From a virus, in the IMG/VR virus record IMGVR_UViG_3300030419_003193, positions 1 through 31,049 of that record: DNA of 31,049 nt; one strand, given 5' to 3'. How positions within the stretch are numbered: the first letter of the stretch is position 1; every line of letters begins with the position of its first letter. The position numbers were made by a program, and so were the translations under genes. Positions 1 through 31,049 of the stretch are shown here, piece by piece. The notes beneath the pieces were generated by a model. That model saw only the letters and a program-made list of their open reading frames with translations, was not told the DNA's origin and made no database searches.

Positions 1-3000
1 ATTTCTTCTATGACTCCTGCCCCTGAACTATCTCTACCAAGAATTCTATCTGTAGCACTGACATTTTGTATCTTAGCATAAGTGATAGCATCGTCTGCTA
101 CCATATCTGTAGCAACCTGAACTTCCCCAATGGTCCCAGCGGTAGCAGCACCTAATAACCTGTTGTCAGCAGAAGTGTCTTGCATTTTGGCATAAGTTAC
201 AGCGTCGTTAGCTATCGTGCTTGTAATAGAAATACCTGCCGAGCCGTCAAAGTTTGCGGTACCCGTTACGTCTCCAGCTAATGCTATTGCTCTGGCTGTT
301 GTAAGAGTGGCTGCACTTCCTGTCGTGTTTTGGTTTAATGTTCCTATCGAGATATTGATTTCTGTATCAGGTGTCTCAGAAACTGAAAAGTCGGATGAAA
401 AATCCAGAGTGACAATATCAGCACCGCCAACCTGACTACCATTTGCTTTTACGGTAGTCATAGAACCGCCGCCTCCGCCACCACCGCCTACAGCAGAGCC
501 GTTGAACTTTAGTGTTCCGCCATCGTTATAAAGTCTGTAGGTTGTAGATGTTGGTACATAATTTGCTAAATACAAGCCGCTAACAGACATGCCACTGGCG
601 TTTACTATACCGCTTGTAGTTATATCTCCACTAGTAGTAATACTTCCGTCGTTCGCTACAGAGAAGCGTGTATGGCCATTGATAAGATTTAGGGTGCTTC
701 CATCGAAAGTAAGGTTAGCCTCGCCATTCAGAGCGTTAGTGTCAGTAAAGGTAGCAATCCTATTGTCTGCTCCGTTGGCGTAGGTTAGCCCACTAGCGGC
801 AAAGCCGGAGCGAAACTCTGCAAACGCCTGTGTACCACTGGCAGATTCTATTCTTAATTCAGCTAACACGGCGGTTCCGCTGGCGGCATTACGGATAATG
901 TCCGCTGCATGGTTTACACCGCTCGCAGACTCTGTTCTCAACTCTGCTAATACGGCTGTACCACTGGCAGCATTACGAATAATATCCGCTGCGTGGTTTG
1001 TTCCACTTGCGGCCATCCGAAGCATATCGGCTGTGTTGTTGGATATATTCGTGGTGTTCGTAGCAACAGAGGTGTTGGTCGCGGTACCGCTGGCAGAATT
1101 ACGGATAATGTCCGCTGCATGGTTTACGCCACTCGCAGACTCTATCCTAAGCTCTGCTAATACGGCTGTACCACTGGCCGCATTGCGGATGATATCGGCT
1201 GCATGGTTTACGCCACTCGCAGAGTTTGCCAGTATATCAGCAGCACTGCCATCTCCACCACCACCACCAACGGCAGAACCGTTAAACTTAAGTGTTCCAC
1301 CATCATTGTAAAGTGCCCAGTGTGTGTTGGGGGGAACGTTGTTTCCTAATACTACTCCACTTGTACGAATTCCACTAGAGCTAATTACTCCAGACAACGG
1401 ATCGGTGTAACCAGCGTTTTGAGTCAAATGTACGCCACTGGTGACAAACCCATAGTCGTAATTATCCTTGTTTTTTTGGCCTGAAGCATTAAGTGCAGTG
1501 GTATTGGTTGTTATTACTTGTCCAGAAGCCATGACCGCCTCTGCAATACCTGAAACCACAACGCCGCTAGCTGAATTTGCTCTTATTTCATGAGTGAGGC
1601 TTACTGCTAAACTAGCGTCGCCACTTAAAGCGGTCGCTATCTCGTTCAAAGTGTCCAGTGTGGCCGGAGCACTATCTACTAGGTTTGCAACCTTTTTGTC
1701 TGCATACCATTCGTTATATCCCGATATAGCAATACCGCTATGTGAATTGTGATCCACTAAATCTAATAGATAATACCCAGATTCATGAGGGAGACGGTCT
1801 AATTGTTCGGTGAAATACTTATTCCACCCTGACGTACTTACTATATCAGCAGCACTTCCATCGCCAGCTGTGGTTTGAGAAGTTCCATCCTTGAACCGTA
1901 TCGTTTCAAACGAACCGATGCCGCTACAAGAAAGAAGGGAGTCCGGATGAGCCGTACCAATACCAACCAAATCATCCGCAGCATTTGTTCTTATAAGATT
2001 AGCCTCACCGTCGCCTTCAACCTGAAAATCAACATCGTTTTTACCGTCATTGATCTTAACTATATCCTGAGATGTCTTGTCCAGTGTAAGCATCGTCCTG
2101 CCACCAGCCACAAAGTCGAGCTGATCGCCTCGGAATCTAATATAAGTGTTCGTATCCCCATTATGATAAATATACTGGTCTACATTAATATCACCAGTGC
2201 CAGTGTAAGCTGCGGCAGCTATTCCTGATACAGTAACAATATCCTCTGTGTTTTGAGGCACTCCGCTAGCTATCCCGGAGACGGTAATGATATCCTCTGC
2301 ATTTTGCGAGATATGCGTACCACTAGCGGCTGGCAAGTGTGTTCCAGTAGTAAAGCTGGCAGAAGCCCAACCGCTAATCGCGACACCGCTCTCAGAGTTC
2401 TTCGCCATATCTGCTAGGACATCGGTACCCTTAACTGTTAAAGAACCGTCATTGCCGACCTTTGTCAATATTGATCCGGCACTATTTTGCCACTCTTGTA
2501 GATTAGCGGAATGAGACGTGGCAGCTTTTAAGACAAAAACCGGGTAAGTGGACGTTTGGGCATTAACTACAGTACCGGTGGCCTTGGCAGAAGTAATCAT
2601 GGTGCTGCCCTTGTTTGTCAGAACGAAACCTCCGCCATGGCTCAGTTCTAAACTGTTTTGGCTATTACCATATAAACCAAACTCACCGTCCGTAGCACGT
2701 ATATAAGCATAGGTCGGTGGGTCTCCTGAAGAGTCTGGACCTGACTTTAAGCCAAGCTTCCATTCTGGCGAGACGGCAGCGTCAGTGTACAGTGCTAAGG
2801 TTTTATTTGTACCATCTTCTTTATACGCATGAAAGAAACAGCCATCCCCAGTTCTTTTAAGGGTTAAAAATCCACTACTTATTATTTCTCCACTAGAAGT
2901 TATATTGTTTATATTTGCGTGCTTATGAACCAACAAGTTGTCAGCTTCTATAAGGCTGTCCGCTGTAGATAGTAACAACCCTCCGGCTAGAGATAAATCT

Positions 3001-3329
3001 CCGGGAAGCGTAGTAGCACTTTCGTTATCAACCAGTACAGTTTTTGAGGACGGCAACGCAACAAAAACAAAAGAGACACCAGACAAGCTAATTTTAGAGC
3101 TACCGTCAGAACTAGAAATAACAGTATCTCTCGAAAGAGAACCAGAGGAATATGTACCAATACCTATTTCCCATTTAGCGTCATTTTCTATAACATAATA
3201 GGTTTTATTACCCTCTCCTATCGCAGAAGAAAAGGTAACAAAGCCGCCAAGAGCACCGCCAAGGGTAATACTTCCGGTGCCCGAAGTGGTAGTGGTTTCT
3301 TTAACTCTATCTGATAAAACAAATGCCAT
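1..3329 (-). CDS. Large tail fibre protein, C-terminus cut by the window edge
   Basis: The minus-strand frame is open from ATG at 3329 to base 1, giving at least 1109 codons. The N-terminus (MAFVLSDRVKETTTTSGTGS) and the segment after it, with YYVIEN and a 'WEIGIGTY' stretch, resemble N-terminal virion-attachment regions of fibres in aquatic phages. The middle has many A/S-SG turns and near-identical repeats built around ASGTAVLAELR and ESASGVNHAADII. Two copies of a LYNDGGTLKFNGSAVGG segment each end in a Gly-rich hinge. The C-terminal part (DAVTYAKMQDTSADNRLLG, then a second similar unit) is typical of repetitive fibre shafts. It starts 11 bases after the glycosyltransferase stop, with a weak GAGAG Shine-Dalgarno. 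Role inferred: host recognition. The receptor-binding tip would lie outside the window. Confidence 0.85.
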   Translation of the reverse strand, partial: MAFVLSDRVKETTTTSGTGSITLGGALGGFVTFSSAIGEGNKTYYVIENDAKWEIGIGTYSSGSLSRDTVISSSDGSSKISLSGVSFVFVALPSSKTVLVDNESATTLPGDLSLAGGLLLSTADSLIEADNLLVHKHANINNITSSGEIISSGFLTLKRTGDGCFFHAYKEDGTNKTLALYTDAAVSPEWKLGLKSGPDSSGDPPTYAYIRATDGEFGLYGNSQNSLELSHGGGFVLTNKGSTMITSAKATGTVVNAQTSTYPVFVLKAATSHSANLQEWQNSAGSILTKVGNDGSLTVKGTDVLADMAKNSESGVAISGWASASFTTGTHLPAASGTHISQNAEDIITVSGIASGVPQNTEDIVTVSGIAAAAYTGTGDINVDQYIYHNGDTNTYIRFRGDQLDFVAGGRTMLTLDKTSQDIVKINDGKNDVDFQVEGDGEANLIRTNAADDLVGIGTAHPDSLLSCSGIGSFETIRFKDGTSQTTAGDGSAADIVSTSGWNKYFTEQLDRLPHESGYYLLDLVDHNSHSGIAISGYNEWYADKKVANLVDSAPATLDTLNEIATALSGDASLAVSLTHEIRANSASGVVVSGIAEAVMASGQVITTNTTALNASGQKNKDNYDYGFVTSGVHLTQNAGYTDPLSGVISSSGIRTSGVVLGNNVPPNTHWALYNDGGTLKFNGSAVGGGGGDGSAADILANSASGVNHAADIIRNAASGTAVLAELRIESASGVNHAADIIRNSASGTATNTSVATNTTNISNNTADMLRMAASGTNHAADIIRNAASGTAVLAELRTESASGVNHAADIIRNAASGTAVLAELRIESASGTQAFAEFRSGFAASGLTYANGADNRIATFTDTNALNGEANLTFDGSTLNLINGHTRFSVANDGSITTSGDITTSGIVNASGMSVSGLYLANYVPTSTTYRLYNDGGTLKFNGSAVGGGGGGGGSMTTVKANGSQVGGADIVTLDFSSDFSVSETPDTEINISIGTLNQNTTGSAATLTTARAIALAGDVTGTANFDGSAGISITSTIANDAVTYAKMQDTSADNRLLGAATAGTIGEVQVATDMVADDAITYAKIQNVSATDRILGRDSSGAGVIEE
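840..1260 (-). repeat. Tandem repeats inside the tail fibre gene
   Basis: At least three imperfect copies of a unit of about 25 to 30 codons encode RNAASGTAVLAELR followed by ESASGVNHAADII, with shorter variants between them. The DNA copies are nearly identical (for example the gcatggtttac and tctgctaatacggctgt blocks), so this is a likely place for recombination and length change in the fibre shaft. Confidence 0.8.
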
Positions 3330-3339
3330 GATTTACTCT

Positions 3340-4497
3340 CTAGTTATTGTTTTTGCATTTCTTATTTTTGCAGCATGATTTTTTAGTTAACTGTTTTAAT
3401 TTTAGTTTTAATGTCTCTATCTCTCTTAGAACATCCGCGTCTAGTGTAGTGTCTGAGTCTTGATATAGGCCTCTGCATTCTCCTTCAATTAAATCAAAGT
3501 CCTTTTGGCTAAAAGAGCCATCCTCGACAAAATGCTCTTTAATGGGCGATAGGTCCATGCCTAATTCTAAAAACTCTAGTATATAGTTTCTAACCTTGTT
3601 TTCTGCCGTTAGTTCATATCTAACACCGTCTGGTCTACCAAAACGATGTAGCCATCTTAGGAACGGCAAATATATCGTTTGTCTATCATTTGCTCTGTAT
3701 TTTTCGTGTATATAACATTCTTCCCCGCCAAAGCCTCTTGCGTGCTCGTTAAACTTGAGCCACGAGGCCTTTCTGGTGAGAAAAACGCCTAACCCTTGGG
3801 CAAAAACAGGGAAAGGGCAACTGCTTGGATCTCGCCCAACCTTTGAATACCCCTGATCCGATAGGGGTTTTTCATGTCCGTAAAATCCAATATCTTTAGG
3901 AAACTCTCTATTACAATATACACATTTATCTAATTTCTCTTGCTTTTCCAAGGAAAAGAAGGAAACCTTGTCATTCTCATTATGTATCGCAAAATTATAG
4001 CTTTCACACACACACTGCCAAGCAGAACCCCACTGACCCCACATGTGTCCTCCCCAAGTATCGTTAAAGTGGGTGGAAAAATTCATCAGGTCGTCGTGAA
4101 TCAGGGGGCCTGTATACAAATCATCTGATTTTGAATTGTATTCCAAAAAGCTAAATAATTTATCTAGGGTTTCTACAACCGGACAGAGTAATACATGACA
4201 ATCCATTACTAGTACAAAATTAGTTCTTGCTTCTTCTATAATTTTATTTCTAGCCGGTGAAGTTCCAATATCTTCTGTTAGGTCAATTACCTCTAAATTT
4301 CTAACTTTATTGCTGTAGTCCTTAAGCATCTGGGCGTGCTTACTGCCGGGGTCGTTTTCAACCACTAAGAACTTTATTCTTTGCAGAAGGTCATGTCTTC
4401 TGTTAAAAATGAGTTCTTTTCTAATGTCCTGAATTGTAAAGTACACCCCGTGATAGTCGTTGTGGTGTGCCATTCCGATAGTTAATGTTTGTTCCAT
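3340..4497 (-). CDS. Glycosyltransferase, GT-A fold, polypeptide-GalNAc-transferase-like
   Basis: This 385-aa protein has GT-A family features. SPARNKIIEEA (80-90) precedes a strand ending in VLVMDCH (95-101). That DxH (D99, H101) matches the metal-binding DxH of GT27 polypeptide GalNAc-transferases rather than the usual DxD. FGGEECYIHEKYR (256-268) followed by P278 and WLHRFGR (282-288) resembles the GT27 pattern of a GGE box, then P, then H-x-x-R. A CVYC pair sits at 192-195 and the C-terminus is a Cys/Lys tail (CCKNKKCKNNN). The start has a strong AGGAGAGG site. It lies 48 bases after a protein with long Thr runs and just before the large fibre, so a virion protein is the likely acceptor (inference). 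Family assignment is by motif only; another GT2-like specificity is possible. Confidence 0.75.
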   Translation of the reverse strand: MEQTLTIGMAHHNDYHGVYFTIQDIRKELIFNRRHDLLQRIKFLVVENDPGSKHAQMLKDYSNKVRNLEVIDLTEDIGTSPARNKIIEEARTNFVLVMDCHVLLCPVVETLDKLFSFLEYNSKSDDLYTGPLIHDDLMNFSTHFNDTWGGHMWGQWGSAWQCVCESYNFAIHNENDKVSFFSLEKQEKLDKCVYCNREFPKDIGFYGHEKPLSDQGYSKVGRDPSSCPFPVFAQGLGVFLTRKASWLKFNEHARGFGGEECYIHEKYRANDRQTIYLPFLRWLHRFGRPDGVRYELTAENKVRNYILEFLELGMDLSPIKEHFVEDGSFSQKDFDLIEGECRGLYQDSDTTLDADVLREIETLKLKLKQLTKKSCCKNKKCKNNN

Positions 4498-4545
4498 CTT
4501 AACCTCTCCTTTTAAAAATAAAATCTTAGTTATGCTCCACTGCCG

Positions 4546-7146
4546 CTACGGTGGCGTCGTTGCGGGCTCTTCTTCATCGCCACCGGGACCACCACCGGGA
4601 TCGCCACCGGGATCACTGGTAGTAGTTGTGGTGGTCGTTGTGGTAGTTGTGGTGGTGTTACAGGGGTCTCCATCACAATTTAGTCCGCTGGACCACGTTC
4701 CTCCTAAAATACCACATTCTTCAGAGCTGTTGACAACACATGTGACAACGCCGTCTTCTACATAACAGCAGCGTCCGGTTGTTACACCCTCTCCCGGTGG
4801 CTCATCGTCGCCGCCCGGACCGCTAACGCATTCACCCTCTTCATTCCCTATGGTTGTTCCATCTGGGCAGCAGCAGCAGCACCCTTCAGGCTGGTGAAGA
4901 CAGTCCATGCTAACGACACTCCCATCTGGATAGCAACATGTAACCGCTCGGGCTTCTCGACAGTTACTATCACATGGGGGTGCAAAATCACCGCACTCGT
5001 CCGGACCAAGAGTGGTTGTGGTTGTGGTCGTGCAACAATTGCAGTCAAACCACGGATCGCATGGGGTAAACGGGTCGTTTGGTAACCACTCAAAATCTCC
5101 CCTTGTAGACTTAATAACAAGTCTATCGTCTATATCATAGGTTGGAGGAGAGGAACAAGATTGACCCGGAGCGTTGTCTTCAAATTCATGAGAAACCTCG
5201 ATGATACCGCATGTATCAGAGCCCCAAAAAACCTTCCACCTATCTTTGCTTGTACCTTCGTGATTACTATAGCAGAAAATCTTTATCCACCATGTGTCCC
5301 CACAGTCCGTTGTGCCTTCGCCTTTATAAACAGTGGGATTAAGCCCTGTACGGCAGGGGAAATCACCATCACCACTTTTAATAGAATCTTCTCTTTCTAT
5401 AAATGTTTCAAAATAGTGTACATCATTAGTATCACAAATGCCTCCATCGTCATTAGCTCCTAAATTTCCTAGAGGCCCTATGTAACACGGAGAACAATCT
5501 TGAGGGCAATCACGATACAAGTTTAGGGGAGTGCCACCTCTAGAAAGAGACACCTGAAATGTGTCCCCCGAAACGTTCACTGCATAATAACAAACGTTTT
5601 CAGCGAGTACTATAAAACAGCAGTCGAGAGAATCTTTACCATATTTGAAGACCTGCCCCTCCTCTAAACCGTGACCGGATATGGTAATGGTGTCGGCATC
5701 GGAATCAATGTCATGAAACGGGTTGAAGAAAAATCTTCTTATGTCTGACGTTCCGCTCAGTGGGCCGAACTCAATATCGCAAATAGAGCAGCCGCAGTCC
5801 TTTTTCCCGTGACAAAACTTAAAAGTTCCTGAAATTTCATCTGGGCAATTACAGTCTTCGGAAGGGCATGGGTCGCCCGAATAGATTTTTTCGGAACAGT
5901 TTGTCTCAGCACAGCTTGGGGAACCATCGCTTGTGTATTCTGTGAAAACCTTAACCCCGTCAGCACACCCGTCACCGCTCTCGTGAAAAGCTTCGTTGGT
6001 GCAATTTGCAGAATGTGCATTATCTTCGCATGAATAAGAATAATCGCCACCGCAACAATGCTTAGTGCAACAGGTTCCTAAACCGCACGGGTTTGCATAT
6101 TCACCACAGGGCTTTTCTAAAACCGTACCCCCTAAAGCTGTACACAATTCACTAGACAGATTGAGACAAGAATAATCACCAAACTCTTCAACACAACAAC
6201 CTTTATCTGGCTCCTCGGTGGTTGTTGTGGTAGTGCTTGTCGTCGTTGACGTAGTGGTAGTAGTGGTGGTCGTCGATGTGCATTCATTGCAGCTGACTAC
6301 CCCAACCCAGACATCCGTACAGTCAATATAATTAGTCTCCGGATCATACCCCGGATAATTGTACCTAAGTCGCTTATGGTTGACGGGGTCTAATACCCAG
6401 TAGTATTCGCCACCGGTATTGGGCCAGACGCAATTGCTGTTCGGGGATTGTCCGGGAGCAGTTCCCGTCTTTGTTGTTTCCAAGGTAGGGCAGCACCAAC
6501 TACCATATGAACAGTTGTGAAAAGCTATACCGTTTACATAATATATATGATTGCCGTCTAGAGACAAGTCGTATAGTACCGTGTCGAAGTCAGTTTCTGA
6601 GTCTTTTAGTTTAATTTCTTTTACCGGTTTTTTACCAGCTTCTGAAAATATGATATCTCCTACGTTAAGATTTCCCACAAAGTCTAATTCAGAATAAAGT
6701 TGTCTTGAAAGCTCAACTTCCAGCGATTTAAAGCCATCCTGAGTAATAATAGGATGATCGTAGCTAAAAAAGAAATCTGAGTTGTTTATGGAAGCCAGTC
6801 TTCTATTTCCGAGGATTGTTTTTTCTATGTGTACTACCGTGTTGACTTCGCCATTGATGGATTTTACCTTTTCACCAACGGCAACCTCAGATATTGACTT
6901 ATAAGAGCCATCACTCATTAAGACTTGCGATTCAGAGATGAAACAGGTCGGTGGAGGACCACTACAATCAATGGCAGAGCAAAGAGTGCTGGGAGAATGG
7001 ACACCACCGGGTCTTGACAAGCAGTCGTTTACTTCTACATCATCTTCGCAGGTTCTAGACCATTCAGTAAGCCCGTAGCAGCAAGCACCGGGAGGAGGTG
7101 GAGGTGGGGGAGTTACTAATCCGTCACACTGGCAGCACTGAGTCAT
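4546..7146 (-). CDS. Cys-rich, Thr-rich modular virion protein with embedded mini-intein (Hint) domain
   Basis: This protein has 866 aa and very many Cys, often in CC pairs. Three modules share the pattern G-x(0-1)-CC, C, C, GG, C, C (about 20-61, 315-354 and 791-829). Between the first module and CSYGSWCCP lies a complete-looking Hint domain, residues 68-211 (separate entry). Thr/Ser runs sit at 290-310, 706-712 and 831-843, like mucin linkers. Residues 480-545 hold a 'HGLEEGQVFKY ... YYAVNVSGDTFQVSLSRGGTP' domain of a type often seen in phage structural proteins. The C-terminus is Gly/Pro/Asp/Glu rich. AGGAGG five bases before ATG fixes the start. Role inferred: an exposed adhesin or fibre accessory. 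It has no signal peptide, so disulfides would form after lysis, or the Cys may bind metal. Confidence 0.8.
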   Translation of the reverse strand: MTQCCQCDGLVTPPPPPPPGACCYGLTEWSRTCEDDVEVNDCLSRPGGVHSPSTLCSAIDCSGPPPTCFISESQVLMSDGSYKSISEVAVGEKVKSINGEVNTVVHIEKTILGNRRLASINNSDFFFSYDHPIITQDGFKSLEVELSRQLYSELDFVGNLNVGDIIFSEAGKKPVKEIKLKDSETDFDTVLYDLSLDGNHIYYVNGIAFHNCSYGSWCCPTLETTKTGTAPGQSPNSNCVWPNTGGEYYWVLDPVNHKRLRYNYPGYDPETNYIDCTDVWVGVVSCNECTSTTTTTTTTSTTTSTTTTTTEEPDKGCCVEEFGDYSCLNLSSELCTALGGTVLEKPCGEYANPCGLGTCCTKHCCGGDYSYSCEDNAHSANCTNEAFHESGDGCADGVKVFTEYTSDGSPSCAETNCSEKIYSGDPCPSEDCNCPDEISGTFKFCHGKKDCGCSICDIEFGPLSGTSDIRRFFFNPFHDIDSDADTITISGHGLEEGQVFKYGKDSLDCCFIVLAENVCYYAVNVSGDTFQVSLSRGGTPLNLYRDCPQDCSPCYIGPLGNLGANDDGGICDTNDVHYFETFIEREDSIKSGDGDFPCRTGLNPTVYKGEGTTDCGDTWWIKIFCYSNHEGTSKDRWKVFWGSDTCGIIEVSHEFEDNAPGQSCSSPPTYDIDDRLVIKSTRGDFEWLPNDPFTPCDPWFDCNCCTTTTTTTLGPDECGDFAPPCDSNCREARAVTCCYPDGSVVSMDCLHQPEGCCCCCPDGTTIGNEEGECVSGPGGDDEPPGEGVTTGRCCYVEDGVVTCVVNSSEECGILGGTWSSGLNCDGDPCNTTTTTTTTTTTTTSDPGGDPGGGPGGDEEEPATTPP
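4618..4656 (-). repeat. Poly-Thr linker 3 (mucin-like)
   Basis: Residues 831-843 are thirteen Thr after the third GxCC module and before the Gly/Pro/Asp/Glu tail. The mixed ACN codons read as a run of gtggt/tgtgg on the plus strand. Confidence 0.85.
5011..5031 (-). repeat. Poly-Thr linker 2 (mucin-like)
   Basis: Residues 706-712 are seven Thr directly after a CNCC end, again with mixed ACN codons. The run separates the central domain from the C-terminal Cys modules. Confidence 0.75.
6217..6279 (-). repeat. Poly-Thr/Ser linker 1 (mucin-like)
   Basis: Residues 290-310 are almost all Thr with a few Ser, written with mixed ACN codons, so the run is kept at protein level and is not a simple DNA homopolymer. 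It joins two Cys-rich modules. Confidence 0.85.
6514..6945 (-). other. Mini-intein / Hint domain inside the Cys-rich protein
   Basis: The domain is 144 residues (68-211 of the host protein). All hallmark positions are present: Cys1 in CFISESQVLMSDGSYKSI (block A), SYDHPIITQDG (block B, with the block-B Thr replaced by Ser), and YDLSLDGNHIYYVNGIAFHN (block F/G) ending in His-Asn, followed at once by Cys as the +1 nucleophile. No LAGLIDADG or HNH endonuclease is inserted. Splicing would join GPPPT to CSYGSWCC. A bacterial-intein-like domain that cleaves or crosslinks rather than splices is the main alternative. Confidence 0.88.
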
Positions 7147-7155
7147 GAACGCCTC

Positions 7156-9900
7156 CTAACTAGTGCCGGAGCAGCTTACATAAATCGGTCTGTGTTCACC
7201 ATTAACCATCATGGTTATTACATAGGCGGCACCACCTACAGCACCCGGCCCGTGAATGTTTAGTGTTGTATCCCTAGATGTTACTAGTAAGAGTCTATCG
7301 TCAAGGAAGCCATTTTCATAACTTCTAGTACGCATCCAGCCGCTTACAGGAGATGTAAATGATGTTGGAGCATATATGTACTCAGTCATTATACCTTCGT
7401 GTGTACCGAACCAAGAGTCACATTTGGCGTCGGGTTCAGTTTGATGGTTAACATCCGGCCCGCCAGAGTTTCTCCTTATGAAAGACCCTGAAGAATTTAC
7501 CCTAGCCACACCGGACGTGTTATTTATCCACTTTTGAATATTAATATCCGTATGGCCTAGTGAGTAATTTGTGTCGGTGGTATGTCTTATGACCTCAAGC
7601 GGTGCACTTGGTGTCAGGGTAGCTTTACCTATTGATATACTCGGCGTTTTTGTATTACCGGCTATAGAGTTTTGAATATTAAGAGTATCAGACAATTCAC
7701 CGCTAGTATAAAGCAATCTCTGGTTATCGTCAAGACCGGCTACTAATTCAATATTTCTAGAACCACCTTCAGAATCAGAAATTTCTCCGCCTAAAGCGTG
7801 GGCACCAATACCAATGGAGTTGGGGTTGGTACTATTTTCTCCAGCACCCGGACCTATAAATATGGACTTGGTTGAAGAATCTGCATTTTTACCAGCAGAG
7901 CTACCTATAAATATGGCATTGTCGGTGTTAGACGCTGTATGCCCAGCCATATACCCAATGTAAGTGCACGCAGTGTCGCTAGAAAGGCTGCCGTTGGTTG
8001 TTGTAGAATCTAAACCAGCGTTGGTACCAATAAACACTCCGTGCTTCCAGCCTGTGGCGTTTGTGGCCACATCGCAACCGATGAAAACGGAATGAGAATT
8101 GAGAGCAGACTTTATTGTGTTGCCGGGGTTTGTGAATAGAGCGTTGCAATTATCAGAAAAACTTGCTGAACCTGCGGTTACGTAATTGCCTAACGCAGTC
8201 AAGCTCATCTTGCCTAATCCATCAGCAACGTCAACGGCAACGTAAGATTCATCAGCGACTATGGGGCTTGTTAGCTCAGAGGCAAGTTTTACATTATCAA
8301 AGTCTAAGCCTAGGTAATAACTGGTACCAATTAGCATTCTTTTGATGCCGGAGACCTCTAAACCGTAGTACTTTCTAAAGTTGGCAATTGAGTTAAGAGA
8401 TGTGCCGTCATTAAATCTAACGTCACCTAATACACGTAAATCACCACTTATGGATACTGTGGGTCTTTTAAAGGTTGGAGATTCCCAAGTTGGTGTTATG
8501 GGTATAAGACCGCTGGGGTCATAATCCATTAAAGTTTGGCTGTGACCAATAGAGTTTAAAAATCTCATGGACATCATTGATCTAGTCTGCAAGGTAGAGA
8601 CTTTGTCTTGACTACCAAAAGTCACCGTGTGTCTACTATTGTCAAACATATGACCTAAGTTATAATCGTAATCACCTTTTTCTACTGCGAACCTTGTATC
8701 TTCAGAGTCTGAAGCAAGAATTGCAACAGTTCTAGAGCTGCCTTTTAATTGGCCAGTTATCAAAGGGGTTTCTTGACCTACAGCAAATAAATAATCTGGA
8801 GGATAATTGTCCACATAAAGGTTGTTACCAATAATTATGGTATTGTTTACCATTTCTCTAGAATCCGATAGCGGATCTGAAAGGGTAAGGTTTTTATACC
8901 CAAGCACAATATTCCCATCGCTTGGCGAAGACTGCGTAAAGGAGTTTGATCCAACTATTGTATTTTGCTTGCCTTGTTTTAGACCGCTACCCGCATGATA
9001 TCCAATTATCGTATTATCTGATGACGCAGGTTTAAAGTCAATACCTACATCAATTCCATGCCCAAGGTAAGTATTTCTTAATGTTTTACTGGATTCACCT
9101 CTGGATCTGGGGGTATACCAACCGCCAAAAGTATTGCCATACTGGTTTCCGTAAAGATTCCCGTTTGTAGAATCAAGAGTACTAGCAACTAAGTTAAATT
9201 CGTTTCCTCCGTCGTCTGCAAAATATAAAGCTTGGGTTTGTGTGCCAACCTCGTATGGCTTTACATAGACTTTACCATAGTTTGTTGCCGCAAGAGGTGA
9301 ATCGGATTGCTCTCTGAGGGAAAGAGTTCCGCTTCTTTTTGGATATCCGCTTAAAGAAACTTGTAAGGCTGAGTTTGTGTCTATACCATTAAGAGACTGT
9401 AAAGATTGGCCATCTTGGTCTATTAAGCCTGCACCTCTAGAATTTATCGACCCGATTGCTGTAGTTCCGTTTTGGTGAACTAAAAAGCTTATTTCTTTAC
9501 CTACGTCGTGGGCTATAGAGTCTCCGGGTAGTCCATCAATTTCAATGGCGGCGGCATTTTCTCCTAATTTGGCTAATTCGTAAGAACGTTGAGAGTCTTT
9601 TTGATATGATATAACCATACCTGAAGAAGGCTGATTTCCATTTCCTAAAAGTTCTATTTTACTTCTTGATGTAGAAGAGTGTGTTGAAAATCTTGCCTCC
9701 AACTCAGAATCTGCCTGAACATTAAAAATAGTATCTGGTATAATCGGGGCGTCGTCTGCGTCTCGCTGTTTATTAGTTACACCAACAAGTCCAGACTGTG
9801 AAGGGTCTCCCACATTCCTTAAAATAGTTACGGCTTCATAAATCTCAGATTCAGAATTACCATTATCTACATGTATTGATAGTCTATCTTTTTTAGTCAT
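7156..9900 (-). CDS. Large fibre / virion protein with IG-rich repeats
   Basis: This is a 914-aa protein. Two blocks of short repeats resemble YadA-head-like trimeric beta-rolls. One block has NTIIGYHAGS, NTIVGSNSF and NIVLGYKNL (about 300-350). The other has VFIGCDVA, VFIGTNAG, TYIGYMAG, IFIGSSAG, IFIGPGAG and IGIGAHA (about 620-720). Between them, 'SISGDLRVLGDVRFNDGTSLNS' is a common fibre shaft element. The C-terminal domain ends VMVNGEHRPIYVSCSGTS-like and may be the receptor-facing head. It begins just after the 528-aa paralogue and stops 10 bases before the Cys-rich protein, consistent with one transcript. GAGG lies upstream of the ATG. Inferred role: long tail fibre or whisker. Confidence 0.8.
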   Translation of the reverse strand: MTKKDRLSIHVDNGNSESEIYEAVTILRNVGDPSQSGLVGVTNKQRDADDAPIIPDTIFNVQADSELEARFSTHSSTSRSKIELLGNGNQPSSGMVISYQKDSQRSYELAKLGENAAAIEIDGLPGDSIAHDVGKEISFLVHQNGTTAIGSINSRGAGLIDQDGQSLQSLNGIDTNSALQVSLSGYPKRSGTLSLREQSDSPLAATNYGKVYVKPYEVGTQTQALYFADDGGNEFNLVASTLDSTNGNLYGNQYGNTFGGWYTPRSRGESSKTLRNTYLGHGIDVGIDFKPASSDNTIIGYHAGSGLKQGKQNTIVGSNSFTQSSPSDGNIVLGYKNLTLSDPLSDSREMVNNTIIIGNNLYVDNYPPDYLFAVGQETPLITGQLKGSSRTVAILASDSEDTRFAVEKGDYDYNLGHMFDNSRHTVTFGSQDKVSTLQTRSMMSMRFLNSIGHSQTLMDYDPSGLIPITPTWESPTFKRPTVSISGDLRVLGDVRFNDGTSLNSIANFRKYYGLEVSGIKRMLIGTSYYLGLDFDNVKLASELTSPIVADESYVAVDVADGLGKMSLTALGNYVTAGSASFSDNCNALFTNPGNTIKSALNSHSVFIGCDVATNATGWKHGVFIGTNAGLDSTTTNGSLSSDTACTYIGYMAGHTASNTDNAIFIGSSAGKNADSSTKSIFIGPGAGENSTNPNSIGIGAHALGGEISDSEGGSRNIELVAGLDDNQRLLYTSGELSDTLNIQNSIAGNTKTPSISIGKATLTPSAPLEVIRHTTDTNYSLGHTDINIQKWINNTSGVARVNSSGSFIRRNSGGPDVNHQTEPDAKCDSWFGTHEGIMTEYIYAPTSFTSPVSGWMRTRSYENGFLDDRLLLVTSRDTTLNIHGPGAVGGAAYVITMMVNGEHRPIYVSCSGTS

Positions 9901-9911
9901 TATTTTCCTCT

Positions 9912-11498
9912 TTATGCATCAAGCTCATCGTGATAAACAATTCTAAACCCTCGCTTACCAGCAGTTGTCTTTATCCTGCTAGCAAACTCGTGAGTAATTT
10001 TAACGCCCGAATCAACAGTTCCGAGCATTACAGAATAGTCGTATCCGGAGGGGTTAGCATCAGCACCTAGGTGTGTGCCTGAATTAGCTATAAAGTTTAC
10101 ATCTTTAAATGTTGGATATGCACCGACGTGATCTTCTCTACCTATATAGGCTTTATCGCCAGAAGGATGTTCACTACGCGTAAATATACCGTAGCAGCCG
10201 CTCTGTTTAGCTAGGGATAGGCTGTGGCTTCCTAAGACCCTATTGCCTTGGAAGTGGCAACCGCTATCAATTTCTATACTTATATTTGATTGCCATCTAG
10301 ATCTAGCAAAATGATTATCTATTTCTAAGCATTTTATGTTTGGATCTGAATTTCTGAATATAAATTTGTAGTCTCTTCTGTAGTCATAGCCGCTAGAGTG
10401 AGTTATGAATCCAGCACCGTCTAGTGATTCATCAGTCAAATAGCCGCACAGTGAGTCATTATGGAAACCAAGTGCTGAATCGTCACAGAGGCCGCTAGTA
10501 GCTAAATGTAGGGTTTTGCAATCGTAAATGCACTCATTTATTGTGTGATATTGTAAATCATTAATCATGGCGTTTCCGCTGACTACAATATCATTAAAAT
10601 ATCCATCCCAAAGCAGTTTGTTTCCATCCACCGTGCCGTCTGAGTAGCCTAGAGAGTATATACCGTTCTCGCTTGGAACTATACTACCGGCAACGGTCAT
10701 TAAGCCTTGGTTTCCAGATGGTGCAGAGGTTGCTACGCCAACTTTACCCCCAGAAAAATAAACCACCTCATTAACCGATTTAAATGGGTAGTTAGAATTA
10801 CCCGCATTAAAAAGATAGCCGTGAGACGGGGTAATATCTCCAGATACCTGAAGGGTTCCGTGGTTATGGAGAGACTCAATACCTATTGCAAGTCTATTAT
10901 TTTGTAGGTCTCCAAACATTAGGGGGGTTACACCGGACTGATTGTTATCAATGCAGTCGGTATCAGAATCAATAGGGTCAATACCTAGATAGAAGGTGTA
11001 ACTAGCGTCTGTTGAAACATGGCTACCTGCACCATGACCTATGGCTATGTTAAATGAGCCAGTTCTTCCATTTTGAAAAGCTAGCGAGCCTAACGCGAGG
11101 TTTCCAGAGCCGGTGGTGTTTCCGGCAAGAGAATTAAACCCTAAAGAGGAGTTATATGTACCGTGTAGGTTACATCCCAGTGAATGGGAACCAATAGCCG
11201 TGTTTTGTGCACCTTGATAGTTTGCACCAAGAGCATAATAACCAAAAGCTGAGTTGTCTACACTGGTTCTACCTGCGTATTTCAGTTTTCCCAAAGCTAA
11301 ATCACCAGCTAGGGTGCTTCTTGTCTCTGGGGTAGCAAAATTAGAGCTTAGTATTGCGTGACCATCTGTAAATAGATGGATTGAATCAACCAAGTCTCTG
11401 AGTGAAATTCTAAGATCAAGGGGAGATATTAATTGCGTAGAGTTATCCTCTAATAGAGAATTAATCTTCGCTATATACTCAGGTTTTGTTAATATCAT
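9912..11498 (-). CDS. Fibre protein with IG-rich repeats, paralogue of the next gene
   Basis: This is a 528-aa protein. Residues about 80-165 hold repeats of the same class as the 914-aa fibre (SAFGYYALG, TAIGSHSLG, SSLGFNSLAG, LALGSLAFQ, IAIGHGAG), followed by 'LAIGIESLHNHGTLQVSGDI'. This pattern is frequent in trimeric phage fibres. The C-terminal part (about 360-528) is rich in aromatic residues and Gly, with no family I can name. The N-terminus (KINSLLEDNSTQLISPLDLRISLRDLVDSI) resembles attachment segments of fibre proteins. The Shine-Dalgarno is weak (AGGC). It ends 12 bases before the next fibre. Inferred: structural, host contact. Confidence 0.78.
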   Translation of the reverse strand: MILTKPEYIAKINSLLEDNSTQLISPLDLRISLRDLVDSIHLFTDGHAILSSNFATPETRSTLAGDLALGKLKYAGRTSVDNSAFGYYALGANYQGAQNTAIGSHSLGCNLHGTYNSSLGFNSLAGNTTGSGNLALGSLAFQNGRTGSFNIAIGHGAGSHVSTDASYTFYLGIDPIDSDTDCIDNNQSGVTPLMFGDLQNNRLAIGIESLHNHGTLQVSGDITPSHGYLFNAGNSNYPFKSVNEVVYFSGGKVGVATSAPSGNQGLMTVAGSIVPSENGIYSLGYSDGTVDGNKLLWDGYFNDIVVSGNAMINDLQYHTINECIYDCKTLHLATSGLCDDSALGFHNDSLCGYLTDESLDGAGFITHSSGYDYRRDYKFIFRNSDPNIKCLEIDNHFARSRWQSNISIEIDSGCHFQGNRVLGSHSLSLAKQSGCYGIFTRSEHPSGDKAYIGREDHVGAYPTFKDVNFIANSGTHLGADANPSGYDYSVMLGTVDSGVKITHEFASRIKTTAGKRGFRIVYHDELDA

Positions 11499-11517
11499 TT
11501 TTTAGCCTATGAAACCA

Positions 11518-12018
11518 CTAACTAAAGCTAATTTGTAAAGTCGATGTATCAAACTTTACTGTATCTCCGGTATAAATAATTCTGGGATTCTGTAGTGCCG
11601 CGTACATCAACAGGTTTCCAGTGCCATATTCACCAGAATCTACGATTGCTATACCTGAGACCCAACCCCAATCTACCAGTGCAGCACTTCCTTCCCCTTC
11701 GTCAAACATGAAAGAGGATGCGTTTTTAATAATTCCACTGCCATCAGCAGGATCTTCGCTGTAGTCCCATTTTCCATTACCCGCAGAAGATGGATCTCCT
11801 AGATTAATCCTAGCATATCCAGTGGCGTTGTTTTTTGAGTCCCCTGAAGGGAGTTCTGGAAGTGTTCCACCACTATGATATTGAGCATTGCCATCGCATG
11901 ATTCTACGGGTACGCCTGAACATAGGGCGATAGCAATATTTGTTGGTTTAGGGAAACTTTGGCCCCTAAAAAGATGGTGCAAAAGACCAGATTCTAAATA
12001 GTCTGATAACGAAGCCAT
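11518..12018 (-). CDS. Small tail / structural protein
   Basis: This 166-aa protein begins MASLSDYLESGLLHHLFRG, a start typical of a small structural family in tailed phages (LSDYLEnalLnh). That family commonly has a short beta-rich fold with an 'IAIALCSGVP' strand and a 'GYARINLG' strand, both present here. It is the first gene after the capsid-protein terminator and has a strong AGGAGG. A late-motif promoter lies about 48 bases upstream, so it probably starts a fibre transcript. The exact position in the virion cannot be told from sequence. Confidence 0.7.
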   Translation of the reverse strand: MASLSDYLESGLLHHLFRGQSFPKPTNIAIALCSGVPVESCDGNAQYHSGGTLPELPSGDSKNNATGYARINLGDPSSAGNGKWDYSEDPADGSGIIKNASSFMFDEGEGSAALVDWGWVSGIAIVDSGEYGTGNLLMYAALQNPRIIYTGDTVKFDTSTLQISFS

Positions 12019-12065
12019 TTATAAAACCTCCTAAAAGTCCTTAGTTAAGACTGTAGTTACATCCT

Positions 12066-12094
12066 ATTATACACGAAAAAAGAGCCATTCCCAA
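12066..12094 (-). promoter_or_regulatory. Candidate late promoter (GTGTATAAT) upstream of the tail/fibre genes
   Basis: On the minus strand, GTGTATAAT spans 12074 to 12066. A TTGGGA hexamer lies 17 bases upstream of TATAAT (12094-12089). It overlaps the trailing side of the capsid-gene terminator and would leave a leader of about 40 bases. The same extended -10 occurs at three other minus-strand gaps. Confidence 0.55.
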
Positions 12095-12115
12095 TATTCT
12101 GAGAATGACTCTTTA
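12076..12115 (-). terminator. Rho-independent terminator after the major capsid gene
   Basis: The minus strand reads AGAGTCATTCTC, a short loop, GGGAATGGCTCT and then six T. The 12-bp stem contains wobble positions. It lies about 25 bases after the capsid stop codon. It probably limits read-through from the very highly expressed capsid gene into the fibre genes. Confidence 0.85.
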
Positions 12116-12138
12116 TCGCTTTTAGATGTAAAGGGCGA

Positions 12139-13146
12139 TTAGAAGGAGCCTAAAATAACTCTTCTGTTGTCCAATACACCAAAACCAAGTTCAGCCCAGC
12201 CGTAATAGCCAGCACGCTGTTGTCTGTGAAGAGCAGGGTCTTCAAAGACTTGCATAGCTTGCTTAACAGGCATAATAAAGCTGTCGTTAGCACCTTGATC
12301 GACACCAACAACCAACTCAAGGTCAGAAGTCTGAACAGAACCACCAAGACCGTCCGTGAAGAAGGTTTGATATTCCTGACTTTCTCCGAGTTCGTCGAGA
12401 TCATGAAGGTTTACACCAAAGATTCGGGTGATTGGGGCACCACCTTCGCTTGCAGTGTAGATTTCACGGCGAGTTACCTCGTCAACTTGGTCCAGACCCC
12501 AGTTGCGAACGTCTTCCAGAGCTTCTGGAGAAACGTAAAGGTCTGTAAGGCGACCGCGATTAGCGGAGCCAGTGTTACCGCCAGCATTTCTTCGCATGGT
12601 GGTTTGCATGAGAGAAACAAGTCTCTTGCTGAACATACCGGCGGTTGCGTCACCGTCGTATACCAAGATGTTTCGATCAACACCGGCAGCCAAAATGGTG
12701 TGCCATCCGTCATCGTTCATCTTCTTGGTAAAACCAGCTTCAAGAGCCTGCATCGCACGAGCTACAATATCCCAACGTGCTTCACGAGCATAACGAAGCA
12801 AGAAGTCAATCGAGCTAGTAATGCTGTAAGTTGGAATCGTTACGTAGTCGCTTTCAACGGCTCGTTCTGGAACACGACCGTGTCCGGGATTGGTGTAAGC
12901 TACATGCTCACCCTCAAGGCCCGGAGAAATTAGATCGAGAGGATACTCGGTAGAGGCACCCGGCTCGACGTTAATAGTTTCAAAAATATCACCAAGGATA
13001 TTTCCGACAAGAACACCTTTACGCAAAGGAAGTTCTAACGCTTTAGCGAATTCTCGCTGTGCAGCGTGTGCGACGTTTTGGTCGCTATCACCAGACTTCT
13101 TCAGAAGTCCGATAAATTCGTCACTAGGTCTTTCTGTATATGACAT
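12139..13146 (-). CDS. Major capsid protein (HK97-like fold inferred)
   Basis: This 335-aa protein has the properties of the shell subunit. It lies right after the protease/scaffold and decoration genes, has a strong AAGGAGA site, and is followed by a strong terminator. Internal features fit phage major capsid proteins: the stretch around VTIPTYSITSSIDFLLRYAREARWDIVARAMQALEAGFTKKM (an E-loop/spine-like helix region), an alpha-helical segment, then 'LYVSPEALEDVRNW' and a C-terminal 'RAGYYGWAELGFGVLDNRRVILGSF', which is the usual ending of this class. The fold call comes from context and these patterns, not from an alignment. The 237-aa frame on the opposite strand is a shadow. Confidence 0.88.
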   Translation of the reverse strand: MSYTERPSDEFIGLLKKSGDSDQNVAHAAQREFAKALELPLRKGVLVGNILGDIFETINVEPGASTEYPLDLISPGLEGEHVAYTNPGHGRVPERAVESDYVTIPTYSITSSIDFLLRYAREARWDIVARAMQALEAGFTKKMNDDGWHTILAAGVDRNILVYDGDATAGMFSKRLVSLMQTTMRRNAGGNTGSANRGRLTDLYVSPEALEDVRNWGLDQVDEVTRREIYTASEGGAPITRIFGVNLHDLDELGESQEYQTFFTDGLGGSVQTSDLELVVGVDQGANDSFIMPVKQAMQVFEDPALHRQQRAGYYGWAELGFGVLDNRRVILGSF

Positions 13147-13170
13147 TATGTTGTCTCCTTTAGTTAGGTG

Positions 13171-13668
13171 TTATGAAAGGTCAGAGCCAAAGTTAGGCAG
13201 GTTGACATACAACTTAGCATAACCGTCAGCGTCTTTGCGAGACATCCAGCGGCCAATAGCCAAGTTACCAGATCCGCCGCCGGGTGCACTGGTCCCAATG
13301 TCACCATTTGATGCTGCATAGGCTACATCGCCAGCGGTAGGCGTACCAGTGACGTTACTAGTAACAACCCACCCACGGGTCATAAGAGTGACTTTTCCAC
13401 CTTTTTGAACTTCGTCCTTGAATTGATTCAAGTGAGTTCTGGTCAAGTCTTTGTTGACAACATCGTTTAAAAGAATGCCAACAGGTACGCTATCTTTATC
13501 TACTGTTCCATACTTTACAAGGTTTTCACCTTGATCAAGTGCGGCACCAGAAGCACCGGCAATAGCTGCTGCATCGAGAATAACAACACCACCGCGAGTT
13601 GCAGTACCAGCATTATAAAAATGGCTGATATCTGTTGATTCTTCGTATCTATCTGCTTTAAGAGCCAT
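13171..13668 (-). CDS. Capsid decoration / head accessory protein
   Basis: This 165-aa protein sits between the protease/scaffold and the capsid gene, the usual place for a decoration protein. The sequence is Gly/Ala/Val rich with beta-strand character (TRGGVVILDAA, GKVTLMTRGWVVTSNVTG, GDVAYAASNGDIGT, NLAIGRWMSRKD). This pattern is like DUF2190-type or head-stabilising proteins that start MALKADRYEE-like. It has a strong AGGAGA, and 24 bases separate its stop from the capsid start. Inferred: trimeric cap on the capsid surface. Confidence 0.7.
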   Translation of the reverse strand: MALKADRYEESTDISHFYNAGTATRGGVVILDAAAIAGASGAALDQGENLVKYGTVDKDSVPVGILLNDVVNKDLTRTHLNQFKDEVQKGGKVTLMTRGWVVTSNVTGTPTAGDVAYAASNGDIGTSAPGGGSGNLAIGRWMSRKDADGYAKLYVNLPNFGSDLS

Positions 13669-13687
13669 AGTTTAATCTCCTATAAAA

Positions 13688-14338
13688 TTATTTGTTAGAA
13701 AGGACGTGGTTTGAAAGCCAATCGGCAACGCTTGCACGAGTTGCTTCAACTTCATCATACTCATCAGCTTCAACAAGTGTAGCTTCTGTAGATTCCACCT
13801 CTTCAAAGGTCTCGGCAGTTACTTCTTCAGCTTCTGCTTCTTCTTCTTCAGTTGCGACTTCTTCAGCTTTGACTTCCTCTTCTTTTTTGTCTTCTTCTTT
13901 CTTTGCTTTCTTTTTCATGAGAGCAACGACAGACTCAAAAGCTTCGTCTTCCAAAGCATCAAAACTTGCAAGAGATTCTTCCACGTCTTCTTCGCTGATA
14001 CCAGCTTCTATAAGTGCGGCTTTTCTCTTTTCCATTTTTTCTTTCATTTGCATCTCAGCCACCTCTTTCTGAGCTTCTTCAAGCTTAGTTTGGGATGACG
14101 CGAGGCTATCTTCTAGTTCAGCAACGCGAGCTTGAGTAGACTTAATTACTTCATTAAGTTCATCAATCGTTGCCTTACTTTCTTCTGCCTGAGCCTCAAA
14201 TGCTTCAATCGTAGATGCAAACTCTTTGTCTTTTGCTTCTTCGATTTTGGCTTTAATGGCTTCGTTTTCAGTCTTAGCTTCTGCGAGCTGCGTCTGAACT
14301 TCAGCCAACTGCTTTTCCAACAGTGATTGATCTGACAT
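13688..14338 (-). CDS. Scaffold protein from an internal in-frame start
   Basis: ATG at 14338 is in frame with the protease gene (271 codons in). AGGAGAC lies just before it (14351-14345), spaced six bases from ATG, far better than chance. Translation gives a 216-aa coiled-coil protein (MSDQSLLEKQLAEVQTQ...) with the scaffold tail. This is the same arrangement as lambda C/Nu3, where protease and scaffold share a C-terminus. The fusion would bring the protease into the procapsid and the excess short form would build the core (known for lambda, inferred here). Confidence 0.8.
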   Translation of the reverse strand: MSDQSLLEKQLAEVQTQLAEAKTENEAIKAKIEEAKDKEFASTIEAFEAQAEESKATIDELNEVIKSTQARVAELEDSLASSQTKLEEAQKEVAEMQMKEKMEKRKAALIEAGISEEDVEESLASFDALEDEAFESVVALMKKKAKKEEDKKEEEVKAEEVATEEEEAEAEEVTAETFEEVESTEATLVEADEYDEVEATRASVADWLSNHVLSNK

Positions 14339-15151
14339 ATTAATGTCTCCTATTAAAAGTTGAGAATCACGTTCGTTTAAATTAAAGTTTACGCTTGCGG
14401 AACTTTTACTGTTCAAGATAACGCTTCTTGAGTTAGCTGGTTTCGCAACTAGTCCTTTGCCCGAAAATGAAATATTAGCTAGAGCACGTCCAATCTTGTA
14501 TCCCTCATATTCACCTGTTCCGCCATAAGCACGTAGGTGTTTAGTTAAGAAGGAAGATTCTTCATCTCTCGCTAATACTTTTGCATTACCATTTTCATCT
14601 ATTAGGGCATAGTTGAATCCTGCAAAGAGACACTCCATGGAAACATACCATTTTCCTTCTTCTATTTCGGAAATGATACTATCCATACGTTCTCTGTTTT
14701 CATCACCAGTCCAGCTATTGTATAAGACAGCTTGTGTTATGATGTCAAATTCTTCTGGCATTTTAGCATCGTCTGCTATAGCCTTGCCATCCTTGGTTAA
14801 GATATAACTACCTGTTATATGTCCGATGATATCGTTCTCATCGTGCATAAAGTTAAACTGCTTATCCTCTGGTGTATTTCTGGCTTCCCAAGTCGCTTCC
14901 GACAAGAAAACGTCATCATTCTTGTTCCATCCAGTTGAAACCAAAACGGATTCTAGATAATAGAGATCTATTTGGTCTTTATTTTCGGCTATGACTCTTT
15001 CTAAAACATCTTCATTGTTTATTGTATTTTTGGCATTTTCCACTTCACCTTTGTGAAGGGTAGCCTCAGAACAATAAGCCACGCTAGCGGTGCTCTTTAC
15101 AAGATCACCAATGCCGTCGTTTATTTCTTTTTGATATATTTTTATAGTCAT
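13688..15151 (-). CDS. Prohead protease fused to scaffold
   Basis: This is a 487-aa protein. The N-terminal half (1-270) looks like a head maturation protease: NFMHDENDIIGHITG around residue 100 supplies the candidate catalytic His, WYVSMECLFAG the candidate Ser, and ISFSGKGLVAKPANSRSV the conserved G-x-G-x-V-x-x-P ending. The C-terminal half (272-487) is a long charged coiled coil (QLAEVQTQLAEAKTENEAIK, many E/K), ending with a compact VEATRASVADWLSNHVLS segment. That is typical of a scaffold with a capsid-binding tail. GAGG lies five bases before ATG. A strong internal start makes the scaffold on its own. The protease family (S78-like) is inferred from motifs. Confidence 0.82.
   Translation of the reverse strand: MTIKIYQKEINDGIGDLVKSTASVAYCSEATLHKGEVENAKNTINNEDVLERVIAENKDQIDLYYLESVLVSTGWNKNDDVFLSEATWEARNTPEDKQFNFMHDENDIIGHITGSYILTKDGKAIADDAKMPEEFDIITQAVLYNSWTGDENRERMDSIISEIEEGKWYVSMECLFAGFNYALIDENGNAKVLARDEESSFLTKHLRAYGGTGEYEGYKIGRALANISFSGKGLVAKPANSRSVILNSKSSASVNFNLNERDSQLLIGDINMSDQSLLEKQLAEVQTQLAEAKTENEAIKAKIEEAKDKEFASTIEAFEAQAEESKATIDELNEVIKSTQARVAELEDSLASSQTKLEEAQKEVAEMQMKEKMEKRKAALIEAGISEEDVEESLASFDALEDEAFESVVALMKKKAKKEEDKKEEEVKAEEVATEEEEAEAEEVTAETFEEVESTEATLVEADEYDEVEATRASVADWLSNHVLSNK
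14345..14351 (-). promoter_or_regulatory. Internal Shine-Dalgarno for the scaffold start
   Basis: The minus strand reads AGGAGAC and then ATTAAT before ATG, within the coding sequence of the protease. It matches the ribosome sites used for the other head genes (AAGGAGA for capsid, AGGAGA for decoration). Confidence 0.8.
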
Positions 15152-15165
15152 ATTTACCTCAGATG

Positions 15166-15174
15166 ATTATACAC
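15166..15174 (-). promoter_or_regulatory. Candidate late promoter (GTGTATAAT) upstream of the protease/scaffold gene
   Basis: GTGTATAAT on the minus strand follows a long T-rich tract. The protease ATG is 15 bases downstream, so a start six or seven bases after the motif would give an extremely short leader beginning at or next to the GAGG. There is no matching -35 hexamer. Confidence 0.5.
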
Positions 15175-15200
15175 AAAAAAATAAAAAAAATGAAAAAACG

Positions 15201-17228
15201 CTAGGAATTGTCGAAATAGTACTCCACGAAAACTCCTATGATTTTCTTTTTGTATGCATTTATTGGCATTTCTGAGGCTGAGATGTTTTCAGAAGCAAGT
15301 CTATCACTAAACGCTTTGGGGGTTCTTTTTGTTGAGGATAATGCCTTTAATATAGACTTTTCGTCTGTAATGCTCATGGGGTCGAGATTGGATAGAACTT
15401 GAATTTTGAGGCTTTCAAGATTGCAAACTTCGGACTTCGTTAGTTGTCTTAGGTTTTTCTTGTTGTTGGCTCCTAGAAAGGCTTTGTTAAGAGTATCTGA
15501 AACGCTCTCAAAAGAATCATTCGCCCAAACAATTAGGTCTGCAAGCCCCGGTACAGACTTGGGTGTCTCAACCCTTTTCTTTCTTGGGCCTTCGTCGGGA
15601 GTAAAAGGTGGACGACCGTTATCCTTGATTTCCTTTTGTTTTTGATTGGGCTGTGTTTCCTTTTTCTTTTCGTTGATATCAGACTGCTTGTCTATCTTCT
15701 CTAGCTCCTGTTTGTGGTTAGCATTATGAAAGGGGCTGGCTTTGTCTGGATAATCATCATTTTTGCGTACTTTTTGCTCTCTCTTTAGACGCATCTTCTC
15801 TACGTCTGGAACTTCTTTAAATCTCTCTAGTACAGTTTCGTGACTGATAATGTCCCTGTCCGCCAGTTGTATTAATAGATTTTTCTCACTTGATTCGTCA
15901 GATAAGCTCATTTGGTCGTATGTTATGTGAGGAGCTTTTCTGAAGCCCATAGCCTTCCTGATAAACTCAACTTCGGCTTCCCAAAATTTAGTGAGTTGAT
16001 CTCTTCCATACTGGAGTCTTTCAACCAAGGTTTTAAGGGAAATAAAGTTATTTGTAAAACCTCCGCCGTTGTTAGCCATACCTGTTAATGTCGGCGGAAC
16101 GCCCAATCCTGCGTATATACTGTTAAGTACTGATTGGTATTTTTCAGACCCTAAAAATTTATAAACCTGACTGTTAGATTCCGTATAGGACAGTTCTGGA
16201 CCCCAAACGAGTTCCATTGTGCCCCCTCCAACATTACTGGCTAGTATATTTCTTAGCTTGTTTATCGCTGACTTATTTGGAAGAATTTTATGATCTAAGT
16301 TGCCGAGTGTCCACAGTCTTATATTTGAGATGGCTCCGTCTAGAGCGGACAGGTCGGCCAGCCTCATTTTTTCCAGCATAATAATGTCATCAAGGATGGC
16401 ATAAGTTAGTGGATGTGCCCATTGCTGCCAATCATCTTTTTTGTAATAAAAAGCACTGAGTCTTTCTTCTTCTAGCTGTATCTTCTTCTTACCCTGTTTT
16501 ATTGCGTTCTTAACATTTGTAGGCAGGGTTTCTAGAATTTTAGGAGGAACACCTCCGTCTTTGAAGTTGTCAAAAAACGTATTGGCTGTGAGTTCGTAAT
16601 TTTTGACACCCAAAAATAGGTTTATATTTCCATCTTTGATGTCTATGTTCATTGGGTTTAGGAAGTTATATCTCCAAGGGACGGTGTTGTCTTGTATCTT
16701 GGGAACTTCTAGGGTTATGTCTTTAGCTAAAGACCTAATATACTTCTTGATTTCTGGAGTTACATTGGCATAGCTCTTGTATACAAAAACTTGGCCAGTT
16801 CTATAAAGCTGATTAAGAAATCTTTCAGATCTTTCTTTTCCGTTGCATTTTTTAAACCATTGTTGATAGAACTTTTCTACGCTTTTGTTCTCGTGAACTA
16901 TGTTTATCCCTTGACAGCCAAAATCACCCATTAAATCAATAACATTTCTCACAATACCCACTTTATCATATGCGTCCATGCACATCTTGATAATTCGCTT
17001 GGCACGCCTAGGAACCTGTTCTTCCGGACGGAAAGCGTAATAGTCATGGCTTGTAAAACTAGGTCTCACAGACCTGTTTGGCTCAATATCTAAATATTCT
17101 CTATGATAGGCCTTCGTTACGCCATCGTAAGCCTGTTGAGATTCGGAGAATTCTTCAAACGCCTTGGACTTTCCTGCGGAGTCAGATTCGTTCCAAGTTA
17201 TTAGATGATCTTTGTTTTCGTCAGCCAT
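15201..17228 (-). CDS. Portal protein
   Basis: This 675-aa protein lies between the large terminase and the protease. Features of portal proteins: an N-terminal region with RIIKMCMDAYDKVGIVRNVIDLM, the clip/stem stretch 'LTYAILDDIIMLEKMRLADLSALDGAI', 'KFLGSEKYQSVLNSIYAGLGVPPTLTGM' with the usual GxP start, and 'GGGFTNNFISLKTLVERLQYGRDQLTKFWEAEVEFI'. The C-terminus (about 490-570) is highly charged and low complexity (KKKETQPNQKQKEIKDNGR), then a compact end domain. It forms the dodecameric DNA channel at one capsid vertex (family knowledge). The start has AGGAATC and a late-type motif about 50 bases upstream. Confidence 0.9.
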   Translation of the reverse strand: MADENKDHLITWNESDSAGKSKAFEEFSESQQAYDGVTKAYHREYLDIEPNRSVRPSFTSHDYYAFRPEEQVPRRAKRIIKMCMDAYDKVGIVRNVIDLMGDFGCQGINIVHENKSVEKFYQQWFKKCNGKERSERFLNQLYRTGQVFVYKSYANVTPEIKKYIRSLAKDITLEVPKIQDNTVPWRYNFLNPMNIDIKDGNINLFLGVKNYELTANTFFDNFKDGGVPPKILETLPTNVKNAIKQGKKKIQLEEERLSAFYYKKDDWQQWAHPLTYAILDDIIMLEKMRLADLSALDGAISNIRLWTLGNLDHKILPNKSAINKLRNILASNVGGGTMELVWGPELSYTESNSQVYKFLGSEKYQSVLNSIYAGLGVPPTLTGMANNGGGFTNNFISLKTLVERLQYGRDQLTKFWEAEVEFIRKAMGFRKAPHITYDQMSLSDESSEKNLLIQLADRDIISHETVLERFKEVPDVEKMRLKREQKVRKNDDYPDKASPFHNANHKQELEKIDKQSDINEKKKETQPNQKQKEIKDNGRPPFTPDEGPRKKRVETPKSVPGLADLIVWANDSFESVSDTLNKAFLGANNKKNLRQLTKSEVCNLESLKIQVLSNLDPMSITDEKSILKALSSTKRTPKAFSDRLASENISASEMPINAYKKKIIGVFVEYYFDNS

Positions 17229-17277
17229 TTTGATTCCTATAAAATTAATTGAAATGCATTGTGAATGTTACTAATAG

Positions 17278-17286
17278 TTTATACAC
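17278..17286 (-). promoter_or_regulatory. Candidate late promoter (GTGTATAAA) upstream of the portal gene
   Basis: GTGTATAAA on the minus strand lies 15 bases after the terminase stop and about 50 bases before the portal ATG. It is the only gap above 30 bases in this part of the block. No -35 hexamer is visible. Confidence 0.5.
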
Positions 17287-17300
17287 AATAATTCTAGTTT

Positions 17301-19286
17301 TTAATAAATATCCTTCATAGAGTCTGTAAACCAGTTTGGACCGGAATACATATCACCCTTTTTTTCTGTTTTTTCCATTGTTGCGAAGCCACCGTAGAAG
17401 TTGTATATTGTAGCTTCTGGTAATCTTGCTAGAGTTCTAGCAGCCATGTTTGCCATAATAAGTGCGGAGTAACGGTCCTTTCTTTGTTTACCCTTTTTCC
17501 CAGTCCCAATGACAGTTTCTGGTGTATCCCATTTGTCTCGACCGCTGGCTGTCTGTGTTATCTGTATCATTGTTAACTCATCTTTAAGGTCTTCAATTTC
17601 TAAAACACATTGCTCTAATGTGTCAAAGACTCTACCTTTTAATCCGTCTTCCGCGTTTGACAATCCAAGGGTTATGGCATCAAACCTAGGAAACAGTATA
17701 GCCTTATCTTCGAAGTCTTTTCTTAATCCGTGGTTGGCTTCTGAAAGCCAGTCATACTTAGCGAACTGACACATTTCAAGTATGTGTAGACCCCTGTTAT
17801 CATCCGTGTCCTTAGCCTTGTCCTCGTCTATAACGGGCCATATGGCCACTTCTCCGTCTTCCAGCTTATCTGAGTCGTGTAAAGACTCCATAACTGCTAT
17901 ACCGCCCCCTTGTGCGTCCATGGCGATATGTATACAGGGATAGATCTTCATTAAGTCTCTTATTTTTCTAGCACAGTAGGCGTAGAAATCGCTTTCTGAA
18001 GAAAAGCCACTTTTAACCTTCTGTTTGTGTTCCGACCTGTTGGTTGTCCAGCAGTGAACTATTCTTCTGTGGTCGTGATTTACTTCTAATACAACAATGC
18101 TAAAATTATCAACCTCGGAGGCTGGGTCAACACCAAAAATATACTTCTTATTGGGATCTCCTCTCAGGCTGGCCTCAAAGACTATATCTTCACCCTTGCT
18201 ATCTTTGATAACTTTTGAATCATTTGAGCCATCGTTCGCTACGCACCCCTCTATGAGAGTACGCTTGAAAAACCCCTGAGAATCGCGGGTAAAACACGCA
18301 CCAAACTCCATCTGATAAATACCGGCATGTACCGTTGCTTTTGACCTAGCGACCTGTGAGGCGTCCATAAAGCCCTCTGGCAGAAGTTCGTAAGGAACTC
18401 TAATAATTGAGTAATCTCGCCAGTTGAAGTCTTTTGGTGCGTCTTCGCCAAAGATCTCCCTAAGCTTGTTTGGTCTTCCTTGACTTCTTATTATAGACTT
18501 CCACTTTTTCCAGTACTCTGCAAAGTGGTTAAAGTCATAATAGGCGGTACCGGAAAGGATGATTTGGTTGTTCTTTCTTTCTAGGATAGCGTCTGTCTCT
18601 TGTTCTATTTCTATTCCTAGTTCTATAGCTTTCTTGCGTGCTGCTATTTTTTTTACATTTTCTATGGGGTCTGAGCTAACGGCGGCAAAACCAGCAACAA
18701 CAGTTTCGAAGATGTCTCTAGGTATTGATGCAAACTCGTCGCTTATAATATCGTTTGCACGCTGACCACGAATTTTTTGCCCATCACCAAGTGGCAAACA
18801 AGTTACTCGGGAGCTATTGATACGCATGACACACCTGTCTACATCTCTTCTTGGCCCACTGTTAGAGTCGCACATGCTTCTCAAAATAGGTGCGTTATTC
18901 CAAATAGTCTCCATATACTCAAATAGAACTTTAGACTGCCTAAAAGCGGCACCGACTACTACAACTTTTCTTTCCGGTAAAAGTAAAGCTCTAATCATGG
19001 AATAGAGTGAAAGTATAAAAGACTTACCGAAACCACGGCTAGCTATTAACATTGGAAATCTTCTATTCCACATCTCGCATAAGAAGAGGGCTTGAGACGG
19101 CAATATATTTATATTAAAAACCTGCTTGCATAAAAAAGAGAAGTACTCAGGTCTAGTCATTAACCAAAGCATTTTGTAGTGGTAATCATCATCGTTGAAG
19201 TTAACGAAGGAAAATGGGTTAAAAAGACTGCTATTGTCTATATCTAGATTCAACCAAGCTTCGTCTATGTTTTTTAAGTTATTCAT
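17301..19286 (-). CDS. terL: Terminase large subunit
   Basis: The protein is 661 aa from ATG 19286. The ATPase part has Walker A ASRGFGKS (82-89), 'KVVVVGAAFRQSKVLFEYME' after it, and Walker B IISDE (180-184) followed by an aromatic-free arginine loop. The nuclease part has GVDPAS with D387 and IAMDAQGGG with D457, the metal-binding acids of the RNase H-like domain. It cuts concatemers and pumps DNA through the portal. The start chosen is ATG at 19286, which overlaps the previous stop (ATGAATAA), suggesting coupled translation. A longer reading would need a TTG at 19325 inside the previous gene and has no ribosome site. Confidence 0.93.
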   Translation of the reverse strand: MNNLKNIDEAWLNLDIDNSSLFNPFSFVNFNDDDYHYKMLWLMTRPEYFSFLCKQVFNINILPSQALFLCEMWNRRFPMLIASRGFGKSFILSLYSMIRALLLPERKVVVVGAAFRQSKVLFEYMETIWNNAPILRSMCDSNSGPRRDVDRCVMRINSSRVTCLPLGDGQKIRGQRANDIISDEFASIPRDIFETVVAGFAAVSSDPIENVKKIAARKKAIELGIEIEQETDAILERKNNQIILSGTAYYDFNHFAEYWKKWKSIIRSQGRPNKLREIFGEDAPKDFNWRDYSIIRVPYELLPEGFMDASQVARSKATVHAGIYQMEFGACFTRDSQGFFKRTLIEGCVANDGSNDSKVIKDSKGEDIVFEASLRGDPNKKYIFGVDPASEVDNFSIVVLEVNHDHRRIVHCWTTNRSEHKQKVKSGFSSESDFYAYCARKIRDLMKIYPCIHIAMDAQGGGIAVMESLHDSDKLEDGEVAIWPVIDEDKAKDTDDNRGLHILEMCQFAKYDWLSEANHGLRKDFEDKAILFPRFDAITLGLSNAEDGLKGRVFDTLEQCVLEIEDLKDELTMIQITQTASGRDKWDTPETVIGTGKKGKQRKDRYSALIMANMAARTLARLPEATIYNFYGGFATMEKTEKKGDMYSGPNWFTDSMKDIY

Positions 19287-19734
19287 ATTTTGTTTTAAAT
19301 AGGTGATCCGTCCAAAGAAAGACAACGCCGAAATTTTTTGCGGGTCTTTTGTGATGGTCTAAATGGTGTTTCTGTGCTCTTTTGTAATAATTAGTCTTTG
19401 TTATCCAGTGGTCTTCAAGGCCGTGTATTGCTCTGTGTACATGTGTCCAAGTATAAGAATGAAAATAAAAAATTAACAGTAAGCATAACATCGAGACTAA
19501 CCCATATCCAAAATAAGCAAAAGTTAAGAGCGGAGAGCCTACTATCAGATGCATATAAAATGGCAGATCTACGTTTAAATCGTTTCTGTTGTTTTTATGG
19601 TGCTCAATTGCGTGATGTCTCCATATCCATTCGGGAAGGAGTGTTCTTTTATGCATTGTGTATTTGTGTATAAAATACTCGCTAAAAGCCATTACAAGAT
19701 ACCAAACAGTTAACCAAATCAAAACCTCATACAT
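19279..19734 (-). CDS. Fatty-acid-hydroxylase / sterol-desaturase-like membrane protein
   Basis: The protein is 151 aa with His clusters typical of di-iron membrane hydroxylases: HKYTMH (23-28), HHAIEHH (40-46), HVHRAIH (98-104) and HHLDHH (123-128). Membrane segments run over about 3-22 and 60-92. The family (PF04116-like) uses two irons held by these His to hydroxylate or desaturate lipids or carotenoids. All expected His boxes are present in a short protein, so it may be active. It lies between ClpP-like and terL, has an AGGGG site, and its stop overlaps the terL start by eight bases. Substrate unknown; a lipid-changing auxiliary metabolic role is inference. Confidence 0.8.
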   Translation of the reverse strand: MYEVLIWLTVWYLVMAFSEYFIHKYTMHKRTLLPEWIWRHHAIEHHKNNRNDLNVDLPFYMHLIVGSPLLTFAYFGYGLVSMLCLLLIFYFHSYTWTHVHRAIHGLEDHWITKTNYYKRAQKHHLDHHKRPAKNFGVVFLWTDHLFKTKYE

Positions 19735-19743
19735 GTTACCCCT

Positions 19744-20394
19744 TTATTTTAAGCTGTCTATTGAACTACATTTCCTAGTGTTCAGAACTAAATCTGCGAA
19801 GCCGTAATAAACAGCTTCGTTAGCATCTAGGTACCAGTCCCCATCCTTAAGTTTTCTTTTGAGATAGTTTTTAACTTTGTCAAAATCTGGTTCGTTATAA
19901 CTCTCCTTAAAGTACTTTCCTTTTACGCATTCTTCTGCGTATATGTCAAGCATTGTCTCTGTCATCTTCTTTTCAAACGCGGCCCCTTTTTGAACATCTA
20001 GATAATTTCCAGAATACCCGCTAGACCCAAAGTGAGCCATAAAGTAGGCGTTTGGCATCATAACTCTTTTGTCTGCCGCCTGAAGTATAACGCTGCTCAT
20101 TGATTCGGCTTGTCCGTAAGCTATGACCGTAACATAAGATCTGCACAGGACTATTGAATCAAATATCGTCATTCCGTCGTTCCAGCTTCCGCCAACGCTG
20201 TGCATGTGGATAATTATGGGGTCGTGCGAAATGTTATCTAGCGTTCTGATGTTCTTGTAAAATGTGGCAGCCATCTTATAGTCTACGCCGGGATCGTCGT
20301 CGGTGTTAGCTATGTAGCCATGTAAGAAAATCTCCCTATTCTTCAGATCAATTCCGTGAGTTTGAATGTCAGATACAGCATCCGAGTTCAACAT
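19744..20394 (-). CDS. ClpP-like serine protease
   Basis: The protein is 216 aa from ATG 20394, which has AGGGGG five bases upstream; an earlier GTG at 20400 is less likely. ClpP-family features: 'IIIHMHSVGGSWNDGMTIFDSI' (the GG loop), 'IAYGQAESMSSVILQAAD' with catalytic S98, 'AYFMAHFGSSGYSG' with H121, and 'DANEAVYYGFADLVL' near the end, where ClpP has EAVEYGLVD. The Ser-His pair fits an active enzyme; the Asp is not assigned with certainty. Phage ClpP-like proteases often work in head maturation. Here a separate prohead protease exists, so its job may be different (inference). It belongs to the tight operon with the nucleases upstream. Confidence 0.85.
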   Translation of the reverse strand: MLNSDAVSDIQTHGIDLKNREIFLHGYIANTDDDPGVDYKMAATFYKNIRTLDNISHDPIIIHMHSVGGSWNDGMTIFDSIVLCRSYVTVIAYGQAESMSSVILQAADKRVMMPNAYFMAHFGSSGYSGNYLDVQKGAAFEKKMTETMLDIYAEECVKGKYFKESYNEPDFDKVKNYLKRKLKDGDWYLDANEAVYYGFADLVLNTRKCSSIDSLK

Positions 20395-20404
20395 ACACAC
20401 CCCC

Positions 20405-20896
20405 TTATTGAAAAATTTCGTTTACTCTTTTTATTATACTTAAAACTGCCCACTTAGCATTTTTCTTAGAATCGCAGAACATTACGTGAACATCGTGATG
20501 CATCTGATATTCCATTATTCTTCTTAGCATAAACTTATTGGTTACTTTTAATTTTCCCCAGTCTTCTTCTGGGATACTGGAGCCTTCTGGAAAATTCATG
20601 AGGTCTGATAATGAAAATTCAAGTATAATAAACTTATAAGGGAATTCCTTCATTCTTTCTAGTTCTTTGGTGAATCTTACTGTATCGTGACCGACATTGT
20701 TAGCAAATTCTACAACGCTCGCTTTTCTCTCGATACAAAGCTTATCCTCAAGACCTTCTATACTATAATCACCTGTATCTAACTTTCTAGTAACCATACC
20801 TTTACACGTATGGTATCTAGAGGAGCTAGGCTCAAATGTATAGCCTTCCTGTTCTCTAGAGTCTTTTATTATTGTAAAGGGTTTTGATTTAGCCAC
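20405..20896 (-). CDS. ERCC4-type (XPF/Mus81-like) nuclease
   Basis: The protein is 163 aa. The core of the ERCC4 nuclease fold is visible: IIKDSREQEG (9-18, with D12, R14 and E15), LDTGDYSIEG (39-48), and CIERKASVVEFANNV (54-68), which holds the E-R-K of the GDxnERKxxxD signature. The mixed alpha/beta rest (KFIILEFSLSDLM, FMLRRIMEYQMHHDVHVMF) fits a stand-alone domain. It acts on branched or flap DNA in the family. The start is GTG at 20896, overlapping the HNH stop (GTGGCTAA), so translation is probably coupled. It may resolve replication concatemers before packaging (inference). Confidence 0.8.
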   Translation of the reverse strand: MAKSKPFTIIKDSREQEGYTFEPSSSRYHTCKGMVTRKLDTGDYSIEGLEDKLCIERKASVVEFANNVGHDTVRFTKELERMKEFPYKFIILEFSLSDLMNFPEGSSIPEEDWGKLKVTNKFMLRRIMEYQMHHDVHVMFCDSKKNAKWAVLSIIKRVNEIFQ

Positions 20897-21155
20897 TGTT
20901 CTTTCTCGCTATTTCTGAAAATAAGGATTCGTAAAAATGTTCGTTCCTGTTTACTTCTTTGTGACACCTTGCACATAATGTGATACCGTTCTCTATCTCA
21001 AATCTTAGTGTGGATGCGGAAGACCATTTTCTAATATGATGTACTTGTAAAAACTTCGTGTGCTTACAGTTAGGCATCTGGCACTTATGCTTATCTCTCG
21101 ATAAAACAAGCCTTCTCCATTCTTTGTAAACCGGGTCGTCGTAGTTTCTTCTCAT
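20889..21155 (-). CDS. HNH endonuclease
   Basis: The protein is 88 aa. HNH motif: C25 and C30 (CQMPNC), HHI at 39-41, N56 and LCARCH (60-65). The four Cys give a treble-clef zinc site. Small HNH proteins near the packaging genes of HK97-like phages help the terminase nick DNA (family knowledge); here it lies a few genes from terL in the same operon. The start overlaps the previous stop by ATGA. The rest of the protein is basic, fitting DNA binding. Confidence 0.85.
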   Translation of the reverse strand: MRRNYDDPVYKEWRRLVLSRDKHKCQMPNCKHTKFLQVHHIRKWSSASTLRFEIENGITLCARCHKEVNRNEHFYESLFSEIARKNSG

Positions 21156-21403
21156 CCGGGTATCTTAATCTTTCTTATTGTTATATCATATAGTATGTCT
21201 TTGGCTAAGGAGCTTGTTTCTGGTGAATGATCCTGCTTTAATATTATTTCTACAAGCTTATATGTTGCTAGGTGACAGGCTTCATCCGGATCTCTGGCTT
21301 CGATAAAAATTGTCGGGTAAGTATTGGAATATTCTCCTAAGTTAAACCTCTTTAGTCTTGACATAACTAAAGATAGGTCCATATAAATCTTGTAAATTTT
21401 CAT
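21152..21403 (-). CDS. Hypothetical protein, 83 aa
   Basis: I do not recognise this family. The protein is alpha/beta in appearance (MKIYKIYMDLSLVMSRLKRF, then PTIFIEARDPDEACHLATYKLVEIIL), with no Cys pairs and one Cys only. Its stop overlaps the HNH start (ATGA), so it is translated with the nuclease genes. The Shine-Dalgarno is weak. It may be an accessory of the neighbouring nucleases; the order gmd, this gene, HNH, ERCC4 is all there is to go on. Confidence 0.6.
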   Translation of the reverse strand: MKIYKIYMDLSLVMSRLKRFNLGEYSNTYPTIFIEARDPDEACHLATYKLVEIILKQDHSPETSSLAKDILYDITIRKIKIPG

Positions 21404-21427
21404 CTGTTAGTTTTCTGGTTGATCCAG

Positions 21428-22420
21428 CTAAACCACTCTGTCATGGTCTACCATCATTTTAACTAGGTCTTCAAATGAGTGTCTTGGTGTCCATCCAAGT
21501 TTTTCAACAGCCTTGTCATTAAGACCTCTTAAATAATCCACTTCTGCTGGCCTATAGAATTCTGGATCAATAACCACATAATCACTCCAGTCTTCAATAT
21601 CCACATGTTTAAACGCTACGTCTAAGAACTCACGAATCGTATGAGTTTCTCCGGTGCAGATGACATAATCTTCTGGGCTATCCTGCTGTAGCATCATCCA
21701 CATCGCTTCCACGTAATCTCCCGCGTACCCCCAATCTCGGAATGCTTCCAAGTTGCCTAGACGTAGCTTTGGAAACTCTGGATCTCGTTCGCATTTCACG
21801 AAGTCTCCAATCCATTTTGTAATCTTTCTTGTGACAAATGTTTCACCTCTTCGCGGCCCTTCGTGATTGAATAAAATGCCAGCACTCGCGTGGAGGTCAT
21901 ATGCTTCACGAAAAAGTCTCGTCATATGGTGTGCGGCACATTTTGCTATAGCATAAGGACTCTGAGGTAAAAACTTTGTATCTTCGTTTTGAAATTTATT
22001 TTGGTCTCTATCTGTATCGTAATTCTTTCCATACATTTCGCTGGAACTTGCTTGGTAGAATCTGGCTTCTGACAATTTTAGATCTACCACCGCCTGTAGG
22101 ATATTTAAACAGCCCTTGCCTGTTATGTCCCAAGTCAGTCCGGGTTGCTTAAAAGACACTGCTACATGACTTTGTGCGGCTAAATTATAGATTTCATCTA
22201 CATCATCGTGTTCTTTTAGAATATTTATGACACTATGAGCATCGGTAATGTCGCCTTGAGCGAGATTAAAACTAGGATTTCCAAGAATATGTTTGATTCT
22301 TTCTGTGTTGTCTGTGCTGGCTCTTCTGCAAACACCCACTACTTCGTAGCCCTTGCCTAGTAATAGATCCGATAGGTGACTTCCGTCCTGACCTGTAACG
22401 CCAAAAATAATAGCTTTCAT
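21428..22420 (-). CDS. gmd: GDP-mannose 4,6-dehydratase
   Basis: The protein is 330 aa, close to family length (about 340-370). NADP-binding GVTGQDGSHL (7-16), SSSEMYG (125-131) with the Ser-Glu pair, and SPYAIAK (154-160) with Y156 and K160 are the Rossmann and catalytic motifs of short-chain-dehydrogenase-type Gmd. 'FNHEGPRRGETFVTRKI' is the nucleotide-sugar box. It turns GDP-mannose into GDP-4-keto-6-deoxymannose, the first step to GDP-fucose, GDP-rhamnose or GDP-perosamine. Its start overlaps the GT6 stop (ATGA). No fucose synthase (fcl) is seen, so the host must supply the next step or the keto sugar is used directly. Confidence 0.93.
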   Translation of the reverse strand: MKAIIFGVTGQDGSHLSDLLLGKGYEVVGVCRRASTDNTERIKHILGNPSFNLAQGDITDAHSVINILKEHDDVDEIYNLAAQSHVAVSFKQPGLTWDITGKGCLNILQAVVDLKLSEARFYQASSSEMYGKNYDTDRDQNKFQNEDTKFLPQSPYAIAKCAAHHMTRLFREAYDLHASAGILFNHEGPRRGETFVTRKITKWIGDFVKCERDPEFPKLRLGNLEAFRDWGYAGDYVEAMWMMLQQDSPEDYVICTGETHTIREFLDVAFKHVDIEDWSDYVVIDPEFYRPAEVDYLRGLNDKAVEKLGWTPRHSFEDLVKMMVDHDRVV

Positions 22421-23169
22421 ATTTGTTCCTCTATGTATTTCCCATTTAAAATGTTAAAAATTGAATCTTTGTTTTTTCTTATTAGTTCTTCTATCTCTAT
22501 GAACTTCACGTTCGGGTCTCTAAATATCTTGAGTCCGCCCTTGTGACTTATCTCGAATTGAAACTCTTTAGTCGAAATAATTTTCACTTCAAACTTGTTA
22601 AAGTAATAATTAATGTAACTTTCATCATTTACGGGTGCTTCGTATCCTAATGAGTGATCTAGATCCTGTCTTGCTTTTAGTTCTATACACATCTTTTTAA
22701 CAAGATCATATCGCCCCCCAAAAAATGCACCTAAGTAATAAGAGTACTTCTTACCTTCTTCATATGGAAGAAAACAGTTCGACTCTTCATTTTTCTCTAA
22801 AGGCATGTAATGAAATCCGGCATTTTGATACATAAAATGCTGACCCCCTACTAGGTCTCCAATAAACCAGTCACCAAACTTACGATTTACATTCGTATCT
22901 GCGTCAAAGTAGTATATATAATCGTGCTCTGGGATGGATAACATTGAGGTGAACTTGGAATTAGTTGCATCTGCCCAGTTATCGTGAGCCGCTTTGACCC
23001 AAACATAATCAGTATATTCTGGAAGAAAAGGTTTAGGATCTCTATCTGTGAAGAGGTAAAACCTATATAAGTTGTCTCCTGTATAAAAGTGAAAAAACCT
23101 GTTAATGAATCTAATAGCTAAAGTAAAATAAGCATTAGTCCCTATTAAACATATTGCAATACTTTTCAT
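22417..23169 (-). CDS. GT6-family glycosyltransferase (ABO-like)
   Basis: The protein is 250 aa. The match to GT6 (blood-group A/B and alpha-1,3-galactosyltransferase family) is by motif: IYYFDADTN (85-93), with DAD at 89-91 as the metal-binding DxD; YYLGAFFGG (144-152), against the family YYLGGFFGG; and NDESYINYYF (181-190), against HDESHLNKYF. 'PYEEGKKY' matches the family's IPKDEGDFY-like stretch. GT6 enzymes add Gal or GalNAc in alpha-1,3 linkage to a sugar acceptor. Most bacterial GT6 proteins have NxN in place of DxD, so DxD here is closer to the vertebrate and some phage members (from memory). The start overlaps the previous stop by one base (TAATG). Confidence 0.85.
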   Translation of the reverse strand: MKSIAICLIGTNAYFTLAIRFINRFFHFYTGDNLYRFYLFTDRDPKPFLPEYTDYVWVKAAHDNWADATNSKFTSMLSIPEHDYIYYFDADTNVNRKFGDWFIGDLVGGQHFMYQNAGFHYMPLEKNEESNCFLPYEEGKKYSYYLGAFFGGRYDLVKKMCIELKARQDLDHSLGYEAPVNDESYINYYFNKFEVKIISTKEFQFEISHKGGLKIFRDPNVKFIEIEELIRKNKDSIFNILNGKYIEEQI

Positions 23170-23981
23170 TAGTCTTTAATTGTATCCGGTGTTAGAAAAG
23201 GCTGATCTACCATATCATCAGTATATTTATGGTATGCTGATAATCTATCTTTTTCCTTCTCCATTGCTAAACGCATCTTTTCCATCTCCTCGCCGTATTG
23301 CATAGCTACATCTGGATTACCAACCAAGTAAGCCATCCAACTGGTGAAGTTCTGTTTGCTATCCTCTAAACGTTTAACACGTTGCTCTCTTGTTGCCTTC
23401 ATCTCTTTAAGCATTGAGTTCTTTTTGGTTTGCAGCTCTCTGTAGTCTTTGTTGAGAGATTCCGTTGAGGCCTTCAGGGAGGCCACCTGACGCTCCATAT
23501 TAAAAAGGTTGTCTCTATCTATCTGATCTGGATCATGCTGTCTCTCGGCCAATATTAGAGCTTCTAGAGCATGTATCTGCTCAATGTTCTCCTTGTTATG
23601 TTTTAGATCCCTATTCATAAGTAGTTCAAGTTTAATCAAGTCAACTACTTGTAGTTCTTCAGTCGGTATAACGTCATCTTTAAACTGAGAGATGATACGT
23701 GCCCAATGGTATTGGAATAATTTTAGCTCATCTTCAGAAAATTGCTGTTGTAACTCTGACCAGTATGGTCTAAAGGTAAGATCGTACTGTGCTTTTTCTA
23801 ATTCTGCGGGTTCTTCCATCCAAACTGGACGATCAAACTCGCCCTTTGTTACTTTTTTCTTGATAAAACCGAAGACGCTCTCTGGATCTCGGTCTAGTTC
23901 GGTTGCAATATGTTCATAACCGAGATTCATGTTGTCTTCTATGTACTTTATCTCTTCTTTGGAGAATCTACCCTTCTTCAT
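23169..23981 (-). CDS. HTH / coiled-coil protein, possible small terminase
   Basis: This protein has 270 aa from ATG 23981. The N-terminus (MKKGRFSKEEIKYIEDNMNLGYEHIATELDRDPESVFGFIKK, about 1-45) is a SANT/Myb-like helix-turn-helix. Residues about 100-250 are a charged coiled coil (many E, K, Q). This layout (DNA-binding head plus oligomerising helices) fits a terminase small subunit, and it is in the operon of terL, but I see no decisive motif. AGGAG sits 10 bases before 23981; ATG 23990 would be one base from it and TTG 23999 is unlikely. It overlaps the sigma gene end by 14 bases. A transcription partner of the sigma factor is the other option. Confidence 0.6.
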   Translation of the reverse strand: MKKGRFSKEEIKYIEDNMNLGYEHIATELDRDPESVFGFIKKKVTKGEFDRPVWMEEPAELEKAQYDLTFRPYWSELQQQFSEDELKLFQYHWARIISQFKDDVIPTEELQVVDLIKLELLMNRDLKHNKENIEQIHALEALILAERQHDPDQIDRDNLFNMERQVASLKASTESLNKDYRELQTKKNSMLKEMKATREQRVKRLEDSKQNFTSWMAYLVGNPDVAMQYGEEMEKMRLAMEKEKDRLSAYHKYTDDMVDQPFLTPDTIKD

Positions 23982-24483
23982 GGTAACCATACTCCTCAAG
24001 AATCTCTAAAATAATATTAATAATGTCGTCCCTCTTCTGTTTTGTGATATAAACATCATTAATCATCTTCAAGTAGTCCATTCTTATGTCTGCTGGTATG
24101 TGCTCATTGATCAATTCGGCCATATCTCTTAGTTCTAAATCTTCGTAAGATACTTCGTATGGGTTATCTTCATCAACAATGCTGTTTTCATGGTCTAATT
24201 GAGCCGGTTGCATCAGTTTGATTCGGTCTTCACTGTCTCCAGAGAAGTAATGATTGTCTCTAATGAAGTTTTTGAGTCTATTGGATAGATTTACACTGAG
24301 GAAATTCTCAAGGGGGCGAGATTCATCATATCTATGTAGGGCTTCCATGCAAATAATAAAGGATTCTTGTTTTATATCATCTATTGTATAACCATAGAAG
24401 GTATATTTAGGTGATATTCTATTACAAACCTTCTCTATTTGATCTATAACCTGTTGTTCTGTCATTCCTTTGGGTATTTTCAT
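23968..24483 (-). CDS. Phage sigma-70-like factor, late (gp55-like) type
   Basis: The protein has 171 aa from ATG 24483, with GGGAGG six bases upstream; longer in-frame starts have no ribosome site. Residues 26-80 look like sigma region 2: YTFYGYTIDDIKQESFIICMEALHRYDESRPLENFLSVNLSNRLKNFIRDN, with the conserved aromatic-acidic core, the -10 recognition helix and 'NRLKNFIR'. No clear region 4 follows, as in T4 gp55, which reads a TATAAATA-type late promoter without a -35. The stop of the previous gene lies one base before ATG. The size (T4 gp55 is 185 aa) and the late-type motifs in this window support the call. Confidence 0.82.
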   Translation of the reverse strand: MKIPKGMTEQQVIDQIEKVCNRISPKYTFYGYTIDDIKQESFIICMEALHRYDESRPLENFLSVNLSNRLKNFIRDNHYFSGDSEDRIKLMQPAQLDHENSIVDEDNPYEVSYEDLELRDMAELINEHIPADIRMDYLKMINDVYITKQKRDDIINIILEILEEYGYHEEG

Positions 24484-24484
24484 C

Positions 24485-25273
24485 TTAATCCTCCCACTTG
24501 AGAGTCTTCCACTCTGCACCATCGAAGCCTTCAAACGCTTTTTTTCTAGAATTGTATACTATTGTTCCTTTTTGAGGATTAGTAGGGCGAGATCTAGTAC
24601 TTCTTAGGGTAATAGAGTTAGATAGTATGTTTGAATCTTTACCTGATAGTTCAAACCTAGAGGAATTACTGATAATAGGAAGATCATCAGCCAAAAAGAG
24701 GGTTCGTATATTAGCAGACTTTATATCTCCATCTATTTTTGCAAGAACGGAGTTATTTTCTAGATAAACTAGTTCTGGTCTACCGTTTCCAAGAGAACAG
24801 AGTACGGTATCTTCTAAAGAAAAGAGGTGGGTAATGTTTTCTGGGCAATAAGATGTAATTAAGAGGCGAGAATACTTAGGGAATTCGGTAGGTTTGTTAT
24901 TACGAGCACTAGACCAGTTGGCTACGCCATCAATTATGTTGTCACCGGTCACTCGTGACTTGGCTGAGATCCTTTTTAGGGTCTTTCTCTTTCCTTGGCC
25001 TACAATTTTACCAATACCTACCTCTGCCAGCAGAAGTTCTCTCTTGGGCCAAGGTGATTCATCGAAATATTCTACTTTGTAGAAGAATATATTGTCCGAG
25101 GGGATGACTTTTTGTAAATAGATGTCATCTGGGACTTCTCTTAAGTAACTGTTGGCAAGTTTTAGGTATTCAGTCCTAGGCTCCAATAATTCTATATCAT
25201 CGCCTTCTGATGGTACCCCTACAGCAACGCCATAATTACTTATCTTCTTCTTCTGATTGTTCTGTGTCGTCAT
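24485..25273 (-). CDS. Possible virion protein with fibre-like C-terminus
   Basis: This 262-aa protein is not fully recognised. The C-terminus (NPQKGTIVYNSRKKAFEGFDGAEWKTL) has the 'G-T-I-x-Y-N ... FEG-F/Y-DG-x-x-W-x-x-L' pattern found at the ends of many phage fibre or baseplate proteins. The N-terminal two thirds (about 1-200) are beta-rich (LREVPDDIYLQKV, FFYKVEYFDESPWPKRELLLAEVGI) without a motif I can name. It starts inside the previous small gene with an AAGGA about 11 bases upstream and ends one base before the sigma start. It may be a tail protein or an accessory of the late operon. Confidence 0.6.
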   Translation of the reverse strand: MTTQNNQKKKISNYGVAVGVPSEGDDIELLEPRTEYLKLANSYLREVPDDIYLQKVIPSDNIFFYKVEYFDESPWPKRELLLAEVGIGKIVGQGKRKTLKRISAKSRVTGDNIIDGVANWSSARNNKPTEFPKYSRLLITSYCPENITHLFSLEDTVLCSLGNGRPELVYLENNSVLAKIDGDIKSANIRTLFLADDLPIISNSSRFELSGKDSNILSNSITLRSTRSRPTNPQKGTIVYNSRKKAFEGFDGAEWKTLKWED

Positions 25274-25397
25274 TTTCTAGTAATTCCTTTAGTGACCCGT
25301 CTGATTTTTCTAGGTCTTCCTTAATTTCTTCCTTTAGGGACGCAGTACTCTTACAGTTTAAAGTTGAATCACAACTCTTAACATTTTTCTTCGACAT
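25236..25397 (-). CDS. Small charged protein, 53 aa
   Basis: ATG at 25397 with GAGGA eight bases upstream; stop TAA at 25238-25236. The N-terminal third is Lys/Ser/Thr rich with Cys9 and Cys15; the rest is strongly acidic (EEIKEDLEKSDGSLKELLEN, TEQSEEEDK) and probably helical. It overlaps the next gene by 38 bases. It is the first gene after the late-type motif at 25434. No family recognised. The good ribosome site and its position support it as a real gene. Confidence 0.65.
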   Translation of the reverse strand: MSKKNVKSCDSTLNCKSTASLKEEIKEDLEKSDGSLKELLENDDTEQSEEEDK

Positions 25398-25410
25398 AAT
25401 TTATTCCTCG

Positions 25411-25668
25411 CTATATGTAATGCTTACCAATATATAATACACAGAAAGGGTCTTTTTCCCAAAAACGAAATTGGTAAATTTCACGGAAAAGCATATAATA
25501 GGGTAGATCAATGGTTGAAAAGTGATCGAATTCAGTAAATATTCGTATAAATCCGTTAAACGGGGCTGTGGTATCGAGTCCAAGTCCATCTGATAAATTT
25601 TGAGTTAAAGGCGAGTTTCCAAGGACTCCGAGGTTAGGCAAAACTAAATCTAGGCAATGTCCCACCAT
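25411..25668 (-). CDS. Doubtful ORF, 85 aa, in the control region
   Basis: A minus-strand frame encodes MVGHCLDLVLPNLGVLGNSP, then 'LSDGLGLDTTAPFNGFIRIF', which resembles a structural-protein fragment. A stop lies two codons upstream of its ATG, the ribosome site is weak (AGG nine bases off), and its end covers the late-type motif at 25434. It may be a decayed remnant of a virion gene or chance. Listed with low confidence. Confidence 0.3.
   Translation of the reverse strand: MVGHCLDLVLPNLGVLGNSPLTQNLSDGLGLDTTAPFNGFIRIFTEFDHFSTIDLPYYMLFREIYQFRFWEKDPFCVLYIGKHYI
25434..25462 (-). promoter_or_regulatory. Candidate late promoter (GTGTATTAT) heading the long minus operon
   Basis: The minus strand reads GTGTATTAT at 25442-25434, with TTGGGA 17 bases upstream (25462-25457), the same hexamer and spacing as at 12094. 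It lies about 37 bases before the ATG of the 53-aa gene. It is the only plausible promoter for the compact minus block down to terL. Confidence 0.55.
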
Positions 25669-25689
25669 GACAACCTAGTCCTGTAAAGG

Positions 25690-25840
25690 CCGTAAGGCAA
25701 AAAATTTTGTAAGTGTAAAGAAACCAGCTTATAAAGACCTAACTGCTCACAAATCCAACTGAGTACCTGCTATACACTTTACAGGTACAATTGGTCTTGG
25801 TCCGCACTGAGAGAATTTTTCATTCTTTTTTTCTTTTTTA
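25690..25840 (+). ncRNA. Candidate structured RNA in the control region
   Basis: Plus-strand hairpins nest well. AAGACC (25734-25739) pairs with GGTCTT (25793-25798). Inside it lie CTCA/TGAG and GTACCTG (25763-25769) with CAGGTAC (25782-25788), a perfect seven-base stem with a 12-base loop. GCC-GTAA-GGC just upstream has a GNRA-type loop. A terminator-like hairpin with a T run ends the stretch. No known RNA family is recognised, and no clear promoter lies upstream on this strand, so a 5' element of the HNH transcript is equally possible. Confidence 0.4.
25809..25839 (+). terminator. Terminator-like hairpin and T run
   Basis: Plus strand: AGAAT, a TTTTC loop, ATTCT, then a T-rich run to 25839 (two T runs split by one C). 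The stem is short and gains two or three G-U pairs. It could end the RNA candidate above. Confidence 0.45.
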
Positions 25841-25859
25841 GGGCGACTTTCCTTCCATT

Positions 25860-25892
25860 TTCCTACACTCTTGACTATTATGTATGTAGGAA
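25860..25892 (+). promoter_or_regulatory. Inverted repeat upstream of the HNH gene, possible operator or promoter
   Basis: TTCCTACA (25860-25867) and TGTAGGAA (25885-25892) are perfect inverted copies around a 17-base loop that contains TTGACT (25871-25876). TATTAT lies three bases after the TTGACT start, so no proper -35/-10 pair is seen. A repressor site covering a start region is likely. Confidence 0.4.
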
Positions 25893-25937
25893 GAGGGAAA
25901 ACTCTAATTCCAACCTTTTCTAATAGGAGAAATAGAT

Positions 25938-25985
25938 ATGTCAGATCATTTGAAACTAATTAGACACTACATTTTTCATTATTAG
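25938..25985 (+). CDS. 15-aa leader peptide before the HNH gene
   Basis: ATG at 25938 with AGGAGA eight bases before it encodes MSDHLKLIRHYIFHY. Its stop TAG (25983-25985) is part of the Shine-Dalgarno of the next gene, so ribosomes ending here could start at once on the HNH gene. Three His and three Tyr/Phe in 15 residues are unusual. A coupling peptide is more likely than a functional product. Confidence 0.5.
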   Translation: MSDHLKLIRHYIFHY

Positions 25986-25994
25986 GAGACTATT

Positions 25995-26426
25995 ATGGGT
26001 TATAGGTATCAACCTAACAAAGATCGAGACAAAATCATAAGAAAATTAGGGTATGGACATTACAGTCAGTATCTAAAGAGTGACCTGTGGAAGGAGGTCA
26101 TAAAACCTAAAGTAATAGAAGAGCACGGCTGCCAGTGTTTCGTCTGTGGATGGAAGAAAGGACTTCAGATTCATCACATGGACTACAATACTCAAAATCT
26201 TAGTGGTCAAAATACCAATAACATGATACCGCTATGTGAGCGTTGCCATAAGAAAATAGAATTCAAAAACGGCAAAAAGGTGGGATTGGAACAAGCAAAC
26301 AGTAGATTAACAGATATGATTATGAAAAGAAAGGGCAAGAAGCAATGGAAGCCTAAAAGCCAGAGGGCAAAAGGGTGGGCAAAACGCAGAAAGAATAGAG
26401 GAAGGCATCGTACTTGGGAGAGTTAA
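25995..26426 (+). CDS. HNH endonuclease with basic tail
   Basis: The protein is 143 aa. 'CQCFVCGWKKGLQIHHMDYNTQNL' gives the Cys pair and the HH of the HNH motif, and 'NNMIPLCERCHKKIEF' gives N and the second C-x-x-C-H. The C-terminal 40 residues are very basic (KRKGKKQWKPKSQRAKGW, RRKNRGRHR), so DNA binding is likely. AGGAGAC lies four bases before ATG. It is the first larger gene on the plus strand and ends in a strong terminator. It could be a free-standing mobile nuclease or an enzyme that degrades host DNA early; the sequence does not decide. Confidence 0.85.
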   Translation: MGYRYQPNKDRDKIIRKLGYGHYSQYLKSDLWKEVIKPKVIEEHGCQCFVCGWKKGLQIHHMDYNTQNLSGQNTNNMIPLCERCHKKIEFKNGKKVGLEQANSRLTDMIMKRKGKKQWKPKSQRAKGWAKRRKNRGRHRTWES

Positions 26427-26445
26427 GAGGGTGCCTATCGCATCG

Positions 26446-26479
26446 AAAAGGGGCTAGAAGTATCATTCTAGTCCTTTTT
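26446..26479 (+). terminator. Rho-independent terminator after the HNH gene
   Basis: AAAAGGGGCTAGAA pairs with TTCTAGTCCTTTTT around a short GTATCA loop, giving a stem of about 11 base pairs with one G-U, then T residues. The stop codon is about 20 bases upstream. Confidence 0.85.
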
Positions 26480-26531
26480 CTATATACACATTTACAGGTT
26501 AAGTTTAGGTAAGACACCCGTAATCGAGCGT

Positions 26532-26564
26532 CCTTGTTTCGTCTGCACCACCAAGGCTTTTTTT
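26532..26564 (+). terminator. Second, weaker terminator-like hairpin
   Basis: CCTTG (26532-26536) and CAAGG (26552-26556) pair around a 15-base loop and are followed by a C and seven T (26558-26564). The stem is short; it may back up the first terminator. Confidence 0.35.
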
Positions 26565-26598
26565 ACGATGGCGACAACATTGGACTTTGAAGATAAAA

Positions 26599-26643
26599 CC
26601 CCCCGCCGCAAAGTCGTAAGTCCTTTGATAGCAACGACTTAGG
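26599..26643 (+). repeat. Dispersed hairpin repeat, copy 1
   Basis: CCCCGCCGC box, then TAAGTC (26617-26622), loop CTTTGATAGCAAC, GACTTA (26636-26641). Same arrangement as copies at 28001, 28970 and 30870. It sits before promoter P1. Confidence 0.85.
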
Positions 26644-26683
26644 AGAAATATCATCTTTTTTTAGGAAAATACGCTGATAGGTG

Positions 26684-26712
26684 TTGACAAGTTAAAGTTT
26701 TTAGATTATAAT
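26684..26712 (+). promoter_or_regulatory. Early promoter P1
   Basis: TTGACA (26684), 17-base spacer, TATAAT (26707). The spacer lacks CCGATATATAT, but GTCGATATAAT follows the -10 directly. It is followed by P2 without a gene between, so two promoters may act in tandem on the 44-aa gene. Confidence 0.75.
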
Positions 26713-26799
26713 GTCGATATAATTAATAAGGGAATAAGTTAATAACAATCGGCAACAAAAAATAAATTAAAAAACTTTCAGAATAATTAAAGATTACTC

Positions 26800-26828
26800 T
26801 TGACAAATACCGATATATATAATATACT
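26800..26828 (+). promoter_or_regulatory. Early promoter P2
   Basis: TTGACA, 17-base spacer holding CCGATATATAT, TATACT (26823). AAAAAACTTT ends 21 bases before TTGACA. It drives the 44-aa membrane protein. Confidence 0.9.
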
Positions 26829-26870
26829 TAAAGCATAAGAAGTTAACACAACAAACGAAAGGTAAACCAA

Positions 26871-27005
26871 ATGTTACGCGAAAGAAACTCAATCGGCTCC
26901 GTTATCTATAACTGGTTCATCATGCTGACGGTTATCATACCAACAATGATAGCTGCAATGCTTGCCTATGTATATGGTACGCTTTGGTTGCTTGGTGCTA
27001 TCTAA
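26871..27005 (+). CDS. Small membrane protein, 44 aa
   Basis: ATG at 26871 follows GAAAGG by eight bases, within the leader pattern shared by several genes here. The product (MLRERNSIGSVIYNWFIMLT, then a hydrophobic stretch to AMLAYVYGTLWLLGAI) has a short basic N-terminus and one long or two short membrane segments. No known family. It is a single-gene cassette with its own promoter P2 and is followed directly by promoter P3. A role at the cell membrane early in infection is plausible but unproven. Confidence 0.7.
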   Translation: MLRERNSIGSVIYNWFIMLTVIIPTMIAAMLAYVYGTLWLLGAI

Positions 27006-27035
27006 AAAAACTTTGTAAAAAGTTAAAGATTGCTC

Positions 27036-27064
27036 TTGACAAATGACGATAAATATAGTATAAT
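27036..27064 (+). promoter_or_regulatory. Early promoter P3
   Basis: TTGACA, 17-base spacer with CGATAAATAT, TATAAT (27059). AAAAAAACTTT ends 21 bases before TTGACA, exactly as at P2. Confidence 0.9.
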
Positions 27065-27089
27065 GAAAAGCACAACGAAAGGAAATAAA

Positions 27090-27266
27090 ATGACTATCAC
27101 AAAACAAAATGCTAAACTAGAACTATTCAAAATTGACCGACGAATCGAAAAAACTTTGATTCGTTACAATAAGGAATTAGGACAGTACAATAAAAACTGT
27201 CTGATGAATGACCTACAGCGATTGTGGGACAAGAAAAAAACTTTACAAAATACCATAAATAAATAA
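27090..27266 (+). CDS. Small helical protein, 58 aa
   Basis: The start is set at ATG 27090, after the conserved CACAACGAAAGGAAAT leader; an earlier in-frame TTG lies before the promoter -35 and is not credible. The product (MTITKQNAKLELFKIDRRIE...) is basic and mainly helical, with repeated K/R and no Cys pair apart from one Cys. Single gene behind promoter P3, ending 10 bases before the next promoter. No family recognised. A small regulator or inhibitor binding protein or nucleic acid is one possibility. Confidence 0.7.
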   Translation: MTITKQNAKLELFKIDRRIEKTLIRYNKELGQYNKNCLMNDLQRLWDKKKTLQNTINK

Positions 27267-27275
27267 AGATTAGGC

Positions 27276-27304
27276 TTGACAAACGCCGATATATATGGTA
27301 TACT
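27276..27304 (+). promoter_or_regulatory. Early promoter P4
   Basis: TTGACA, 17-base spacer with CCGATATATAT, TATACT (27299). AAAAAAACTTT ends 31 bases before TTGACA, one helical turn more than at P2 and P3; the box lies in the end of the preceding gene. Confidence 0.9.
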
Positions 27305-27336
27305 TAACATATAACAACACAACGAAAGGAAATGTT

Positions 27337-27576
27337 ATGATTGATTTAGGAATTATGAATGGCTGGAAACAACAGCCAAAAGAATACACTAGGCACTTGG
27401 CCGAGTGTGGTACTGAGCGTGAGACTATCATGTGCAGTACGGAAAACGGTGTTATTACTCGCACACCGGAAATTGTAAGAGATTACAATATGACTCGTAC
27501 CAATCTTGGTACGTGTTACAATCAACACACTTGTAACGAGTGTGGTATCACCTACCGAGTTGATTCAGGTGGTTAA
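27337..27576 (+). CDS. Small Cys-rich protein, 79 aa, possible zinc ribbon
   Basis: The start is ATG 27337 after the CACAACGAAAGGAAAT leader. The C-terminus CYNQHTCNECGITYRVDSGG has the Cys/His spacing of a zinc-binding ribbon, with another Cys at 24 and 33 upstream. Other parts: MIDLGIMNGWKQQPKEYTRH, then many T, E and R. No family recognised. A short protein with one zinc site could bind nucleic acid or RNA polymerase (inference). It ends in a GGGTTTAACCC palindrome and an ATAGCT/AGCTAT hairpin, possibly a weak terminator. Confidence 0.65.
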   Translation: MIDLGIMNGWKQQPKEYTRHLAECGTERETIMCSTENGVITRTPEIVRDYNMTRTNLGTCYNQHTCNECGITYRVDSGG

Positions 27577-27672
27577 GGGTTTAACCCGCAAGCCTTGCCC
27601 TAGTCGCAAGCATAGCTGGCGAGCTATTCAAGATACGCACCACACAACTACACTACACTAGAAAGGTTTAAT

Positions 27673-27954
27673 ATGTTCTCTCACAATCCTAGAATAACTT
27701 GCAACGATGGCTTTACTATTAGCGTACAGGCTCACAGTGGTAGCTACTCACAGCGTAACACTAACGACGTACCTGTTACGGTAGAGTGTGGCTTTCCATC
27801 TACTACACCCAAGACAGCAGAGCTACGCCAGTATGCAGAATGCTTTGACGATCACGACTACACAGAAACCGTTTACGGTTACGTGCCGGTTGAGGTAGTA
27901 CAGGCAGAGCTTGACGCTCACGGTGGTATCCTTGACGGATGCCTACCGTCTTAG
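27673..27954 (+). CDS. Conserved phage hypothetical protein, 93 aa
   Basis: Start ATG 27673 with AAAGG upstream. The sequence CNDGFTISVQAHSGSYSQRN, then VTVECGFPS, then TETVYGYVPVEVVQAELDAHGG matches a pattern I recall from hypothetical proteins of several phages (DGF-SVQA ... VE-GFPS ... YGYVPVEVV ... HGG). The function is unknown. No obvious promoter lies directly in front, so it is probably read with the preceding gene through the 96-base gap. It is followed by hairpin repeat 2. Confidence 0.7.
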   Translation: MFSHNPRITCNDGFTISVQAHSGSYSQRNTNDVPVTVECGFPSTTPKTAELRQYAECFDDHDYTETVYGYVPVEVVQAELDAHGGILDGCLPS

Positions 27955-28000
27955 CCTAACCAGCCGCCTAGGGCTGCATATGTACCTAGGGGCTGAAAAT

Positions 28001-28045
28001 GCCCCCGCCGCGAAGCTGTAAGTCCTTTGATAGCAACGACTTACG
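28001..28045 (+). repeat. Dispersed hairpin repeat, copy 2
   Basis: CCCCCGCCGC box, then GTAAGTC (28018-28024), loop CTTTGATAGCAAC, GACTTAC (28038-28044), a perfect seven-base stem. It precedes promoter P5 and follows the 93-aa gene. Just upstream CCTAGGGCTG and CCTAGGGGCTG are repeated. Confidence 0.85.
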
Positions 28046-28096
28046 ACGATTCGAAAAAAACTTTACCTTTTCCTGATTTTTATTAATGCTATGGGC

Positions 28097-28125
28097 TTGA
28101 CAATGCCGATAATATATAATAGAAT
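28097..28125 (+). promoter_or_regulatory. Early promoter P5
   Basis: TTGACA, 17-base spacer with CCGATAATATAT, TAGAAT (28120). AAAAAAACTTT ends 32 bases upstream. It serves the 22-aa peptide and follows hairpin repeat 2. Confidence 0.85.
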
Positions 28126-28138
28126 AAAGGAGATTGAT

Positions 28139-28207
28139 ATGACGTTTTTTTTACTATTGTTGGGTGCTTGTTTGGTTGGTCTTTTGGGTGCGGAAGTTTT
28201 ACAATAA
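28139..28207 (+). CDS. Tiny hydrophobic peptide, 22 aa
   Basis: AAAGGAG lies six bases before ATG 28139. The product MTFFLLLLGACLVGLLGAEV-LQ is almost entirely hydrophobic, a single membrane helix with one Cys. Very short for a gene, but the promoter P5, the ribosome site and its likeness to the other small membrane genes support it. Phage peptides of this type can act on host membrane proteins (inference). Confidence 0.55.
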   Translation: MTFFLLLLGACLVGLLGAEVLQ

Positions 28208-28233
28208 ATTTCTAAAAAAATCTCAGATACCCC

Positions 28234-28261
28234 TTGACAAATTTACTTTTTATGGTATAAT
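28234..28261 (+). promoter_or_regulatory. Early promoter P6
   Basis: TTGACA, 16-base spacer without CCGATATATAT, TATAAT (28256). AAAAAAATCT lies 10 bases upstream. It leads into the long leader of the acidic protein. Confidence 0.85.
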
Positions 28262-28389
28262 TAAGATATGAAAGCGAGGACAACAATCCAGTGAATTTCT
28301 AAAACGGTGGAGCGAAAAGCTCAGTATTCAGTAGGTGAAACCCGTACCCGTAAGATTTTTTTCACAACACTTTTTGAAAGGTTTTTTCT
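28262..28389 (+). promoter_or_regulatory. Structured 5' leader of the acidic protein gene
   Basis: About 120 bases separate P6 from ATG 28390. It contains GAGC-GAAAA-GCTC (a small hairpin), GGTGAAACC, and GTGAAA pairing with TTTCAC across 18 bases. An eight-codon ORF (MKARTTIQ, 28268) may act as an uORF. A leader this long, when most cassettes here have 20 to 30 bases, suggests translation control. No known riboswitch recognised. Confidence 0.4.
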
Positions 28390-28716
28390 ATGTTCTCTAA
28401 ATTTGACACTTCTATCCAGTCCGACGAACTTGTTTCTTACGAGCCTACACAGGCCGACTGGGACGAATATTCCGCTTGGCTTGATGAACAGGAAGCTGGC
28501 GAGGAATTCCAGCTTTCCGCTCCCGAAGGGGATGCTATCGAAGCCGATGATTCCATCGGTGAGCTTGACACCCTTGACGGGTTCGACGATGAACTCGAAG
28601 CGTTGTACGGCGTAGAGTATCCGTCTGAGCCGTGGGACGATGACTATAGCGACATCGACCCCGTTGATATGTATGCCGCTGAGTGGGAAAATTATGCTTT
28701 AAGAGATTGGGACTGA
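28390..28716 (+). CDS. Extremely acidic protein, 108 aa, DNA-mimic-like
   Basis: Counting by eye gives 20 Asp and 16 Glu in 108 residues and only one Lys and one Arg, a net charge near -34. Charges are spaced along the chain with many Trp/Tyr/Phe (DWDEYSAWLDEQEAGEEF, DDELEALYG, DDDYSDIDPVDM). That is the composition of DNA-mimic proteins such as T7 Ocr or other anti-restriction and anti-defence proteins. No family is recognised. GAAAGG precedes ATG. It is the first of a three-gene cassette (acidic, membrane, acidic). Function as a host-defence inhibitor is inference. A chaperone-like or structural acidic protein is possible. Confidence 0.7.
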   Translation: MFSKFDTSIQSDELVSYEPTQADWDEYSAWLDEQEAGEEFQLSAPEGDAIEADDSIGELDTLDGFDDELEALYGVEYPSEPWDDDYSDIDPVDMYAAEWENYALRDWD

Positions 28717-28717
28717 T

Positions 28718-28846
28718 ATGAGTAACGAAATGATTACATTCTGGAACTGGGCGATTGTCGCCGCTGTCACGATTCCTGTTTTATTTGGTCTTTATGAGGA
28801 GTGGTCTTATGAGCGATCCAAGAGATTACCAACAACCCGAAGATGA
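28718..28846 (+). CDS. Small membrane protein, 42 aa
   Basis: ATG at 28718, one base after the previous stop (TGATATG), so translation is probably coupled. MSNEMITFWNWAIVAAVTIP-VLFGLYE is one membrane helix followed by a charged tail (EEWSYERSKRLPTTRR). It overlaps the next gene by 38 bases. No family recognised. The context is the acidic pair. Confidence 0.6.
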   Translation: MSNEMITFWNWAIVAAVTIPVLFGLYEEWSYERSKRLPTTRR

Positions 28847-28955
28847 CGGTGCTTTACAATTTTGGATGTGGTGCGAGGAGCAGAGCGAACTAACCCACGC
28901 GGACGATGATGATGAATCTATAGAGATTGAAATCGTCGACGAACCACCCTTTTAG
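28809..28955 (+). CDS. Small acidic protein, 48 aa
   Basis: ATG 28809 has GAGGAG seven bases upstream; an earlier in-frame GTG at 28755 has none. Nine Asp and eight Glu against one Arg in 48 residues (for example THADDDDESIEIEIVDEPPF). Like the 108-aa protein it may be a DNA- or protein-mimic, though it is short. It overlaps the membrane protein gene, so the three are one transcript ending at hairpin repeat 3. Confidence 0.65.
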   Translation: MSDPRDYQQPEDDGALQFWMWCEEQSELTHADDDDESIEIEIVDEPPF

Positions 28956-28969
28956 GGGGTCGCGGGGCG

Positions 28970-29009
28970 GGCCGCCAAGCTGTAAGTCCTTTATTTGCAA
29001 CGACTTACA
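28970..29009 (+). repeat. Dispersed hairpin repeat, copy 3
   Basis: GCCGCC box, then TGTAAGTC (28981-28988), loop CTTTATTTGCAAC, GACTTACA (29002-29009), an eight-base stem. It follows the acidic 48-aa gene. Confidence 0.85.
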
Positions 29010-29046
29010 ACTATTTAGGAAAAAATAATATTTTGTTGGGGGTGAG

Positions 29047-29086
29047 TGACCTAATGTGTCACGCCGATAGGCGATAATATATATAT
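29047..29086 (+). promoter_or_regulatory. Divergent promoter P7 with palindromes
   Basis: GTGAC-ctaatgt-GTCAC, then CGCC-GATA-GGCG, then GATAATATATAT directly before ATG 29085. The CCGATA element is present but no TTGACA, and the spacing does not fit a normal -35. It may need an activator, or it is a weak promoter or an operator. The next gene would be almost leaderless. Confidence 0.4.
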
Positions 29087-29210
29087 GAAGATTGAAAAGT
29101 TAATGACGTTGATTTGCTACGGGGCTGAGTTGGTTCGTCCAACCGGCGTTTCCGTTGTCCGATGGCGTGCAATGATTCGCATGGCTCAAGTTCGTTTGGA
29201 GGAAATTTAA
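29085..29210 (+). CDS. Small basic protein, 41 aa
   Basis: ATG at 29085, stop TAA at 29208-29210. MKIEKLMTLICYGAELVRPT-GVSVVRWRAMIRMAQVRLEEI is amphipathic and basic in its second half (four Arg in 16 residues). No ribosome site precedes ATG (only an AT run), which is odd beside the neighbours; initiation may be leaderless or start elsewhere. It ends in TAATG, sharing its last base with the next ATG. No family recognised. Confidence 0.45.
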   Translation: MKIEKLMTLICYGAELVRPTGVSVVRWRAMIRMAQVRLEEI

Positions 29211-29314
29211 TGTTTGGTTTATCTGATGAGTTTATGATGTTTATTGTTGTTCCGGCTTTGCTTCTACCAGTCGGCTGGATTGTAATAAAAATCACAAAAT
29301 TTTATGAAAATTAG
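29210..29314 (+). CDS. Small membrane protein, 34 aa
   Basis: ATG overlaps the previous stop (TAATG), with GGAGG eight bases before it. MFGLSDEFMMFIVVPALLLP-VGWIVIKITKFYEN is a single membrane helix with a Lys-rich end. It completes a two-gene cassette behind P7. Confidence 0.6.
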   Translation: MFGLSDEFMMFIVVPALLLPVGWIVIKITKFYEN

Positions 29315-29325
29315 TTAAAGAGCTA

Positions 29326-29354
29326 TTGACAAAGTAGCCGATATATGTTATAAT
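29326..29354 (+). promoter_or_regulatory. Early promoter P8
   Basis: TTGACA, 17-base spacer with CCGATATAT, TATAAT (29349). No AAAAAACTTT box seen. It is followed by the CATAACAGAAAGGAAATAAA leader. Confidence 0.9.
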
Positions 29355-29381
29355 AGGACACATAACAGAAAGGAAATAAAA

Positions 29382-29591
29382 ATGAAATACATAGCTTATG
29401 AAATTAAACGCTCAAAAGAAACCGCAACCGGCACACGCTACCTAGTGCGTCACTGGAGAAGTGGCAAGTGGATAATTTGCAGTCATGCAGGTGATAACAG
29501 TATCGCCAATCCTGAGTGTCAGGGCAAACGGGATTACGTCCTAAAAAAATGGAATAAAATCGTCGGAGATAGGCAAAAATTTTACTCCTGA
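29382..29591 (+). CDS. Small basic protein, 69 aa
   Basis: ATG 29382 follows GAAAGGAAATAAAA. The product is MKYIAYEIKRSKETATGTRY..., rich in Lys/Arg and Trp/Tyr, with a short beta-like start (YIAYEIKRSK, TRYLVRHWRSGKWIICSH) and two Cys. No family recognised. A single gene with its own promoter P8, just before P9. The charge suggests nucleic-acid or phospholipid contact (inference). Confidence 0.65.
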   Translation: MKYIAYEIKRSKETATGTRYLVRHWRSGKWIICSHAGDNSIANPECQGKRDYVLKKWNKIVGDRQKFYS

Positions 29592-29595
29592 CCCC

Positions 29596-29624
29596 TTGAC
29601 AAATACAATTCCATAGATTAAAAT
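29596..29624 (+). promoter_or_regulatory. Early promoter P9
   Basis: TTGACA, 17-base spacer without CCGATATATAT (it reads AATACAATTCCATAGAT), TAAAAT (29619). A weaker match than the others. Confidence 0.75.
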
Positions 29625-29660
29625 TTAAGTATACAAAACACAACACAAAGGAAATTGATT

Positions 29661-30065
29661 ATGAAAAGCGTTGAACAAATGTTGAAAGAATTAGAAGTTG
29701 CCGTAAAAGAATGTTTCGTTGTACCTAATGAATGGTTGCCGGAGTCGTTCCATGATGATGTTCGTGGTGGTCGCTCGCTTGCCCGCTTGGATGAGTTGTG
29801 CGAAGAAATCGCAGACGGTGAAACCGCACACCAAAAAGCGAAAGCGGCAAAGGCTCGCAACATTGAGAAGCTCCGTAAGCAGGTAGAAGAAAAATCTATC
29901 TTCACCACGCACAAAGGCGGAACGGATTTTGTTGACTTGTCCGAAGGTTTGGACTACAGCGATAACGAAGCTGATGAAGTTCAGCTTCATAAAAATATGA
30001 TGGCTATGGTTGGCGGTATGGTCAACAGTGGCATGATTGACGCTGACGATTTGATGGAGGATTAA
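29661..30065 (+). CDS. Hypothetical protein, 134 aa
   Basis: Start ATG 29661 after CAAAGGAAATTGATT; a TTG two codons earlier is less likely. The sequence MKSVEQMLKELEVAVKECFV is followed by helical charged stretches (SLARLDELCEEIADGETAHQ, KAKAAKARNIEKLRKQVEEK), then an acidic region and a C-terminal helix (MMAMVGGMVNSGMIDADDLMED). No family recognised. It is the first gene of the last cassette; the next gene starts one base after its stop. Confidence 0.7.
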   Translation: MKSVEQMLKELEVAVKECFVVPNEWLPESFHDDVRGGRSLARLDELCEEIADGETAHQKAKAAKARNIEKLRKQVEEKSIFTTHKGGTDFVDLSEGLDYSDNEADEVQLHKNMMAMVGGMVNSGMIDADDLMED

Positions 30066-30066
30066 G

Positions 30067-30327
30067 ATGGAAACCCAAGTAATTTATCCTAGAGTATTTT
30101 GTAAAGTAAGTAAGCGAAACATCAATCCAGCGATGGGAGAATGGCAAGACCTCGAACACTTCACGACGATGTGGCTAGAGTTGCCGTTTCATATCTCGCA
30201 CTCTGGCGATCCTACAGCAATTCATCAATGGATAGGTGAAGAATTTAATTGGACATTTATGGCATATGGAAATATGATTCCATGCCACACGCAAGAACAC
30301 GTTAACGCTTTATTGGAGGAAGTATGA
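30067..30327 (+). CDS. Hypothetical protein, 86 aa
   Basis: GGAGGATTAAG stands directly before ATG 30067. METQVIYPRVFCKVSKRNIN, then NPAMGEWQDLEHFTTMWLEL, HISHSGDPTAIHQWIGEEFNW and HVNALLEEV: mixed, with many aromatic residues and three His. It may be a small metal or peptide-binding protein; I do not recognise a family. Its stop overlaps the next start (ATGA). Confidence 0.65.
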   Translation: METQVIYPRVFCKVSKRNINPAMGEWQDLEHFTTMWLELPFHISHSGDPTAIHQWIGEEFNWTFMAYGNMIPCHTQEHVNALLEEV

Positions 30328-30413
30328 GTAGCAAAGAACAAAGACGAAACGTTTATTTTTGTTTAGTCGCAATGGTTGCCGGTTTTGTTTTACAAGGAAT
30401 TATATGGCCATGA
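30324..30413 (+). CDS. Tiny membrane protein, 29 aa
   Basis: ATG 30324 overlaps the previous stop (ATGA), with GGAGG just before. MSSKEQRRNVYFCLVAMVAG-FVLQGIIWP: charged start, one membrane helix. Coupled translation is likely. Confidence 0.6.
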   Translation: MSSKEQRRNVYFCLVAMVAGFVLQGIIWP

Positions 30414-30589
30414 AAATGAGACGATGCCAATCTATGGAGCTTGCCCGCTACTATCAACGACTAGAAAATATTGAAAGAAGGAAAAAAGAAAATGATAACA
30501 CGAAAAGTAAAAGACACATTTGGAAACGAGCACTCAGTTCACGCGTGGTTCATGCTTTACAATGGTTGGGAATTTTTCCAGCTAGATAA
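30404..30589 (+). CDS. Small basic protein, 61 aa, overlapping its neighbours
   Basis: ATG 30404 with AAGGA five bases before it, out of frame with both the 29-aa gene (10-base overlap) and the 92-aa gene (98-base overlap). MAMKMRRCQSMELARYYQRL..., then many R and K (IERRKKENDNTKSKRHIWKR). Very basic, helical. A start at 30410 (ATGA overlap) is also possible. The large overlap lowers confidence; only one of the two overlapping genes may be translated strongly. Confidence 0.45.
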   Translation: MAMKMRRCQSMELARYYQRLENIERRKKENDNTKSKRHIWKRALSSRVVHALQWLGIFPAR

Positions 30590-30770
30590 AGAGGAGGACG
30601 GAATCGCGTTTGGCTTTATGGACGGTTGCCCTTTTCCTGAACTAGGATATTCTAACCTGAACGACATCAGGTCAAACTCTATGGTACAGGCCGAAGGTGC
30701 TGAACTATGGGAAATCGCCCCGCCGATTGAATGGGAATGGAATTTTGATGAGGTAGAAAATTATGCGTGA
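30492..30770 (+). CDS. DUF2958-like small protein, 92 aa
   Basis: Start ATG 30492 (AAGG upstream, slightly far); an earlier TTG is less likely. 'DGIAFGFMDGCPFPELGYSNLNDI' resembles the FGL-x-D-x-G-x-PELGY-x-SL-x-EL core of DUF2958 proteins of plasmids and phages, function unknown. The rest is acidic and aromatic (APPIEWEWNFDEVENYA). It overlaps the basic 61-aa gene by 98 bases and the next by eight. Confidence 0.6.
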   Translation: MITRKVKDTFGNEHSVHAWFMLYNGWEFFQLDKEEDGIAFGFMDGCPFPELGYSNLNDIRSNSMVQAEGAELWEIAPPIEWEWNFDEVENYA

Positions 30771-30852
30771 TAAAATTAAAAGCTTTACGTTCTTTACGAT
30801 TGCAGCCGGTTGGGTATCGTTTGCGGTGTTCATAATGTCACACTACAAATAG
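30763..30852 (+). CDS. Tiny membrane protein, 29 aa
   Basis: ATG 30763 overlaps the previous stop by eight bases; GAGG lies nine bases upstream. MRDKIKSFTFFTIAAGWVSF-AVFIMSHYK is one membrane helix with basic ends. It ends just before hairpin repeat 4. Confidence 0.6.
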   Translation: MRDKIKSFTFFTIAAGWVSFAVFIMSHYK

Positions 30853-30869
30853 GACTTACCCCAAAAAGG

Positions 30870-30914
30870 CCCCCGCCGCCAAGCCGTAAGTCCTTTAATT
30901 ACAAGGGTTTACGA
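30870..30914 (+). repeat. Dispersed hairpin repeat, copy 4
   Basis: CCCCCGCCGCC box, then CGTAAGTC (30885-30892), loop CTTTAATTACAAG, GGTTTACG (30906-30913). The stem is kept through two G-U pairs, which argues for an RNA structure. It precedes promoter P10. Confidence 0.85.
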
Positions 30915-30952
30915 CAATTCTAAAAAACTTTGAAAAAACATTGAAGAACCTC

Positions 30953-30980
30953 TTGACATTTGGTCGATATATATTATAAT
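30953..30980 (+). promoter_or_regulatory. Early promoter P10
   Basis: TTGACA, 16-base spacer with CGATATATAT, TATAAT (30975). AAAAAACTTT ends 21 bases before TTGACA, as at P2 and P3. It follows hairpin repeat 4. Confidence 0.9.
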
Positions 30981-31049
30981 GGAGGAGTAAGTCAGCTACA
31001 ACCCAGTTGGAACTACGCCGCTGGACTTGGTTCCCCGCAAGGGGCGGCT
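30981..31049 (+). ncRNA. Structured RNA or leader, cut by the window edge
   Basis: After P10 no ATG is seen. CCAG pairs with CTGG, GGAAC with GTTCC, and CCCC-GCAA-GGGG is a GNRA hairpin at 31033-31044. The strand may be a non-coding RNA or a structured leader. Its family cannot be told from this fragment. Confidence 0.4.

Follow-up and report, generated by a model that had tools for sequence, protein, structure and literature searches.

A 385-aa glycosyltransferase resembling the GT27 polypeptide GalNAc-transferases and an adjacent 866-aa protein with long threonine runs probably form a prokaryotic mucin-type O-glycosylation pair, in which the enzyme acts mainly on the threonine runs of its neighbor. 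We consider this the best overall explanation of the data; no glycosylation has been shown. The two genes lie on the minus strand of a 31,049-nt stretch of DNA (the window), part of a 33,153-base virus record of a marine-type phage (IMG/VR IMGVR_UViG_3300030419_003193). They are 48 bases apart, exactly as a preliminary description of the window had placed them, and a purine-rich, GGAG-containing ribosome-binding site precedes the start of each.

That description had already interpreted the genes as an O-glycosylation pair, and our analysis supports this interpretation, with glycosylation itself untested. It had missed a complete-looking mini-intein at aa 68-211 of the threonine-run protein and a second glycosylation locus at 21428-23169. 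The pair recurs in many uncultured phages and, across several bacterial phyla, with unrelated poly-threonine proteins, which suggests that prokaryotes have their own, so far undescribed version of mucin-type sugar coating.

Fold and motifs of the GT27-like enzyme

The enzyme and its motifs are located as follows.

3340..4497, minus strand: GT27-like DxH glycosyltransferase, 385 aa (open reading frame; Pfam Glycos_transf_2; AF2; Foldseek)
4195..4203, minus strand: DxH metal-site motif D99-C-H101, invariant in alignments A1 and A3
3718..3732, minus strand: F-G-G-E-E motif, aa 256-260, equivalent of the GT27 WGGE
3634..3648, minus strand: H284-R-F-G-R, candidate third metal ligand, 25 residues past E259

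D99-C-H101, G257-G258-E259 and H284 are invariant in the 32 viral members of alignment A1. The DxH and GGE...H-x-x-R layout previously proposed for the enzyme therefore holds for DxH, GGE and His but not for the arginine: the putative metal-binding His is followed by R-F-G-R, which puts Arg at +1 and +4, whereas the GT27 H-x-x-R has it at +3. The motifs of generic, inverting GT2 enzymes (DxD, and an Asp base in xED) are unmet, with DxH in the first case and G-G-E-E at the xED position in the second.

The AlphaFold model computed from A1 has a mean pLDDT of 89.7 and a pTM of 0.84, and its C-terminus is helical. When this model is compared with the PDB by Foldseek, GT27 polypeptide GalNAc-transferases account for all 50 matches listed, with GalNAc-T2 best (1.1e-12), followed by Toxoplasma T3, T1, T4, T7, T10, T12 and Drosophila PGANT9; TM-scores to the GT27 structures are only ~0.5. 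A profile of phage and bacterial members of the family (A3) matches GALNT10 (1.3e-5), TgGalNAc-T3 (3.4e-4) and GALNT4 (6.1e-4). Only GT27 chains are matched across all motifs, over a span that starts in the N-terminal half and takes in the GGE/His region, whereas the match to ordinary GT2 enzymes (6h1j, 5tze) is limited to the N-terminal half. DxH, GGE and the following His are collinear in the GALNT10 alignment, and the stretch from GGE to His is gapless; the Glu-to-His distance is 25 in both proteins, as it is in 165 of 166 motif-matching homologues. The suggested likeness to GalNAc-T structures is thus borne out, and no other glycosyltransferase family fits better; a better fit elsewhere would have refuted the original proposal.

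A phmmer search of the PDB with the single enzyme gives no match, GT27 being reached only through family profiles and fold comparison, and Pfam assigns the generic Glycos_transf_2 (PF00535) alone, at 3.4e-6 and above cut-off. We call the enzyme GT27-like, not a GT27 member, because the lectin domain is missing (Pfam finds no ricin-type domain in it or in the homologues scanned) and the Arg positions after the His differ. Since the lectin domain is lacking and the TM-scores are so modest, specificity could differ from that of GT27. Some homologues are fused to methyltransferase-like domains.

Replacement of DxD by DxH is reported for GT27 and GT60, both of which are polypeptide Ser/Thr transferases (PMC7185993). 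With the GT27 GalNAc-transferases of animals and Toxoplasma, the phage enzyme has in common the GT-A fold, DxH, GGE, the His 25 residues past the Glu, and an apparent preference for Thr/Ser-dense acceptors. It differs from them in having neither the lectin domain nor a Golgi anchor, in its 11-15% identity over fold matches, in its hosts, which are prokaryotes and phages, and in that its donor is unknown. The CAZy GT60 polypeptide GlcNAc-transferases likewise combine DxH with Ser/Thr polypeptide acceptors (PMC7185993), and phage proteins annotated 'Glycosyltransferase, GlcNAc' occur among the weaker fold matches of the enzyme. However, the GT60 Pfam family GlcNAc (PF11397) is absent from the Pfam matches of scanned members up to E 1, and no GT60 structure is among the PDB matches listed. 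We infer that the 385-aa protein is probably a metal-dependent (DxH...H), retaining polypeptide O-glycosyltransferase.

The threonine-run protein and its Hint domain

The proposed acceptor is a modular protein with the following features.

4546..7146, minus strand: Thr-run, Cys-rich modular protein, 866 aa, proposed acceptor (open reading frame; composition)
6949..7146, minus strand: N-terminal Cys module CCxC...GACCY...CEDNVxxNDC...C, common to partner proteins (alignment A4)
6514..6945, minus strand: Hint domain/mini-intein, C68 to N211, with Cys212 at +1 (Pfam, NCBIfam, AF2, Foldseek)
6217..6279, minus strand: Thr/Ser run 1, aa 290-310, 21 residues
5011..5031, minus strand: Thr run 2, aa 706-712, 7 residues
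4615..4656, minus strand: Thr run 3, aa 831-844, 14 residues

Three Thr/Ser runs of up to 21 residues in mixed codons had been claimed, and this description is accurate: all four Thr codons are present. Shuffling the residues of the protein 2000 times gives a longest T/S run of 3.8 on average and 8 at most; in five further large structural ORFs from the window, the longest runs span 2-4 residues. The order of the codons is random, with identical neighboring codons at a frequency of 0.25 observed against 0.28 expected, so the runs are held by selection on threonine at the protein level and not by a DNA repeat. It is scarcely credible that they are a product of simple-repeat slippage or low-complexity chance beside an unrelated GT2 gene. 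Their low complexity and their differing copy number among relatives would fit such an origin, but codon order rules it out, and both the shuffles and the recurrent linkage in independent clusters described below contradict it.

Cysteine makes up 8.4% of the protein (73/866), which meets a mucin-like layout of long Thr/Ser-dense tracts between Cys-rich modules; one relative (L002) matches Pfam Mucin weakly, below cut-off. Conservation of the N-terminal module in A4 is too low for scanning sequence collections, and PHROGs gives no meaningful match for either the 866-aa protein or the 385-aa enzyme.

The N-terminal module is followed by a Hint domain. Over aa 68-211, Pfam Hom_end_hint is matched at 2.8e-6, below its curated cut-off, and the NCBIfam intein_Cterm motif is matched above cut-off. 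The AlphaFold model of the domain has a pLDDT of 90.7, with the Tetrahymena BIL2 domain (TM 0.78) and the cyanophage gp41-1 intein (TM 0.71/0.81) as its best Foldseek matches. The motif set of class 1 mini-inteins (Cys1, block B T/S-x-x-H, a His-Asn end and Cys/Ser/Thr at +1) is met, and the splicing residues Cys1, the S-x-D-H block B, the terminal His-Asn and the +1 Cys are invariant in six loci.

The domain is most likely a splicing mini-intein, with splicing inferred and BIL-type cleavage a live rival. BIL-type domains occur in modular surface proteins, and the best fold match is itself a BIL domain. A cleaving or cross-linking BIL or hedgehog-type domain that cuts off the N-terminal module remains possible on these grounds but is doubtful, given that the canonical splicing residues are all in place and unvarying, that the fast-splicing gp41-1 is also among the top matches and that the intein C-terminal motif exceeds its cut-off. 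Cyanophage-type mini-inteins (gp41-1) and bacterial intein-like domains resemble the phage Hint domain in fold, Cys1, His-Asn and +1 Cys; the phage domain, in contrast to known mini-inteins, sits in a rapidly varying Cys/Thr-rich structural-type protein and not in a conserved replication enzyme.

Presence of the Hint domain is sporadic (it is absent from members L003, L005, L006 and L008), and an 'empty' splice site in relatives without it is not demonstrable, that stretch being too variable. Wherever a Hint-bearing Thr-rich locus reaches far enough downstream, the enzyme is the next gene. Distant Hint relatives (L185-L192) lie inside tail-type proteins of ~1,700-2,200 aa in other uncultured phages.

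Linkage of enzyme and threonine-rich partners in phages and bacteria

A search of IMG/VR with the enzyme alone gives 47 relatives, and the alignment search retained the best 80 of 401 relatives. Viral loci were selected by the enzyme alone and de-replicated at 65% identity into 42 clusters, and a TTTT-bearing ORF is directly adjacent to the enzyme in 33 of these. Such ORFs make up 38/78 of adjacent ORFs against 9/310 of the others (Fisher p 1.8e-22). Under a stricter criterion (20/40 residues Ser/Thr, with at least 12 Thr), 27/42 clusters remain positive (p 3.8e-17). Several apparent negatives have a Thr-rich ORF one gene farther off, or shorter runs; because genuine partners whose runs are short, or that a small ORF separates from the enzyme, fail the strict mucin-like test (L009, L011, L149, L152, L154 and L035), the linkage counts are conservative. 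A failure of the two genes ever to co-occur, which would have refuted the pair, is thus not what is observed, and Thr-rich ORFs are enriched near the bacterial enzyme too. Enzyme homologues are absent from 50,697 sequenced phage records, so there is no isolate to consult, and from plasmids.

Among the 67 bacterial clusters, 35 show a Thr-rich ORF no more than 3 kb from the enzyme, and about half have none near it. The density of such ORFs is 23-fold higher close to the enzyme (41 in 353 kb) than farther away (3 in 599 kb). The 35/67 comes from a small-ORF scan; a scan limited to ORFs of at least 90 aa finds only 11/67, because bacterial partners are often small. The hosts include many Alphaproteobacteria, Gammaproteobacteria and Desulfobacterota, as well as Acidobacteria, Planctomycetes, Chloroflexi, Bacteroidota, Actinomycetes and others, and some hosts of the pair are cultured, among them Oricola indica JL-62 and Desulfofustis glycolicus DSM 9705. 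In a quick tree, the members divide into a viral and a bacterial main group, and those from Planctomycetes, together with one from Chloroflexi, are placed next to the viral sequences.

The bacterial partners have their own architectures. In 17 loci the partner is a small protein with RR, a hydrophobic helix, 'W-x-KPVV...PAHA' and mostly a poly-Thr tail; others carry barrel-like or PqqD-like heads with a Thr-rich tail. A twin-arginine signal exceeds the NCBIfam cut-off in one of the three bacterial partners scanned. Partners in phages and in most bacteria have no evident common sequence besides the Thr-rich tract, so the tract is the feature that these otherwise unrelated proteins share. No other single argument, in our view, speaks as strongly for the tract as the likely acceptor, and it rests on sequence comparison.

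The small exported-looking family is seen in L056, L061, L071, L078, L081, L084, L094, L097, L099, L113, L114, L118, L119, L121, L125 and L128, among others, and the adjacent enzyme homologues are frequently fusions with HprK-like or PqqD domains. Bacterial homologues with an N-terminal HprK_rel_A or PqqD domain recall HprK-related kinase/PqqD cassettes, whereas the phage enzyme has neither domain; no publication was found on a Thr-rich neighbor in such cassettes. On Planctomycetes and Chloroflexi contigs (L072, L080, L088), repeated C-x-G-x-C-x-W-x-W modules with long Thr/Ser linkers adjoin a long fused form of the enzyme; these loci are possibly proviral.

Several observations speak against the pair. 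There is no evidence of expression, of a glycan or of the protein in virions, and the unpaired bacterial clusters also count against it, as does one viral subclade (L133, L136, L138, L140, L026-028) in which the enzyme lies beside a protein that shares the N-terminal Cys module, contains beta-propeller-like repeats and has hardly any Thr runs. Either the acceptor has changed in this subclade, or the whole Cys-module protein is the partner and Thr runs are the commonest, though not the sole, form of acceptor. In L026, L133, L136 and L140 the partner lacks Thr runs, and its Cys module precedes RCC1-like propeller repeats and a pair of dockerin-like repeats; in L144, Thr is scarce in a partner that carries both Cys modules and a Hint domain.

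The Thr-poor partners could mean that the enzyme acts on another target, such as lipid, phage DNA or a polysaccharide on the host surface, and that the Thr runs are unmodified flexible spacers of a fiber-associated protein. Phage glycosyltransferases are often serotype-converting or DNA-modifying (PMC12619734), and the Pfam assignment is merely generic. We nevertheless think it unlikely, as the fold and motifs are GT27-like and not those of known DNA or lipid transferases, and as linkage to Thr-rich ORFs of unrelated architecture is strong in phages and in many bacterial phyla.

The modified residues, whether Ser/Thr or of another kind, could instead lie in the Cys-rich modules or flanking fibers. 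The Cys module persists where Thr runs are lost, and a downstream fiber-like gene is Thr/Ser-rich too. We give this possibility little credence, since most bacterial partners, of the RR-PAHA-polyThr kind, are linked to the enzyme yet have no Cys modules or fiber neighbor. The threonine runs remain our preferred acceptor.

Sugar genes, proposed pathway and known systems

The structural module of the window, on the minus strand, encodes terminase, portal, cement and major head proteins, a Gp80-like fiber protein and a tail-spike-like protein; a ClpP-type head protease is also present. The neighbors of the pair and the sugar genes, which lie upstream of it on the same strand, are as follows.

7156..9900, minus strand: 914-aa protein with fiber-like repeats, upstream of the Thr-rich gene
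9912-11498: next gene, matching tail-spike and virion PHROGs
21428..22420, minus strand: GDP-mannose 4,6-dehydratase, nucleotide-sugar supply (Pfam GDP_Man_Dehyd, 1e-115)
22417..23169, minus strand: glycosyltransferase of family GT6 (ABO transferases), in a variable slot (Pfam PF03414, 3.7e-12; PDB ABO transferases, 2.8e-12)

Of 30 related virus records searched, 19 contain the dehydratase, with 68-84% identity over the best-matching segments, and its gene order beside ERCC4-type nuclease, protease and terminase genes is kept. The slot next to it varies. GT6 occupies it in the window, G010, G012 and G016, with L203 and L216 as the loci shown; a GT29 sialyltransferase-like gene is found there in L200 (7249-7785), L202 (10356-10877) and L207 (5988-6509), and L209 (4284-4928) has a GT32-type DXD sugar transferase. 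The nearest PDB chain to the L202 copy is ST6GalNAc-II, a mucin O-glycan enzyme (1.5e-7). The dehydratase, the exchangeable transferases and the methyltransferase-like fusions together suggest that many of these phages appear to make and cap their own glycan; its tie to the Thr-rich protein is an inference.

A pathway can be proposed from these elements. The 866-aa protein would be made first, and the mini-intein (C68-N211, with its +1 Cys) would splice out, so that T67 is linked to C212. Using a nucleotide sugar and a divalent metal, the enzyme might then glycosylate the Thr runs in the host cytoplasm, a step for which there is no direct evidence. The first sugar, placed on many adjacent Thr, would most likely be HexNAc by analogy; its identity is unknown. 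Accessory transferases may cap it, again without direct evidence, and the glycan could be diversified by the phage's GDP-mannose 4,6-dehydratase and the exchangeable second transferase (GT6, or GT29 or GT32-like in relatives). Stiff glycosylated linkers between the Cys-rich modules would finally shield a surface-located or tail- or fiber-associated virion protein and vary its surface; direct evidence is lacking here as well, and presence in the virion is inferred.

A wider proposal, which we put forward only tentatively and hold to be doubtful as a whole, is that phages and many bacteria share mucin-type O-glycosylation by a GT27-related initiator and dedicated poly-Thr acceptors. In these phages, the glycans would be capped by GT6/ABO-like and GT29 (closest to ST6GalNAc-II) families, supplied by the phages' own nucleotide-sugar enzymes and carried on a virion protein that matures by splicing; the exchangeable slot would make the surface variable, and the GalNAc-Ts of eukaryotes would turn out to have relatives among prokaryotes. 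The GT6/ABO-like and GT29 families are best known from animal mucin and blood-group chemistry.

The preliminary description had thought it unusual for a phage to O-glycosylate its own fiber-associated protein. Virion glycosylation by phage-encoded enzymes is already known: glycosyltransferases of mycobacteriophages (Che8, Corndog, Myrna) glycosylate the phages' own structural proteins (Freeman 2023, cited in PMC12619734 and PMC12363180). The targets given there are the C-termini of capsid and tail tube proteins, in contrast to the tracts considered here, and these accounts mention no mucin-like acceptor with Thr runs and no GT27-like enzyme. The combination appears to be new, as no description of the enzyme with a poly-Thr partner was found in the open-licence literature searched. 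Mucin-type O-glycosylation is itself familiar; what would be new is its occurrence where it was not expected and the separate clade to which the enzyme belongs.

A 2014 review describes bacteria as having no known equivalent of the GALNTs, which begin mucin glycans in animals by adding the first sugar (PMC4202792). That view would change with a GT27-like clade that spans phages and several bacterial phyla and in each has its own poly-Thr neighbor. If the pair is what we propose, it could provide a soluble tool for making dense O-glycans, and it would suggest that some phages wear self-built, variable sugar coats.

The related genomes show further features around these genes. Most dehydratase frames in relatives are ~340-406 aa, against 330 in the window, with an apparent short insertion near residue 211. 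In L207, a cytidylyltransferase of the CMP-sugar type (PF02348, 9157-9879) lies near the GT29-like gene and is possibly its donor supply. A small membrane fatty-acid hydroxylase (PF04116), conserved in relatives, sits among packaging and nuclease genes in the window (19279-19734), L200 (4052-4504) and L213 (5082-5528). Inside the phage contig L201, a DUF1501 protein (12857-14140) has a Tat-like N-terminus.

Follow-up and report, generated by a model that had tools for sequence, protein, structure and literature searches.

The window analysed in this study, a stretch of 31,049 nucleotides of viral DNA (IMG/VR record IMGVR_UViG_3300030419_003193), carries on its reverse strand a gene for a modular, Cys/Thr-rich protein that is interrupted by a Hint domain. 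This domain is probably a class-1 cis-splicing mini-intein without an endonuclease, lodged in a protein of the surface type. Taken together, its residues, its predicted fold and the selection acting on it make splicing likely. A first-pass annotation of the same DNA had proposed a complete-looking mini-intein at 6514-6945. The coordinates proved exact (144 codons, starting with Cys68, ending with His210-Asn211 and followed by Cys212 at +1), and the proposal is borne out by the sequence, by the predicted fold and by splice residues that are invariant in 12 alleles.

Results

The host protein is a precursor of 866 amino acids (4546..7146, minus strand) with 73 cysteines and several poly-Thr linkers, and every related contig has a homologue at this position. 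The N-extein (6946..7146, minus strand) consists of an MTQCCQCDG..PPPP tag, a first Cys module (GACC...C...C...C...C) and the linker SGPPPT, so that residue -1 is Thr67 (6946-6948, minus strand). The Hint is followed in 12/12 alleles by a C-extein module (6274..6513, minus strand) of the form C(+1)-S-Y-G-S-W-C-C ... C-x-x-C, after which comes a poly-Thr linker. As the first-pass annotation had it, the domain has Cys-rich modules on either side and is outside any enzyme active site; the host protein evolves fast. Pfam families other than those of the Hint clan gave no matches anywhere in the 866-aa protein, no PHROGs family matched the Cys-rich protein or the Hint, and no close relative of the Cys-rich protein, the capsid-type protein or the terminase was found among cultured phages.

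Directly downstream, and outside the intein, lies a gene for a family-2 glycosyltransferase (3340..4497, minus strand; PF00535, E=3.4e-6), which adjoins the Cys-rich gene in every related contig that is long enough. The upstream neighbour, a gene for a fibre-like protein of 914 aa (7156..9900, minus strand), is kept in all related contigs. Moreover, the gene order of capsid-type, gp80-like, two fibre-like, Cys-rich and glycosyltransferase genes is common to all contigs tested, as far as each reaches. Judged solely by this place among fibre and head genes, the Cys/Thr-rich protein is probably exposed on the virion surface. The poly-Thr linkers are also a possible target for O-glycosylation by the downstream glycosyltransferase (3340-4497, minus strand), which would make the product a mucin-like phage surface protein.

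In the Hint domain (6514..6945, minus strand; protein residues 68-211), the block A nucleophile, Cys1, is Cys68 (6943..6945, minus strand). Block B, FFFSYDHPII, contains the motif Ser-Tyr-Asp-His from Ser128 to His131 (6754..6765, minus strand). Block F, VLYDLSLDGNHIYYVNGIAFHN, follows the pattern YDL...DGNH, and its Asp is Asp193 of YDL (6568..6570, minus strand). The C-terminal end reads AFHN and is followed by Cys: block G is formed by the penultimate His210 and the terminal Asn211 (6514..6519, minus strand), and the second nucleophile, Cys212 (6511..6513, minus strand), is the +1 residue on the C-extein. The Hint fold, Cys1, block B, the block-F Asp, His-Asn and Cys+1, by which a class-1 mini-intein is recognised, are thus all present. 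The domain was also said to lack an endonuclease, and indeed none fits, the 140-144 aa of the alleles being wholly taken up by the Hint. The Ser that had been remarked on in place of the usual block-B Thr is there, but it does not mark a defect, as gp41-1 aligns a Ser at this position and five sister alleles carry Thr.

The profile search, proposed as a test that could refute the mini-intein, returned intein-family matches with the A/B/F geometry. The Pfam family Hom_end_hint matched with E=1.8e-7 and 31.8 bits, just under its cut-off of 32.1, PT-HINT with 1.9e-5 and the Hint family with 1.3e-4, and NCBIfam intein_Cterm (TIGR01443), which covers block G, scored 20.2, above its cut-off of 15.6. 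The best PDB match in sequence was the gp41-1 intein (phmmer, 4e-4; profile of nine alleles, 3.8e-8). By these comparisons, the assignment to the Hint domains is far beyond chance. A tblastn search of 84,980 bacterial and archaeal genomes found no relatives of this Hint.

The AlphaFold2 model of the Hint, built with nine alleles, reached a pLDDT of 89.8 and a pTM of 0.84. The best PDB match in fold was the Tetrahymena thermophila BUBL1 BIL2 domain (6y75; Z 19.2, with 140 residues superposed at an rmsd of 1.9 A), followed by the bacterial intein-like (BIL) domain of Clostridium thermocellum (2lwy; Z 16.4) and the gp41-1 intein (6qaz/6riz; Z 16.3). Many inteins (Foldseek and VIA-align, Z 12-16) and Hedgehog (14.8) came thereafter. 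Furthermore, the superpositions on the BIL domains and on gp41-1 span both splice junctions. In a model of the N-module, Hint and C-module together, the Hint was good and the C-module was unpredicted (pLDDT 34-52), so that disulfides cannot be judged from it. Foldseek searches against viral models found Hint domains in other uncultured phages as well, some of them in proteins whose annotation names collagen or fibronectin repeats; a Hint in phage proteins of structural type is therefore not unique to this phage group.

Scans of IMG/VR yielded 11 further Hint alleles at the same genome place (L001, L003, L004, L014, L017, L022, L031, L033, L037, L039 and L056, with L005 almost identical to L004), which makes 12 with the window. 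All 12 keep Thr or Ser at -1 before Cys1 (Thr in 11/12, Ser in 1/12), S/T-x-D-H in block B, the block-F Asp, and His-Asn followed by Cys(+1), down to about 48% Hint identity. The Hint directly follows the first Cys module in 11 alleles, and in L056 extra sequence stands between the two. The C-module profile did not score on L056 above Cys-preserving shuffles, and the C-module of this allele is identified by its Cys pattern and position only. In L037 (5737-11235), the homologue is 1,833 aa long, and a zinc metalloprotease of matrixin type (PF00413, E=1.6e-11) lies a short way past the point where the C-extein starts.

Cys+1 is invariant although the C-module in which it lies averages 25% identity. 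In 10 of the 11 complete alleles it is the odd cysteine of this module, a pattern which suggests, weakly since the alleles are related, that it is kept for chemistry and not for a disulfide.

The mean pairwise column identity among 11 alleles was 0.55 in the Hint, 0.49 in the N-flank and 0.25 in the C-module, and single pairwise comparisons gave identities of 63-76% for the Hint, 47-68% for the N-terminal part and 21-44% for the C-module. Between the window and L001, the Hint had a dN of 0.14 and a dS of about 2, giving a dN/dS of about 0.07, and the flanking modules changed faster. Judged from these alignments, conservation within the host protein is highest in the Hint, which is kept by selection. 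Since synonymous sites are saturated in the Hint and in both flanks (pS 0.63-0.93), selection and not recent transfer maintains the Hint, and recent horizontal transfer is ruled out as the source of its high identity.

A homologue without the Hint occurs in six or more relatives that share the gene order: L007 (L006 is the same protein), L008, L009, L010, L047 and L057. No Hint was found elsewhere in their contigs, which are fragments. In the Hint-bearing sister L022 the site reads ...CTGDPPT, Hint, C-module, TTT..., and in the Hint-less proteins it reads ...CNHYPPT-TTSTTTT... (L047) or ...CGVGDPT-TTTTTT... (L007). The Hint and the C-module are absent together in at least five of the six, and no clean one-step empty site is evident among the Hint-less relatives, most of which are without the C-module too. 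L010 was rejected as a clean empty site because the homology of its second module is weak (4/500 and 8/500 shuffles score as high); by this weak similarity, L010 may keep the C-module.

On a tree of six neighbouring genes, the Hint must have been gained or lost at least four times along supported branches, and five times on the best tree; narrower sampling had given at least two, and wider sampling raised the minimum to four. The groupings that have support in the Hint tree are found again in this neighbour-gene tree, and L039, the relative that diverges most, carries the Hint; the outgroup branch is long. Because the Hint tree matches the virus tree and L039 has the Hint, the simplest reading of the trees would be that the Hint is ancestral and was lost several times, its descent being consistent with vertical inheritance. 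Gain of the Hint at the same place by recombination is a possible alternative.

Discussion

If the mini-intein splices as its residues predict, the bond before Cys68 would undergo an N-S shift to a thioester, aided by Ser128 and His131 of block B and by Asp193 of block F, and the N-terminal module would then be transferred to Cys212. Asn211, aided by His210, would cyclise and the Hint would be released, after which an S-N shift would join the flanks as ...SGPPPT-CSYGSWCC..., leaving a spliced product with the joined junction ...SGPPPTCSYGSWCC.... These steps are established intein chemistry (PMC7765530). Retention of the domain would need no special benefit if selection preserves splicing because the host protein is useful. 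In particular, such 'hostage' selection can account for persistence without an endonuclease, as a mini-intein that did not splice would spoil the host protein. Splicing competence is predicted both by hostage selection and by a beneficial role.

Several findings count against cis-splicing. The host protein is hypervariable, no clean empty site is evident and the closest fold is that of a BIL. Inteins are rarely situated in hypervariable proteins, where BILs are typical (PMC2814812), and cleavage in place of splicing is frequent among BILs (PMC7765530). The Thr or Ser at -1, kept in all alleles for no evident reason, is to be counted on the same side. The Hint might accordingly act in the manner of a BIL, cleaving mainly at Asn211 and/or Cys68 and leaving the flanks unjoined, and so trim or diversify the surface protein. 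The nearest folds, the hypervariable setting in which BILs occur (PMC2814812, PMC7765530) and the joint absence of C-module and Hint in five or more of the six relatives that lack the Hint, as if they were one working unit, all agree with such autoprocessing. We nevertheless regard it as unlikely, for pure cleavage would not need the Cys+1 that is invariant in a poorly conserved module, and A-type BILs are without a conserved +1 nucleophile according to PMC7765530 and to the title of Dassa 2004 cited there.

The mini-intein may also have been domesticated for assembly of the virion surface, with the Hint and C-extein forming an ancestral, repeatedly lost cassette. This cassette, which redox conditions might control, would couple a conserved N-terminal virion anchor covalently, by splicing or ligation, to an adhesive region that is variable and rich in Cys and Thr. 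Such a role is conceivable and of low probability. The related idea of the first-pass annotation, that splicing could serve as a maturation switch, is weakened by the six or more related viruses that are without the Hint.

A thioester or branched intermediate that cross-links or caps chains during assembly, by transpeptidation to a thiol or an amine as in Hedgehog or BIL domains, is very improbable. A thioester is feasible with Cys1 and block B, and the host protein is Cys-rich and probably extracellular. However, the terminal Asn, the penultimate His and Cys+1 would be needless for N-terminal thioester capture alone, yet they are invariant, and the Hint-less relatives manage without the domain. 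The missing endonuclease and the many Hint-less relatives might also point to a decaying relic that is currently inactive; we give this little credence, as the splice residues are intact in 12/12 alleles, which rules out decay, and the Hint is better conserved than its flanks, with the low dN/dS noted above (about 0.07, window versus L001). Redox gating, in which Cys1 or Cys+1 would form disulfides with cysteines close by and these would hold or release splicing at assembly or lysis, has a cysteine before Cys1 in 11 tabulated alleles and the inhibition of the Mycobacterium smegmatis DnaB intein by a catalytic-cysteine disulfide (PMC6195587) in its favour, but is scarcely credible because that cysteine stands at varying distances (4, 5 or 7 residues) and cysteines are frequent throughout the protein.

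In a survey of InBase, every intein but one, a BIL, lay in a conserved region of its host protein (PMC2814812). The cis-splicing mini-intein favoured here has the full canonical splice set in the opposite setting, namely a hypervariable protein that is probably on the virion surface; it lacks an endonuclease, and its descent is consistent with vertical inheritance. This mini-intein in an unusual host protein is real and probably active. Close phages with and without the Hint, in the same gene order, offer a natural test of whether inteins can persist without homing, and the family supplies new mini-inteins of small size whose exteins are rich in Cys. In the open-access literature, the phage inteins found were borne by enzymes only (such as terminase, ribonucleotide reductase, DNA polymerase and dCTP deaminase), and searches there for an intein or Hint domain in a phage virion protein turned up no report, of this family or of any other.

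The capsid-type protein (window 12139-13146, minus strand) has at least 599 relatives in IMG/VR and no match among 50,697 cultured phage records, which indicates an abundant, uncultured phage group. The window also encodes, between the terminase and ClpP-like genes, a protein of the fatty-acid-hydroxylase family (19279-19734, minus strand; PF04116, E=1.2e-12). Furthermore, at 21428-23169 (minus strand) a GDP-mannose 4,6-dehydratase (E=1e-115) adjoins a family-6-type glycosyltransferase (PF03414, E=3.7e-12), a phage-encoded sugar modification.

With regard to known systems, a Hedgehog-type Hog/Hint is ruled out by the terminal His-Asn and by a C-extein of about 650 aa. A pretoxin HINT was likewise rejected, as PF07591 scored 25.4 bits against a gathering threshold of 27.7 and no toxin-domain family matched after the Hint. 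In Achromobacter phages JWF and 2-1, a Hint stands at the C-terminus of tail-fibre-type, probable virion proteins (L012 3077-4528 and L011 7065-8525 for JWF and 2-1). The protein of phage 2-1 has a Cys-rich sequence (CNCDCNCSC) before its Hint, but with neither a His-Asn end nor an equivalent C-extein it does not have a splicing layout. Another virus contig (L018 2783-4213) encodes a 477-aa protein with two Hints, the first ending in HN before a Ser and the second following shortly after, a possible tandem BIL/intein.

The inteins of the Lactobacillus phage Lb338-1 helicase and the Acinetobacter phage ME3 terminase match the Hint over its full length at 27-30% identity; unlike it, they are situated in enzymes of DNA metabolism or packaging. 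The gp41-1 intein shares with the present domain the Hint fold, the block-B Ser-x-x-His, the block-F Asp, the His-Asn end and the lack of an endonuclease, and it also has a +1 nucleophile. It stems from a split intein of another phage protein, whereas the present Hint is contiguous, has Cys at +1 and is housed by a hypervariable, Cys-rich protein that is not an enzyme. The BILs of C. thermocellum and T. thermophila are the closest in fold and resemble the Hint in size and in the His-Asn end, and placement in a variable modular protein is a further likeness (PMC2814812). A His-Asn end in a hypervariable protein is what an A-type BIL has, but since Cys+1 is invariant in 12/12 alleles the domain is not filed as one. 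By its residues, it is a class-1 mini-intein, and it stands between the inteins and the BIL domains.
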